DNA from: Bdellovibrionales bacterium
GTDB taxonomy: Bacteria > Bdellovibrionota > Bdellovibrionia > Bdellovibrionales > UBA1609
Length of the DNA stretch: 49,807 bases
Direction of reading: 5' to 3'
NCBI GenBank assembly: GCA_020630675.1
Contig: JAHDIR010000019.1
Span: 1 to 49,807, forward strand
In this document: positions 1-49,807 of the stretch, one piece after another
Layout of the letters: each line of letters opens with the position of its first letter
Position numbering within the stretch: the first letter of the stretch is position 1
Position numbers and translations under genes: made by a program
The notes under the pieces: generated by a model
What the model saw: only the letters and a program-made list of their open reading frames with translations
The model's database searches: none
Told to the model about the DNA's origin: nothing

Positions 1-149
1 TGCGATCAACCCCAGCTTACTGGATAAACTAGGCTAAATTTCTAAGGGTAACGCATCAGTCTAAGCACCACCTAGCGCTGACAGAGCTTGTAACTAATGG
101 TACTTAATTTACTGTTTGAAAACTAATTGATATTTAAGGAACTTAAGTC

Positions 150-692
150 ATGACTGATGGTGCTCAAAACCAATCAAATGATCAGCGTAATTTAATAGAG
201 TCTTCTAAATCTTACGCCTTCACAACCAAGATTGATAAAATTGTTGCCTGGGGAAGAAAAAACTCTCTTTGGCCTATGCCCTACGGAACCGCATGTTGTG
301 GAATCGAAATGATGTCCATTATGGGTCCAAGGTATGACTTGGCTCGTTTCGGTGCCGAAGTGGTTAGGTTCTCTCCACGTCAAGCCGACTTACTTTTAGT
401 TGCAGGAACCATTACTGAAAAAATGGCCCCTGTTATAGTTAGAATTTACGAACAAATGTTAGAGCCAAAGTATGTTGTGGCGATGGGAGCTTGCGCAAGT
501 TCTGGTGGTTTTTATCGAGCTTACCATGTTTTGCAAGGGGTTGATAAAGTCGTTCCCGTTGATTGTTATGTGCCTGGCTGCCCACCAACACCTGAAGCTG
601 TTCTTGATGGCGTGATGTCCATTCAAGAAATGATTGCCAACAATGTGCCACGCCCATGGAAAGAAAGTTGGGTTCCTGGAGAGTACAGATGA
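150..692 (+). CDS. nuoB: NADH-quinone oxidoreductase subunit B
   Basis: This is the complex I peripheral-arm subunit that carries the last iron-sulfur cluster (N2), which passes electrons to quinone at the membrane interface. The four expected cluster ligands are visible: tandem Cys49-Cys50 in TACCGIEMM, Cys115 in GACASSGG and Cys144 in VPGCPP. The length of 180 aa is normal for the family. The ATG at 150 follows an AAGGA ribosome-binding site at about 137-141. The gene opens the nuoB-CD-E-F-G-I operon; its stop overlaps the next start as ATGA. No nuoA is seen in the 149 bases upstream. Identification is secure from the family signature. Confidence 0.97.
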
Positions 693-2365
693 ATGTAGAA
701 ACAATTTCTAACCAGTTGTCAGAGAGTATTTCTGGAAAAAAATTTGAAGTTAAATCCATGAATGGTGATGCCGTTCTTAATGTTAGCAAAGAAGATCTCA
801 TTGATGTTTTGTCCCAACTTAAAAATGGGCAAAAGTTTGACTTTCTTATGCATATTGCTGGGGCCGACTATCCTGATCGTGAAAAGAGATTTGAAATTTC
901 TTATGAGCTTTACTCGTCTAAAAACCATAAAAGAATTCGTGTAAAATCCTCAGTAGCAGAAGGTGAGTCTTTACCTACTGCCGTTCAAGTTTGGAGAGCG
1001 GCAAACTGGTACGAGCGTGAAGTTTATGATATGTACGGGGTTAAGTTTGATAACCACCCCAACCTCAGGCGAATTTTAGTCCATCATCAATTTGTTGGGC
1101 ACCCCCTTCGAAAAGATTATCCCGCTGATCGTCAACAACATTGCACAGAAGCCTTACCCATTCATTTCGAAGACGAGTATGATTACACACCAGACCCAAA
1201 CAAAAATTTAGTTCCATTAAACATTGGGCCTTCTCATCCGGCCACTCACGGCACCTTACGAGTGATGGCTGAGTTAGACGGAGAAATGATTCATAGAGCT
1301 CATGTTGAACTTGGTTTCTTGCACAGGTGTTTTGAAAAAATGGCAGAAACACACCCCTACAACCAAGTGATTCCATACACAGATCGTTTGAATTACTGTT
1401 CAGCTCCTATGAATAATGTGGGTTACTGTAAAACGGTCGAAAGAATGTTAGGTGTTGAAATTCCACCTAAAGCTCAGGCGATGAGAATTATTTTATGTGA
1501 ACTTTCACGAGTGATTGACCATATCGTTTGTATTGCTGCCAGTGCGGTTGATATTGGAGCCTTAACTGGATTTTTTCATTTGTTTCAATTTCGTGAGCAG
1601 GTTTACACATTGTTTGAAAAGCTTTGTGGGGCTCGACTAACAGTTTCTCTCACAAGAGTGGGGGGAATGGCTCAAGATGCTCCTGATGGTTGGTATGATG
1701 AGGTCTTGAAGTTTTGTGATAATATGACGGTTGGTATTTCAGACCTAGAAACTTTATTGTCCGGCAATAAAATTTGGATCAACAGAACTCGTGATGTCGG
1801 AAGTATCTCTACCAAAGATGCCATAGAGTGGGGTTACACGGGGCCTTGCCTACGAGCCACCGGTTTAGCGCAAGATTTAAGAAAAGATAACCCATATTAC
1901 GGCTATGAAACTCTAGATTTTGATGTTCCCGTTGGAACTAATGGAGATGTTTGGGACCGTTATCTTGTTCGTGTCGAAGAAATGAAACAGTCTTTAAAAA
2001 TTATACGTCAGGTTGCTAAGAATATTCCGTCTGGCGATTTCACCATTCGCGACAAAAATATAGTGCTTCCTGAAAAGAAAGATGTTTACGGAAACATTGA
2101 AGGATTGATGAACCACTTTATGCTAGTGATTCATGGTCTTAGACCTAAGCCTGGTGAAATTTATGATGCCACCGAGGCAGCTAACGGTGAGCTTGGCTTT
2201 TATTTAGTGAGTGACGGAAGTGGAAATCCTTATCGTTTAAAAGTTAGACCTCCTTGTTTTTCAATTTATCAGTCGTTTCCAGAACAAATCACTGGTGGTT
2301 TAGTGGCTGATGTTATTGCTATTTTAGGAAGTATGAATTTAATTGCTGGTGAGTTAGATAGGTAA
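689..2365 (+). CDS. nuoCD: NADH-quinone oxidoreductase fused subunits C and D
   Basis: This is a fusion of the 30-kDa (NuoC) and 49-kDa (NuoD) subunits of complex I. The first 170 or so residues of the 558-aa protein form the C domain, with the signature around HPNLRRIL and GHPLRKDYP. The D domain starts at about residue 175 with [15 protein letters not shown] and helps form the quinone site. The reading frame is open further upstream to 656, but the ATG at 689 is preferred. It forms a 4-nt ATGA overlap with nuoB and has GGAG about 8 nt upstream. C-D fusions occur in enterobacteria and several other groups, so this is not an assembly artefact. Confidence 0.95.
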
Positions 2366-2377
2366 AAGGAAATCATT

Positions 2378-2851
2378 ATGTTTAAATTATCTAGTGAAGG
2401 TATCGATTTTGTAAAAAAAGAAATTGAGCGCTACGAAACTCGTCGCTCAGCAATCATTCCTTGTTTGTATCGAGTGCAAAAAGAAAATAAAGGGTGGGTA
2501 CCACCTGAGGCCGTGGCTGAACTTTCTCAACTCATGGACCTACCTGAAGCTTGGATTAATGAGATTCTAAATTTTTATACTATGTTTAACAAAGAGCCTA
2601 TTGGTAAGCTTCATGTGCAAGTTTGCTGTAATATATCTTGTTGTATGAATGGAGGTCGTGAGTTGGCCTCTCACTTAAATAAAGAATTTGGTGTGCAAGG
2701 AAATGAAATCAGTAAAGATGGCAATGTGACAATCACAAGAGTGGAGTGTTTAGGTTCATGTGATACTGCTCCGATGATGCAGGTGAATGACAACTATTAT
2801 GAAAACTTAACGCCTGAAAAAGCTGTGTCTGTCATTAAGGAGCTAATGTAA
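2378..2851 (+). CDS. nuoE: NADH-quinone oxidoreductase subunit E
   Basis: This is the thioredoxin-fold [2Fe-2S] subunit (24-kDa type) of the NADH-dehydrogenase module, 157 aa. Cluster ligands follow the family pattern C-x4-C and C-x3-C. The first pair lies within residues 83-89 (CCNISCC), where two alternative cysteine pairs exist, and the second pair is Cys124 and Cys128 (CLGSC). The ATG is preceded by AAAGGAAA. The stop TAA and the nuoF ATG overlap by one base (TAATG), consistent with translational coupling. It lies 12 nt after nuoCD in the same operon. Confidence 0.95.
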   Translation: MFKLSSEGIDFVKKEIERYETRRSAIIPCLYRVQKENKGWVPPEAVAELSQLMDLPEAWINEILNFYTMFNKEPIGKLHVQVCCNISCCMNGGRELASHLNKEFGVQGNEISKDGNVTITRVECLGSCDTAPMMQVNDNYYENLTPEKAVSVIKELM

Positions 2852-4140
2852 TGCAAGTAAAAGTATTGTCTGAACATTATGACAAGCCTGAGTTTCAGGG
2901 TTTAGAAGGTTATAAAAAATTAGGTGGATATGTAGAGCTTGAAAAAGCTTTCAAAATGGACCCTAAGCAAATTATAGAAGATGTTAAAGCCGCTGGGCTA
3001 AGAGGCCGTGGTGGTGCCGGCTTTCCCACAGGTGTTAAGTGGGGTTTTTTACCTGATAATGGTGAGCCACGTTACCTTCTCTGCAACGCCGATGAAGGGG
3101 AGCCAGGAACTTTTAAAGATAGAATGATGATGGAAAGAGCTCCTCATCAACTTATTGAAGGTATGATTATTTCCTCTTTTGCGATTGGTTCCAAAAAATC
3201 ATACATTTACGTGAGAGGAGAATATGATGAGAGTATTCGTATTCTTACAAAAGCCTTAGATGAAGCTTATAAGGCAGGAATGCTTGGGAAAAATATATTA
3301 GGTAGTGGTTTTGATCACGACATGGATATTTATGTTGGAGCTGGTGCTTATATTTGTGGTGAAGAAACAGCTATGATTTCTTCTTTAGAAGGTTATAAAG
3401 GACAGCCCAAATTAAAGCCTCCTTTTCCAGCTATCGAAGGTTATTTAGGTAAGCCAACGATTGTCAATAATGTGGAAAGTTTAGCCGCCGTTAAATATAT
3501 TATTCGTGATGGTGTTGAGGGGTATCGCAAACATGGAACTGAAAAATCAGCAGGTACCAAATTGTTTTCAGTCAGTGGTAATGTGGTCAAGCCCGGTAAC
3601 TATGAAATTCCCTTAGGAATGCCCATGAAAACTTTAATCAACGACTTATGCGGAGGCATGAAACCTGGGCGTCAACTAAAGGCTGTTATTCCTGGAGGGT
3701 CTTCCACTCCAATTCTTACTGCTGAAGAAGCTATGAAAGTAAATATGGATTATGAAAGTATGGCAGAATTTGGCACCTTTTTAGGTTCTGGAGCCGTGAT
3801 AGTTATTGATGATAGCAATTGTATGGTTGATCTTTTAGGTGTTCTTATGCACTTCTATCACCATGAATCTTGTGGGCAGTGCACTCCATGTCGGGAAGGA
3901 ACAGGTTGGTTGAATAAACTTGTTGCGAGTATTTATAAGGGAGAAGCCAAAATGACAGACCTTGAACTCATTAATGGTATCTCTAACCATATGATGGGCA
4001 AGACCATTTGCGCTTTGTCGGATGCTGCTGCTATGCCGGCCTTAAGTTTTTTGAAAAAGTTTAGAGAAGAATTTGAATTTTATATTCGTGAAGGTAAATC
4101 AAAAGTAAAAGGATCGAGCTATGCCCAAATGCACCATTAA
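2851..4140 (+). CDS. nuoF: NADH-quinone oxidoreductase subunit F
   Basis: This 429-aa protein is the NADH- and FMN-binding (51-kDa type) subunit, which oxidises NADH and feeds electrons into the complex I chain. The glycine-rich FMN/NADH segment GLRGRGGAGFPTG is at about residues 49-61. The N3 [4Fe-4S] ligands are Cys341, Cys344 and Cys347 (SCGQCTPCREG) with a distal cysteine at 387. It overlaps nuoE by one base and nuoG by 20 bases. All parts of the family are present and nothing looks degenerate. Confidence 0.96.
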   Translation: MQVKVLSEHYDKPEFQGLEGYKKLGGYVELEKAFKMDPKQIIEDVKAAGLRGRGGAGFPTGVKWGFLPDNGEPRYLLCNADEGEPGTFKDRMMMERAPHQLIEGMIISSFAIGSKKSYIYVRGEYDESIRILTKALDEAYKAGMLGKNILGSGFDHDMDIYVGAGAYICGEETAMISSLEGYKGQPKLKPPFPAIEGYLGKPTIVNNVESLAAVKYIIRDGVEGYRKHGTEKSAGTKLFSVSGNVVKPGNYEIPLGMPMKTLINDLCGGMKPGRQLKAVIPGGSSTPILTAEEAMKVNMDYESMAEFGTFLGSGAVIVIDDSNCMVDLLGVLMHFYHHESCGQCTPCREGTGWLNKLVASIYKGEAKMTDLELINGISNHMMGKTICALSDAAAMPALSFLKKFREEFEFYIREGKSKVKGSSYAQMHH

Positions 4141-5674
4141 TGGCCAAGAAGTAGAGGTTAAAGAAGGGGCGACCATTATAGAAGCCTTTAAAAAAATGAG
4201 TGAAGACATTGCTCATTACTGTTGGCACCCTGGTTTATCAGTTGCAGGTGTTTGCCGCCTTTGTATGGTCGATGTTGAAGGGGCGCGTGGTCCTCAAATT
4301 GCTTGTAACACGGTTGTTAGAGAAGGAATGGTTATAACTAACCAAAGCGAACAAATTAAAGATATCGTTCGTTGGGGAATGGACTTTCACTTAATCAACC
4401 ACCCCTTAGATTGTCCTATTTGTGATCAAGCCGGTGAGTGTGGCTTACAAGAACAGTATATGAAGTTTGGTAAGTACGACCCTGAAATGGGTTTGCAGAA
4501 AGTAAAAAAGCGTAAAGTGGTTGATTTAGGTGAAAGAGTTGTTCTTGATAGTGAACGCTGTATCTTGTGCTCTCGTTGTGTTCGTTTCACAGATGAGGTT
4601 TCTAAAACTAATGAGTTAGGAATTTTTAACCGTGGCGACCGTAGTGAAATTGGAACTTACAAAGATAAGCCTCTGAACAATAAATACTCTTTAAATACAG
4701 TTGATATTTGTCCTGTAGGTGCATTAACTTCTAAAGATTTTCGTTTTCGTCAAAGAGTTTGGTATCTAAAAAATGCTGATACAATTTGTAACGGCTGCTC
4801 TACAGGTTGTAGTGTTAAAACTTACTATAACGAAGAGGGGTTATTTAGAGTTAAACCGAACCATAATGAAGATGTAAACGGCTATTGGATGTGTGATGAA
4901 GGTCGTGACCTTTATAAGTTTGCCAACAAAGAAAGCCGACTTTTAAAAGCTAAAAAATTTGATGGTTCTACTTGGGAAGAGGTTTCTGCAGGAAGTGCCG
5001 TGAAATCATTGAGTCATCAATTATTGGAAACTATCAAAGAAACTCCAAGCAAGGTGGCGGTGGTCTATACTGGGCAATTTACTAACCAAGAGTATGCCGA
5101 CAGTTTAAAGTCTTTTGATGGTTTAGGGGTTAATAATTTTTATCACTGGATGAATAATCAAGCCAGTAAAGATGAATTTGATGGTCTTTTGATTCGTGGA
5201 GATAAAAACCCAAATACTAAAGGTTTACAAAATGAGGCCAGTAAGTTTTCTGGGCTTAAAAAGTTAGAAAACTTATTCAATGAACTTGAGTCAGGAAATA
5301 TAGAGACTGTTTTTGTAATGGCTCCTGAAAATATTTCGGCTTACCCTGAATATGAAAGTCATTTTAAAGCCCTGTCTAAAGCGAAAAATTTTATTTGGAT
5401 GGGAGCTAATCAGACAAGTTGTTATGAGTCGACGAACAGTTCCAACACTTATTTAATTCCGTTAAAAAGTTATGTAGAAAAATCCGGAACGTTTACAAAC
5501 CATAATGGTACTGATCAAAACTTTAATTACGTAACCACGCTTGTGGCTGGCGCTTTAACTTTATCAGAAGCTATGACTTTATTTGAAGGCCAAGATCTTG
5601 ACTTTGAAATCAGGCCCAAAATTTATAAAACTATGAAGAACAACCATTTTACTTCCGACAGAGGTGAGTTATGA
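4121..5674 (+). CDS. nuoG: NADH-quinone oxidoreductase subunit G, short form
   Basis: This is the iron-sulfur subunit of the NADH module, 517 aa. The N-terminal ferredoxin domain has the N1b [2Fe-2S] ligands Cys34, Cys45, Cys48 and Cys62. It is followed by the His-Cys segment (HPLDCPICDQAGECGLQ) and a ferredoxin-like segment CILCSRC with a later CPVGAL. A CNGCSTGCSV motif at about residues 225-234 begins the molybdopterin-oxidoreductase-like part. That part is shorter and less recognisable than usual, since many NuoG proteins are near 700-900 aa. The start lies inside the nuoF end (20-nt overlap). The nuoI start overlaps the stop as ATGA, so no nuoH intervenes. Confidence 0.93.
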   Translation: MPKCTINGQEVEVKEGATIIEAFKKMSEDIAHYCWHPGLSVAGVCRLCMVDVEGARGPQIACNTVVREGMVITNQSEQIKDIVRWGMDFHLINHPLDCPICDQAGECGLQEQYMKFGKYDPEMGLQKVKKRKVVDLGERVVLDSERCILCSRCVRFTDEVSKTNELGIFNRGDRSEIGTYKDKPLNNKYSLNTVDICPVGALTSKDFRFRQRVWYLKNADTICNGCSTGCSVKTYYNEEGLFRVKPNHNEDVNGYWMCDEGRDLYKFANKESRLLKAKKFDGSTWEEVSAGSAVKSLSHQLLETIKETPSKVAVVYTGQFTNQEYADSLKSFDGLGVNNFYHWMNNQASKDEFDGLLIRGDKNPNTKGLQNEASKFSGLKKLENLFNELESGNIETVFVMAPENISAYPEYESHFKALSKAKNFIWMGANQTSCYESTNSSNTYLIPLKSYVEKSGTFTNHNGTDQNFNYVTTLVAGALTLSEAMTLFEGQDLDFEIRPKIYKTMKNNHFTSDRGEL

Positions 5675-6198
5675 GTTATGTGGTAAAGCAACCCGACCAG
5701 CTTTCTAAATGGTACTTGCCTGGCATACTTAAAGGCTTGGGGTATACATTCAAAAATATGATTAAAAATATTTTTGGCTTAAAAAAAATGCCAACTCTGA
5801 ACTACCCAGAAGAAAAATACAAATATGGCCCTCGTTTTAAAGGCAGCCATATTTTGACTGTTAAAAAAGATGGTTCATTACGTTGCACGGCTTGTATGTT
5901 ATGTGCCACGAACTGTCCTGCTCAATGTATTAGTATCACAGCAAGTGAACATGATGACCCAGAGGTAGAAAAATACCCCATTAAATATGAAATCGATGTA
6001 CTTCGTTGTGTTTATTGTGGGTTTTGTGAGGAAGCTTGCCCTGTAGACGCCGTTAGAATGGGGCCTGAGTGGCAAACTCCTGGCTTAGGAGACGCTAACT
6101 TCACTTACGATATTCAAAAGCTTGCTTACCGAGCAAATCTCAAAGGTGGAATTCAAAGCTCTTTAGACGATAAAGAGCGCCACGAAGCTGGAATTTAA
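5671..6198 (+). CDS. nuoI: NADH-quinone oxidoreductase subunit I
   Basis: This 175-aa ferredoxin-like subunit (TYKY type) carries clusters N6a and N6b, which link the NADH module to NuoB. Two complete [4Fe-4S] motifs are present: Cys72, 75, 78, 82 and Cys113, 116, 119, 123. The gene is coupled to nuoG by an ATGA overlap and is the last gene of the operon. A strong stem-loop follows at 6231-6264. The usual downstream membrane genes nuoJ-N are not here. Confidence 0.95.
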   Translation: MSYVVKQPDQLSKWYLPGILKGLGYTFKNMIKNIFGLKKMPTLNYPEEKYKYGPRFKGSHILTVKKDGSLRCTACMLCATNCPAQCISITASEHDDPEVEKYPIKYEIDVLRCVYCGFCEEACPVDAVRMGPEWQTPGLGDANFTYDIQKLAYRANLKGGIQSSLDDKERHEAGI

Positions 6199-6230
6199 TT
6201 TTTCAAGAATAAACACTTTTAACTGAGTAT

Positions 6231-6270
6231 GTTTCACTTTAGAGCTATGGCCTTAAAGTGAAACAATTTT
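6231..6270 (+). terminator. Putative terminator of the nuo operon
   Basis: A perfect 11-bp inverted repeat (6231-6241 and 6254-6264, GTTTCACTTTA and its complement) encloses a 12-nt loop, and AATTTTAT follows. It lies 33 nt after the nuoI stop. The stem is AT-rich and the U-tract short, so termination strength is uncertain. Confidence 0.6.
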
Positions 6271-6424
6271 ATAAGACTTTAATTAGTGTTAAATTCAAAG
6301 ACAGCTTTACAATTTCTGACACATTTTTCTGTTTTTTTTCCTTCAGATGAAAAAAAACTAACTTAGACCTGACCTTTGTTTGGCACTAGATTTGTATAAT
6401 CTATGACTGTTGACGGAGGGATTT

Positions 6425-6502
6425 ATGAAAAAAACAGTGATTTTATTTCCATTAAAAAAGAAAATTGAAAGCTATATAACTTTTAAAATTAAATCAAAAT
6501 AA
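6425..6502 (+). CDS. Possible 25-aa cationic small protein
   Basis: A 25-codon ORF starts with ATG five bases after a strong GGAGGG ribosome-binding site (6415-6420), and a perfect -10 box TATAAT lies at 6395-6400. The peptide is rich in lysine (8 K against 1 E) with hydrophobic stretches, beginning MKKTVILFPLKKK. A G/C-rich hairpin follows 30 nt later. The gene-like layout is seen directly. The product is not recognised, and conservation is needed to separate a real small protein from chance. Confidence 0.4.
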   Translation: MKKTVILFPLKKKIESYITFKIKSK

Positions 6503-6612
6503 TACAATCAATTCAGTCATTGATTGAGTCTATGGGGGCTTTCTTGACCCCCATCTTGGATACTGATAGAAGCCCCTGATTTTCAGGCCTTAGAGCAAAG
6601 AAAAACTATATA

Positions 6613-6637
6613 AAAAAATGAGTAAAAGCTTTTTACT
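6613..6637 (-). terminator. Rho-independent terminator of the LamG lipoprotein gene
   Basis: Read on the minus strand, an AGTAAAAAGC/TTTTACT stem overlaps the stop codon and is followed by CATTTTTTTATA. This is a typical hairpin plus U-tract placed right at the end of the gene. Confidence 0.65.
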
Positions 6638-7562
6638 GAGCTGAAACAAAGGTGGTCGGAGCATTGTCTTTGTAAGGATGGGTGTTATCCAGCTGAAAAG
6701 CTCTACCCCATTTGTGTGCTAAATAACCTTCCATTTTTAAGCGATCTGATTCACTTAATGAGTCTGCAAACCAAACAATTTCAGCAATATGCCCTTTGTA
6801 CAAGTTACTAAAAGAAGTGTTGATATAAGAACCCAAGCGAGCTGGGCCCGCTGAAGCCGTATTTAGGTTTTGAAATTGGCTGTCTAAAACACCATTGTGG
6901 TAAAGTGTAAGACTGTTGCCTGTTCTATGATGTGTTTCAAAAATCCAGTCCCCTGAGGAATAATAGGAAGAGAAACGCCAGTTATTTCTGTCATAGTATT
7001 TGTAGCGATTTCCAGTTGAACTTGATGTAATCATAAAGTCTTCTGCTGCCGTTGGGTAAGTGGACATAATCACTCCAAGGCCGTTATCTGTATCTTGAAA
7101 ATAAACAATAAAAGCTGTGAAATTTTGGTTGGGTTGCCAGTTAGCACTAACTATATCTAAGGTTTGTTGATTCGTTTTAGCAAAATAAATAGCATCAAGG
7201 TTGTTCTGCGCCGAAGCAACAAGCTCTGGCCTTCTGCTTGTTTCACTTTGGGTGGCATTTTTATTGTTACCGCTTTTATCAAGCCAACAACCGATAGGGT
7301 CTGAGTTGGAGGCTGCAGGGGTTGAGCAGCCACTGTCTTGAAATAAAGAGTCACTGTCGCTGGCATCTAGCCACATAAGCATTCCAGAAACATCACCAGG
7401 GACAAAGGCAACTTCAGTGCCTTCGTTAGCCGGGGGAGTTTGTTCAGTTTCGGGTTCTTCACCATAAATGAGTTCATCGACTTCATTACATTGAAGTATA
7501 AAGAGACTTAAAAAAAGAATTATAAAGACTTTAGTTTTTTCTACTAGAATTGGGCTTGTCAT
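6633..7562 (-). CDS. LamG-like (concanavalin-fold) lipoprotein
   Basis: This is a secreted lipoprotein of 309 aa. The hydrophobic signal segment ends in the lipobox LFILQC. A low-complexity Glu/Thr/Pro linker follows, then a concanavalin A-like/LamG-type jelly-roll domain that starts around MLMWLDASDSDS. It ends with a helix of the type EGYLAHKWG, common at the end of such domains. The ATG at 7562 is preferred over an upstream in-frame TTG at 7574, because GGAT lies upstream of the ATG and nothing resembling an SD precedes the TTG. A sigma-28-like promoter lies 47 nt upstream. The likely role is surface or periplasmic glycan or protein binding; the ligand is unknown. Fold similarity to the array at 42730-49807 is clear, but sequence similarity is low. 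Confidence 0.75.
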   Translation of the reverse strand: MTSPILVEKTKVFIILFLSLFILQCNEVDELIYGEEPETEQTPPANEGTEVAFVPGDVSGMLMWLDASDSDSLFQDSGCSTPAASNSDPIGCWLDKSGNNKNATQSETSRRPELVASAQNNLDAIYFAKTNQQTLDIVSANWQPNQNFTAFIVYFQDTDNGLGVIMSTYPTAAEDFMITSSSTGNRYKYYDRNNWRFSSYYSSGDWIFETHHRTGNSLTLYHNGVLDSQFQNLNTASAGPARLGSYINTSFSNLYKGHIAEIVWFADSLSESDRLKMEGYLAHKWGRAFQLDNTHPYKDNAPTTFVSAQ

Positions 7563-7615
7563 AGTTTGATCCAATGCGGTTTTGATTAAACGTACAATAT
7601 TACACCGCTAATTAA

Positions 7616-7643
7616 TTATCGGGACTAAAGGCCCAAGACTTTA
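7616..7643 (-). promoter_or_regulatory. Sigma-28-like promoter of the LamG lipoprotein gene
   Basis: On the minus strand TAAAGTCT (7643-7636), a 12-nt spacer and CCCGATAA (7623-7616) match the flagellar sigma consensus TAAAGTTT-N11-GCCGATAA at 7 of 8 and 7 of 8 positions, with one extra spacer base. The predicted transcript start is near 7609, 47 nt before the ATG. Confidence 0.6.
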
Positions 7644-7697
7644 GTAATACTTAATAAATATTTATAAAAAGGCTAAGCATTTGAGATGAAACATTTT

Positions 7698-7726
7698 TTG
7701 ACTCTTTAACGAGACAAATGTAAACA
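7698..7726 (+). promoter_or_regulatory. Putative sigma-70 promoter of the AarF-like gene
   Basis: TTGACT (7698-7703), a 17-nt spacer and TAAACA (7721-7726) form a fair sigma-70 promoter. Its start point would fall at about 7732-7733, on the second in-frame ATG of the gene. Confidence 0.45.
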
Positions 7727-7731
7727 TGGTT

Positions 7732-9048
7732 ATGGCTAAAAAATCTCCTCCAAAGTCGCCCTTCAAACGTTCGTTGTCTCTTTTTGGGGCTGCGGCTCAA
7801 ATTGCCTCAAAAGAACTCTCTTCTAAAGTTAAAACTGTGATTAAAAATACTGTTGAGGAAAAAGCTAGCGAAAATGTAAAATTAAGAATAGCTCAAGCAA
7901 AAATTATAAGTGAAAACTTAGGTCAGTTAAAAGGGGCCGCCATGAAAGTGGGGCAACTTTTAAGTACTGAAGCTAAAGATTTTTTACCTCAAGAAGCATT
8001 AGACATATTAGCTAAACTACAAAGTGATGCTCCAAAAGTAGATTTTGATGTTATGTATGAACAGATCATTGACGACTTGGGTGAAGAAAAATTTAATCAG
8101 TTAAAAAACTTTCAAGAAAAACCAATAGCTGCCGCCAGTATTGGGCAGGTTTACAGTGCTTCTTTGCCTGAGGGAAAAGAAGTTGTCTTGAAAGTACAAT
8201 ACCCTGGGGTTGCAAGCTCTATTCATTCAGATATAAAAATATTAAAAAAGCTCATAGAGCCCATGCTTAAAATTTCTGGTCGTCAAATTGAGCTAGATGA
8301 AATCTTTGAAGAGATCGCAAAAACATTAAGCTTAGAAGCTGATTATTTAAACGAGGCTAAGGCAACAACCAAGTATCGTGAAAATATATTAGGTCATGAT
8401 CAGTTTTTAGTTCCCGAAGTTATTCCTGAGTTTAGTGGAAAAAAAGTTTTATGTATGACTAAAATATCAGGCGTTAGTTTATTTGAGTGGATTAAAAGTC
8501 AGCCCAGCTATGATCAACGACTTTTTATTGGTCAATCCATCTTAGACCTTTTTATGCTAGAATTTTTTCATCATGGTTTTGTTCAAACAGATCCCAACTT
8601 TGGAAACTACTTAGTTCAAGAAGACCCTCTAGCTCTTGTTTTGCTCGATTTTGGTTCTACCAAAAAGTACACTAAAAAATTTATTAACAGTTATAAAAAA
8701 CTTTTAAGTGTTCTTGTTCAAGACGACCCTAAAGTTGTTCTCGAAGCCGCTTATGATTTTGATTTATTAGATCCTCGAGAGTCTAAAGAGGCCCAGGATA
8801 ATTTAGTTGAAATGTTACAGGCCTCCTTTGAGCCCTTTCGACCAGAAGTTCAGCCCTTCAAGTTTGATGATCAGGATTATGCCAAAAGAAGTCGTGAAGT
8901 CGTTTTAAAGTTTATATCTTCTTTAAAATATACTCCTCCCAGAAAAGATCTCATTTTCTTACATCGAAAGTTGGGAGGAATCTTTAATTTACTTAAGAAT
9001 CTAGAGATTGAATTAGATCTCACTCCCTACTGGGAACAAATGACATAA
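7732..9048 (+). CDS. AarF/UbiB (ABC1) family atypical kinase
   Basis: This is a 438-aa protein kinase-like fold protein of the UbiB/ABC1/ADCK family. Family members support ubiquinone biosynthesis or lipid homeostasis, probably through ATPase activity. The hallmark KxGQ motif is present (MKVGQLLS), followed by the Ala-rich nucleotide loop AAASIGQVYSA, the lysine strand VVLKVQYPG, a catalytic-loop equivalent TDPNFGN and the metal-binding DFG (LVLLDFGS). The canonical ADPHPGN is changed to TDPNFGN, but the Asp and Asn are kept. An earlier in-frame ATG at 7726 exists. The ATG at 7732 is preferred because a predicted promoter would start transcription there and no good SD precedes either. It is monocistronic in context. 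Confidence 0.88.
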   Translation: MAKKSPPKSPFKRSLSLFGAAAQIASKELSSKVKTVIKNTVEEKASENVKLRIAQAKIISENLGQLKGAAMKVGQLLSTEAKDFLPQEALDILAKLQSDAPKVDFDVMYEQIIDDLGEEKFNQLKNFQEKPIAAASIGQVYSASLPEGKEVVLKVQYPGVASSIHSDIKILKKLIEPMLKISGRQIELDEIFEEIAKTLSLEADYLNEAKATTKYRENILGHDQFLVPEVIPEFSGKKVLCMTKISGVSLFEWIKSQPSYDQRLFIGQSILDLFMLEFFHHGFVQTDPNFGNYLVQEDPLALVLLDFGSTKKYTKKFINSYKKLLSVLVQDDPKVVLEAAYDFDLLDPRESKEAQDNLVEMLQASFEPFRPEVQPFKFDDQDYAKRSREVVLKFISSLKYTPPRKDLIFLHRKLGGIFNLLKNLEIELDLTPYWEQMT

Positions 9049-9064
9049 TTTTATCATAATTCCT

Positions 9065-9079
9065 GTCTCCTCTTGAGAC
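9065..9079 (+). terminator. Weak stem-loop after the AarF-like gene
   Basis: GTCTC and GAGAC enclose a five-base loop, 16 nt after the stop. Only a delayed short T-run follows, so this is a weak terminator candidate. Confidence 0.3.
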
Positions 9080-9135
9080 CAAACCTATGTTTTTAAAAAG
9101 TCCTCTAGTAAGATTATTTAGTGGTTGGAGGTTTT

Positions 9136-10005
9136 ATGAAGTATTTTATTTATTTGCCATTGGTTATGGTTTTATTAACATCTTGTGAAAAAGAGCAGTC
9201 CTTGCTTGATGATATTGAATTGGGACAGCAGTTAGGAAGTACTATGGCGGCTATTGATGCAGGAAGTGGGTCCGATACTGGAGCGTTTGCCTTATTGAAA
9301 AGAAATAAAAAAACCTTTGCTAGGTATAAGGTTGGTGAACCTAGATTTTCGATTTTTCCTAAAGCCTATGCGGCTTCTTGTGCATCGGCCAGCACCTTTA
9401 GTTCTTGTACAAATAACGTGATTGCTCGAGATTTTGATAACTGCACCGTGGGTTCTGTTTCTTTTAGTGGAAATATTAGTATTACTTTTGATGATGGTGT
9501 AACTGATAACACTTGCCGTTTAGACTCTGATGGCGACACGGTAACTTTAGATCCTGACTTTATAATGACTGGCCGAAGAAATGCCACCCTTAATGTTGAA
9601 AAATCAGGAACTATTGGTCAAAGAATTACAAGAGTCTCGACAAATACTTACGAGTTTACTAACGATGGCATAAGACGATATTTTAGTTTGTCGGGTGAAA
9701 TTTTATTTGATTATTCAGCAAGAACAACATCGGCATTAACTATCACAGGTGAAAACCGAGCTAATCGGGTTTTAAACGGTGGTGTTTTACAAGTTACAAA
9801 TAATTCCACCGGTGGAACCTGTAATATGACTCCTAACAATCTGACTTGGGATGGAAGTGGAAGTTGTAATTGCCCTGTCAGTGGAAATTGGTCCGGAAGC
9901 TGTAGTGATGAAAGAACAATCACTTTGACCGTCAATAGCTGTGGTTCAGCTACTATGGATGTAAGCGGAGAAACTCAAACTGTTAACTTTGATGGATGTT
10001 ATTAA
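9136..10005 (+). CDS. Hypothetical secreted lipoprotein
   Basis: This 289-aa protein has a lipoprotein signal ending in the lipobox LLTSC, and it is not recognised beyond that. After a linker, the mature part is rich in Ser, Thr, Gly and Asn with regularly spaced cysteines and predicted beta strands. The last 70 residues hold several Cys pairs (GSCNCPVSG, GSCSDE) and the protein ends FDGCY. The start at 9136 is chosen because GGAGG (9126-9130) lies just upstream; the frame is open to a GTG at 9121. Its stop overlaps the convergent Nudix stop in a shared TTAA at 10002-10005. Confidence 0.65.
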   Translation: MKYFIYLPLVMVLLTSCEKEQSLLDDIELGQQLGSTMAAIDAGSGSDTGAFALLKRNKKTFARYKVGEPRFSIFPKAYAASCASASTFSSCTNNVIARDFDNCTVGSVSFSGNISITFDDGVTDNTCRLDSDGDTVTLDPDFIMTGRRNATLNVEKSGTIGQRITRVSTNTYEFTNDGIRRYFSLSGEILFDYSARTTSALTITGENRANRVLNGGVLQVTNNSTGGTCNMTPNNLTWDGSGSCNCPVSGNWSGSCSDERTITLTVNSCGSATMDVSGETQTVNFDGCY

Positions 10006-10475
10006 AAGTAAATGGTGTCAGTTCGGTTGTCATTTTTATCAATAATGATGTCTTCCTGATTTAAGCCAAGGCCTTGCTTTATATATAACTGGGTCATTGG
10101 CCTAACCTCAGGACTATTCATTGCTTCTTCAACATCCCAATATTTCACTTCTTGAATTTCTTCTTTGGGCCAAATAAGGGGCGTATCTTTGTCAGAGGTG
10201 ATTTGGCAAAGAAATACCCAGTAAATATTTGTTCTATTTTTTGAATCGGTTCTGTGTCGAGAAGATACTTTTATTAAAACCTTACCTTGAAGGCCTGTTT
10301 CTTCATGTAATTCTCTTAGAGCGGCCTCATGAGGAGCTTCATTTTTTTCGACCATTCCTCCGGGGAGTATCCATGCTCCTTTAGCTGGGCCATAATTTAA
10401 TTTAACCAATAAAACTTTATTATTTTCCAAGATGAGGCAACCCGCACCTAAGCTGGACATTGTTAAATCATTCAT
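10002..10475 (-). CDS. Nudix hydrolase
   Basis: This is a 157-aa Nudix-family pyrophosphohydrolase. A complete Nudix box GX5EX7REUXEEXGU is present (GGMVEKNEAPHEAALREL followed by HEETGL), which binds the metal and cleaves a nucleoside diphosphate linked to another moiety. The substrate is not determined by the motif. The frame is open far upstream (to 10703) inside the neighbouring lipoprotein gene. The ATG at 10475 is taken because AGGAG lies 8 nt before it and the Nudix fold begins with the next residues. The gene sits 16 nt after the cysteine-rich lipoprotein gene and may be its operon partner. Confidence 0.88.
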   Translation of the reverse strand: MNDLTMSSLGAGCLILENNKVLLVKLNYGPAKGAWILPGGMVEKNEAPHEAALRELHEETGLQGKVLIKVSSRHRTDSKNRTNIYWVFLCQITSDKDTPLIWPKEEIQEVKYWDVEEAMNSPEVRPMTQLYIKQGLGLNQEDIIIDKNDNRTDTIYF

Positions 10476-10491
10476 ATTTATTTCTCCTGAG

Positions 10492-10980
10492 TTATTGGCA
10501 AACCTGAAAGTGTTTTCCATTTTGATACTCTTCAGCGCAACCGATAAAGGGTTTAAACTTTGAGCAAAACCCTCTTTTTTGTCGAGGATAATATAAACAT
10601 AATGATTGGCACTCAGCTGATGTATCACAGGGGAGCTTGGCATCGGTTGTTTCTTGCATGCAAATCCATTGGCCTTGATTGTTTTTTTGAAAAGTTCCCC
10701 CACTTTTTTTACACTTTGTTTTTTTAATCTCTTTGCTCGATGGGCCGGTTGTATACTTTAAACATTTGGGTGTTTTTTGCTCAAAACAGGCCATGCGTGT
10801 GCAGGCAACAACAGTGCCTTTGTGAGCACGGCACTTATTACAGCCATCATACCATGTTTGGCACTCATAGGGTGGAGTTTGAGGGTTATTAAAGACGGGT
10901 TCAGATTTTTTTTGACTTGAATGACAAGATGTAAAAAGCACAGTTAGTAAAAATAAGGACAATACTTTGGCAATCTTCAT
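10492..10980 (-). CDS. Cysteine-rich lipoprotein with DGCN motif (long paralogue)
   Basis: This 162-aa lipoprotein has the lipobox LFTSC after a short signal. The mature part has a six-cysteine module C-x2-W-Y-D-G-C-N-x-C-x5-G-x-V-x2-C-T-x3-C-x5-P-x-C-L. That is almost the same module as in the gene immediately upstream on the same strand. A second cysteine-rich region follows (about residues 95-162) with eight more cysteines, suggesting a disulfide-stabilised extracytoplasmic domain. The ATG at 10980 overlaps the upstream stop as ATGA. The family is not one I can name and the function is unknown. Confidence 0.7.
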   Translation of the reverse strand: MKIAKVLSLFLLTVLFTSCHSSQKKSEPVFNNPQTPPYECQTWYDGCNKCRAHKGTVVACTRMACFEQKTPKCLKYTTGPSSKEIKKTKCKKSGGTFQKNNQGQWICMQETTDAKLPCDTSAECQSLCLYYPRQKRGFCSKFKPFIGCAEEYQNGKHFQVCQ

Positions 10981-11315
10981 TTGTGGGCCAGGCACCTAGG
11001 CTCTTCCATCACATAGCACATAATTTCTGTACAAGAGAGAACTTTACCGTCTTTAACAGAGCAAGTATTACAGCCATCAAACCAATCTAGGCAGCTTTTT
11101 TCAGGGGCGTTAACAAGCTCATTGGATGCAGTATTATCATTAACAACTTCTACCTTTTGGGCTTTTAACTGAGAGACTTTTGAATTTTGAAGCTTCTCTT
11201 TTTTTGGTAATGAGTGTTGAGCAAAATTTTTAGTAGAAGTATGAGGTTGGATATTTTTTGGAGATGAACAAGAAATAAATAAACTGCACATAAAAAATAA
11301 AAGTAGGCTTTTCAT
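10977..11315 (-). CDS. Cysteine-rich lipoprotein with DGCN motif (short paralogue)
   Basis: This is a 112-aa lipoprotein with a signal ending in LFISC. A Lys/Ser/Gln-rich linker follows, then one six-cysteine module (CLDWFDGCNTC ... CL) at the very C-terminus. The module aligns with that of the downstream paralogue. The ribosome-binding site AGGAGG lies six bases before the ATG. The two genes are coupled by ATGA, so they form a tandem pair of unknown function that is probably periplasmic or outer-membrane anchored. Confidence 0.68.
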   Translation of the reverse strand: MKSLLLFFMCSLFISCSSPKNIQPHTSTKNFAQHSLPKKEKLQNSKVSQLKAQKVEVVNDNTASNELVNAPEKSCLDWFDGCNTCSVKDGKVLSCTEIMCYVMEEPRCLAHK

Positions 11316-11386
11316 CTAAGACCTCCTGAAAGTAAGGTGATGATATGTAAAGCCTACAATGATTTTCTAATTCAGGTCAAACATTC

Positions 11387-14242
11387 CTATTCATAGTCAG
11401 TTAATGGAGGGCAAGTACAAACTAAATTTTTATCTCCAAAAACATTGTCTACGCGATCAACAGGTGTCCAAAACTTCTTTTCTCTGACCCATGGTAAAGG
11501 ATAAGCCGCTTGTGAACGAGAGTAAGGGTAGTCCCAAGAATCTGCTGTGATGGTGTGAATAGAGTGAGGTGCGTTCTTAAGAACATTATTTGTTTTATCT
11601 AAATTTTTCTCAGCAATTTCCATGGCTTCTTTTTTGATTTCAATCATAGCTTCACAAAAGCGATCCAACTCAGGCAATGACTCACTTTCTGTGGGTTCAA
11701 TCATAAGAGTGCCAATCACCGGCCAAGACATTGTTGGAGCATGAAAATTATAGTCCATAAGTCTTTTAGCGATATCATCAACGGATATGTCAGCAAGATC
11801 TTTGAGAGGGCGAACATCAAGTATGCACTCATGAGCGACCCAGCCATCTTTACCTGTGAATAAAATAGGGTAATGAGGAGATAATTTTTTAGCAATATAG
11901 TTGGCATTTAAAATAGCCAATTGAGTGGCTTCTTTTAAGCCGGCCTCACCCATCATAGCAACGTAAGCCCATGAAATAGGAAGAATACTTGCACTTCCCC
12001 AGGGGGCCGCCGAAACAGCACTGGATCCAGTGGTCGGACCACAATCAGGGTTCATCTCATGGGTAGGAATAAAGTTTTTTAAATGCTCGGCAACACCAAT
12101 AGGTCCTACACCGGGCCCACCTCCACCATGAGGAATACAGAAAGTTTTGTGAAGATTCATATGAGCAACATCAGCCCCAATTTTTTCAATTTGGCAAACG
12201 CCCACTAAAGCATTGAGGTTAGCGCCATCTAAATAAACTTGACCACCATGGCTATGAATGGTTTGGCAAATTTCTTTAATAGAAGATTCAAAAACACCAT
12301 GAGTGGAAGGGTAAGTGACCATTAGAGCCGCCAAGTGGTCTGAGTGTTCTTTGGCTTTTTCCTTCAAATCATTAACGTCAATATTTCCTTGGTCATCACA
12401 GAGGACCACTACGACTTTCATTCCTGCCATAACGGCACTAGCAGGGTTGGTTCCATGGGCCGAGCTAGGAATAAGGCAAATATTTCTATGGTGTTGATTG
12501 AGAGATTGCAAATATTTACGAATAACAAGTAGACCTGCATACTCACCTTGAGAGCCAGCGTTGGGTTGAAAAGAAACCGCTGAAAAGCCGGTGATTTCAC
12601 AAAGCCAGTGTTCAAACTCCTTGATCAGTTCCATGTATCCTAAGGCTTGATCTGTTGGAGCAAAAGGGTGCAGGCTAGAAAAGTCTTCCCAAGTGACCGG
12701 CAACATTTCTGTGGTCGCATTTAATTTCATGGTACATGAGCCTAAAGGAATCATGGAATGAGTAAGGCTTAAATCCTTTTTTTCTAAGCGATGAATATAT
12801 CTAAGCATATCAGTTTCAGAATGAAAGGAATTAAAAATAGGGTGTTCTAAATACTCAGTGGTTCTTGAAAGATCTTTGGCAAAATAGGTTTGCTCAGAGA
12901 AGGTGAAGTTGTTTTTGCTGCTATTTTCTTTGCTAAAAATACGGATGATAGCATCAAGGTCATTTTGAGTGGTGGTTTCATTTATAGAAATATTTAATCG
13001 ACCGTCGCCAAAATGAAATAAATTAATGTCTTGAGCTAAAGCTGCTTGTAAATAACTTTCGGCTTCTTCCTTTGTCATTTTTAATTGAATGGTATCAAAA
13101 TAATTTTCATTGGCTGTACTAAAACCAAGCTTTTGGAGCTGTTGAGAGAGATGGTGAGTCAGTTGATGAACCTTTAAAGCAATATGTTTAAGACCTTTTG
13201 GGCCATGATAAACGGCATACATAGAAGCCATAACAGCTAACAAAACTTGTGAGGTGCAAATGTTACTGGTCGCTTTTTCACGGCGAATATGTTGCTCTCT
13301 AGTTTGTAAAGAAAGCCTCAAGGCTTGTCGGCCGTGACGATCTTTTGAGACTCCAATGATTCGACCAGGAAGTAAGCGCTTGTATTTATCGGTTGTAGCT
13401 AAAAAGGCGGCATGAGGCCCGCCAAAACCTAAGGGCACTCCAAAGCGTTGGGTGCTGCCATAAACAATGTCAGCGCCCCATTCACTGGGAGCTTGCATAA
13501 GGCACAAACTTAAAAGGTCAGCGCCGGCAATCACCAGACAATCATTTTCTTTTGCCGCTTGGCTTACATCAGAGTAATTAAAAACTTTTCCGTTGGTATC
13601 AGGGCACTGAACTAAAACGGCAAAGTATTGGTCTTGGTTGAAAATTTGAGGTGTGACTTCACCAAACACGGCTTCAAGCCCTAGGGGCTCAAGGCGAGTG
13701 TTAATGACTTCTTTGCACTGGGCATAGATATTTTTAGAGATAAATATTTTTGTAGATTTATTTTTTCTTTGGGCAGAAAAAGCTAAGCTGATGGACTCTG
13801 CTGCCGCTGTGGCCTCATCTAGAAGAGAAGCGTTAGCCATGTCCATGCCCGTTAAGCTGGTCACCATGGTTTGGAAGTTTAAAAGAGCTTCCATTCGTCC
13901 TTGTGAAATTTCAGCTTGATAAGGTGTGTAGGCTGTATACCAACCGGGGTTCTCAAGAATATTTCTTTGAATCACAGAAGGAGTGATACAAGGTGAATAT
14001 CCCAGGCCGATATAGTTTTTGTAAACTTTATTTTTACTGGCAATTTTTTTTGCTTTTTCAAGAAAAGCCACTTCACTTAGGGCTGGTGGTAGGTCAAGGG
14101 CACTAATATTACGAACCACTTCAGGAATTGCATTTTCAAGAAGTTGATCAAGCCCATTGATAGATAGCTCTTTGAGCATGGCTTGAGTTTGGTCAGCGTT
14201 GGGACCATTGTGTCGGTCGGAGAATTGTTTACCTAACATCAT
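11387..14242 (-). CDS. gcvP: Glycine dehydrogenase (decarboxylating), P protein
   Basis: This is the PLP-dependent P protein of the glycine cleavage system, in its single-chain form (951 aa from the chosen start). It decarboxylates glycine and passes the aminomethyl group to the lipoyl arm of GcvH. The N-terminal half starts FSDRHNGP, like other P proteins. The C-terminal half carries the PLP-lysine segment LHKTFCIPHGGGGPG and the PHGGG loop. The frame is open to a TTG at 14308. The ATG at 14242 has AGAGG about five bases upstream and gives a family-like N-terminus. gcvT and gcvH are not adjacent, and no glycine riboswitch is visible in the short upstream gap. Confidence 0.95.
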   Translation of the reverse strand: MMLGKQFSDRHNGPNADQTQAMLKELSINGLDQLLENAIPEVVRNISALDLPPALSEVAFLEKAKKIASKNKVYKNYIGLGYSPCITPSVIQRNILENPGWYTAYTPYQAEISQGRMEALLNFQTMVTSLTGMDMANASLLDEATAAAESISLAFSAQRKNKSTKIFISKNIYAQCKEVINTRLEPLGLEAVFGEVTPQIFNQDQYFAVLVQCPDTNGKVFNYSDVSQAAKENDCLVIAGADLLSLCLMQAPSEWGADIVYGSTQRFGVPLGFGGPHAAFLATTDKYKRLLPGRIIGVSKDRHGRQALRLSLQTREQHIRREKATSNICTSQVLLAVMASMYAVYHGPKGLKHIALKVHQLTHHLSQQLQKLGFSTANENYFDTIQLKMTKEEAESYLQAALAQDINLFHFGDGRLNISINETTTQNDLDAIIRIFSKENSSKNNFTFSEQTYFAKDLSRTTEYLEHPIFNSFHSETDMLRYIHRLEKKDLSLTHSMIPLGSCTMKLNATTEMLPVTWEDFSSLHPFAPTDQALGYMELIKEFEHWLCEITGFSAVSFQPNAGSQGEYAGLLVIRKYLQSLNQHHRNICLIPSSAHGTNPASAVMAGMKVVVVLCDDQGNIDVNDLKEKAKEHSDHLAALMVTYPSTHGVFESSIKEICQTIHSHGGQVYLDGANLNALVGVCQIEKIGADVAHMNLHKTFCIPHGGGGPGVGPIGVAEHLKNFIPTHEMNPDCGPTTGSSAVSAAPWGSASILPISWAYVAMMGEAGLKEATQLAILNANYIAKKLSPHYPILFTGKDGWVAHECILDVRPLKDLADISVDDIAKRLMDYNFHAPTMSWPVIGTLMIEPTESESLPELDRFCEAMIEIKKEAMEIAEKNLDKTNNVLKNAPHSIHTITADSWDYPYSRSQAAYPLPWVREKKFWTPVDRVDNVFGDKNLVCTCPPLTDYE

Positions 14243-14353
14243 AAGAACCTCTTTTTGGCCGAAAATATCAGAAACGCTTAGGGGAGTTTCTGATATGTCT
14301 CCCCCCAATTTTTAATGATCAAAAATAAATTTTACTTTCCTAAAAAATAGGAT

Positions 14354-14935
14354 TTACTTTTTAGCCGTAGCCTTTTTTCTTGGGGCTTTTTGGGCTGTTG
14401 TTTTTTTACGAGTGGCTTTTTTGGCCGTTGTTTTCTTTTTTGAAGCTACTTTTTTGGTGGCTTTCTTTTTACTGACTACTTTTTTAGTCGCTTTTTTACG
14501 AGTTGTTTTCTTTTGGGCGGCAACTTTCTTTTTCGCTTTCTTTTTTAGAGAGTTGACATCTTTACTTACTTTTTTAGAAAAGTCTTTCGTAGTTTTTTCA
14601 ATATTTCTTTTCTGAGCGTTGGCGTTCTTTTTTAATTCATTAATTCGCTTATCTACATCTTTTTTTGTTTTCTTGATGATACGCATTCCTTTATCAAGTT
14701 CACGATCGATTTGTTTTTGAGTTTTAGAAATTTTAGTAACAACTTGCTTATAAGTTCTTTCTAAATCTTTTAAACGAGCCTTATTTTTTTTACTGAGTTT
14801 AGATTTCACATCAAAGTTAGAAATATCTTTTTTTAGTCCGTCCATTTCTTTTTTTAACTGCTTAAAGTCAGTTAAGCGAACAGCTTCTTTTTTTAATTGT
14901 TCCCAGTTCAAATTTTTTAAATCTAGCTTTGTCAT
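14354..14935 (-). CDS. Histone H1-like lysine-rich protein
   Basis: This 193-aa highly basic protein is likely nucleoid-associated. Residues of about 1-120 are charged and helix-prone with coiled-coil character. The last 70 residues are Lys/Ala/Thr repeats (KKATKK, KKKTTAKK, RKK) resembling the C-terminal tail of histone H1-like bacterial proteins, which bind DNA non-specifically. The ATG at 14935 is chosen because GGAGGG precedes it; the frame is open to 15040 without a better start. The low-complexity tail makes orthology hard to judge. Confidence 0.7.
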   Translation of the reverse strand: MTKLDLKNLNWEQLKKEAVRLTDFKQLKKEMDGLKKDISNFDVKSKLSKKNKARLKDLERTYKQVVTKISKTQKQIDRELDKGMRIIKKTKKDVDKRINELKKNANAQKRNIEKTTKDFSKKVSKDVNSLKKKAKKKVAAQKKTTRKKATKKVVSKKKATKKVASKKKTTAKKATRKKTTAQKAPRKKATAKK

Positions 14936-15052
14936 AATGTCCCTCCATAAGGATTTACTTGTCCTCTTGTTAGCAGGCAACCTAGCTAAAGTCACAATAA
15001 TTATGTACTTTTTTGTAAAATTTTGCATAAGGTTTTTCACTCACGAGAGGAT

Positions 15053-15081
15053 TTTACTTTTACTGACTTTTTGCTTATGTT
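15053..15081 (+). promoter_or_regulatory. Sigma-70-like promoter placed for a leaderless EpmA-like mRNA
   Basis: TTTACT (15053-15058), a 17-nt spacer and TATGTT (15076-15081) end six bases before the ATG at 15088. The predicted +1 is therefore the A of the start codon, and no SD is present. Confidence 0.5.
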
Positions 15082-15087
15082 CTCGCC

Positions 15088-16425
15088 ATGACCTCACGTA
15101 GAAAACAACTCATAAATTGTTTTAACTCTCTTTCTGTGAGTGGTAGTGCTCCATCAAGTTTCCTTAGCGTGTCGGAATGGGTGGAGCAGGGGAGGCCTGA
15201 GAATCAGTGGATGGCAGGCCGGTTATTGGTTTCGTCGTCAGGGCAATATTTCCTGCAAGACCACAGATACAAAGTTCTTTTACAAGATATAGATGGAAAT
15301 GAGTCAGTGTTTTCAGGAAGTTGGAACGCAAATGAATTTTTTGTTCAAGATTTGCGTTCAGGGGACAAGGTGGCCTTTATAAATAGAGGGCAAACCTCTG
15401 CAAAAATAGGTTTGCTTTCTGTCAATGAGCACTCAGAAGATGGCCACTGTGCTAGTCCGTTAGAAACCTGGAAGCAAGAGGAGCGTTGGCTAAAGTTTTT
15501 AAGTTCTGTGGAGTCTTTTTTTATCAAAAAGAAATTTTATCAGGCCCAAACTCCTTTTTTAGTGATTTGCCCCGGTTTAGAACCCACTTTGGAACCTTTT
15601 TCGGTGCAGTTTGAGTTTGGAGCCTATAAAAAAAAGCTATTTTTACCAACGAGTCCCGAACTTCACTTAAAGAAAATTTTATCTGAAGGGGTGAGCTCTC
15701 TTTTTGAAATAAAAACTTGTTTTAGAAATAAAGAGTTAGGGTTTCAGCATCAACCTGAGTTTCAAATGTTAGAATGGTACCGAGCATATAAAACTTTGGA
15801 CCATTTAGTTGAAGATATTCATGAACTCATTCATGCCCTTGGCTCTTTACAACCTCAATTTCAAGATCCAATAATTAATAAAACAACAATGAAAAATCTT
15901 TTTCAGGTTCATTTAAATTTTTGTTTAACCCCTGAAACAACTCAAAAAGAGCTCTTGGCTTTGGCTCAATCTTTGAATTTAAGAGTAGACGATACTGATA
16001 GCTGGGATGATCTTTTCTTTCTTGTGTTTATTGATAAGATAGAGCCTCATTTGGGCCAAGGTGAAATCACATTTGTTTTTGATTACCCACCGTCGCAGGC
16101 GGCTTTAGCAAAAATAAACTCGAGAGGCTGGGCGGACCGCTTTGAAATGTATTGGCAAGGCTACGAAATTGCCAATGCTTTTAATGAACTGACGTGTCCT
16201 CGGCAACAGTTAGAACGTTTTCAAAAAGAGCAAAAAAATAGAAAAAAACTAAACAAAGAGTATATACCCATTGATGAGGAGTTTATAAAGTCTCTGCAGT
16301 TGGGCTTGCCGCCTTCGGTAGGGATAGCATTAGGTCTAGAGCGGCTGTATATGGCAATGAATAGTATTAAAGATATCGGTCAGTTAAAACATTTTCCGCT
16401 GAGAATGAACAAAGAGCAGTCGTAA
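15088..16425 (+). CDS. EpmA-like class II lysyl-tRNA synthetase paralogue with N-terminal extension
   Basis: This 445-aa protein contains a class II aminoacyl-tRNA synthetase core of the LysRS/EpmA (GenX/PoxA) type. EpmA attaches beta-lysine to elongation factor P. Class II motif 2 is clear (CFRNKELGFQHQPEFQMLEWYR), preceded by LPTSPELHLKKIL. Motif 3 is GIALGLERLYMAM. EpmA proper is about 325 aa and lacks an OB fold. Here the 130 residues before the core include beta-rich sequence (GQYFLQDHRYKVLLQDID) that could be an OB-like domain. Full LysRS is longer, so EpmA is the closer match. The EF-P gene and epmB are not in the window. Translation probably starts at the first transcribed base. Confidence 0.72.
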   Translation: MTSRRKQLINCFNSLSVSGSAPSSFLSVSEWVEQGRPENQWMAGRLLVSSSGQYFLQDHRYKVLLQDIDGNESVFSGSWNANEFFVQDLRSGDKVAFINRGQTSAKIGLLSVNEHSEDGHCASPLETWKQEERWLKFLSSVESFFIKKKFYQAQTPFLVICPGLEPTLEPFSVQFEFGAYKKKLFLPTSPELHLKKILSEGVSSLFEIKTCFRNKELGFQHQPEFQMLEWYRAYKTLDHLVEDIHELIHALGSLQPQFQDPIINKTTMKNLFQVHLNFCLTPETTQKELLALAQSLNLRVDDTDSWDDLFFLVFIDKIEPHLGQGEITFVFDYPPSQAALAKINSRGWADRFEMYWQGYEIANAFNELTCPRQQLERFQKEQKNRKKLNKEYIPIDEEFIKSLQLGLPPSVGIALGLERLYMAMNSIKDIGQLKHFPLRMNKEQS

Positions 16426-16448
16426 AGATTAGAAGCCAAACCTAAGAG

Positions 16449-16739
16449 TTAGTCCTGTTTATTAGAGTCGTTCACAGCTTCTTTAAGCTCTTTGCCCACT
16501 TTAAAAAACGGAAGCTTTTTGTTTTTAACTTCAATCACTTCGCCCGTTCTTGGGTTTCTTCCTTTATATGAGCCATAGGCACGATTTACAAAAGAACCAA
16601 AACCTCTGATTTCGATGCGATCGCCTTTTAACAAAGACTCCACCATAGAATCAAAAATAGTATTCACTACCGTTTCGGCTTTGACTCGGGTTATTTTTGC
16701 TTTTTCACTGATGAGATTTATTAAGTCTGCTTTAGTCAT
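16449..16739 (-). CDS. HU/IHF family DNA-binding protein
   Basis: This 96-aa DNA-bending protein of the HU/IHF family is closest in pattern to IHF beta. The signature IRGFGSF and the DNA-arm segment GRNPRTGE are intact, and the C-terminus FKVGKELKEAVN is typical. The ATG at 16739 has AGGAAA seven bases upstream; the longer frame to 16766 is not supported. A good sigma-70 promoter lies at 16765-16792. Such proteins organise the nucleoid and assist recombination and promoter bending. Confidence 0.93.
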   Translation of the reverse strand: MTKADLINLISEKAKITRVKAETVVNTIFDSMVESLLKGDRIEIRGFGSFVNRAYGSYKGRNPRTGEVIEVKNKKLPFFKVGKELKEAVNDSNKQD

Positions 16740-16764
16740 AATTTCCTCGTAAATAGTTGAAACC

Positions 16765-16792
16765 ACTATAATTATAAGTGGAAAAAGGTCAA
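16765..16792 (-). promoter_or_regulatory. Sigma-70 promoter of the HU/IHF gene
   Basis: On the minus strand TTGACC (16792-16787), 16 nt, then TATAGT (16770-16765), upstream of a normal leader with an SD. Confidence 0.55.
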
Positions 16793-16918
16793 AACATAAA
16801 ATGAAAAATAAAAAAAGTGGAAACTCTAGATCTAAAGTCGAGCTCAGTTGGGGCCATAGCTAATATAAGGCTTCTAGGCATTTTTGCCTTATTGCCATAA
16901 GAGCAAGCTTGGCTAGAT

Positions 16919-18163
16919 CTAAAGGCGATAGGTTCCAGAAGAAACAAGGATATTATGGTACGCGTCAATGGTTTGGGACACCATTTTTTTCATATCAAAT
17001 AAATTAAGTATGTTTGTTTGAGCACTTTGTCCGATGGTTTCTAGATCGAACTCTTCTTTAAAGATACTTAAAATTAATCGGCTAATATCATTCATATCTG
17101 CAGGTCGCACTAAAAAACCGTCTTTATTATTTGTGACGATGGTGGAAACAGGGCTTACCTCTGAGCCAATAATGATTTTCTTTTGAGCCATAGCTTCAAG
17201 AATACTAGACTCAAAACCAGAAGTTTTTGTACTTAGGTTTATAAATACATCAGCTAGTGCAATATAATCGGAAAACTCGTGGCTTTTGGGGGAATTGATG
17301 TAAATGACTTTAGAGCCAAGAGCTAAGGCATAAATAAAGCTTTCCACAGGTCGCGATATAGGGCCTTTGCCAATGAGTATTAAGCGTGAAGAAGGTTTTT
17401 TTATGGCGACCTTTTCAAAGGCCTTGAGAATATTTTTAATCACATTTGCTTCGCTCATATCAATGAGGCTAACGGCCACTTTTGAATGCTTAGGTAAGTT
17501 CAAGCGCAAACGAAGTTCCTCAGATTTTTCTCGCGGAGATAAATCTGTCACTTCAATTCCGTAAGGTACAGTGAAAGTTTTAGTGCTAGGGTAAAGGTAG
17601 TAACGTTCTAAGCTAATTTTTTGTAACGGGCTGGAAACGAAAATTCCATCGGCACATTTGAGTAAAGGCCTGTCTTTTGAGAAAAAGTTCAGCAAAAACG
17701 TATAAGCCACAGCCATGCTAATGCTGATAATACTTTTGACCGAATCATTCGCTAAGCCAATTAAAGAAAAAACTTGTGACATGCTAGTCGATTCTACATC
17801 AAAGGCCACGGCGGCTTGATGATTTTTCTTGTTTTTACCAATGACAAGCCCTGTGCCGTCGATGCTATGAACTATGTGAAAAGGAGTTACTTTATTTAGC
17901 TCCATAAATTTTTCGTAGGCTTTTTGCGGAAATGAGCTCATTTGGCCTTTTTCATATAGAAAAAAAGCTTTTACATTATCTTCGACAATTTCAATTTTAT
18001 TTTCAGGGTTTGACCAGGCAATAACGGTGACATTATGAGATTTGGCTAGATTTCTGGCAATAGGCCATAAAAAACCATATTCGCTGGCTCGTCCTAACAT
18101 AGGAAAGTGTTTAGCAACGATGCAAATATTTAGTTTTTTAGGTACTTTTTGCCGTCTCCACAT
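16919..18163 (-). CDS. Glycosyltransferase family 4-like protein
   Basis: This 414-aa GT-B fold glycosyltransferase resembles group 1/GT4 enzymes, which transfer a sugar from an activated nucleotide donor, usually to envelope polysaccharide. The N-terminal domain begins LNICIVAKHFPMLG. The C-terminal donor site has the expected E-x7-E-like segment within SSILEAMAQKKIIIGSEVSP and GFLVRPADMNDIS. The start codon directly abuts the MutT-like stop (TAAATG). The gene is last in a probable gdh-pyrD-mutT-GT transcription unit. Acceptor and sugar cannot be predicted. Confidence 0.82.
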   Translation of the reverse strand: MWRRQKVPKKLNICIVAKHFPMLGRASEYGFLWPIARNLAKSHNVTVIAWSNPENKIEIVEDNVKAFFLYEKGQMSSFPQKAYEKFMELNKVTPFHIVHSIDGTGLVIGKNKKNHQAAVAFDVESTSMSQVFSLIGLANDSVKSIISISMAVAYTFLLNFFSKDRPLLKCADGIFVSSPLQKISLERYYLYPSTKTFTVPYGIEVTDLSPREKSEELRLRLNLPKHSKVAVSLIDMSEANVIKNILKAFEKVAIKKPSSRLILIGKGPISRPVESFIYALALGSKVIYINSPKSHEFSDYIALADVFINLSTKTSGFESSILEAMAQKKIIIGSEVSPVSTIVTNNKDGFLVRPADMNDISRLILSIFKEEFDLETIGQSAQTNILNLFDMKKMVSQTIDAYHNILVSSGTYRL

Positions 18164-18532
18164 TTAAGGTACTCTTTCAATTTCTTTGATAAGTTGAGGT
18201 AATACTTTTTGGTTGGCTTCAGGAAGAGAGTAATCTTTTAATTCACTCCATTTCACCCACTGAAGTTTTTGATGGTGTAAGTTTTTAGGTTCACCTTTCC
18301 AAAACTTTACCAAATAAAAAAGAAGTAAAATACCAGCACCGCTATAGTCGTGGGTAACGGCCATTAATAAGTGATTGGCTTTAGCTTGAATACCGAGTTC
18401 TTCATTTAATTCACGAACGAGGGCCTCTTCAGGGCTTTCTCCTAACTCAATCTTTCCACCAGGAAATTCCCAGAGGCCGGGTAAGTTCTTTTCTTCGGGT
18501 CTCATGCCGATAAGAACTTTATCTTGGCTCAC
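18164..18532 (-). CDS. mutT: MutT-like Nudix hydrolase
   Basis: This is an 8-oxo-dGTP diphosphatase-type Nudix hydrolase that cleans the nucleotide pool of oxidised guanine. The Nudix box is complete (GGKIELGESPEEALVREL, then NEELGI), preceded by WEFPGGK as in MutT. The GTG at 18532 gives 122 aa but removes the first beta strand of the fold. That strand is encoded in frame just upstream (KKRPLWVPVSTGIIVSQDK), where no ATG, GTG or TTG is available. The likely true start is an ATA at 18577-18575 overlapping the pyrD stop as ATAA (137 aa); see the finding. The gene lies in the gdh-pyrD-mutT-GT unit. Confidence 0.85.
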   Translation of the reverse strand: MSQDKVLIGMRPEEKNLPGLWEFPGGKIELGESPEEALVRELNEELGIQAKANHLLMAVTHDYSGAGILLLFYLVKFWKGEPKNLHHQKLQWVKWSELKDYSLPEANQKVLPQLIKEIERVP

Positions 18533-18573
18533 GATAATTCCAGTGGAAACTGGAACCCATAACGGTCTCTTTT

Positions 18574-19563
18574 TTATTGAGATAAGGCCTCCCGAGCAGT
18601 TTTTTGAAAGAAAAATGGTCCTTGAAAAACCAAGGCAGAATATACCTGCACTAAATCCGCACCGAGAGCTAGTCTATCGTAAACATCATCGGGAGTTAAT
18701 ACCCCACCACAAGAAATTACAATTCTTCCTGCTTTTTTGTCGCCTAAATGCTCGCAGCAAAGCTTTAAGAGGTTTCGACTCGCTGGGGCAAGAGGTTGTC
18801 CTGAAACACCTCCGGCCGTGGGTGCTTTTTGAAGTTGAGAGCGGTCTGTGGTTGTATTTGTAAGAATCCAACCATCAATATTTAAGTTTAAACTGACATC
18901 TAGGATAGACTTTACTTGTTCTTGAGTTAAATCGGGGCTTATTTTTAACAAAATTGGGTTTTTTTTGCCCAGTTGATTATTGTTATGTTCAATAATGGGC
19001 TTTAAAAACTCAGTTAGGTATTTAGCTTCTAAAAGCTGTCGTAGGTTTTTTGTATTAGGGCTAGAGATGTTGACCACAAAAGTATCTACTGAGGAATTTA
19101 TTTTGTTCATGACTTTAATGTAGTCTTCATGAGCCTTTTCAAGGGGAGTGTTTCTATTTTTACCAATATTAGCAAAAATAGGGGTGTGATGATCTTTAGC
19201 AAGAGCTTCTAGCTTTTTATGGGCTCGTTCCATACCCTTATTTGGAAATCCCATTTTATTCCATAGAGCTTTTTCTTTATTGAATCTTTTAATAATAGCC
19301 CCAGGGTTGGGCCCTTGCGGCTCTGGAGTAATGGTGCCAACTTCAACAAAGCCGGCTCCTAAGCTCCACCAGGCTTGAATATTTTCAGCGTTTTTATCTA
19401 CCCCCCCAGCTATGCCAAGAGGGTTTTGAAAAGTCAGCCCTTTCCATTTTACGGGAGACCAAGACAGTTTTTTTGACGGACGAAGTGCGCCGTAAAGACT
19501 TAAAAAAAAAGGGCTCAAGTCATGAGCGAGTTGACTAGGAAGAAGAAGCCAAGGTTTTACCAA
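18574..19563 (-). CDS. pyrD: Dihydroorotate dehydrogenase (quinone), class 2
   Basis: This 329-aa FMN enzyme of pyrimidine synthesis oxidises dihydroorotate to orotate and donates electrons to the quinone pool at the membrane. Class 2 features are present: an N-terminal hydrophobic helical extension (LLLPSQLAHDLSPFF), LGIAGGVDKNA, and the catalytic-Ser segment VNISSPNTKNLR. The start is a TTG at 19563 overlapping the gdh stop by seven bases (TTGGTAA), with GAGGAC upstream. No internal Met could replace it. Confidence 0.94.
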   Translation of the reverse strand: MVKPWLLLPSQLAHDLSPFFLSLYGALRPSKKLSWSPVKWKGLTFQNPLGIAGGVDKNAENIQAWWSLGAGFVEVGTITPEPQGPNPGAIIKRFNKEKALWNKMGFPNKGMERAHKKLEALAKDHHTPIFANIGKNRNTPLEKAHEDYIKVMNKINSSVDTFVVNISSPNTKNLRQLLEAKYLTEFLKPIIEHNNNQLGKKNPILLKISPDLTQEQVKSILDVSLNLNIDGWILTNTTTDRSQLQKAPTAGGVSGQPLAPASRNLLKLCCEHLGDKKAGRIVISCGGVLTPDDVYDRLALGADLVQVYSALVFQGPFFFQKTAREALSQ

Positions 19564-20813
19564 GCGAGTCCTCGCAATTTCATAGCTTTTTCTAGACGAC
19601 GAAGAGAAACGGCCATGGCAGAAACTCTCATGTCTTTGTTAGACTCTTGAGCAAACTCCCAAACAGTATCGAAAGATCGATACATAATTGTTTTTAGTTT
19701 TTCTCTGACCTCTTCGGCAGACCAAAATAACCATACGATATCTTGAACCCACTCAAAGTAACTCACAACAACGCCACCACCATTTGCCAGAATATCAGGA
19801 ACCACCATTACGCCGTTTTCATGTAAATGATGTGTGGCTTCAGAAGTGACAGGGCCATTGGCACCCTCTACAATTATGGACGCTTTAACTTGAGAAACAT
19901 TGCCAGAATGAATGGCGTTATCTAAAGCACAGGGGCTTAAAATATCAACGTCTAAAGCTAGTAGTTCTTCGTTAGAAACAGGCTCTGCTTTTGGGTAACC
20001 CTTTAAGACTCCATTTTCGGAGGTGTATTTTAATACGTCAGGTATGTTCAGCCCCTTAGGGTTATAGATTCCTCCACTGATATCACTGACAGCAACGACT
20101 TTAGCGTTGAGGTTAAAAGCTTCCATAGCGGCATGGCAACCAACCTTGCCAAAGCCCTGAATAGCAATAGTTGAGTCTTCCATTTTTTTATTTTTTGTGG
20201 CGAGAGCTTTTTCACAAATAAAAATAACACCTAAACCAGTCGCTGAGTCTCGCCCATGGGATCCGCCAATTTCAACAGGTTTACCGGTAACAACACCTGT
20301 TTGAGCAAACCCAAATTCAGCAGAATAGGTGTCTAGCATCCAAGCCATGGTTTGCGAGTTGGTTCCGACATCTGGGGCAGGAATGTCTTTGTCTGGTCCA
20401 ATGAAAGGGCCAATTTCAGAAGTAAAGCTTCTTGTTAGTCTTTGCATTTCAGCACTAGAAAGCTCATTAGGATTTACACAAACTCCGCCTTTGGCTCCGC
20501 CCAAAGGAAGGTTAAGTAAAGAGTTTTTAAAAGTCATAAGAGCTGATAAAGCAGCGACTTCACTAACATTGACGTCTTGGTGAAATCGCAAGCCACCTTT
20601 AAAGGGCCCTAAGGTTTGGTTATGCTGAACTCGGTAACCAGTGAGAGTTTTGATTTTATCGTTATCCATTCGAAGAGGGACGGAAACGGTGATGGCACGT
20701 CGTGGGTATTTTAATCTTTCCAGAGCATTTTCATTGATGTTTATGAGGTCGCCAGCTTCGCTGACATTCTTTAAAACGTTTTGATAAAGTTCACCATTTG
20801 TAAGAAAGTCCAT
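19557..20813 (-). CDS. Glu/Leu/Phe/Val dehydrogenase (probable glutamate dehydrogenase)
   Basis: This 418-aa protein interconverts an amino acid, most likely glutamate, and its 2-oxo acid with NAD(P). The substrate loop GPFKGGLRFH and catalytic lysine region LPLGGAKGGV are intact, as is DIPAPDVGT. The Rossmann domain starts IAIQGFGKVGCHAAM. The length fits the hexameric glutamate dehydrogenase subfamily. The SD is GGAG five bases before the ATG. It is first in the minus-strand unit with pyrD, mutT and the glycosyltransferase. Confidence 0.93.
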   Translation of the reverse strand: MDFLTNGELYQNVLKNVSEAGDLININENALERLKYPRRAITVSVPLRMDNDKIKTLTGYRVQHNQTLGPFKGGLRFHQDVNVSEVAALSALMTFKNSLLNLPLGGAKGGVCVNPNELSSAEMQRLTRSFTSEIGPFIGPDKDIPAPDVGTNSQTMAWMLDTYSAEFGFAQTGVVTGKPVEIGGSHGRDSATGLGVIFICEKALATKNKKMEDSTIAIQGFGKVGCHAAMEAFNLNAKVVAVSDISGGIYNPKGLNIPDVLKYTSENGVLKGYPKAEPVSNEELLALDVDILSPCALDNAIHSGNVSQVKASIIVEGANGPVTSEATHHLHENGVMVVPDILANGGGVVVSYFEWVQDIVWLFWSAEEVREKLKTIMYRSFDTVWEFAQESNKDMRVSAMAVSLRRLEKAMKLRGLAW

Positions 20814-21086
20814 TTGATCTCCATTAAGGTCTTCACCTTAAGTTTTTAGGTCGCAAAATTATGAGCATGAAAAAATCAACCACAATACTGACTAATTCTT
20901 TGAGTTATTGCCACCTAAAATACCTAGAAACAATAAAATTAGTGATTATTAACGCCATATGTAATAATACCAAAAATAAGAGGCCAAAAAGAGGGATATG
21001 AAATGATTTTGACCTAAGCTTTTTTGAGTGGCTTGATCGATAATAATGCTATATTCAGAACGAATATATTTGCGGAGATGAAAAGA
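20814..21086. other. Divergent intergenic region between gdh and the heptose kinase
   Basis: This 273-nt gap must contain the promoters of both divergent units. I see AT-rich candidate boxes (for example TATATT at 21050-21055) but no convincingly spaced promoter and no other gene. Confidence 0.35.
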
Positions 21087-22118
21087 ATGAATGAAAAAAA
21101 ATTAAGCCTTGATGAGTGGCATATCATGAAAAGCCAGGCTTTGAAGGCTTTGGAAAAGTTTTCGCAGTCTCAAGTTTTAGTGGTGGGCGACATAGGAATT
21201 GATGAGTACGTAAAAGGGGAAGTGAAAAGAATTAGCCCAGAAGCCCCAGTGCCAGTTTTAAATGTAGAGCAAACAGAAAGTCGCTTAGGTTTAGCGGCCA
21301 ATGTGGCCCAAAACATAACTAGTTTAGGTGGAAGCTGTGAGCTAGTGAGTGTTGTTGGTGAAGACAAATCGGCCTTAGATTTAAAAAAAATTTTCAATGA
21401 GTGTGGTATTGAAAAGTTATCTTTGGTGGTGGACGACTCACGCCCGACAACCAAAAAAACAAGAGTCATACATGAAGCTCACCATATAGTTAGAATTGAT
21501 TACGAAAAAAAAGAATTTATTTCTCCTGCCATTGAAAAACAGGTTTTTCAATCTTTTGAGAGTAAAATAGAACAAGCCTCAGTCGTTGTGATTGAAGATT
21601 ACAATAAAGGAATCTTTACTGAAAATTTAATTCAGAAAATCATCAAAAAATCAAAAGAGGTGGGTAAATTAGTGCTTGTCGATCCACACGAGACAACACC
21701 ACTTTCCTTTTACAAGGGAGCTGACATTATCACTCCTAACACTCAGGAGAGCTTTGCTCTTCTGAATATTTCGCGAGATTCTATATTAGACAAGAGTATA
21801 ACTCCGTTGCTGCTGGCTCAAAAAATGATGAAAGAGCTTGGCTCTGAGCGCATGATTATTACCCAGGGAAAAGACGGAGTGTCTATATTTGAAAATAACC
21901 AGTGGCTACAGCTTCCCACTTTAGCCAAGCAAGTTTACGATGTGACTGGAGCTGGAGATACAGTGATTGCTACTTTGGCTTTGGGACTATCTTCTGGCCT
22001 GTCTTTGCCAGAATCTTGCTTGTTGGCCAATTATGCCGCAGGCCTAGTTGTAGCAAAAGTAGGAAGCGTTCCTTGCTCTTTGGAAGACTTGCGAGCCTCT
22101 TTGGCCGAACAAAAGTAA
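21087..22118 (+). CDS. Heptose-7-phosphate kinase, HldA/RfaE domain I type
   Basis: This 343-aa PfkB/ribokinase-fold kinase resembles D-glycero-beta-D-manno-heptose-7-phosphate 1-kinase, which works in ADP-heptose supply for lipopolysaccharide core. The family segment VGDIGIDEYVKGEVKRISPEAP is followed by NVEQTESRLGLAANVAQN, where the usual LGGAANVA is LGLAANVA. The C-terminal catalytic motif DVTGAGDTV is intact. The start at 21087 is preferred: GGAG at 21074-21077 is 9 nt upstream, while the ATG at 21078 directly abuts it. No adenylyltransferase (domain II) is fused here. Confidence 0.82.
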   Translation: MNEKKLSLDEWHIMKSQALKALEKFSQSQVLVVGDIGIDEYVKGEVKRISPEAPVPVLNVEQTESRLGLAANVAQNITSLGGSCELVSVVGEDKSALDLKKIFNECGIEKLSLVVDDSRPTTKKTRVIHEAHHIVRIDYEKKEFISPAIEKQVFQSFESKIEQASVVVIEDYNKGIFTENLIQKIIKKSKEVGKLVLVDPHETTPLSFYKGADIITPNTQESFALLNISRDSILDKSITPLLLAQKMMKELGSERMIITQGKDGVSIFENNQWLQLPTLAKQVYDVTGAGDTVIATLALGLSSGLSLPESCLLANYAAGLVVAKVGSVPCSLEDLRASLAEQK

Positions 22119-22158
22119 AATCTAATTTCTTTCGCTATAAAAATAAATAATATCGATT

Positions 22159-22182
22159 ACTTAAGTTTATTTTAAGTGTTTT
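22159..22182 (+). terminator. Possible terminator after the heptose kinase gene
   Basis: The arms ACTTAA and TTAAGT enclose a GTTTATT loop and are followed by GTTTTA. A second G/C-rich stem-loop (GCCCTC/GGGGGC, about 22197-22216) lies a little further on. Both are candidates. Confidence 0.35.
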
Positions 22183-22323
22183 AATAGCCCCTCTCTAGCC
22201 CTCCTTTTAGGGGGCAATAATTTACAAAATCAGTTCCGTCGCCTTGCGGTCAAATAGCTGAAATGGTACTAAAAAGTTTTAATTTCCTGCTCTCTAAGGC
22301 TGTTGTTTTCAGAAGGTGAATCT

Positions 22324-23358
22324 ATGTCTCAAGATTTTTATAGTTTTACACTCCCAAAGCTTGAGGAGTATCTTGAGTCCAAAGGAGAAAAAAAGTTTCG
22401 AGCCAGCCAACTTTTTAAATGGGTCTATGGTCATCGAACGCTTGATCCTGAAAAAATGACTAACCTAGCGAAAAGTTTTCGAGATAACTTATCTGAGCAC
22501 CTAAGGTTTGGTTTGCCTCCAGTTATTTTTGAAAAAATAAGCAACGACGGCACCAGAAAGTACCTTTTTGATTTAGGGGATAACCTCAGTGTTGAATCCG
22601 TACTAATCCCTGGGTCAGGTGGGCGTCTCACTTTATGTGTTTCTTCAGAGGTGGGTTGTAATCTTGCGTGCAAATTTTGTTATACCGGTAAGCAAAAATT
22701 AAAAAAACGCTTAACTGCAGGTGAAATTGTTGGCCAGTATTATCAGGTTTTGCTTAAGCTTCCTGAAGATTTAAAAATCACTAATATTGTGTTTATGGGT
22801 ATGGGTGAGCCCTTAGATAACCCCCAAGCTGTTTTTGACTCCATAGAAACGTTGACGTCTACTCACGGCTTTGGCTTATCTAGAAAAAAAATCACAGTTT
22901 CTACTTCGGGGATTGTTCCTATGATTCCTTTAATTACAAAATCAGGAACTCGTTTGGCTGTGAGCCTTAATGGCTCAAATAATGAGGTTCGTAGCGAGGT
23001 CATGCCTATTAATAAAAGGTGGCCAATCGAACAATTAATGGAAGCTTGTCAAAGCTACGCTGATGAAACAAGAGAAAAAGTCACTTTTGAGTACGTCTTA
23101 TTAAAGGGAGTGACTGATTCCATGGATCAGGCTCGGGAGCTCTATCACTTAACCAAGAAAATACCATGTAAAATTAATATAATACCTTTCAATGAGCACC
23201 CTGAGTCTGGTTATTTTAGGCCCAGCGAAGGAACTATTCATAGGTTTCAGAATGAACTCATTCGTTTAGGAGCTCAAGTATTACGAAGAAAAACCATGGG
23301 TCGAGATATTTATGCGGCCTGCGGTCAATTGACCACGGCACAGAAAAAAACTAGTTAG
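22324..23358 (+). CDS. rlmN: 23S rRNA (adenine-2503-C2)-methyltransferase
   Basis: This 344-aa radical-SAM enzyme methylates A2503 of 23S rRNA and usually A37 of some tRNAs. The [4Fe-4S] ligands are Cys112, Cys116 and Cys119 (GCNLACKFCYTG). The methyl-carrying cysteine near the C-terminus lies in YAACGQL, as in RlmN. MGMGEPLDN is the SAM-binding GEP segment. The start at 22324 has AAGGTG upstream; an upstream TTG at 22303 is less likely. It is monocistronic. Confidence 0.95.
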   Translation: MSQDFYSFTLPKLEEYLESKGEKKFRASQLFKWVYGHRTLDPEKMTNLAKSFRDNLSEHLRFGLPPVIFEKISNDGTRKYLFDLGDNLSVESVLIPGSGGRLTLCVSSEVGCNLACKFCYTGKQKLKKRLTAGEIVGQYYQVLLKLPEDLKITNIVFMGMGEPLDNPQAVFDSIETLTSTHGFGLSRKKITVSTSGIVPMIPLITKSGTRLAVSLNGSNNEVRSEVMPINKRWPIEQLMEACQSYADETREKVTFEYVLLKGVTDSMDQARELYHLTKKIPCKINIIPFNEHPESGYFRPSEGTIHRFQNELIRLGAQVLRRKTMGRDIYAACGQLTTAQKKTS

Positions 23359-23449
23359 AATATACACATAAACCATTTTTAATCATCAAAGCCTCAAAGT
23401 CTAAGTTTTGCCTTTGCTGTTTTTTTGAGGACGTAAGGAAGCTTAAATT

Positions 23450-24409
23450 ATGAATAAGATACTTGTAGTTGGATCTGTAGCCTATGACTCCATTGAAACC
23501 CCTTATCAAAAGCAAGAAAAAACTCTTGGGGGTTCGGCCAATTATTTTTCTTTAAGTGCATCTTTATTGGCATCTGTAAATGTTGTTGGTGTTGTTGGCG
23601 ATGATTATAACCCTGAAGACCTTGAACTTTTAACCAGCCGTAATGTTGATACTTCTGGTTTGCAAAAGGTTCCAGGAAAAACTTTTCAGTGGTGCGGTAA
23701 GTATGAAAAAGATATGAATGAGGCAATCACACTAGAAACTCACTTAAATGTTTTTGAAAGTTTTGATCCGGTCATTCCTGAAAGTTACCAAGACTCTGAC
23801 ATTGTTTTCTTGGCTAATATTGACCCAGAACTTCAGTTAAAAGTTTTGGAACAAGTGAAATCTCCCAAACTAGTTGGGGCTGATACAATGAACTTCTGGA
23901 TTGAGTCCAAAAAAGAGACTCTTTTAAAAATGATTAGTAAGATAAATGTTCTAACTATTAATGAAACTGAAGCTCGTATGCTAACAGGTGAGTGGAACAT
24001 CAATAAGTCTATTCAGAGCTTAGCAGAAATGGGACCTCAATATGTTATTATTAAAAGAGGGGAGTATGGCTTTATGGCTTATGATAAAGCCAGTGGTGGT
24101 TTATTTGTAATGCCTGCTGTTCCTGTGAAAAACTTGGTCGATCCGACCGGAGCTGGTGATACCTTTGCTGGCGGTTTTTTTAGTTATTTGGCAAGCTTGA
24201 AAACTTGGAATTTTGATGATGTAAAGCGTGCTTGTATCCACGGGTGTGTGACCGCGAGTTTCACTGTGGCCGGGATGGGTGTTGAGAAAGTTAAAAGCCT
24301 CAACCTAAGTCAGCTTCAAGATCGCACGAAAGAGTATTTAAAAGTCGTTCAAGTGTCTGGAGCCTCTGCTATGGCCGCTTCTGTATCAAACAGAGACCAG
24401 CTTCAGTAA
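23450..24409 (+). CDS. PfkB family carbohydrate kinase
   Basis: This is a 319-aa ribokinase-fold sugar or nucleoside kinase. The N-terminal GGSANYFSLSAS corresponds to PfkB signature 1 and DPTGAGDTFAGGFF to signature 2, with the catalytic Asp in GAGD. The SD AAGGAAG precedes the ATG. The substrate is unknown. It differs in sequence from the heptose kinase upstream and is not a duplicate of it. The 66-nt gap to the next gene carries a sigma-28-like motif. Confidence 0.88.
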   Translation: MNKILVVGSVAYDSIETPYQKQEKTLGGSANYFSLSASLLASVNVVGVVGDDYNPEDLELLTSRNVDTSGLQKVPGKTFQWCGKYEKDMNEAITLETHLNVFESFDPVIPESYQDSDIVFLANIDPELQLKVLEQVKSPKLVGADTMNFWIESKKETLLKMISKINVLTINETEARMLTGEWNINKSIQSLAEMGPQYVIIKRGEYGFMAYDKASGGLFVMPAVPVKNLVDPTGAGDTFAGGFFSYLASLKTWNFDDVKRACIHGCVTASFTVAGMGVEKVKSLNLSQLQDRTKEYLKVVQVSGASAMAASVSNRDQLQ

Positions 24410-24446
24410 AGCCAACTCGACAAAGGTTTTAAAAATCTAGTGATTA

Positions 24447-24474
24447 TTAAGAAATTCAGTAGAATTTCCGATAA
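24447..24474 (+). promoter_or_regulatory. Sigma-28-like promoter of the coiled-coil gene
   Basis: TTAAG (24447-24451) precedes TCCGATAA (24467-24474), which matches GCCGATAA at 7 of 8 positions. The spacing equals that of the LamG array promoters (TTAA, 16 nt, -10 box). The predicted +1 is about 24481, two bases before the ATG. Confidence 0.5.
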
Positions 24475-24482
24475 CTTGCTAG

Positions 24483-25373
24483 ATGAAGAAGAAAAAGGGA
24501 AAAGTTTTAGCATTAGAGCTCGTTGATGACTTGTTGGCCGAAGGGTCTTCTGAGTCTAACGAACTTCAGTCTTTAAAGACAAGCACTGAGCAGGAAATAG
24601 AGTTAGCTAAAACAGAAGTTCTTCCTTTGAACTCTCAAACAACATCTTCACGAACAGACTTAACAACTAAACTTACAGATGAAGAGCTCAGTCAATTCGA
24701 GATGGCTGACTTAGAAATACCTCAGCCGTCGAAAACAACCTCGAGCTTGAGAACTCATGCAGGGGCTCGAAGTCAAACAGAACTCAATTTAGATCATTCA
24801 ATGAATTTAAAACGGGCTCAGGAAAAAATCTTAGACCTAGAATCTATGATTGAGGATTTGCGTCGTGAAAACGAGAAACTCCATGCAGCCAGTCAGACCT
24901 TTAAAAAGCATGGAGATGAACTTCAAGTTCGTGTAAGTGACCTACAGTTGGAGCTATCGTCCCTAAAAGACCAAGCTCAAGATGAGAAGAAACTATTGAT
25001 GTCGGCCATTGATCAAAAAGAGAGATCTTTGGATGGGGAACGACTAGAAAAAGAACAATTGCAAAGTCGTTTAAACTCAAACTTAAAAAAGATTAGAGTC
25101 AGAGAGCGAGAATTAGAAAATCGCCTTGAGATTGTTCGTTTGGAAAACTTCTCTCTGCAAAGAAGTAAAGATGAGCATATACTTGGCCTAAAAAGACAGA
25201 TTGATGAGATTGATACCGAGTTAGAATCCTATAGAGATAAAGCTAAATATATAAGTTTAGAACTGCAAAAAAAGAAACAAATGTTAAGAAAAACCGTGAA
25301 GGCTCTTCGATTAGCTTTAACATTACTTGAGAGTGATGAAAAAGATTTAAAAGTAGCTGCAAATGGTGACTAA
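24483..25373 (+). CDS. Coiled-coil protein of unknown function
   Basis: This 296-aa acidic/basic mixed protein has no signal peptide or membrane segment. Residues of about 1-95 are Ser/Thr/Glu-rich and probably disordered. Residues of about 105-275 have heptad-like Leu and charged residues, consistent with a long coiled coil. I do not recognise the family. No SD precedes the ATG; instead a sigma-28-like -10 box lies 8 bases upstream, suggesting a leaderless mRNA. The genes downstream are a metallophosphoesterase, pgi and a diguanylate cyclase, so a signalling or cytoskeletal scaffold role is possible but speculative. Confidence 0.65.
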   Translation: MKKKKGKVLALELVDDLLAEGSSESNELQSLKTSTEQEIELAKTEVLPLNSQTTSSRTDLTTKLTDEELSQFEMADLEIPQPSKTTSSLRTHAGARSQTELNLDHSMNLKRAQEKILDLESMIEDLRRENEKLHAASQTFKKHGDELQVRVSDLQLELSSLKDQAQDEKKLLMSAIDQKERSLDGERLEKEQLQSRLNSNLKKIRVRERELENRLEIVRLENFSLQRSKDEHILGLKRQIDEIDTELESYRDKAKYISLELQKKKQMLRKTVKALRLALTLLESDEKDLKVAANGD

Positions 25374-25394
25374 TTTATAAATATTAATTATACA
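25366..25394 (+). promoter_or_regulatory. Possible promoter within the end of the coiled-coil gene
   Basis: GTGACT (25366-25371), 17 nt, TATACA (25389-25394). The predicted +1 near 25401 is two bases before the metallophosphoesterase ATG, which has no clear SD. Confidence 0.35.
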
Positions 25395-25402
25395 CAGCGA
25401 AG

Positions 25403-26491
25403 ATGATGGCAAAAAAAATAAAACTGGTCGTAAGTGACCTACATTTGGGTTTAGGTAGACAGCTAAAAGACGGTCGAATGAACCCGTTGGAAGAGTTCTA
25501 TTTTGATGAAAAATTTTCGGAATTTATTGAATACTACACTAAGGGTAAGTACTCCGAATACGAAGTTGAGATTATTTTAAATGGTGATATTTTTAACTTT
25601 ATTCAAGTTGATTATAAAGGCCATTATCTATCAATTATCACAGAAGACATCAGTTTAGAAAAGTTTAAAAACATCGTAAATGGTCATAAGATATTTTTTA
25701 ATACCTTGAAAAAGTTTGCTGAAAACGAAAAGCATTCCGTCACCTATGTTGTTGGTAATCATGATCAAGAAATGCTTTGGCCAAAAGTAAGAAATTACTT
25801 TGATGAGGTGATTGACTCAAAAGTGACCTACAAAAATATCGTTTATTACTTTGACGGCGTTCATATTGAGCATGGTCATATGCATGAGGCGGCTAATCGA
25901 GTGGACCCTAGAAAGTTTTATTTGAAAAAAAACCTTCCCGAGCCCATCATTAATTTACCTTTTGGTTCTCACTTTTTTTTAGAAGTGGTTTTAAAAATTA
26001 AGCAAAAGCACCCTCATGTCGATAAAATCCGTCCATTTAATAAAATGGTTCGCTGGGCACTTTTTAATGAAACCTTATTTACTATTTCTGGTTTCTTTAA
26101 ACTGGTTTGGTATTTTATTTCTTCATTTTTAAAAACAGATTCCACCAGAAATTGGACCTTTCAGGATTTAGTGCAAATTATTTTAGAAAGTGCTATTTTT
26201 CCTGACCTCAGTGATTCTGCAAAAAAAATTCTAGAAGACGATCGATTGCACACCGTTATTTTTGGCCATACTCATGTTTACCAGTATCGTCAATTTTCTA
26301 GTGGTAAAGAATACTTTAATACTGGCACTTGGACGGACCTGACTTCCCTTGATATAACATCACTTGGAAAAATTACAAAATTGACATATGTTATTTTGGA
26401 ATACACTGAAGATGATACTCAGCCTGTACGGGGTCGCTTAAAAGAGTGGAAGGGGTACCATCGAATCGAAGAGGATGTAGTTATATCATGA
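25403..26491 (+). CDS. Calcineurin-like metallophosphoesterase
   Basis: This 362-aa protein is predicted to be a dinuclear-metal phosphoesterase. All the expected metal-binding motifs are visible in order: SDLHLG near the N-terminus, NGDIFNF at about residues 53-59, VGNHDQE, the HIEHGHMHE segment and FGHTHVYQYR near the C-terminus. The substrate is unknown; relatives hydrolyse phosphomonoesters, cyclic nucleotides or UDP-sugars. The frame starts with two ATGs (25403 and 25406). The stop overlaps the pgi start as ATGA. Confidence 0.87.
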   Translation: MMAKKIKLVVSDLHLGLGRQLKDGRMNPLEEFYFDEKFSEFIEYYTKGKYSEYEVEIILNGDIFNFIQVDYKGHYLSIITEDISLEKFKNIVNGHKIFFNTLKKFAENEKHSVTYVVGNHDQEMLWPKVRNYFDEVIDSKVTYKNIVYYFDGVHIEHGHMHEAANRVDPRKFYLKKNLPEPIINLPFGSHFFLEVVLKIKQKHPHVDKIRPFNKMVRWALFNETLFTISGFFKLVWYFISSFLKTDSTRNWTFQDLVQIILESAIFPDLSDSAKKILEDDRLHTVIFGHTHVYQYRQFSSGKEYFNTGTWTDLTSLDITSLGKITKLTYVILEYTEDDTQPVRGRLKEWKGYHRIEEDVVIS

Positions 26492-27705
26492 TTGAATTAA
26501 CAGGCAGTCAAAATAAAGCCTTGAAACTAAGTAATAAATTAAATGACTTCATAGTTAACAATCAGCCTCATTTTTTACATACATTAAGAAACAATGATCT
26601 TTTAAACGAACTGGCTGAGGTGGGTCAAACCCTGGCCTCTCAGGCAAAAACTCTTTGTTTGGTTGGCTTTGGCGGCAGCAGCTTGGGAGTTAAGGCCCTA
26701 TATAGTGCTATCAATTTCAAAAAGAAAGATCATAAAATTTTGTTTTTTGATAATATTGATGCATTTGATATTGAGCAAAAAATAAATTCTCTAGATTTAA
26801 AAGACTGTCATTGGCTGTTTATTACAAAAAGCGGAGAAACAGCAGAGGTTCAAGCTGTTATTAACTATGTTTCTCAAATTTACTCACAGTCTCAGCTTTC
26901 ATTAGCCAAAATTTCTACGGTCATTACCACCCTTAATAATAATACCATTCACAGTTGGGCTCAGGAAAATAAAGTTCCGTCTTACTCTTTACCAGAAGAT
27001 GTTGGTGGTCGTTTTTGTATATTCACATCATGTGGTCTTATTCCTATGGCTTTTATGGGCGCAGATCTTGTGCAATTTAAGCACGGAGCTTATTGGGCTA
27101 AAGAGCAACCGCAGCTAGTTTCTCAGCTTTGTAATGAGCTTTTATCTAGTTTTCAACGCGATGAGTGGATTCATCTTTATTGGAGCTATTCTGAGTCATT
27201 TTTAAGTTTTGGTTTATGGTTGCAGCAACTTTGGATGGAATCTTTAGGAAAAGAAAAAAACATTGATGGGCTGCCGGCTGAGCGAGTGAGCTCTTTATTT
27301 GTTGCTCGAGGTGTGAGTGACCAGCATTCTATATTACAGCAAATCTCTGACGGTCATAAAGATAAGTTTCTTGTTTTTATCGAGGACAATCGCTCTCAGC
27401 AAACAGGTGATTTATTAGAATCTTCTTTGTTTGAGTCACAAAAAAACCTTGTGGGCCAAAGTATAGGGCAGCTTTTAAAATTAGAAAAACAAGGAACAGT
27501 TGAAGCTTTACAGGAAAAAAACATTTCATGTTTAAGTTTAAAGTTAAAAGAAACAAATGAACAAAGTATGGCTGCACTAATGTCTATATATATGATGGCA
27601 GTTCTAGCTATTGCCGATGAGTTAAGAGTGAACCCTTTAAATCAGCCCGGCGTTGAGTCTAGCAAGAAGAAGACAAAAGAACTTCTTAGTAGACTAAATC
27701 GATAA
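26488..27705 (+). CDS. pgi: Glucose-6-phosphate isomerase
   Basis: This 405-aa SIS-fold enzyme interconverts glucose-6-phosphate and fructose-6-phosphate. Recognisable PGI segments are GFGGSSLGVKAL, ITKSGETAEVQA, DVGGRFCIFTSCGLIP and the later GVSDQHSILQQ. It is shorter than the roughly 550-aa enterobacterial enzyme and in the range of compact bacterial forms. The true start is the ATG at 26488 overlapping the preceding stop (ATGA), not the frame opening at 26446. Confidence 0.88.
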   Translation: MIELTGSQNKALKLSNKLNDFIVNNQPHFLHTLRNNDLLNELAEVGQTLASQAKTLCLVGFGGSSLGVKALYSAINFKKKDHKILFFDNIDAFDIEQKINSLDLKDCHWLFITKSGETAEVQAVINYVSQIYSQSQLSLAKISTVITTLNNNTIHSWAQENKVPSYSLPEDVGGRFCIFTSCGLIPMAFMGADLVQFKHGAYWAKEQPQLVSQLCNELLSSFQRDEWIHLYWSYSESFLSFGLWLQQLWMESLGKEKNIDGLPAERVSSLFVARGVSDQHSILQQISDGHKDKFLVFIEDNRSQQTGDLLESSLFESQKNLVGQSIGQLLKLEKQGTVEALQEKNISCLSLKLKETNEQSMAALMSIYMMAVLAIADELRVNPLNQPGVESSKKKTKELLSRLNR

Positions 27706-27718
27706 GTTTTTTTAAAAT
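27690..27718 (+). promoter_or_regulatory. Sigma-70-like promoter placed for a leaderless cyclase mRNA
   Basis: TAGACT (27690-27695), 17 nt, TAAAAT (27713-27718). Six bases later comes the ATG at 27725, so +1 would be the A of the start codon. No SD is present. Confidence 0.45.
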
Positions 27719-27724
27719 AATTAC

Positions 27725-28663
27725 ATGAGCGAATTTGATGATGATGCAACTGAGCTAGAGAAAACCAGTGTAGTTCAAAGCGAAACATTTAAATTAAGGT
27801 TAGCCGAGGCAGGCAATGCCCCCCCTTGTTTGGTTTTATTGGTTGGGCCAGCAAATACAGTGGGCCGTCAATGGCCTATTGAAGAAACGGACAGTGTCAT
27901 TGGCCGTGCCATTTCTGCTCATATTAGTGTTGATGACGGAAGTGTAAGCAAGTCTCACTCAAAGCTCTCTTTGGCAGCTGGAGAGGTCAGTATTATTGAT
28001 CTTGAATCAACGAACAAAACAATTGTAAACGGCGAAATGTTAGTTCCCTTAACTCCAAGAAAACTAACTAACAATGACCAAATTAAATTGGGTAATATTA
28101 TTTTTAAATTTTTAGAGCGTGGTAATATTGAAACGGTTTCAACAGCTCAAACTTATGATCGAGCAATGATTGACCCATTAACTCAAATTCATAATAAAGG
28201 GGCTTTAGAGCACAAAGGTATTGAGTACTTTAAAAAGTCTCAGCTTTTAGATATTCCATTTAGTATTGTCACTTTTGATATTGATCACTTTAAGCAAGTG
28301 AACGACACTCATGGGCACTCGGCCGGCGACTATATCCTGAAGGGCTTAGCTACAAATGTTCGAGATAAGTTAATTCGTGGTAATGATTTATTTGCTCGAT
28401 CTGGTGGCGAAGAGTTTACACTATTACTTCTTGGAAGTGACTGTCACCAAGCCGAAGACATTGCCGAAAGAATTAGAGTTACTATTGAGGAAAAAGATTT
28501 TACTTTCCAAAATGTAAAAATCCCAGTCACAATTTCTTTAGGAGTTTCAACTAAACATACTTCAGACCACTCTTGGTTAGATGTATTTGATCGTGCTGAC
28601 CAAGCATTGTATCAGTCTAAAAAAGGTGGAAGAAACAAAGTAAGTACTTTAGTAAAGTCTTAA
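27725..28663 (+). CDS. dgcB: FHA-GGDEF diguanylate cyclase, DgcB-like
   Basis: This 312-aa cyclase is predicted to make cyclic di-GMP. An acidic N-terminal tail with Thr9 and Thr14 precedes an FHA domain (Gly60-Arg61, Ser75 and His78, Asn97, Gly103) that binds phosphothreonine. A GGDEF domain follows, with DIDHFKQVNDTHGH and the active GGEEF at 227-231. The product-inhibition I-site RxxD (Arg218-Asp221) is five residues before it. Bdellovibrio DgcB has the same architecture, is needed for prey invasion and is reported to bind its own phosphorylated N-terminal tail. Orthology here is inferred from architecture, not from a search. It follows pgi by 19 nt. Confidence 0.85.
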   Translation: MSEFDDDATELEKTSVVQSETFKLRLAEAGNAPPCLVLLVGPANTVGRQWPIEETDSVIGRAISAHISVDDGSVSKSHSKLSLAAGEVSIIDLESTNKTIVNGEMLVPLTPRKLTNNDQIKLGNIIFKFLERGNIETVSTAQTYDRAMIDPLTQIHNKGALEHKGIEYFKKSQLLDIPFSIVTFDIDHFKQVNDTHGHSAGDYILKGLATNVRDKLIRGNDLFARSGGEEFTLLLLGSDCHQAEDIAERIRVTIEEKDFTFQNVKIPVTISLGVSTKHTSDHSWLDVFDRADQALYQSKKGGRNKVSTLVKS

Positions 28664-28687
28664 AATAAACATTTAAGAGGAAAATAT

Positions 28688-28819
28688 ATGATTAAAGCCC
28701 TTGTGCTCACCTTAACTATCGTCACTGTTGTTTTTGCACTCTTTCAAAATTGTAGTAGTGACTATATTGCTTTATTTAAAAGTGATTCTCAAAAAACATA
28801 CGATATTTCTAATAAGTAA
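28688..28819 (+). CDS. 43-aa small lipoprotein-like peptide
   Basis: This short ORF has a good SD (AGAGGAAAA) before the ATG, 24 nt after the cyclase stop. The peptide has a Lys then a hydrophobic stretch (LVLTLTIVTVVFALF) ending QNC, resembling a lipobox, then about 20 polar residues. It could be a small lipoprotein or single-pass peptide co-transcribed with the cyclase. Layout and composition support it; homology is unknown. Confidence 0.5.
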   Translation: MIKALVLTLTIVTVVFALFQNCSSDYIALFKSDSQKTYDISNK

Positions 28820-28886
28820 GAATTAAAAATTAAAAAATCCTTTAAAAATCTCTGAAAACATAATGATTTTAATTTAGTAAGACATT

Positions 28887-28915
28887 TTGTCACCACGTTA
28901 AATGGCATTTATATT
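28887..28915 (+). promoter_or_regulatory. Sigma-70 promoter of the ECF sigma gene
   Basis: TTGTCA (28887-28892), 17 nt, TATATT (28910-28915). The predicted transcript start is near 28922, giving a leader of about 110 nt. Confidence 0.6.
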
Positions 28916-28930
28916 GCAATATTTAAGGCT

Positions 28931-28964
28931 AGCTGAAAGGCTGGGGGCAAGATGCCACCATATT
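28931..28964 (+). other. Structured leader upstream of the ECF sigma gene
   Basis: Two adjacent stem-loops lie in the predicted 5' leader. AGCT-GAAA-GGCT (28931-28942) has a GNRA-type tetraloop. A stronger hairpin at 28942-28960 has seven base pairs with one mismatch and an AGA loop, followed by TATTTTC. It could end transcripts from the 43-aa ORF or act as an attenuator; no known riboswitch class fits fully. Confidence 0.4.
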
Positions 28965-29031
28965 TTCAAAACCAAGAAGTAGTTTTTCATCTGTGCTTAT
29001 CTGCATACTTTTTCTAGGAAGGGGGTAAGCT

Positions 29032-29634
29032 GTGTGTGTTGATAGTTGTTTAGTCGAAGGAGTAAAAAGAGGAGACCATCAAGCGTTTACAACTATTGTT
29101 AAAAAGTATCGTCCTTTGTTGTTAAAATTTTGCTATCGTTTAACAAAAGATATGCAAGCTTCAGAAGACATAGTTCAAGACAGTTTTGTAAAAACGTACA
29201 ATAAAATTGATTCTTTTGAGGGGAGATCATCTTTTAAAAATTGGTTGTTTAAAATTACGGTTAATACTTTGAGAAATAAAATGAGAAAAACATCAAGAAG
29301 TTTTCTAAGTTTGGATCGGTTAAGTTTTATTTCTACAGAAGCAAAAAGTGAAGCCAATTTGTTAAATAAACAACTTCAGGTGCTTATATTAAGTGAAGTT
29401 AGTCAGCTTCCAGACAAACAAAAAAAAGCACTTACGTTACGTATATATGACAATATGAGTTTTAAAGAGATATCTCAAATTATGGATTGTCCATATGATA
29501 CAGCAAAAGCAAACTACAGGCATGGTTTGTTAAAATTGAGAAAACGTTTTGAAACAGCACAGGAGCTAAAAAATTATAAGTTATTTTTTATTGAAAGTTT
29601 TAAAAAAGTCATCCCAAAGTTTGAGTTGAACTAA
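29032..29634 (+). CDS. ECF-type RNA polymerase sigma factor
   Basis: This 200-aa protein of the sigma-70 family, ECF type, directs RNA polymerase to an alternative promoter set. Region 2 is clear (EDIVQDSFVKTYNKIDSFEG and NWLFKITVNTLRNKMRK). Region 4 has a helix-turn-helix (MSFKEISQIMDCPYDTAKAN) after LPDKQKKALTLR. The start is a GTG at 29032 after AGGGGG. No anti-sigma factor with a zinc-binding domain is adjacent; a 56-aa membrane peptide follows instead. Control is likely through its own long leader. Confidence 0.87.
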   Translation: MCVDSCLVEGVKRGDHQAFTTIVKKYRPLLLKFCYRLTKDMQASEDIVQDSFVKTYNKIDSFEGRSSFKNWLFKITVNTLRNKMRKTSRSFLSLDRLSFISTEAKSEANLLNKQLQVLILSEVSQLPDKQKKALTLRIYDNMSFKEISQIMDCPYDTAKANYRHGLLKLRKRFETAQELKNYKLFFIESFKKVIPKFELN

Positions 29635-29659
29635 AATTTTAATTTTATGTGGGTTAATT

Positions 29660-29830
29660 ATGAGAAAAATTTTAAAATTAGGAAGTGCATATTTTGTATA
29701 TGAAATTTTTTTCGTCACTATGATTTTTGTGGTTTTATTTTTACTTGCCTCTCACAGTATTCCCGAGAAAACTCAGGAAAATTGTGATACTTTGACGGGT
29801 TCTTGTGTCAGTATGAATATTGATAAATAG
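29660..29830 (+). CDS. 56-aa single-pass membrane peptide after the sigma gene
   Basis: This ORF starts 25 nt after the sigma factor stop. The peptide has one strong membrane segment (FFVTMIFVVLFLLAS, about residues 17-31) and a short C-terminal part with two cysteines (NCDTLTGSC). The SD is weak (GTGGG). It could be a small regulator or partner of the sigma factor, but it is much shorter than usual anti-sigma proteins, so function is unassigned. Confidence 0.42.
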   Translation: MRKILKLGSAYFVYEIFFVTMIFVVLFLLASHSIPEKTQENCDTLTGSCVSMNIDK

Positions 29831-29899
29831 TAAAACTTAAGAGTATCTTTCTTTTGTTGAGAGCTCAGCTAAAAAAATATTTTTCTGATAATGTATCGC

Positions 29900-31438
29900 C
29901 TAAGGGTAATGTTCAGAACAAATATTTACACTATTTTGAGCTTTAGCCAATGTTAATAAATTAGAGTAATCTGAGCTCGATAGCTGTAATATACGACTAA
30001 ACTTCTTGGGGTCTTTCACCTCGCAAATTTCTGTGCCTGTATGAACTAATACGGCACCTTTAAAGCCTTGTTGTATGTATTGTCGTTTACGAAGAAAAAG
30101 GTTGGAAGTGTCAGCCGAATGATTGTTTTCTATAAGAGTCGATACAAAATTGTGAATCGAAGTTGTTCTTGGAGGGAGGCTCACTGCAGGTGAGAGGGTG
30201 GCTTCGTAGATGGCTTGACTACATATGTGGATTTGCCCTTGATTTTTACCTAGGTCTAAAAGCTTTTGATAAAGAAAGTCCGACAATTCATTAATACGTT
30301 TAAATTTATTGGTGTCTTTAATTTCACAAACTTCATTCTCGCTGAGTACCAAAACTTTTCCCATAAAACCCATGCCAATATGTTGACGGAACTTTTCAAT
30401 GGCATAAAAATTTTGCGCAGGTTCTGGGTGAATAACTTCACCAACCTCTTGCCCTAAAGGGTTTTGACCCGTTGTAATGTTAATAGGTGTATTGTCAGTT
30501 GTTGAGTTATCAAAAAGAGGATATTCAATATAAGGTAAGTCACCAGATCCATAAATGACTTTTAGTGCGCTTAAATCTTTTTCAGAAAGCTTTTCTCTTT
30601 GTCCTAATCGTGCCACATCAATATTGATATCTACCGGTGCTATGGTTTTGCTAGAATTTTTACTAAAGCTATATGCACTATAGTGCATGATAGAATCGTA
30701 GTCATAAGAGCCAATATCATTTGATAAAATTTGACTTCGAGTAAAATTATGAAGTTTTTCAGGGGTTATATTTTCTTGATAAACGCGAATATAGCGATCT
30801 CGATCAAAGCGGTTGTGCTCATGAGCTAGGCCAGCTGCATGCATAAACTCATGCTTTAAGTTACCAGTGGAAATAACAGAGGCCATTGTTAGCTCTTGAC
30901 GGCCACCAATCATTCCCAGCCAAGAGGCATAATAATCAGCACCCATGACTTCAATATAGTTTTGAACTTGATCAGATGAACCTATAAGAGTGTATCGTAA
31001 CTTAATATTGTTATCTTTTAGTCTTTTATTTATTTGGTTTATACTATTTATTACTGCATTTTTTTGCCAATGGCTTAAGTCTGGTGAAAGCATTGTAGGA
31101 ATTTCTTCATTAGTCCATTGGCGGCCACTTTTCAAAGCATGAAACGCTTGACCCTTAAAAGCATCTTTAGAGTGTCCAACTTTTTCTATGAATAAATTAT
31201 CTACTCCAGAAACTTCGGGGCTGATGGCAAGAATTATATCACCTTGAACAACAGCTTTACCTTGAATGTTTTCATATTGAATATGCTCATTGACGAGGTT
31301 ATCATTTTCATCATAGGTAGAAATAGATAAAAGTCGATTTGAGTCAGAAATATTTTCTTTGTTATTTGGCGAGCCGCAGTTATTGAAAAAGAGGCTGACA
31401 GAAGTTCCAAGCACTAAATAGACAATAAAGTTTCTCAT
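29900..31438 (-). CDS. Astacin-type (M12A) metalloprotease lipoprotein
   Basis: This 512-aa secreted zinc endopeptidase is lipid-anchored (signal ending FFNNC, Cys21). The astacin zinc site HEFMHAAGLAHE has His196, Glu197, His200 and His206, and the Met-turn is SIMHY (249-253), with Tyr253 as the expected fifth ligand. After the catalytic domain are two copies of a 60-residue module (about 355-415 and 455-512). Each has GFxGxVLV, a V/I-C-E-I/V-K-D core and ends in ICS. The start at 31438 is chosen for GGGGAT upstream and the signal peptide; the open frame to 31498 is not used. It is likely an extracellular protease acting on prey or matrix proteins. Confidence 0.85.
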   Translation of the reverse strand: MRNFIVYLVLGTSVSLFFNNCGSPNNKENISDSNRLLSISTYDENDNLVNEHIQYENIQGKAVVQGDIILAISPEVSGVDNLFIEKVGHSKDAFKGQAFHALKSGRQWTNEEIPTMLSPDLSHWQKNAVINSINQINKRLKDNNIKLRYTLIGSSDQVQNYIEVMGADYYASWLGMIGGRQELTMASVISTGNLKHEFMHAAGLAHEHNRFDRDRYIRVYQENITPEKLHNFTRSQILSNDIGSYDYDSIMHYSAYSFSKNSSKTIAPVDINIDVARLGQREKLSEKDLSALKVIYGSGDLPYIEYPLFDNSTTDNTPINITTGQNPLGQEVGEVIHPEPAQNFYAIEKFRQHIGMGFMGKVLVLSENEVCEIKDTNKFKRINELSDFLYQKLLDLGKNQGQIHICSQAIYEATLSPAVSLPPRTTSIHNFVSTLIENNHSADTSNLFLRKRQYIQQGFKGAVLVHTGTEICEVKDPKKFSRILQLSSSDYSNLLTLAKAQNSVNICSEHYP

Positions 31439-31498
31439 TTTGATCCCCGGTTTTATAATGTTACACTTCATACAGTTACAATAAATATACCACGCCAA

Positions 31499-31684
31499 GG
31501 ACGATCTACGGTGACTTTATTGGACATCACTTAAACAGCTGTCTATTTTAAATAATGATCGGTGAAATAGTAACGTTGAGAATAAAAAAAGAGTTTCTCT
31601 ATATGAGACTAAAAGGCCACTAAACAATATGTTTGGAGTGGTCTTTAGAAGGTTTTTGTAAGTTGGTCACTTAAAATAAATTTC
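31499..31684. other. Gap between protease and SulP genes
   Basis: This 186-nt AT-rich gap should contain the promoter of the minus-strand protease. No convincing box pair stands out. A 10-bp inverted repeat (31665-31675 and 31688-31697, GGTCACT/AGTGACC) spans the end of the SulP gene and may mark or protect its 3' end. Confidence 0.35.
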
Positions 31685-33274
31685 TTATTTAGTGACCTGA
31701 TGTTTACGATAGTTATCAATGCTTAAAAAATAGTTGGGATCTTCTAAAACATTCACATCACAAATTTTATGAGCTTTTTTGATAAGGCGGGTACAGTCTT
31801 TACTTAAGTAGCGAAGGTGAACATTTTTTCCCATTTTTTGATAGTTCTCGGCCACCTTATTAATGGCTTCAATGGCAGATAAATCCATAATTCGAGAATC
31901 TTTAAAGTCAATGACAACTTCGAGAGGGTCTTCTTCATATTCAAATTTAGTTAGAAATAGTGTGGTAGAACCAAAAAATAAAGGCCCGTAGATTTCATAG
32001 TGAGGTATGCCGTGCTCGTCGACGGTTTTGCGAGCTCTAATTCGAAGGGCATTTTCCCATGAAAATAATAAGGCTGAAATAATAACGCCAGCAAACACAG
32101 CAATGGCTAAGTCAAAGGCCACTGTCATGCCTGTGACAATAGCAATAATGGCTATATCCCATTTAGGAACCTTATTTAAAATGTTAAACGTGCTCCAGGC
32201 AAAAGTTTTAAAAACAACAAAAAACATCACTCCTACAAGGGCTGCTATGGGCACGGCCTCGATATAGCTAGAAGCAAACAAGATAAAACCCAGTAATGTG
32301 ATTGAGGCTACAATTCCTGACAGTCGACCTCGGCCTCCGGAGGTTATATTAATTATACTTTGGCCAATCATAGCACAGCCACCCATGCCACCAAAAATTC
32401 CATTTAAAAAATTAGCAAACCCCTGAGCCATACATTCCTTGTTTCCACGGCCACGGGTTTGAGTGAGCTCATCAATGAGGTTTAAGGTCATGAGGGATTC
32501 AATTAGGCCAATGGCAGCTAAAATGAGGGCGTATGGAGTTATAAACCATAAAGTCTCTAAGTTAATAGGCACTTGAGGCCAGGCAAAGCTGGGAAGTCCG
32601 GCTTTAATGCTGTCACCACCACTTTGTTGGATAAAAGACAATACCGTCGCAGTGGGAATGTTCATGAATATTACTATTAATGTAACTATAAGAATTGAAA
32701 TTAAGGCCCCAGGCGCTTTTTTACTAATTATAGGGGTCAAAAACATAATAGCTAAGGTCAAAGCCACTAAACCAAGCATTGTCCATAGGCTTTGTCCTTG
32801 AATCCAAGACCCATTTTCTTTGAACATATTGAGTTGTGAAAGAAAAATGACAATAGCCAATCCGTTGACAAATCCCATCATAACAGGGCGAGGGACTAAG
32901 CGAATAAATTTACCGAGCTTAAAAATTCCGGCTAAAACTTGGAAAACTCCAACGAGCAATAACGTAATAAATAAGTACTGTACACCAGTGGCTTCGCCAG
33001 CAACACCCATGGCATTACCTTCTGTCACCAAGCTAACCATAACAACAGCCATGGCTCCAGTAGCTCCAGAAATCATTCCCGGTCGCCCGCCAAACAATGA
33101 GGTGATTAAACACATGATAAAGGCTCCGTACAAGCCTATAATGGGAGAAACGCTGGCAACAAAGGCAAAAGCAACAGCTTCAGGCACAAGAGCTAAGGCA
33201 ACTGTTACGCCAGAAAATATATCAGCTTGGGCACTGGATTCCTTGGGAAGTAAAAAATTTTTAACAGAACTCAT
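31685..33274 (-). CDS. SulP family anion transporter with STAS domain
   Basis: This 529-aa inner-membrane permease of the SulP/SLC26 family moves sulfate, bicarbonate or other anions with Na+ or H+. The N-terminal domain has the family signature ([27 protein letters not shown]) and about 10-14 hydrophobic segments up to residue 400. The last 110 residues form a cytoplasmic STAS domain ([19 protein letters not shown]). An SD-like AAGGACG precedes the ATG. BicA-type bicarbonate transporters share this design, but the substrate is not readable from sequence. Confidence 0.9.
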
Positions 33275-33480
33275 GGTTGTCGTCCTTTATGGAGAGTATT
33301 TAGTTTTTGGTGAAAATAAAAAAAGACCCCTAGAAGCCTATCATTTGCTCAAAATTAAATCACCGTATATATTAGACAGTATCTCTTACAGGGCTTACTT
33401 ATTTAAAGCTAGAAAAATTTAAAAGAATTGAAAGTGTAATTTCTATATAGTGTATTATTTGGATTTTAAGTCGTTGCTCT

Positions 33481-35079
33481 CTACTGCTCGGGTATAATTG
33501 CTAAACAAACATTCTCAGAAGGTACTGTGCCGGTGACAACCGATGGAGAATTATCTTTTTTTAAATTTTGATCAAAAACTTGTGAAACTTCACTCCAGCC
33601 TAGTGTCGCAATTTGATCTGAATTGAGATGGTTTATAACAAAACTAGAGACAGCCCCTTGGTTTCGACTGAATTTATCTTTCACAAAGTTCAAAAAACCT
33701 TCAGAATTATAGTAAATATATTGACCAAACTTATTAGTTGTAAGTAGGTCTTTTTTTATGGTCCTAAGCATTTTATTTAACTCTTCATCATTGATATATT
33801 CATGTTGACCTAAAGAAATAATATTTAAAATTTCTTCTTGGAGAGTTAGAGACTTTTCTTTTTTAACTTCTTGTCCAATTGGTTCACTTTTTTGAGCTAT
33901 TTGGCGAGTCAAATCATGCCAGCCTAAATCACCGAATTCATAGGGGCTCAGGTAAATGTTTACAAATCTCAAAGTACGGGCGACGTCACCGTTGAATTTT
34001 TTTTGAGCGTAATCTCTAAACCCTTGGATATTGGCATGTTGATAATCACCAAACCTATTAGTTGCTAAGATTTCCTCGCGAACAGCTCTAAACCTTTGAG
34101 AAGATCCCGAAATCAATTTAGACCAACCTATGCTAGATGCCAAAAAGTCAGGCGGCACTCTTTCTGTAAAGTGAGATAAAGCCAATTCCATATCTCCATT
34201 GGTAAAAACATCGGCGTATTCAGCTTGGCCTTTTTTATGCAAGAAAGTTAGGTGGTACTCATTGCTTTTTTCATCATATGAAAACAAAAATTGAAAGACT
34301 TCTTTGTTCAGTTTGGAAAAATTGTTATCTAAAGTCCATTCTAATGATTTAAATATTTTTTTACTTAATGTTGCTCGAACATTCTTAATAGATTTACTAA
34401 TGTTTCCGTCGTAGTTGAGGGCCGCATATATAGCAGACCCAAGCACCCCTTTGTAAACGAGCTGATCGTTGGGGCCTTTTTCAGTCGCTCTGATCATTTC
34501 TTCATAAAATTCAGTCGTGGTTCCGTTGTAAATTGCTGGCCATTTTAATTCTTTTTTTGGGGCGGATGTAAGAACTGCAGCTGCATTTTTATAACCTCGA
34601 TAAATTTTACTGGAATAATGAAGGTCAATAAAACTGGTTAAGCCCTCGGTACTTTCGTAAATAAGAAGGCCATCATTGTTTCTTTCGGTTAATAACTTTT
34701 TGTCTCTAAGGTATTCTCCTGGCGATCCATTGTAACTAGAGCCCCAATTGAGTTGGTTAAACTTTTCTTTTCCGAGAGCTTTTCTAACATAAATAAAAGC
34801 AACATCCATTTTTGAATCAAAAATAGTTTCAGAAATATGAAAGTACCCTTCAGTTCCTGTTTTTTCATCTGTAGTCATGGCATCGATCATACTTTTAATT
34901 TCTTGCAAGTTAGGATATTTCGATGGGCGAGTGGCATAACAGGTTGAGGTGATAAAAAAACTAACCAATATGTTAAAAATAAAGAGATAAAAAGAAGATG
35001 CATTAAAACACTGACAAAAAAAGAGCACACCAATGCCGCCCGTGCATTGAATATTTTTGTCATAAGGCTTTTTGTACAT
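33481..35079 (-). CDS. Secreted protein made of six tryptophan-ended repeats
   Basis: This 532-aa protein has a long N-terminal region with a hydrophobic export segment (about residues 30-48, FYLFIFNILVSFFITSTC). The rest consists of six degenerate repeats. Each ends in a Leu/Ile-x-Trp motif with Trp at 112, 180, 248, 319, 387 and 495, so most units are 68-71 residues and the last follows a 40-residue linker. Within a unit a Gly-x-Tyr segment and EG[FL]xxF precede a helix-rich stretch (for example GFRDYAQKKFNGDVARTLRF). I do not recognise a named family. AAGGAC precedes the ATG. Confidence 0.7.
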   Translation of the reverse strand: MYKKPYDKNIQCTGGIGVLFFCQCFNASSFYLFIFNILVSFFITSTCYATRPSKYPNLQEIKSMIDAMTTDEKTGTEGYFHISETIFDSKMDVAFIYVRKALGKEKFNQLNWGSSYNGSPGEYLRDKKLLTERNNDGLLIYESTEGLTSFIDLHYSSKIYRGYKNAAAVLTSAPKKELKWPAIYNGTTTEFYEEMIRATEKGPNDQLVYKGVLGSAIYAALNYDGNISKSIKNVRATLSKKIFKSLEWTLDNNFSKLNKEVFQFLFSYDEKSNEYHLTFLHKKGQAEYADVFTNGDMELALSHFTERVPPDFLASSIGWSKLISGSSQRFRAVREEILATNRFGDYQHANIQGFRDYAQKKFNGDVARTLRFVNIYLSPYEFGDLGWHDLTRQIAQKSEPIGQEVKKEKSLTLQEEILNIISLGQHEYINDEELNKMLRTIKKDLLTTNKFGQYIYYNSEGFLNFVKDKFSRNQGAVSSFVINHLNSDQIATLGWSEVSQVFDQNLKKDNSPSVVTGTVPSENVCLAIIPEQ

Positions 35080-35285
35080 TTCTTAAGTCCTTAATGGATG
35101 AGTGGCTCAATTTTTATTTAGGTTTGATAACCACTTACAATTATCATAAATGCCTAATTTTTATTAAAATATGGGGTTTGTTTGAAAAAAAATGATGAAT
35201 ACATAAGCAGAATTTATGGTGAATATCATGCTTAACCCTAATGAGATGAGCTTTCTATAAAGGAGTTTTTAGGTTCATTTTAGTT
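35080..35285. other. Gap between the repeat protein and the predicted aminopeptidase gene
   Basis: This AT-rich 206-nt gap contains no further ORF with an SD. It should hold the promoter of the minus-strand repeat protein, but none is clear. Confidence 0.3.
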
Positions 35286-36341
35286 TTATAAATTAAAATT
35301 TTTCAAATCTTTTTGAGGATGTTTTGAAGACTCCAAAGACTTTAGGTATTTAAGTGTTTTATCAAAGTTATTTCCAAGTAAGTTATGGGCTCGTTCAAAA
35401 TCGCTGAGGTCAGACATATATGTGAGGTAAGGCAATAGGTTGGCATTGTTGAGCTTCTTACTTTTGAAGTAATGATATCTTTTTGTTTTTAGTTGCGGCA
35501 ACAGATGTTGAGAAAAATTGTCGTTGATTTTTTGTAGTCGTTTTTCTTTCATAGGGTCAGTGATGTTTTTTGTCACTTGATACCACTTTTTTAGCTCGCC
35601 AAGTTCTTGTGTTATGAATTTAGAAAATAAAGTGTCGTCATAAATTTCGTGATCAATAGCTTTGAGAGTTTCTGAGTTTTTGCCTTCCCATTTCATAAAA
35701 AATAAACGCGTACCTATATTGGCTAAGAAAGTTGCCATTCGTTCATTAAAGTCGGCATTGTCTTTTATAAAAATTGTTGAATGCACAGTTTCGTGAATAA
35801 TTAAATTTACTAAGGATTGAGGGGTGTAATTCATCATGCTTGAAAGAATAGGGTCGTTAAACCAACCCAGACTACTAAAAGCTGTGACTCCTCTAACATA
35901 AGTGTCATAGTTTTTTTCAATAAATTTTTTTTGTTCTGCTAAGGCATCGTTTTTATCAAAAAAACCTAAGTAAGGGAAGGTGCCAACAATTGGAAATTTC
36001 CACTGATAAGACTTTAAATTATATTTATCAGAAACTCTTAATAAGTAAGACACATACTTGTCATCTAATTGAACATAACTAGAGTAGTTTTTTGTTTTTT
36101 TTAGTTTAAGTTCATTAAAGCAATAATCACGGACTTTTTGAATTAATAAGAGTTTTTCTTTAGTGAGAGGGGCAAGGTTATCTTGGCTCAATACTTTTTG
36201 TATATCTTTTCTTTTATACAGAATTTTCATTTGTGAGTAGCTTGATTTAGCTAAGTAGTTCAGCATGCATCCGCTCGTGGTGACAACCATCCATACAGCA
36301 GTCAGTGCTCGAATAAATTTACGAGGGGGTATTATAATCAT
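35286..36341 (-). CDS. Predicted aminopeptidase (COG4324 type), lipoprotein
   Basis: This 351-aa lipid-anchored protein (lipobox around TTSGC, Cys25) resembles the predicted aminopeptidase family COG4324. Shared landmarks are the YSSY segment, FPIVGTFPYLGFFDKNDA, VTAFSSLGWFNDPILSSMM and the zinc motif. The putative zinc site is His183-Glu184-x2-His187 with Glu200 in FNERMATF. The enzymatic activity of the family is predicted, not proven. AGGAC precedes the ATG. It sits nine bases after the beta-barrel gene, so the two are probably co-transcribed. Confidence 0.82.
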   Translation of the reverse strand: MIIIPPRKFIRALTAVWMVVTTSGCMLNYLAKSSYSQMKILYKRKDIQKVLSQDNLAPLTKEKLLLIQKVRDYCFNELKLKKTKNYSSYVQLDDKYVSYLLRVSDKYNLKSYQWKFPIVGTFPYLGFFDKNDALAEQKKFIEKNYDTYVRGVTAFSSLGWFNDPILSSMMNYTPQSLVNLIIHETVHSTIFIKDNADFNERMATFLANIGTRLFFMKWEGKNSETLKAIDHEIYDDTLFSKFITQELGELKKWYQVTKNITDPMKEKRLQKINDNFSQHLLPQLKTKRYHYFKSKKLNNANLLPYLTYMSDLSDFERAHNLLGNNFDKTLKYLKSLESSKHPQKDLKNFNL

Positions 36342-36350
36342 AACGAAGTC

Positions 36351-36914
36351 CTAAAAATAGCAAGATAAGCCAAAGCGAAAAGTATAGTCCAAAGACTCTT
36401 GATTACGCCCAATGGGGCTGGCCCATAAGTCGGCTCCGAGCTTAATAAAAAATCGTTCATTAGTTTTTATTTTTATACCTAAACCGGCGCTAGGAACAAT
36501 TCCACTAACAGGGTCCAGCTGGCTTGTGCCAACGTCAACTTCTCTAGTAATGGTTTTGTCCATATAGGCTAGACCTAGTTTAATATACGGATGAATAGGA
36601 GCCTTTCTATCGTTAAAAGTGGTCACAAAATCTCCACCAAAAAGTCGAAACTCAGAGTTAACAACCACTTTTGAATCGCCCTCGCTGGGAAGGCTTTGTA
36701 GGTTAGAAGAACCTTGAGTGTAACTAAATTCAACTGCCGATCGCTCCCATAAATAAACGGCAAAGGAACCAGTTAATGAGAAAGTTTTTTGAAAGTTATT
36801 GTCATCTAGTTTTGAGTTTCTAAAGTTACCTGTAAGGCTTAATTCACGAACAGTTTTAGATAAACAGGGAGTAGAAAACAAAAGTGCCACAGTAACTAGA
36901 AGAGTAAGTTTCAT
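36351..36914 (-). CDS. Outer-membrane beta-barrel protein
   Basis: This 187-aa protein has a cleavable signal (LLVTVALLFSTPCLS). Alternating amphipathic strands follow (LSLTGNF, FSLTGSFAVYLW, AVEFSYTQG, INPY-like IHPYIKLGLAYMD) and the C-terminus ends FGLSCYF, with the terminal Phe typical of barrels assembled by BamA. It resembles the OmpA/OmpW-like eight-strand family in size. A TTGTAT-N17-TAGAAT promoter would put +1 on the A of its ATG, and no SD is present. It is followed closely by the aminopeptidase gene. Confidence 0.72.
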   Translation of the reverse strand: MKLTLLVTVALLFSTPCLSKTVRELSLTGNFRNSKLDDNNFQKTFSLTGSFAVYLWERSAVEFSYTQGSSNLQSLPSEGDSKVVVNSEFRLFGGDFVTTFNDRKAPIHPYIKLGLAYMDKTITREVDVGTSQLDPVSGIVPSAGLGIKIKTNERFFIKLGADLWASPIGRNQESLDYTFRFGLSCYF

Positions 36915-36920
36915 CTTCTT

Positions 36921-36949
36921 ATTCTAAGAACATTGGCTTAAATATACAA
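36921..36949 (-). promoter_or_regulatory. Promoter placed for a leaderless beta-barrel mRNA
   Basis: On the minus strand TTGTAT (36949-36944), 17 nt, TAGAAT (36926-36921), then six bases and the ATG at 36914. Confidence 0.4.
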
Positions 36950-36991
36950 TAATAAGGCGATAAGACCCTGGGCTAAAGGTAAGAGTTGAAC

Positions 36992-37891
36992 TTAAAATTC
37001 ATTAGCAAAACGTCTGTCTTCAAGAACAAGTCTAAAGTTAAAAGGCAGATAAATAAACCCATCAGACTCAACCATGTCAGTGGGCGGATTAATAAAGGGA
37101 GCGGCTCTACGAAAGGCATCGACAGCAGCAAAATCAAGCATCTTATCGTTAGAGCTTTTTGTTATGAAGTGTCCCATAAATTCACCCTTATCATTGAGAA
37201 TGACTTGTAAAGTGGTGACTCGGGCCTTCTTGGCCAAGTAACGATACTTCTTGGGACTAAGCATGAGTAAAACTTCTTTAATATTATTGCTCCATCGTGG
37301 GTAAAGCTGATCATGTAAACGCGAGTAAAAAGCATAGTATCTTAAAGTACCCTGATCAGTATCTATGGCGGTGATGTCAGCCCTTTCTACATTCGGAATA
37401 TAGGTAGAGAGAGTCGATTCCATTTTTTGTGATAAGTTAAACTCTGTTGTAATGCGTGGTAAAGGTTTTCCCTCAGGGTAGAGCGCAAAGTCACCTTTAC
37501 TTCTAGGGAGTGTGAGCCCTTTCTTGCTAGAAGGTTTACTTTTTAAGCGACTTAAAGGAATAATTTTTTTGGAAGTTCTATTTTGAGTGAGACCACTTCG
37601 TCGTGCTGCTTTTTGCTTGAGAACTCGTCGAGTTTTACGCGATATAAATTCCGCTCTTTTTCTAGCGGTTTCAATCTGTTTTTTGAGGTCAAAGTCTTTA
37701 ATGAATTTTTGCTTCTTTAGAGCTTTAGCTTGTTTTTCAGACATGACCTCAAACTCAATAGCTTCCTGTTGAGCCTGTGGCAGGCTTGAGCTAGGAATTT
37801 TTTCTGCCAGCAAATAGAAGAGCGTGTGCAGAAGAAAACTAAGTAATATTGAGAGGATACATAACGTCCGTGTGTTTTTTAAACCCATCAT
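36992..37891 (-). CDS. TonB-like energy transducer family protein
   Basis: This 299-aa protein has an N-terminal membrane anchor (ILSILLSFLLHTLFYLLA) followed by a Lys/Arg-rich helical linker with Pro/Ser. It ends in a TonB_C-like domain of about 95 residues (VTTLQVILNDKGEFMGHFI, then AAVDAFRRAAPFINPP). TonB proteins span the periplasm to energise outer-membrane receptors; no ExbB/ExbD or receptor gene is adjacent. The start at 37891 is preferred because an extended -10 box (TGATATAAT) ends just before it. The ORF could also start at 37900, inside that box. Confidence 0.75.
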   Translation of the reverse strand: MMGLKNTRTLCILSILLSFLLHTLFYLLAEKIPSSSLPQAQQEAIEFEVMSEKQAKALKKQKFIKDFDLKKQIETARKRAEFISRKTRRVLKQKAARRSGLTQNRTSKKIIPLSRLKSKPSSKKGLTLPRSKGDFALYPEGKPLPRITTEFNLSQKMESTLSTYIPNVERADITAIDTDQGTLRYYAFYSRLHDQLYPRWSNNIKEVLLMLSPKKYRYLAKKARVTTLQVILNDKGEFMGHFITKSSNDKMLDFAAVDAFRRAAPFINPPTDMVESDGFIYLPFNFRLVLEDRRFANEF

Positions 37892-37898
37892 CAGGTTC

Positions 37899-37907
37899 AT
37901 TATATCA
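37899..37907 (-). promoter_or_regulatory. Extended -10 promoter of the TonB-like gene
   Basis: On the minus strand TGA-TATAAT (TATAAT at 37904-37899) forms an extended -10 element. Predicted +1 is 37892, one base before the double ATG at 37891. The -35 region is poor. Confidence 0.45.
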
Positions 37908-37918
37908 ATAGAAATGAC

Positions 37919-37946
37919 TAAAGTTGAGACAAATTCGGCCGATAAG
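37919..37946 (+). promoter_or_regulatory. Sigma-28-like promoter of the PilZ gene
   Basis: TAAAAGTT (37919-37926), 12 nt, and a perfect GCCGATAA (37939-37946). The predicted +1 is near 37953, giving a 48-nt leader with a strong SD before the ATG at 38001. Confidence 0.65.
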
Positions 37947-38000
37947 GATTTAAGTGTAAATTATATAAGTATTTGCCCATGAGTGGGGGGGAAAATATAT

Positions 38001-38525
38001 ATGTACAAAAATAATGTGATCGATTTTGTTGCGCGCAGAGAACAGAAAAAAACAGAAGAAACTATTCCAAGTCAGAGCCATAGCGATGAAGCTCCATTGT
38101 TAGATTTAATTGAAAAAAGAGATGCTAAAATTCAGCAAGATCGTAGAGAAGTTAAGCGAACTATCCTTACAGAGTTTATCAGTGCTCATGTTGTTGTGCC
38201 CAAGCGCGGACTACAAAAAGTTGCCATTTATGATATTTCAGATAATGGAATTGCCTTTGACTTAGAGGCTGAAGAAGGGGCCTTTAGAAAGTTCGAAGAA
38301 ATTGCCATGCGAGTTTATTTGAATTCACAAACTTATTTTCCTTTTTTTGCAAAAGTAAAAAACTGTCGTTTTATTGCAGAAGAAGGAGTTTACCGTGTTG
38401 GCGGACAATTTGATAAAAGCAGTTTTAATTCTGAAGCTCTAGGGCATTTTGTAAAGTTCATAGAAACGGTGAGTGCGAGTCTGAAAAGAGATTCTGGTGA
38501 TATTATTGTTTCTAATATAAAATAA
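38001..38525 (+). CDS. PilZ domain cyclic di-GMP-binding protein
   Basis: This is a 174-aa cytoplasmic PilZ protein. The c-di-GMP-binding elements are both present: RxxxR (Arg49 to Arg53, REVKR) and DxSxxG (Asp78 to Gly83, DISDNG). The first 40 residues are polar and probably disordered. PilZ proteins transmit c-di-GMP to motility, secretion or surface machinery. ATG 38001 is chosen because GGGGGGAAAA lies seven bases upstream; the GTG at 37983 is less likely. A flagellar-type promoter upstream suggests co-expression with motility genes. Confidence 0.86.
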   Translation: MYKNNVIDFVARREQKKTEETIPSQSHSDEAPLLDLIEKRDAKIQQDRREVKRTILTEFISAHVVVPKRGLQKVAIYDISDNGIAFDLEAEEGAFRKFEEIAMRVYLNSQTYFPFFAKVKNCRFIAEEGVYRVGGQFDKSSFNSEALGHFVKFIETVSASLKRDSGDIIVSNIK

Positions 38526-38655
38526 CACCAGGTTCCATTAAAGACTATGATGGGACTCATAGGCTTTTTTTAATATACAACTCCATAACTTTAAGGTGTG
38601 ATATAGTTCAGGATTTTTAAATCTTGAACTTTCATAATTTAAAAAGTGGGGGCTT

Positions 38656-39993
38656 ATGACCAACCAGTCAGCGGACACAACCAGAAAATTTGTTATCGAC
38701 ACTAATGTTATTCTTTTTGATGCCCGAGCCATTACAAAGTTTAAAAATTCTGACGTATATATTCCTTTTTCTGTCATTGAAGAGATTGATCGCTTTAAAC
38801 GTGACCTTGGTGAAAATGGTCGTAATGCTCGTCAGTTCAGTCGCTTTGTCGATGTCTTGAGATCCAAAGGGACTTTAGCCGAAGGAATCCCTCTTGAGCA
38901 AGGAGACACTACGGTTTATATAATTTCTGACCAAGACCTTCCTTGTTTGCCAACTGAACTTAACCAAGAAAAAGCAGACAATCGAATTTTAGGAACGGCC
39001 ATCCAGTTAAACAATCAGTTTAAAGATAATAGAGTTACTCTTGTCACAAAAGATATTAACTTAAGAATTAAAGCTGATATTTTTGGAATCATTGCTGAAG
39101 ATTACGAGCCAGATGCAACGAGCTCAAGCTCTGAAATGTACTCTGGTTTAAAAGAAATTGAAGTTGAGCCCACAATGATTGATTTATTTTATAAAGAAAG
39201 GGCTCTTTCCATTACAGATGAAATGGGAAAAGTTCATGCCAATCAATATGTTATTTTAAAAGATGTTTCGAATCCAAATCACAGTGCGATTGGTAGAGTG
39301 AATGAGCAAGATTCCTGTATCATACCACTATTAAGCCCTTCAGACAGTATATGGGGAATTCATCCTCGTAACGTTGAGCAAAGCTTTGCTATCGATTGTC
39401 TTTTAAATGATGATATTATGTTTGTATCTTTAGTCGGAAAAGCTGGGACAGGTAAAACTCTTCTCGCTTTGGCTGCAGGCTTATATAAAGCTATTGATGA
39501 AGGTCGTTTTCAAAGGTTGCTTGTGAGTCGACCTATCTTTGCTATGGGAAAAGACATTGGTTATTTGCCGGGAGATGTAGAGCAAAAGTTAAACCCATGG
39601 ATGCAACCCATTTTTGATAACGTAGAGTTTTTGATGGGCTCGGATAAAAAAGCAGCCGGTCGTGCTCAAGAATTAATTAATCAAGGTATGATTAATATTG
39701 AGCCCCTAACTTATATTCGTGGTCGAAGTATTCCAAATCAATATTTGATTGTTGATGAAGCTCAAAACTTAACTCCTCATGAAATCAAAACTATTGTGAC
39801 ACGAGCCGGGCAGGGCACCAAAGTTGTTCTAACCGGAGATACGCAACAAATTGACAACCCTTATATTGATTCGGCTAATAGTGGTCTTACTTATGCTGTT
39901 GAAAAATTTAAAGGGCATTCAATAGCGGCTCATGTGACGTTAACTAAAGGTGAGAGGTCTGAGCTTGCCGAGCTGGCTGCCAATATTCTTTAA
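38656..39993 (+). CDS. PIN-PhoH family ATPase/ribonuclease
   Basis: This 445-aa protein has the PhoH2 layout: an N-terminal PIN nuclease domain (about residues 10-150) and a C-terminal PhoH ATPase. PIN acidic residues are visible (FVIDTNVI, EEIDRF, and KADNRILGTA). The ATPase has Walker A GKAGTGKT (261-268), Walker B LIVDEAQN and sensor GDTQQID. PhoH2 proteins are RNA helicase-nucleases. The SD is GTGGGGG before the ATG. The next gene starts inside its end. Confidence 0.9.
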   Translation: MTNQSADTTRKFVIDTNVILFDARAITKFKNSDVYIPFSVIEEIDRFKRDLGENGRNARQFSRFVDVLRSKGTLAEGIPLEQGDTTVYIISDQDLPCLPTELNQEKADNRILGTAIQLNNQFKDNRVTLVTKDINLRIKADIFGIIAEDYEPDATSSSSEMYSGLKEIEVEPTMIDLFYKERALSITDEMGKVHANQYVILKDVSNPNHSAIGRVNEQDSCIIPLLSPSDSIWGIHPRNVEQSFAIDCLLNDDIMFVSLVGKAGTGKTLLALAAGLYKAIDEGRFQRLLVSRPIFAMGKDIGYLPGDVEQKLNPWMQPIFDNVEFLMGSDKKAAGRAQELINQGMINIEPLTYIRGRSIPNQYLIVDEAQNLTPHEIKTIVTRAGQGTKVVLTGDTQQIDNPYIDSANSGLTYAVEKFKGHSIAAHVTLTKGERSELAELAANIL

Positions 39994-40522
39994 CTTTTTA
40001 GTTTTTATTTATTTACTTTTATTTGGAGCCTCTTATTCTTTGGCTCAAATAACAGTTCAACAGAAATTTATATCTATTTCTGTTGAATCGCAAAAGTTAA
40101 AAATAAAAATTCCTTTTAAAGAAAAGTCAAAAAATGAGAGGGCCTCTCATTCGTTTTATAATTGTCAGTCTCGTCTAGTGGACCCATTTGCTGTTCCAGA
40201 CTGTCAATCTTGTTCAGTTAAAGCCAAAAATAAAATTAAGGGTAATAAGAGTTTAATGGCCGAAGTTTTAGAAGTTCAAGCTAACTCTTTTGGTTATACT
40301 TTTATCAAGAGAAAATCTGATCGTAAAAAACTAACTTTAATAAACCCCTTTGTTGTTTCAAAGTTTTCTTGGGGACAGCTCTATGAATGGAAATCACTAG
40401 ATTCACAACCTAAGCAGTATAACTTAATTTGTTTAAAGACAATGAGTTACTGTCAGCTAATAGGTCCTTATATCAAAAAGACTTTAGACTGGAAAAATTT
40501 AAAAATTAAACCTATTTTTTAA
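39965..40522 (+). CDS. Hypothetical exported protein
   Basis: This unrecognised protein of 185 aa has a signal peptide (FFNFLVFIYLLLFGASYSLAQ). The mature region is basic and has six cysteines (CQS, DCQSC, CLK, YC). The start is within the end of the PhoH gene. A TTG at 39965 has GAGAGG seven bases upstream and gives a compact signal peptide; a GTG at 39950 is the alternative. Translation is probably coupled to phoH. Confidence 0.55.
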   Translation: MPSWLPIFFNFLVFIYLLLFGASYSLAQITVQQKFISISVESQKLKIKIPFKEKSKNERASHSFYNCQSRLVDPFAVPDCQSCSVKAKNKIKGNKSLMAEVLEVQANSFGYTFIKRKSDRKKLTLINPFVVSKFSWGQLYEWKSLDSQPKQYNLICLKTMSYCQLIGPYIKKTLDWKNLKIKPIF

Positions 40523-40711
40523 AATTAAAGACTAAGAGTTTAGTGCTGTATTTCGACTAAGGTTGAGGCACGGGCACAAAGCCTTGGTTAAAAGTAAGAC
40601 TTTCGTTGGTCAGCTTTTCTTTTCCCTTCGATATTCGACATATCACTCAAGAAATTTTAGAAATAAACCGAATCATATTAAGACAATCAATATTATTTGT
40701 GAGGCTTAAAT
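40523..40711. other. Gap before the CpaF operon
   Basis: This 189-nt gap is the probable promoter region of the 40712-42605 operon. No box pair is convincing. I see no small ORF with an SD. Confidence 0.3.
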
Positions 40712-40990
40712 ATGTACATCCAAGGTGATCTTCAAAAAGTATTCGATGCTCTTTTTAACTTAGGTGTTATTGACCCTATTCTAGAAGCAGACTGGATTGA
40801 AGCGCAGAAACTTCTTCCACGTCATTACAAGCAGTTAGAAAAAGCAGTTTCTACGGCGAATAGTTTTCAAGGAGATGTTAGTGAATTGATGGTCAAATTA
40901 AAAGAGTATGATGAAACTGTTTTAGGGTATTTAGCAATGGAGGTGGCCCGTGAATTTTCAAATTTTCATGAACGTAAGAAAATTCATTAA
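40712..40990 (+). CDS. Conserved-looking small cytosolic protein
   Basis: This 92-aa, mostly helical protein has no signal peptide, begins MYIQGDLQKVFDALFNLG and is rich in Leu/Lys/Glu. GAGG lies upstream of the ATG. Its 3' end overlaps the next gene by 41 nt and contains that gene's SD, so the three genes 40712-42605 form one translationally coupled unit. The family is not recognised. Confidence 0.62.
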   Translation: MYIQGDLQKVFDALFNLGVIDPILEADWIEAQKLLPRHYKQLEKAVSTANSFQGDVSELMVKLKEYDETVLGYLAMEVAREFSNFHERKKIH

Positions 40991-41495
40991 ATTAGCCATT
41001 GGCTTTTCAATTATTTTTTCTTCAGTGAGTTTACTGGCTGAATGGAAAATAGATTTAAGCCGACGGGCAAGAGAAATAGGTGTTGATAAATATGTGGAAG
41101 TCATACCTAAAGAAGAAAAAAAAGAAGTATTTCAGTATTACTACTCAAATAAACATCCTATTCAAGAACTTGTTATTATGAGTACAGAAAAAGGGTTTGT
41201 ACCTGAGTCTGTGAGTTTAAAAGCTGGGGTTCAATATAGAATTCATTTAGTCAATGTAAACAAACAAGAGCAAAATACTAGTTTTGTCATGGCCTCATTT
41301 TCTCAATACCACTCTATGTTTTATGGTAGAACTAAATCATTTATTTTACACCCTAAAAAAGAGGGTATATATAAGTTTGAATCTCCAGAAACAGATTATA
41401 TTGGAAAGCTTATAGTTCATAGCTCTGAAAAAAAACAAGCCAATTCTGAAACTCATATTGATTTAGAAAGAGGTTTGGCCTCGGAAGGAAATTAA
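40950..41495 (+). CDS. Cupredoxin-like periplasmic protein
   Basis: This 181-aa protein has an N-terminal signal or anchor (IKLAIGFSIIFSSVSLLA) and a beta-sandwich region from about residue 75. There FVPESVSLKAGVQYRIHLVN resembles the cupredoxin fold seen in copper-binding and related domains. The usual Cys/His copper ligands of a type 1 site are not evident, so it may be a structural cupredoxin fold. The GTG start at 40950 follows GGAGG (40939-40943) by six bases and lies inside the preceding gene. CpaF starts 3 nt after its stop. Confidence 0.6.
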   Translation: MNFQIFMNVRKFIKLAIGFSIIFSSVSLLAEWKIDLSRRAREIGVDKYVEVIPKEEKKEVFQYYYSNKHPIQELVIMSTEKGFVPESVSLKAGVQYRIHLVNVNKQEQNTSFVMASFSQYHSMFYGRTKSFILHPKKEGIYKFESPETDYIGKLIVHSSEKKQANSETHIDLERGLASEGN

Positions 41496-41498
41496 ACT

Positions 41499-42605
41499 TT
41501 GAGTGATAGCTCCAATGTCTTTATAGATTCTTTAAAAAATTTCTTAGCGCCAGTCGCTGACTTACTTGATGACGAGTCTATAACTGAAATAATGATTAAT
41601 GGGCCGGAAGAAATTTGGGTAGAGTCAGCAGGTAAAGTTACAAAAGCAACAGCTCAGTTTCCTGATGAAGATTCTTTACGGGCAGCAGTTAATAATATTG
41701 CTCAGAGTGTAGGTCGAAGGGTGAATGATGAAGAGCCACGGCTAGATGCTAGGTTACCTAATGGCTACCGAATTCATGCTGTAATACCTCCCTGTGCAAG
41801 AAACGGCACAACAGTAGCTATACGTAAGTTTTCTAAGGTAAAAATGACATTTAAAGACTATGTTAAATTTGGATCAATATCTGTTGATGCCGCTCAGTTT
41901 TTAGATATATGCATGAAGTTGGGGAAAAATGTTCTTGTTAGTGGAGGAACGGGATCTGGAAAAACCACACTTTTAGGAGTACTTTGTGATCGCATTCCTA
42001 ATGGGCAGCGAATTATTGTTATTGAAGACTCTTCCGAATTAAGTGTGGACTACGAGCATGTTGTTTTTTTTGAAACAAAGGCTGAAGATGCTCAGGGAAA
42101 TGGTGAGGTTAGTATTCAAGACTTAGTCAAAAGTAGTTTAAGGCTAAGACCTGATCGCATAATTGTAGGAGAGGTCAGGGGCTCTGAATCTTTAGATTTA
42201 GTGCAAGCCATGAATACGGGGCACAAAGGTTGTTTGGGGACGGTTCATGCCAACACGGCAGACGGAGCTTTACTAAGGTTAGAGGCACTATCGCAAGGTA
42301 GTGACAGTAAGCTCAGTGAAAAAGCTTTACGGCAACAAATTTGTTCTGCCATTGATATCGTCATTCAAATTTCTAGGTACGCCGATGGCTCTCGACGCAT
42401 AGGAACTATTGCTGAGGTTTTAGGTTTTGATGAAAACGGAGACTATAACGTTGTTCCTATATATGAGATGAGTCGTCTCATTAAAAAAGCCGATGGTACT
42501 TTGCAGGGACAGGTCGAAGCCACAGGAGTGGTTCCTAGTTTTATCAATGAGATTATCGACAATGGCATTCCATTTTCTGTTGATAAATTCAAAACTTCAG
42601 CCTAA
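41499..42605 (+). CDS. cpaF: CpaF/TadA-type secretion ATPase
   Basis: This 368-aa hexameric ATPase of the type II/IV secretion family powers Tad/Flp pilus assembly in other bacteria. Walker A GGTGSGKT is at 149-156, the Asp box and Walker B region include IIVGEVRGSESLDLVQAMNTGH, and the His box is GTVHANTA. The start is a TTG at 41499 after AAGGAAA. No other tad/cpa genes (cpaB, C, E, tadB, tadC) are in the window, so it is an orphan here. It is coupled to the cupredoxin-like gene, so it may serve a distinct envelope system. Confidence 0.9.
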   Translation: MSDSSNVFIDSLKNFLAPVADLLDDESITEIMINGPEEIWVESAGKVTKATAQFPDEDSLRAAVNNIAQSVGRRVNDEEPRLDARLPNGYRIHAVIPPCARNGTTVAIRKFSKVKMTFKDYVKFGSISVDAAQFLDICMKLGKNVLVSGGTGSGKTTLLGVLCDRIPNGQRIIVIEDSSELSVDYEHVVFFETKAEDAQGNGEVSIQDLVKSSLRLRPDRIIVGEVRGSESLDLVQAMNTGHKGCLGTVHANTADGALLRLEALSQGSDSKLSEKALRQQICSAIDIVIQISRYADGSRRIGTIAEVLGFDENGDYNVVPIYEMSRLIKKADGTLQGQVEATGVVPSFINEIIDNGIPFSVDKFKTSA

Positions 42606-42645
42606 TTTTAAAATTCTACTTTCGTATAGATTATAAAAATAGTGT

Positions 42646-42702
42646 GAGTTAAATATTTTCTTAATTCCATTTTTTTTAAAAAAAATTCTTATTTTTTAAC
42701 TC
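42646..42702 (+). terminator. Possible terminator after cpaF
   Basis: The arms GAGTTAAA and TTTAACTC enclose an AT-rich segment with an internal T8A8 palindrome. It ends 14 nt before the GCCGATAA box of the LamG array. Weak and AT-rich, but well placed. Confidence 0.3.
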
Positions 42703-42723
42703 TGCCTTAGTTTTTGCCGATAA
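42696..42723 (+). promoter_or_regulatory. Sigma-28 promoter of LamG array gene A
   Basis: TTAAC (42696-42700) and a perfect GCCGATAA (42716-42723); read as TAAC-N15-GCCGATAA it matches the TAAA-N15-GCCGATAA consensus except one base. Six bases later comes the GTG start (42730), so the predicted +1 is its G. Confidence 0.62.
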
Positions 42724-42729
42724 ATAAGA

Positions 42730-45700
42730 GTGAAAAATTATTTTTTGTTAGTTTTTTATAGCTTTCTTTTTTTATATATTTTGCCGTCCTGTGAATATAA
42801 AAAAACATCTTTTGAGCTAGACGCTTTGTTTGAACCGACATTAGATTTTTCTAAAACGTCTCAATTTACTTTTGATGAAAACTTTGTCGAAGTGAAAAAT
42901 GGTAAAGCTCAACTAAAACCATTAGACTTAAAACAAACAGAAAACGATTTTAATCGTGGAAATTATGTTGGCACTTTTTATGACTCTCAATCAAAAGTTA
43001 TCCGCCCCTTAGAGATTGATCAAGTGAATGTAAACTCAATACTTCCGAACCGTCTTTTAAATTTACAAGGCTACTGGAAGTTTGATGGCGATTACCATGA
43101 TCAGTCCATGAACAATGATTCAGGGGTCACTTCTGGTGGCGTTGTTTTTGAGCCCGGTTTAGTAAGGCAAGGTGTTTCTCTTGATGGTATTGATGGTTTT
43201 GTTGACCTTGGTTCTTCCGTGGTCGATACAGGCTCAGGCCAAACATTTAGTATTTCATTTTGGACAGAAGTGGATAGTTATACCGCAAACTACCTAGCGA
43301 CCATTGGCCACAGGTTCATTCATACAGATAGCCATCAATATGGTTTAATGTGTTTCTCACATGATTACTCAGGGTCATTAGAGTTTAGATGTGGTTATCG
43401 GTATTACGACTCTGGAATAAGTTACTCAGAAAGAAAAATATTTGGTAACTTAACGGGTTGGCAACATGTGGCTATAACTTCTGATGGAACGAATGTTTTT
43501 TATTATCATAACGGCAGTTTAGTTGATACAGGAGTTACAGGAACAACCCCTAGTAATATAGGCCAGAGTTTATTCTTGGGAAAAAACTTACCCATTAGTT
43601 CTCATTTTTCTGATTCTAAAATAGATGAGCTTGCGATTTATAACACTCAATTGACAAGCGTAGAGATCAATAAATTATATTCTAATAGTGTTTTATCAAC
43701 AGAACTTTCTTCGAGTTGGGCTCCTAAATGGGATAACCTCGTTGGCTACTGGAAAATGGATGGTAACTGGCGAGACTCTTCAGGAAACAATTATCATATG
43801 ACAGCCCAAAATGGCTCAGCCTTTATTTCTGACTCAAAGGTGGGTATTCATAGTGGTGTCTTTGATGGGTCGGATGATCTTTCAACATCTTCAGCGAATA
43901 TACCTTCACTCACTTCTAGTTCAACTTTTTCAACATGGATTCATCGAAGTGTCAGCTCGGGAACCGATAGGGAGTCAATTATTTCAAAGGCTGGTGGAAG
44001 CGATGACGTTACGGGCTCTCGACAACCTAGAATGGACATTTATAATAATAAAGCGAGACTAATTATGAGGCTCGCAGGAGTAAATTATATAATTAGTTCC
44101 GTCAGTAATATTGAAAAGGAAAATTGGTACCACTTAGTTGGTACATATGACCATGTCAGTGGAGCAGCTAGTGTTTATGTAAATGGGTCCTTAGAGGCCA
44201 CGAGTATAATTCCTGCGATGTCTATTGTTGGACAGACGGGCGGAATTGCTTTGTCGAGCTCTTATGGATACGAAGCTTCCGAAACCTACAGATGGAACGG
44301 TAGTATAGATGATGCGGCTGTTTGGAGTGTGAGCCTTTCTCCTGAAGAGGTTTTCTTAATTTATAACCGTCAAAAGCAAAAATACGCCGGCCACTTTGAT
44401 TCGGAAGTGATTGATTTAGGAAGTACAACTTCTAATTGGCCAGACCTGTCTTGGTCAACCAGTTTGCCATTTGGCAAAGAGTTAGTGGGTGACTATAATA
44501 ATGATGGCAATACCGAAAGTGAAAGTTCTTTAAGTTACTCTTCAATTTACCAACAATTGAATCATGGTTTAATTTCGTATTGGAGCTTTAATGAAGAAGT
44601 AACTGGTACAGCACCTTCCGGGTTAGATCTCAAAGATTTAGTCGGAAGTAACCATGTTTCCATTCATAGTAATTTTAATTTAGGAAAAACTGGTCTATTA
44701 TCAAAGGCTATAGAACTACCCGGAACGCCTAACACTATTGGGATTGCTGACTCAAATGCCTTAAAGCCTACAGATGAACTAACCTATGTCATATGGTATA
44801 AAAGGTACCCTAACAACCCTCAAGAATACTCTGGCTTTGTAATCAATGAATCTTTTGGCGACGGACAGGGAACTTACTTTGGAGATTATTCAGGGGGTGG
44901 TGATGACGTCATTTGCTTTAGAGTTAATGCTGACAATACAAACGGTGTTTGTGAACCTAATGTAGTTTTTTATAGATGGGTTCATTACTCTGTTACATTC
45001 AGTAATGGGTCATTAAAATTTTACAGAGACGGAATTTTAGTTGATAGTTCAACAACTTCAAATGCAACAATTACTCCAAGAGTAACGACGTCGTTAATAC
45101 TTCATTACTTAAATGGCTTAGCCGATGAACTGGCCATTTGGGAAAGGGCTCTTTCCGCAGACGAAGTTCAACAAATTTACCGTCGTGGTGCGAATCGAAT
45201 TAAGTTACAAGTAAAAAGCTGCGTAGACTCTAATTGCGAGTGTAAAAGCTTTAGCTCCTCTCCGCAAGGCTCGGCAGCAGACTGTGATGGTGACACTATC
45301 GTAAATGCTTTAGATTTTGATGACCCTCATAAGGCCGATTTCATAGGCCCTGGTGGCGATGGCGCCACTTATTATTCTGAAGCCTTTAACCGCAAAGGTA
45401 CGGACACACTTTTTAATTGCGGAAACAATACTTCAGACAGTGATGGAAATATATGTGTAAACGATGAAATTAGTTTGATCGGTAGCCCAAAACCAGAAGG
45501 CCCCTCTATTGATTTTACTGACTTTCCTTTGTCGGCAAAACCATTAGACAATCAATATATTCAGTACCGTGTTTATATGGAAGCCGATGACAATACGGCT
45601 TGTCAGGGCAGTCCTTGTTTGCCAGAGCTTTCATCTGTGAATCTAAACCCAAGTGGAGCTACTAAATACTATGGAAGCGTGCAAGAAATTAAATCCATTC

Positions 45701-45990
45701 AACCGATCATTTATAAAGACATTCAATCTGTCAAAGTGATTGCTGATGATTGTGTGACCTATCAGTTAAGTCCGGATGGTACAAACTACTATCATTGGAT
45801 ATCTAATGCCTGGGCGCCGGTGACCTCTCATATAGATAGCTCCAATCAGTCAGATTTTGCAAATTATATTTCTAATTATTCAAGTCAGTTTGGTTCAGGT
45901 CAGCTTTTTATAAAAGCTCTTTTACAAACAAACTCTCAGCAAAGCTCCAATTGTTCAATCAAGTCTATAGACTTTAATTACTCTAAGTAA
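42730..45990 (+). CDS. Giant LamG-repeat lipoprotein, array gene A
   Basis: This 1086-aa surface lipoprotein has the lipobox ILPSC (Cys20-21). A shared N-terminal segment is followed by three LamG/concanavalin-like modules (about 115-320, 335-550 and 615-810), each opening with a GYWKFDG-type motif. The C-terminal 284 residues have Cys pairs and Asp-rich Ca-binding-like loops (DCDGDTIVNALDFDD). Constant segments match gene B base for base, while the LamG modules differ. The start is a GTG without SD, next to a sigma-28 -10 box. The likely role is adhesion or recognition at the cell surface. Confidence 0.8.
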   Translation: MKNYFLLVFYSFLFLYILPSCEYKKTSFELDALFEPTLDFSKTSQFTFDENFVEVKNGKAQLKPLDLKQTENDFNRGNYVGTFYDSQSKVIRPLEIDQVNVNSILPNRLLNLQGYWKFDGDYHDQSMNNDSGVTSGGVVFEPGLVRQGVSLDGIDGFVDLGSSVVDTGSGQTFSISFWTEVDSYTANYLATIGHRFIHTDSHQYGLMCFSHDYSGSLEFRCGYRYYDSGISYSERKIFGNLTGWQHVAITSDGTNVFYYHNGSLVDTGVTGTTPSNIGQSLFLGKNLPISSHFSDSKIDELAIYNTQLTSVEINKLYSNSVLSTELSSSWAPKWDNLVGYWKMDGNWRDSSGNNYHMTAQNGSAFISDSKVGIHSGVFDGSDDLSTSSANIPSLTSSSTFSTWIHRSVSSGTDRESIISKAGGSDDVTGSRQPRMDIYNNKARLIMRLAGVNYIISSVSNIEKENWYHLVGTYDHVSGAASVYVNGSLEATSIIPAMSIVGQTGGIALSSSYGYEASETYRWNGSIDDAAVWSVSLSPEEVFLIYNRQKQKYAGHFDSEVIDLGSTTSNWPDLSWSTSLPFGKELVGDYNNDGNTESESSLSYSSIYQQLNHGLISYWSFNEEVTGTAPSGLDLKDLVGSNHVSIHSNFNLGKTGLLSKAIELPGTPNTIGIADSNALKPTDELTYVIWYKRYPNNPQEYSGFVINESFGDGQGTYFGDYSGGGDDVICFRVNADNTNGVCEPNVVFYRWVHYSVTFSNGSLKFYRDGILVDSSTTSNATITPRVTTSLILHYLNGLADELAIWERALSADEVQQIYRRGANRIKLQVKSCVDSNCECKSFSSSPQGSAADCDGDTIVNALDFDDPHKADFIGPGGDGATYYSEAFNRKGTDTLFNCGNNTSDSDGNICVNDEISLIGSPKPEGPSIDFTDFPLSAKPLDNQYIQYRVYMEADDNTACQGSPCLPELSSVNLNPSGATKYYGSVQEIKSIQPIIYKDIQSVKVIADDCVTYQLSPDGTNYYHWISNAWAPVTSHIDSSNQSDFANYISNYSSQFGSGQLFIKALLQTNSQQSSNCSIKSIDFNYSK
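42838..42902 (+). repeat. Constant block 1, gene A copy (65 bp)
   Basis: Identical to 46282-46346 in gene B. Encodes the post-signal segment TLDFSKTSQFTFDENFVEVK and a few further residues. Confidence 0.88.
43716..43787 (+). repeat. Constant block 2, gene A copy (72 bp)
   Basis: Identical to 47172-47243. Encodes the junction between the first and second LamG modules, WAPKWDNLVGYWKMDGNWRD and a few further residues. Confidence 0.88.
44358..44525 (+). repeat. Constant block 3, gene A copy (168 bp)
   Basis: Identical to 47832-47999. Encodes the linker between the second and third modules, including YNRQKQKYAGHFDSEVIDLG and the Asp/Asn-rich DYNNDGNTESE. Confidence 0.9.
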
Positions 45991-46173
45991 CGAAACACTC
46001 CAGATTGTTGAAATATATTTTTAACTCAAAATCTATGCCTTTTTTTATGGGCCTAGGTATAGTTAGCTATTTAGTCCCGTAAAAGAGGTAATTAGATAAT
46101 AAAAAGCCAAATTTATTTACAAAAACTAACCGTAATTCTTTAATTCTCATATCATATTTGCCGATAAATAAGA
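45991..46173. other. Spacer between array genes A and B
   Basis: This 183-nt AT-rich spacer is repeated identically after gene B (49462-49644). It ends in the sigma-28 -10 box and GTG start. The T7 run near 46040 may serve termination; no strong hairpin is seen. Confidence 0.5.
46140..46167 (+). promoter_or_regulatory. Sigma-28 promoter of LamG array gene B
   Basis: TTAAT (46140-46144) and perfect GCCGATAA (46160-46167), with the same spacing to the GTG (46174) as gene A. The 5' spacer differs from that of gene A except for this core. Confidence 0.62.
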
Positions 46174-49100
46174 GTGAAAAAACCAGTATCATTAGTTATT
46201 TATATACTCTTTCTTTTTTTGATACTCCCATCTTGTGATTACAATAAAACTTCATTTGATCTACCTTCCATTTTTGAACCTACATTAGATTTTTCTAAAA
46301 CGTCTCAATTTACTTTTGATGAAAACTTTGTCGAAGTGAAAAATGGCAAAGCCCAGTTGAAAGCTTTAGACCTTGAGCATTCTGAAAGTGATTTTAATAG
46401 TGGAACTCATGTGGGAACTTACTTCAACAATAGTAGTTCAGATGTTAGTTTATTAAATTTTGACAACTCTAACCTATTAAATATTCTTCCCTCTAGGGCA
46501 GGAAACATATTTAGTTATTTGAGGCTAGATGGTGGCTTTAATGCAGAAAGTGGATTCGACGGTACTCCCAATAATGGAGGATCAGGACTTACTGTGACTG
46601 ATGGTAAAATAAATAATGGAATCATGTTTGATGGGTTAGATGATAGTATTAGTTTTGTTGCCCCTACTTTTACACAACTTTCAGCAAGTGCATGGGTAAA
46701 GCTAGAGAGCTATACAAATAGTTATCCAAGGTTTTTAGAATTAAATTTTAACTTTTCTGTTTGGGTTCAACAGCCACCAGAGCCGCCATGGGGAGACTTA
46801 GGCTCTGTTTATATTCGAGCAACCCACTCAGGTACCGATGGCTACTGGTATAGCGCTCCTGGCACCATTGAATTAGGAAAACTATACCATATTACTTTAT
46901 CTTACGATTCAAGTTCTAATACAAATAAACCTTTACTTGTTATTAATGGTCAGGTTGTACAACTCTTTGAAAGGTCTAAACCGGTAGGAACTTTTAATAA
47001 TACTGCAGGAACTGGTTATCTTGGGAACTGGGGGCTACCAAGTTCAAGAAACTGGCATGGGGTTATGGATGAATATGCTATTTTTGATGTTGCCTTGAGC
47101 GAAAGTGATCTTATTAAGATTTACGAATCACAAGAAAAATTTCAACTGTCAGACACGAGCTTACACCCTTCTTGGGCTCCTAAATGGGATAACCTCGTTG
47201 GCTACTGGAAAATGGATGGTAACTGGCGAGACTCTTCAGGAAATGGGAATCATGGTACTGTTTTTAATGGAGCCACAATTTCATTTGATGCCAATGTAGG
47301 AAACTCGGCAGGTTTATTTAACGAGTTAGTTAGTCATGATTATATTGAAATACCCAACACTACCGACTTGGAGAATATTCAAGCAGGACCATTTACAATG
47401 CAAGCTTGGTATAAGCCATTGAATGTACCAAGAAATATTGATCAAAGTACTAGAGCTCATGGTATTTTTAGTAAACCTGGTTGGCATGTCGGATTGGACT
47501 ATAATAATGATAACTCTTTTAGGTTCAATGTTCCAAATCATACTCCAGCACATCAACGTGCAACATCAAATCCAGTTTACCAAACGGGGACTTACTATCA
47601 CATTATGGGTGTATCTGATGGGCCTGGTGGGTTAGTTAAGTTATATGTAAATGGTAAATTGGTATCAATGGTTCCAAATACAGGAAGTTTTCCTAGCTAT
47701 GGTACGAATAATTTTTATATAGGAACAGGGTCACCGACTCTAAGTCCGGCCCATTCAACCTGGGCGGTTGATGGAATCATTGATGATGTGGCTCTTTGGA
47801 ATACTAACCTTAAAGCGATTGATGTCATTAAAATTTATAACCGTCAAAAGCAAAAATACGCCGGCCACTTTGATTCGGAAGTGATTGATTTAGGAAGTAC
47901 AACTTCTAATTGGCCAGACCTGTCTTGGTCAACCAGTTTGCCATTTGGCAAAGAGTTAGTGGGTGACTATAATAATGATGGCAATACCGAAAGTGAAAGC
48001 TCTTCTGTTTATTTTAGATTAAGTGAAAATTTAAATGAAGGGCTTGTAGGCTATTGGCCTTTAAATGAAAAAACACTTGATAGCGTGGGAGGAGCTGACT
48101 TTGCTGACTTCTCGGGAAATAGTTATGCATGTGATATCATTGTTGGTGGAGTTATTGCCAGTGAAGGCAAACTTGGCTCTTCATTTTCAGATGGTCAAGC
48201 GAGCTGTGGAGATAATTTAGCCTTTTCTGGAAGAAGTTCTTTTTCGGTTTCGGTATGGTTTAAAACTCTACTTAGCGGTTCTGGGCAGTTTTTTATGATT
48301 GTAAATAAAAGAGCAAACCCTGGCACTGGTCTTGAGGGTTGGGTATGCTACTTAGCAGGTAGTTCAGGTAAAGCTAGTTGCCGAAGAACTGTAGGGGGTG
48401 TTGAAAATGCCATCAACTCAATATCTCTTTTAAACGATGGGCTGTGGCATCACCTAGCTGCAACCTATGATGGTAATGTTGTTAAAAACTATGTTGATGG
48501 TGTGCTTCAAGGCACAGTAGTTGATACAAGAGATTTAATAAATGCTGGGCAAGATTTATCTTATGGTGATAATCAAGCCGATGCAGGTTCTGTGGATGAA
48601 GTTGCTATTTGGGAAAGGGCTCTTTCCGCAGACGAAGTTCAACAAATTTACCGTCGTGGTGCGAATCGAATTAAGTTACAAGTAAAAAGCTGCGTAGACT
48701 CTAATTGCGAGTGTAAAAGCTTTAGCTCCTCTCCGCAAGGCTCGGCAGCAGACTGTGATGGTGACACTATCGTAAATGCTTTAGATTTTGATGACCCTCA
48801 TAAGGCCGATTTCATAGGCCCTGGTGGCGATGGCGCCACTTATTATTCTGAAGCCTTTAACCGCAAAGGTACGGACACACTTTTTAATTGCGGAAACAAT
48901 ACTTCAGACAGTGATGGAAATATATGTGTAAACGATGAAATTAGTTTGATCGGTAGCCCAAAACCAGAAGGCCCCTCTATTGATTTTACTGACTTTCCTT
49001 TGTCGGCAAAACCATTAGACAATCAATATATTCAGTACCGTGTTTATATGGAAGCCGATGACAATACGGCTTGTCAGGGCAGTCCTTGTTTGCCAGAGCT

Positions 49101-49461
49101 TTCATCTGTGAATCTAAACCCAAGTGGAGCTACTAAATACTATGGAAGCGTGCAAGAAATTAAATCCATTCAACCGATCATTTATAAAGACATTCAATCT
49201 GTCAAAGTGATTGCTGATGATTGTGTGACCTATCAGTTAAGTCCGGATGGTACAAACTACTATCATTGGATATCTAATGCCTGGGCGCCGGTGACCTCTC
49301 ATATAGATAGCTCCAATCAGTCAGATTTTGCAAATTATATTTCTAATTATTCAAGTCAGTTTGGTTCAGGTCAGCTTTTTATAAAAGCTCTTTTACAAAC
49401 AAACTCTCAGCAAAGCTCCAATTGTTCAATCAAGTCTATAGACTTTAATTACTCTAAGTAA
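46174..49461 (+). CDS. Giant LamG-repeat lipoprotein, array gene B
   Basis: This 1095-aa paralogue of gene A has the lipobox ILPSC, the same constant segments and the same C-terminal 284 residues, but three different LamG modules. The first opens IFSYLRLDGGF, the second is entered through GNHGTVFNGATIS, and the third opens GLVGYWPLNEK. Module ends share SLSE/LSADEVQ-type helices (ADEVQQIYRRG). The GTG start has no SD and lies seven bases after the sigma-28 -10 box. It is a surface adhesin-like lipoprotein; the ligand is unknown. Confidence 0.8.
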   Translation: MKKPVSLVIYILFLFLILPSCDYNKTSFDLPSIFEPTLDFSKTSQFTFDENFVEVKNGKAQLKALDLEHSESDFNSGTHVGTYFNNSSSDVSLLNFDNSNLLNILPSRAGNIFSYLRLDGGFNAESGFDGTPNNGGSGLTVTDGKINNGIMFDGLDDSISFVAPTFTQLSASAWVKLESYTNSYPRFLELNFNFSVWVQQPPEPPWGDLGSVYIRATHSGTDGYWYSAPGTIELGKLYHITLSYDSSSNTNKPLLVINGQVVQLFERSKPVGTFNNTAGTGYLGNWGLPSSRNWHGVMDEYAIFDVALSESDLIKIYESQEKFQLSDTSLHPSWAPKWDNLVGYWKMDGNWRDSSGNGNHGTVFNGATISFDANVGNSAGLFNELVSHDYIEIPNTTDLENIQAGPFTMQAWYKPLNVPRNIDQSTRAHGIFSKPGWHVGLDYNNDNSFRFNVPNHTPAHQRATSNPVYQTGTYYHIMGVSDGPGGLVKLYVNGKLVSMVPNTGSFPSYGTNNFYIGTGSPTLSPAHSTWAVDGIIDDVALWNTNLKAIDVIKIYNRQKQKYAGHFDSEVIDLGSTTSNWPDLSWSTSLPFGKELVGDYNNDGNTESESSSVYFRLSENLNEGLVGYWPLNEKTLDSVGGADFADFSGNSYACDIIVGGVIASEGKLGSSFSDGQASCGDNLAFSGRSSFSVSVWFKTLLSGSGQFFMIVNKRANPGTGLEGWVCYLAGSSGKASCRRTVGGVENAINSISLLNDGLWHHLAATYDGNVVKNYVDGVLQGTVVDTRDLINAGQDLSYGDNQADAGSVDEVAIWERALSADEVQQIYRRGANRIKLQVKSCVDSNCECKSFSSSPQGSAADCDGDTIVNALDFDDPHKADFIGPGGDGATYYSEAFNRKGTDTLFNCGNNTSDSDGNICVNDEISLIGSPKPEGPSIDFTDFPLSAKPLDNQYIQYRVYMEADDNTACQGSPCLPELSSVNLNPSGATKYYGSVQEIKSIQPIIYKDIQSVKVIADDCVTYQLSPDGTNYYHWISNAWAPVTSHIDSSNQSDFANYISNYSSQFGSGQLFIKALLQTNSQQSSNCSIKSIDFNYSK
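46282..46346 (+). repeat. Constant block 1, gene B copy (65 bp)
   Basis: Identical to 42838-42902 in gene A, and to the visible part of gene C at the window end. Confidence 0.88.
47172..47243 (+). repeat. Constant block 2, gene B copy (72 bp)
   Basis: Identical to 43716-43787 in gene A; sequence diverges on both sides. Confidence 0.88.
47832..47999 (+). repeat. Constant block 3, gene B copy (168 bp)
   Basis: Identical to 44358-44525 in gene A; sequence diverges on both sides. Confidence 0.9.
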
Positions 49462-49630
49462 CGAAACACTCCAGATTGTTGAAATATATTTTTAACTCAA
49501 AATCTATGCCTTTTTTTATGGGCCTAGGTATAGTTAGCTATTTAGTCCCGTAAAAGAGGTAATTAGATAATAAAAAGCCAAATTTATTTACAAAAACTAA
49601 CCGTAATTCTTTAATTCTCATATCATATTT

Positions 49631-49638
49631 GCCGATAA
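49631..49638 (+). promoter_or_regulatory. Sigma-28 -10 box of LamG array gene C
   Basis: Perfect GCCGATAA, seven bases before the GTG at 49645, identical to the gene B promoter. Confidence 0.6.
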
Positions 49639-49644
49639 ATAAGA

Positions 49645-49807
49645 GTGAAAAAACCAGTATCATTAGTTATTTATATACTCTTTCTTTTTTTGATACTCCC
49701 ATCTTGTGATTACAATAAAACTTCATTTGATCTACCTTCCATTTTTGAACCTACATTAGATTTTTCTAAAACGTCTCAATTTACTTTTGATGAAAACTTT
49801 GTCGAAG
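49645..49807 (+). CDS. LamG-repeat lipoprotein, array gene C (5' part only)
   Basis: This is the first 54 codons of a third tandem paralogue, cut by the window end. The signal peptide, lipobox LPSC and start of constant block 1 are identical to gene B. The variable LamG modules lie outside the window. The array therefore has at least three members. Confidence 0.8.
   Translation, partial: MKKPVSLVIYILFLFLILPSCDYNKTSFDLPSIFEPTLDFSKTSQFTFDENFVE

Follow-up and report, generated by a model that had tools for sequence, protein, structure and literature searches.

A FliA-type promoter element abutting the start codon predicts leaderless transcripts of LamG lipoprotein genes in Bdellovibrionales

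Here we asked why an element resembling the -10 box of a flagellar promoter should stand directly against the start codon in an array of genes for LamG lipoproteins, and whether the messages of these genes could lack a leader altogether. The window analysed is the entire contig C27, 49,807 bases long, of a 3.1-Mb draft genome in 110 contigs. On its plus strand the octamer GCCGATAA precedes the three array genes, called A, B and C (Table 1), and in each of them six bases separate it from the GTG, the G of which is base 7 past the box. An earlier note had claimed a perfect octamer at a fixed distance ahead of GTG in three genes, and both coordinates and spacing were reproduced. The box ends in TAA, a stop codon in frame with the gene, which makes GTG the earliest usable start downstream of it. 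The proteins begin VKNYFLLVFYSFLFLYILPSC and VKKPVSLVIYILFLFLILPSC, which are typical lipoprotein signal peptides, and those of A and B have three Laminin_G_3 stretches each; signal peptide, lipobox and LamG domains together mark them as LamG lipoproteins with a predicted location at the surface.

The window holds five octamers compared with 0.74 expected by shuffling, a number that none of 100 shuffles reached, and the 3.1-Mb genome holds 143 compared with 65 for the pattern read backwards. As probes, two patterns were discarded: the octamer GCCGATAA alone is mostly intragenic (ORFs of 100 aa or more enclose 77 of the 105 distinct sites fetched), and TAA-N16-GCCGATAA proved too strict for a genome-wide search (7 matches, 3 of them in the array, against 3 reversed) because the paralogs have H at base 2 of the box.

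Copy C equals B at 236 of 236 bases compared and is cut off by the end of the contig, so that it is not independent and statistically adds nothing; the independent cases are A and B. Upstream of these two, identity is 28-37% from -160 to -41 and 75% from -40 to -1, which bears out the remark that TTTAA[C/T]TCT keeps a constant distance in spite of differing flanks. That the shared block is a functionless residue of recent duplication would agree with the identity of B and C over the compared stretch and with the position of A, B, C14 and C57 in one clade. We find this explanation hardly credible, since the A/B flanks have diverged while the promoter block has been kept, and since diverged orthologs have the layout too and 112 of the 140 genomes of the order surveyed below contain the motif with an ATG 6 to 9 bases away.

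Table 1. Positions of the putative promoter elements and genes in the window
Feature	Position	Strand	Basis
TTAAG-N16-CCGATA site, non-LamG, abutting start	24447..24474	+	pattern match
296-aa gene, ATG at gap 8, no Shine-Dalgarno (0.3 kcal/mol)	24483..25373	+	ORF
-35-type element TTAAC, gene A	42696..42700	+	16 bases ahead of CCGATA, register as paralog TWAAG
-10-type element GCCGATAA, gene A	42716..42723	+	sequence match
Gene A, LamG lipoprotein, 1086 aa, GTG at predicted +1	42730..45990	+	ORF; Laminin_G_3 E 6.8e-48; signal peptide and lipobox
-35-type element TTAAT, gene B	46140..46144	+	sequence match
-10-type element GCCGATAA, gene B	46160..46167	+	sequence match
Gene B, LamG lipoprotein, 1095 aa, GTG at predicted +1	46174..49461	+	ORF; Laminin_G_3 E 7.8e-58
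-35-type element TTAAT, copy C	49611..49615	+	identical to B
-10-type element GCCGATAA, copy C	49631..49638	+	identical to B
Copy C, 5' end only, truncated at contig end	49645..49807	+	sequence

Paralogs and the match to the sigma-28 promoter

Paralogs were collected by protein similarity alone. Residues 1-149 of gene A gave 24 matches in its own genome; upstream sequence was inspected for 22 of these and left 18 distinct close paralogs with readable upstream DNA and start. All 18 have a box matching N[C/A/T]CGAT[A/G], with CGAT in every one and A as the next base in 17; in the distant paralog C60 the box is absent. Counted from the first base of the octamer, the -35 register has T-20 and A-18 in 18/18, A-17 in 16/18 and G-16 in 12/18, so that TTAAG or TAAAG is found at N16 before CCGATA, with the elements of A and B ending in C and T rather than G. 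Searched with the family alignment, 5 out of 47 genomes belonging to the taxonomic family proved to contain such genes; four of these, counting the genome studied, come from a single genus, and named genomes yielded no relatives.

The genome encodes a FliA/WhiG sigma factor (TIGR02479, 266.7 bits compared with a cut-off of 189.6) that is 92-93% identical to the FliA of three uncultured Bdellovibrionales records and 74% identical to that of Bdellovibrio bacteriovorus kdesi, which places the organism in Bdellovibrionales. We take WhiG to belong to the sigma-28 family, in agreement with the model name FliA_WhiG. The Bdellovibrio FliA consensus is given as TTAAG-N16-CCGATA, from 92 of the 140 mapped attack-phase promoters of B. 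bacteriovorus (Karunker 2013, PMC3627812), and the nearness of the paralog register to this published motif supports the prediction of a sigma-28 promoter. The same note had considered a flagellar promoter on a surface lipoprotein unusual, a view that does not hold for Bdellovibrio, where FliA is described as an attack-phase master regulator and also drives genes for surface proteins (PMC3627812). As fliA is reported to be essential in B. bacteriovorus (PMC5430801, where inducible Bdellovibrio FliA was combined with a reporter in E. coli delta-fliA), a fliA mutant may be unobtainable. Two flagellin genes of the genome studied (L038 and L040) lack an HCGATA[A/C/T] box in the 300 bases ahead of them, the presence of a FliA gene notwithstanding. 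In the sister-species genome G019 several family promoters (L116, L131, L133, L137, L141) have in common a TTTA[A/G]C some 12-15 bases ahead of the box, off the usual place of the -35 element.

Gap, Shine-Dalgarno pairing and start codon

The distance between box and start codon (the gap) was compared with Shine-Dalgarno pairing and start codon in 32 family genes from four genomes (18 from the genome studied, 12 from G019 and one each from G020 and G021), the start being the first in-frame one past the box. Left out were copy C for its identity with B, C64 at a contig start, C54, the masked C89b, the distant relatives without a box (C60, G019_29, G021_39, G021_151 and G025_4), G019_12 with a degenerate ACCGAAAA and an ATG at gap 9, and G020b, in which a box but no start codon was found. 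The gaps fall into two classes with nothing between 10 and 16: 18 genes have short gaps (one at 4, six at 6, five at 7, one at 8 and five at 9) and 14 have long ones of 17-28.

The two classes also differ in how their starts would be recognized. Anti-Shine-Dalgarno duplex energies range from -2.9 to 0.3 in the short class and from -7.8 to -3.3, plus one value of 2.4, in the long class (Mann-Whitney P = 3.6e-5). A and B, at -0.4 kcal/mol, have no Shine-Dalgarno ahead of the GTG, as had been claimed. Short-gap genes start with ATG (10), GTG (7) or TTG (1), that is, with ATG or GTG in 17/18, and long-gap genes with ATG (1), GTG (3) or TTG (10), the difference in TTG (1/18 vs 10/14) being significant (Fisher P = 1.4e-4). 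When the start with the best Shine-Dalgarno was chosen instead, four genes moved to the long class (14 short and 18 long, two of the latter at 15 and 16) and no TTG was left in the short class. Two genes are exceptions: G019_45, which lacks a Shine-Dalgarno at a gap of 24, and G019_33b, in which a TTG at gap 4 is followed by a second TTG at 16, the latter preceded by a Shine-Dalgarno.

A promoter that fixes the 5' end leaves room either for a start codon at that end or for a leader long enough to hold a Shine-Dalgarno, and the leaderless transcript proposed by the earlier note gains support from the covariation of gap, Shine-Dalgarno and start codon in the predicted sense and from an order-wide trough at gaps of 10-13. 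Leaderless mRNAs reportedly use UUG poorly, and GUG is reported to be functional on them in some species (PMC9031893). At least 8 changes between the leaderless and the leadered state were counted on a weakly supported family tree; its starred branches carry just 3 independent pairs, on which a sign test has low power and gives no significant result (median P = 0.5). With such a tree and such a test, the link with TTG comes in part from related genes.

Were the starts misassigned, with translation beginning farther in behind a normal Shine-Dalgarno, gene A would offer an in-frame TTG at gap 21. Shine-Dalgarno pairing ahead of this codon is weak (-2.4), a start there would truncate the signal peptide, and gene B has no alternative start at least 12 codons ahead of the lipobox Cys; we thus hold misassignment to be very improbable.

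Sites outside the family and across the order

Sites outside the family were defined as intergenic HCGATA with a downstream ATG or GTG gene start and were taken from sequence retrieved for three genomes in the genus. Gaps of 6-9 were found at 14 of 44 such sigma-28 hexamer sites and at 175 of 2348 permuted hexamers (P = 3.2e-6), the gaps of the latter being nearly flat, and with a -35 match at 12 of 26 sites compared with 6 of 69 controls. The genome studied has 36 matches to TWAAG-N16-HCGATA and 19 to the reversed control, only about twice as many, so that no non-family site carries much weight individually. The layout recurs in an ortholog group (L099, L300 and L332) with a gap of 6 in three species, about 50% protein identity and differing spacer bases, and in a FlaG-like pair (L330 and L298) with gaps of 7 and 6, the FlaG match of L330 (E 2.5e-4) lying below the curated cut-off. 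The window itself contains a non-LamG case (Table 1), the B. bacteriovorus ortholog of which has a gap of 11. A box also abuts the ATG of a gene for a lipoprotein beginning MLYVR in two species of the genus (L082 and L336, gaps 6 and 9). In B. bacteriovorus kdesi, short gaps occur at two sites, 1,770,737-1,770,774 (gap 7) and 2,740,375-2,740,413 (gap 8).

In 140 genomes of the order, TTAAG-N16-HCGATA followed by ATG was counted 322 times at gaps of 6-9, 112 times at 10-13 and 121 times at 16-19, the reversed controls in the same genomes giving 23, 30 and 21, respectively. The difference between gaps of 6-9 and 10-13 is significant (Wilcoxon P = 1.1e-13) in a set of genomes that are not independent. 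Thirty loci of the 6-9 set were read; in 18 of them the ATG opens a reading frame of 60 aa or more and the box lies outside any longer ORF, and 12 fail this test. Among 138 further genomes of the phylum outside the order, the 6-9 pattern was found 244 times compared with 33 reversed, the reversed pattern being here the only control.

These counts also bear on the possibility that the FliA promoters are real and that the working transcripts start farther upstream or read through, with translation independent of Shine-Dalgarno on an A/T-rich leader. Several genes of the window have neither box nor Shine-Dalgarno, and initiation of that kind on leaders may therefore occur here. Such an explanation leaves unaccounted for both the covariation of gap, Shine-Dalgarno and start codon and the order-wide trough, and we judge it quite unlikely.

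A further alternative is that leaderless genes are common under every sigma factor and that FliA genes merely share the habit, which would be compatible with leaderless FliA transcripts and would alter their scope only. Hexamers like TATAAT, that is, sigma-70-like, are enriched at gaps of 6-9 as well (17/139 vs 290/5357, P = 0.002), and this milder excess means that leaderlessness may not be specific to FliA. It is nonetheless smaller than the excess at sigma-28 sites and comes from a test that is noisy in A/T-rich DNA, so that we regard this wider scope as possible, if doubtful.

Proposed mechanism and known systems

Taking these results together, we consider it very probable that FliA-dependent leaderless mRNAs arise from a -10 element abutting the start codon, in the array and in the wider Bdellovibrionales. 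The sequence basis consists of the promoter match, the exact spacing, the absent Shine-Dalgarno, the start-codon bias, the bimodal gap, the recurrence in orthologs and the order-wide excess; from these we infer the use of the sites by FliA, the exact +1 and the translation of the leaderless message. The conserved block would be a FliA (sigma-28) promoter whose octamer, we presume, occupies -14 to -7 relative to the predicted +1. FliA RNA polymerase would start at the A or G of ATG or GTG, or no more than about three bases from it, and yield an mRNA with neither leader nor Shine-Dalgarno, on which the ribosome would have to begin at a start codon lying at the very 5' end. If B. bacteriovorus is a guide, these genes would be expressed in the attack phase, when the cells swim freely, and their products may be surface lectin-like lipoproteins contacting prey or surfaces. 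The sister paralogs would use the same promoter with a gap of 17-28 bases and mostly a Shine-Dalgarno and TTG, such that a single family would combine two modes of initiation under one sigma factor.

The closest known system is the FliA attack-phase regulon of B. bacteriovorus, which has the consensus TTAAG-N16-CCGATA, a related FliA and control of surface proteins as well as flagella; it differs in that the word leaderless is absent from the main text of the paper describing it (PMC3627812). In Deinococcus-Thermus the geometry is similar: a -10 element lies about 6-7 bp ahead of the ORF, the mRNAs are leaderless and starts were re-annotated, but that element is of the RpoD type, not that of a flagellar sigma factor, and the arrangement is reported for almost one third of the ORFs of D. 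radiodurans (PMC12340547). The whiH gene of Streptomyces coelicolor is cited as documented to be leaderless, and its -10 element, GCCGACAA, is of the WhiG type, but this is a single gene of an actinobacterium (PMC3160421). Known already are thus leaderless genes with an abutting -10 element under sigma-70 and one WhiG case, the variant proposed here being a FliA regulon. Our literature search found no title or opening of an abstract describing leaderless FliA transcripts in these bacteria, and nothing relevant on LamG or lipoprotein in Bdellovibrio. Reporters without a ribosome-binding site are weakly to moderately active in B. bacteriovorus (PMC12622784); they bear only loosely on the matter because we saw no indication there of a leaderless construction.

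A survey of leaderless genes considered sigma-70-like boxes only and judged that few genes were likely to have escaped it (PMC3160421), and the regulon of an alternative sigma factor that appears to hold many leaderless genes stands in contrast to that view. Leaderless FliA transcripts would correct the annotation of start codons and guide the design of expression in predatory bacteria. The bimodal gap within one paralog family would offer a natural experiment on the passage between leaderless and leadered states and would also bear on why the leaderless state is nearly without TTG. Going beyond this, much of the FliA regulon of Bdellovibrionota might be leaderless by design and give the attack phase its own mode of translation initiation, with paralogs repeatedly switching between leaderless ATG/GTG and leadered Shine-Dalgarno forms, mostly with TTG, and the state of the ribosome setting both sets apart; this we put forward as a speculation that is rather unlikely.

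The window has further features of its own. TAAAGTT together with GCCGATAA occupies 37918-37945, 37 bases ahead of the GTG (37983) of a PilZ-domain gene, in the manner of a leadered flagellar-type promoter, and TAAAG-N16-CCGATA is found at 7617-7643 on the minus strand upstream of a 313-aa gene (6633-7574), with a TTG at gap 41 or an ATG at gap 53. Genes A and B share blocks that are 99-100% identical (43716-43787 with 47172-47243, 44358-44530 with 47832-48004 and 45124-45423 with 48595-48894), the segments between them being diverged, and this cassette-like mosaic suggests gene conversion or recombination among the paralogs.

Follow-up and report, generated by a model that had tools for sequence, protein, structure and literature searches.

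Antigenic variation at vlsE of Borrelia and at pilE/pilS of Neisseria proceeds by gene conversion, with constant flanks acting as recombination sites for the variable parts. The gene family described here resembles these systems in that constant flanks would act as recombination sites for variable parts, but each of its scored copies has a promoter and a signal peptide, no silent-donor/expression locus is seen among them, and the change is seen between species, not within a genome. The family was found in a genome of the Bdellovibrionales, the order of the predatory Bdellovibrio. A second parallel is offered by the MAT fibres of Bdellovibrio bacteriovorus, mosaic adhesive trimers for which 'tip swapping' has been proposed (PMC10769870). 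Here the likeness lies in large candidate surface adhesins of a related group of predators, which combine a conserved part near the cell with binding domains that vary (PMC10769870). However, MAT proteins form a trimeric fibre with one C-terminal tip, whereas the present family consists of predicted lipoproteins with three internal slots and constant blocks on both sides, and its exchange joints are located in the DNA. Pfam and NCBIfam scans revealed no fibre or S74 domain, and the variable parts are internal, not C-terminal. A third parallel is regulatory: promoter sequence and spacing fit the FliA attack-phase regulon of B. bacteriovorus, a likeness seen here in the motif (PMC3627812). Finally, the slots hold domains of the Laminin_G_3/concanavalin A-like lectin superfamily, three per protein over the curated score, a likeness of fold class only. 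Our literature search returned nothing linking LamG or concanavalin A-like lectins with Bdellovibrio.

The tandem genes A and B

The window analysed is a whole contig (C27) of 49,807 bp from a draft genome of 3.1 Mb in 110 contigs, whose close relatives are Bdellovibrionales MAGs. Two tandem genes, A and B (Table 1), encode proteins with three LamG stretches each that score 163 and 195 bits against Laminin_G_3 (Pfam gathering cut-off 27.6). Their signal peptides carry the lipobox ILPSC, similar in nearly all paralogues, a sequence pattern that predicts lipoproteins. The AF2 model of full-length B has a mean pLDDT of 57 and resolves neither the linker block nor the larger part of the C-terminal region. 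The nearest Foldseek matches are laminin LG and neurexin LNS chains, which indicate fold class only; that L3 is inserted within a split beta-sandwich is a guess. The array is absent from the orthologous site after the secretion ATPase in the congener G003, where a VWA-like gene and then enolase follow (names by reading); the G002 contig stops 5 bp past its ATPase match.

Table 1. Features of the A/B array and its flank (positions within the window)
Feature	Position	Strand	Basis and remarks
TadA/VirB11-like secretion ATPase, flanks array, syntenic anchor	41499..42605	+	NCBIfam TIGR03819; orthologues in G002 and G003 85-86% identical
Gene A FliA (sigma28)-type promoter, TTAAC-N16-CCGATAA	42696..42723	+	Motif match to TTAAG-N16-CCGATA (PMC3627812)
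Gene A, three-LamG predicted lipoprotein, 1086 aa	42730..45990	+	ORF, Pfam
Constant block 1 in A, 65 bp shared exactly with B	42838..42902	+	Exact match
LamG module L1 of A, edges approximate	43030..43715	+	Pfam, module comparison, codon windows
Constant block 2 in A, 72 bp	43716..43787	+	Exact match
LamG module L2 of A	43788..44357	+	Pfam, module comparison
Constant block 3 in A, 168 bp	44358..44525	+	Exact match
LamG module L3 of A	44526..45135	+	54% identical to L3 of a G003 gene; the two form a clade with support 100/100
Constant block 4, first copy, from the C-terminal region of A across the intergenic DNA and the promoter of B into its 5' end	45136..46336	+	Identical to 48607-49807
Gene B FliA-type promoter, TTAAT-N16-CCGATAA	46140..46167	+	Motif match
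Gene B, three-LamG predicted lipoprotein, 1095 aa	46174..49461	+	ORF, Pfam
Constant block 1 in B, 65 bp	46282..46346	+	Exact match
LamG module L1 of B	46474..47171	+	L1 of a gene at a contig end in G003 (C47) shows 59% identity
Constant block 2 in B, 72 bp	47172..47243	+	Exact match
LamG module L2 of B	47244..47831	+	Pfam, module comparison, module tree
Constant block 3 in B, 168 bp	47832..47999	+	Exact match
LamG module L3 of B	48000..48606	+	Pfam, module comparison
Constant block 4, second copy, up to contig end	48607..49807	+	Exact match
5' end of third gene, identical to B; possibly an assembler graph loop, not a resolved gene	49645..49807	+	Exact match

The initial annotation described four blocks of identical DNA in A and B (65, 72, 168 and at least 1,201 bp) separated by clearly different LamG modules, and our comparison confirms this to the base. 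Within coding sequence the exact matches are 65, 72, 168 and 855 bp long, the last running on through intergenic DNA into the next gene for at least 1,201 bp with zero differences. Codon windows show no silent difference (pS 0) over the C-terminal block or in the core of block 3, against pS 0.5-0.9 (saturated) in the LamG modules, where amino-acid identity is 13-40% and indels are present. The block edges are sharp. Before block 4, DNA encoding the DE-x-AIW motif differs at silent sites right up to the edge, which is hence not merely the end of protein conservation. Roughly 30 copies and fragments of the gene were found in the genome, and no other pair of them has an exact match longer than 88 bp. 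In other family pairs the same constant blocks have a median pS of 0.70-0.77, near saturation, with the protein conserved (median 60-74%); the identity of the A/B blocks is therefore far above chance. Hence 'frozen' constant blocks are a trait of this neighbouring pair only and not of the family.

In the source genome the family has more than 20 members, of which about 15 are complete or nearly so and about 8 are broken by contig ends, a rough lower bound given contig breaks and N runs. Many copies are broken at contig ends, often within the C-terminal block, and five gene-sized N runs (2.8-3.3 kb) sit where further members are likely. Parts of the A/B frame recur in a gene on C14 (233 bp at 88%, upstream DNA and 5' end), an N-terminal stub on C89 that carries no module (147 bp at 90%) and a fragment on C98 (183 bp at 94% to the C-terminus). 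The comparable modules of B and the C14 gene are unrelated. C98 also contains the DNA that in G003 follows the array site, and may for that reason hold the far end of the array. No A/B-like identical blocks were found in the four-gene C33 array of G003.

Separate genealogies of modules and frame

We compared the LamG modules of the source genome and its relatives across 496 main-family gene pairs, with a background identity of about 25% and a 99th percentile of 35%. Ten module pairs reach at least 40% identity, all ten in the same slot (p 1.7e-5), and each conspicuous match among the gene pairs concerns a single module. When a gene pair with such a match had a second comparable module, that module was at background (8 of 8 pairs). 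A low-copy sister gene (C60, G003 C29, G002 C39, G002 C151) served as a control, and there L2 and L3 were both at least 36% identical in six of six comparisons. Furthermore, module trees assign different partners to different slots of one gene: C33d of G003 pairs with 73d in L1, 67b in L2 and 97 in L3; C98 of G001 with C45 in L1 and C37 in L3; and B with G003 C47 in L1 and G003 C9/C37 in L2.

The genealogy of the frame is another one. Although module trees group 73b with G3C33c (support 100/100), 97 with G3C33d (100/99) and B with G3C33a (100/100), AU tests on the C-terminal tree reject all three pairings (p 4e-41, 3.5e-8 and, for B, which equals A there, 2e-53). The pairing of 54 with 73e is not rejected by the C-terminal tree (AU p 0.19). 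This tree is much firmer than the module trees, in which AU tests were mostly borderline because branches are long (modules are 25-50% identical). Our results support different genealogies for constant parts and modules, the modules being exchanged one or two at a time. A GENECONV-like permutation within the C-terminal block made 41a/54 stand out on all codons and, in the 3' portion, also 41a against 67c and 16c; we discounted the signal of 41a because conserved segments inflate the all-codon test and silent codons in the source genome gave nothing.

Replacement can also be followed at single loci. C17 of the source genome and C12 of G003 are syntenic, with flanking genes 60-80% identical. Their family genes keep the C-terminal region (windows of 48-100%), the preceding L3 windows fall to 4-36%, and the change lies at the module boundary. 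G106 and G107, two species of another genus, have one family homologue each, within 8.5 kb (flank included) that is 86.9% identical. Upstream DNA and N-terminus are 87.3% identical over 1,009 bp, L1 is unrelated (46.7% in DNA, 31% in amino acids), L2-linker-L3 shows one mismatch in 1,470 bp, and the C-terminus returns to 84.9%. One joint lies in block 2 (WKMDGNW/QDSSGN) and the other in RRGANRIKYQVKSCVDSSCNCK; these blocks also delimit the A/B identity, as homologous recombination at the constant blocks predicts. The tract is an apparent 1.47-kb transfer between species; if a single metagenome yielded both MAGs, it could possibly be a chimera. The G107 assembly has only about 10 contigs.

Within the source genome, no module pair contains an exact match of 36 nt or more, so that no module has recently moved there. 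Exchange at constant blocks, as proposed in the annotation, is upheld by the decoupled trees, the breakpoints at blocks and the G106/G107 pair, but the events that we could detect are either old or took place between species. Active shuffling of cassettes within the genome was not seen.

Promoters and predicted expression

Of the 140 attack-phase promoters mapped in B. bacteriovorus, 92 contain its FliA consensus, TTAAG-N16-CCGATA (PMC3627812), and the spacing of the A and B promoters fits it exactly. All 18 scored main-family 5' ends of the source genome carry a -10 box of the CGATAA type (CGAT plus AA, AT or GA), a regularity partly built in by aligning the sites on that box, and nearly all also have a TAA-containing box at consensus spacing. 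Leave-one-out scores with a FliA matrix lie between 4.7 and 23.6, with 16 of the 18 sites at 10 or above. Most G003 family members share the -10 element, and the motif is absent from the low-copy sister gene. The genome has 11 exact TTAA-N17-CCGATAA sites. Six of them are found at a family gene, at a stub or at a masked run the size of a gene, and a further one sits just upstream of a short gene beside the flagellins. As the backward control pattern occurs seven times, single sites prove little, and the evidence lies in the regularity across the family. Flagellin upstream regions, meant as a positive control, scored poorly with the matrix, which weakens that control. The source genome encodes fliA. 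From these promoter motifs, the family is likely made in the swimming/attack phase.

Probable recombination at constant blocks and its alternatives

On balance, we consider it probable that this is an expanded family of three-slot LamG lipoproteins whose modules or frames have been exchanged by homologous recombination at constant blocks, and whose own FliA-type promoters would make it an attack-phase repertoire for varied glycans. The conserved N-terminal, linker and C-terminal blocks would serve as homologous landing sites, at which recombination, presumably of RecA type (gene conversion or crossover), would join paralogues of one genome or genes of different species. One or two LamG modules would be replaced with the frame kept, or the frame homogenised with the modules kept, and over time genes would gain independent combinations of L1, L2 and L3. 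A and B may be either old paralogues that were homogenised or a recent duplicate with replaced modules. With each gene under its own FliA-type promoter, the repertoire would probably be made in the motile (attack) phase and, if exposed on the cell surface, would bind varied glycans on prey or another surface.

If only concerted evolution were at work, old paralogues would keep the modules they were born with, gene conversion would homogenise the constant blocks, and modules matching across species would simply be the slowest-evolving ones. This explanation accounts for A and B directly. Family C-termini also cluster by species, and the C-terminus of the syntenic G003 C12 gene groups with the paralogues of its own genome and not with C17 (AU p 0.0003). 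We set this clustering aside as proof, since lineage-specific amplification gives the same picture. Genes with different partners in different slots speak against the explanation, as does the single-module rule, true of all testable pairs. Moreover, G106 and G107 have single copies with L1 wholly different yet L2-L3 near-identical, which contradicts it unless they are chimeric. We therefore regard concerted evolution on its own as rather improbable, and prefer exchange at the constant blocks.

Assembly deserves the same scrutiny, as the third copy and the identity of the A/B blocks could come from repeats collapsed in a k=55 short-read assembly, the true copies being different. The contig ends on the final base of the first 55-mer of block 1 (49753-49807 = 46282-46336 = 42838-42892), and an overlap of exactly 55 bp is also seen in two pairs of other contig ends. 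The end thus looks like a branch point in a de Bruijn graph built with k=55, and the third copy may come from a loop of that graph back into B. Isolated differences between the A/B blocks may have been erased by bulge removal, so exact identity and third copy may partly reflect such collapse. However, collapse can mask no more than isolated differences, the assembly has preserved the differences of other paralogue pairs, and the module evidence is independent of the A/B identity; as a full explanation, an artefact is very improbable. Tandem copies with constant flanks and variable cores recall, in outline, loci of programmed rapid switching of the antigenic-variation kind, by silent cassettes, a diversity-generating retroelement (DGR) or invertible segments. 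Such switching is the most unlikely of all: a promoter and a lipoprotein signal belong to each scored copy whose 5' end is intact, the C89 stub is without a module, the genome holds no module donors, no promoterless donor cassettes with a single expression site (vlsE/pilE type) were found among the scored copies, no DGR-type reverse transcriptase with template/variable repeats was found (the only reverse transcriptase found in the genome reads as group II intron type, on contig C82), and no long inverted repeats surround A/B, with only weak short pairs (76-88%) in 41000-49807.

How predatory bacteria recognise a broad prey range is an open question. LamG domains, lipobox and FliA motif together suggest an attack-phase adhesin or lectin function for the family, and prey recognition would be a further step from there. 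It is possible, and we offer it tentatively, that a predator lineage has a three-slot lectin repertoire on a conserved lipoprotein frame under attack-phase sigma28 control, with LamG slots reassorted within and between species through homologous recombination at constant joints, so that prey or glycan range would evolve combinatorially. Its module combinations can be read directly, its joints map to conserved blocks and its promoter is predicted to act in the attack phase, so the family provides a definite set of candidate adhesins and a model for the evolution of recognition range that can be tested. Among bacteria it is also a clear case of frame and module genealogies separated by recombination.

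L2-L3 in a second genus and the frame beyond it

Two species of another genus (G106 and G107) carry one family homologue each, and modules L2-L3 of these homologues have apparently moved between the species, to judge from the near-identical tract that they share. Pairwise DNA comparison of the two species gave 85-87% identity for the flanks of this tract, which is possibly a chimera instead of the product of a transfer. In another family of the order, proteins of 1382-2049 aa (L175-L177, from G046, G049 and G051) end C-terminally in the same frame as the three-LamG lipoproteins, but there it holds two LamG domains. Over 1013 aa, L176 matches L177 at 46% identity.

Features and their coordinates
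Feature	Location	Remarks
Tract near-identical to G106 (L172)	L171:3950-5419 (G107)	one mismatch in 1,470 bp
Family-gene N-terminal stub	L049 (C89):13985-14407	FliA-type promoter, no LamG module
N run	G000 C64:17171-20455
N run	G000 C64:24361-27129
N run	G000 C73:89100-92306
N run	G000 C73:95889-99170
N run	G000 C66:1031-4258
Exact FliA-type site, TTAAG-N16-CCGATAA	window 24447-24474	ends 8 nt upstream of a start codon of the gene in the next row
Gene, 296-aa coiled-coil-like protein	window 24483-25373	downstream of this site

Gaps and a stub in the window's genome

Five N runs adjoin family genes or a FliA-type site on contigs C64, C73 and C66. Each spans 2.8-3.3 kb, the length of one family gene, and these stretches, where sequence is either withheld or gapped, probably contain additional family members. 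The stub on C89, broken by a 100-N gap, is either array debris or a scaffolding artefact. The sole reverse transcriptase of the genome (L170, on C82) reads, from its sequence, like a group II intron maturase.

Promoter spacing

Just 6 nt separate the end of the -10 box from the GTG start in both A and B (for example, window 42716-42732), and at several other exact FliA-type sites the distance to a start codon is 5-8 nt. FliA transcripts from such sites may be leaderless or near-leaderless.
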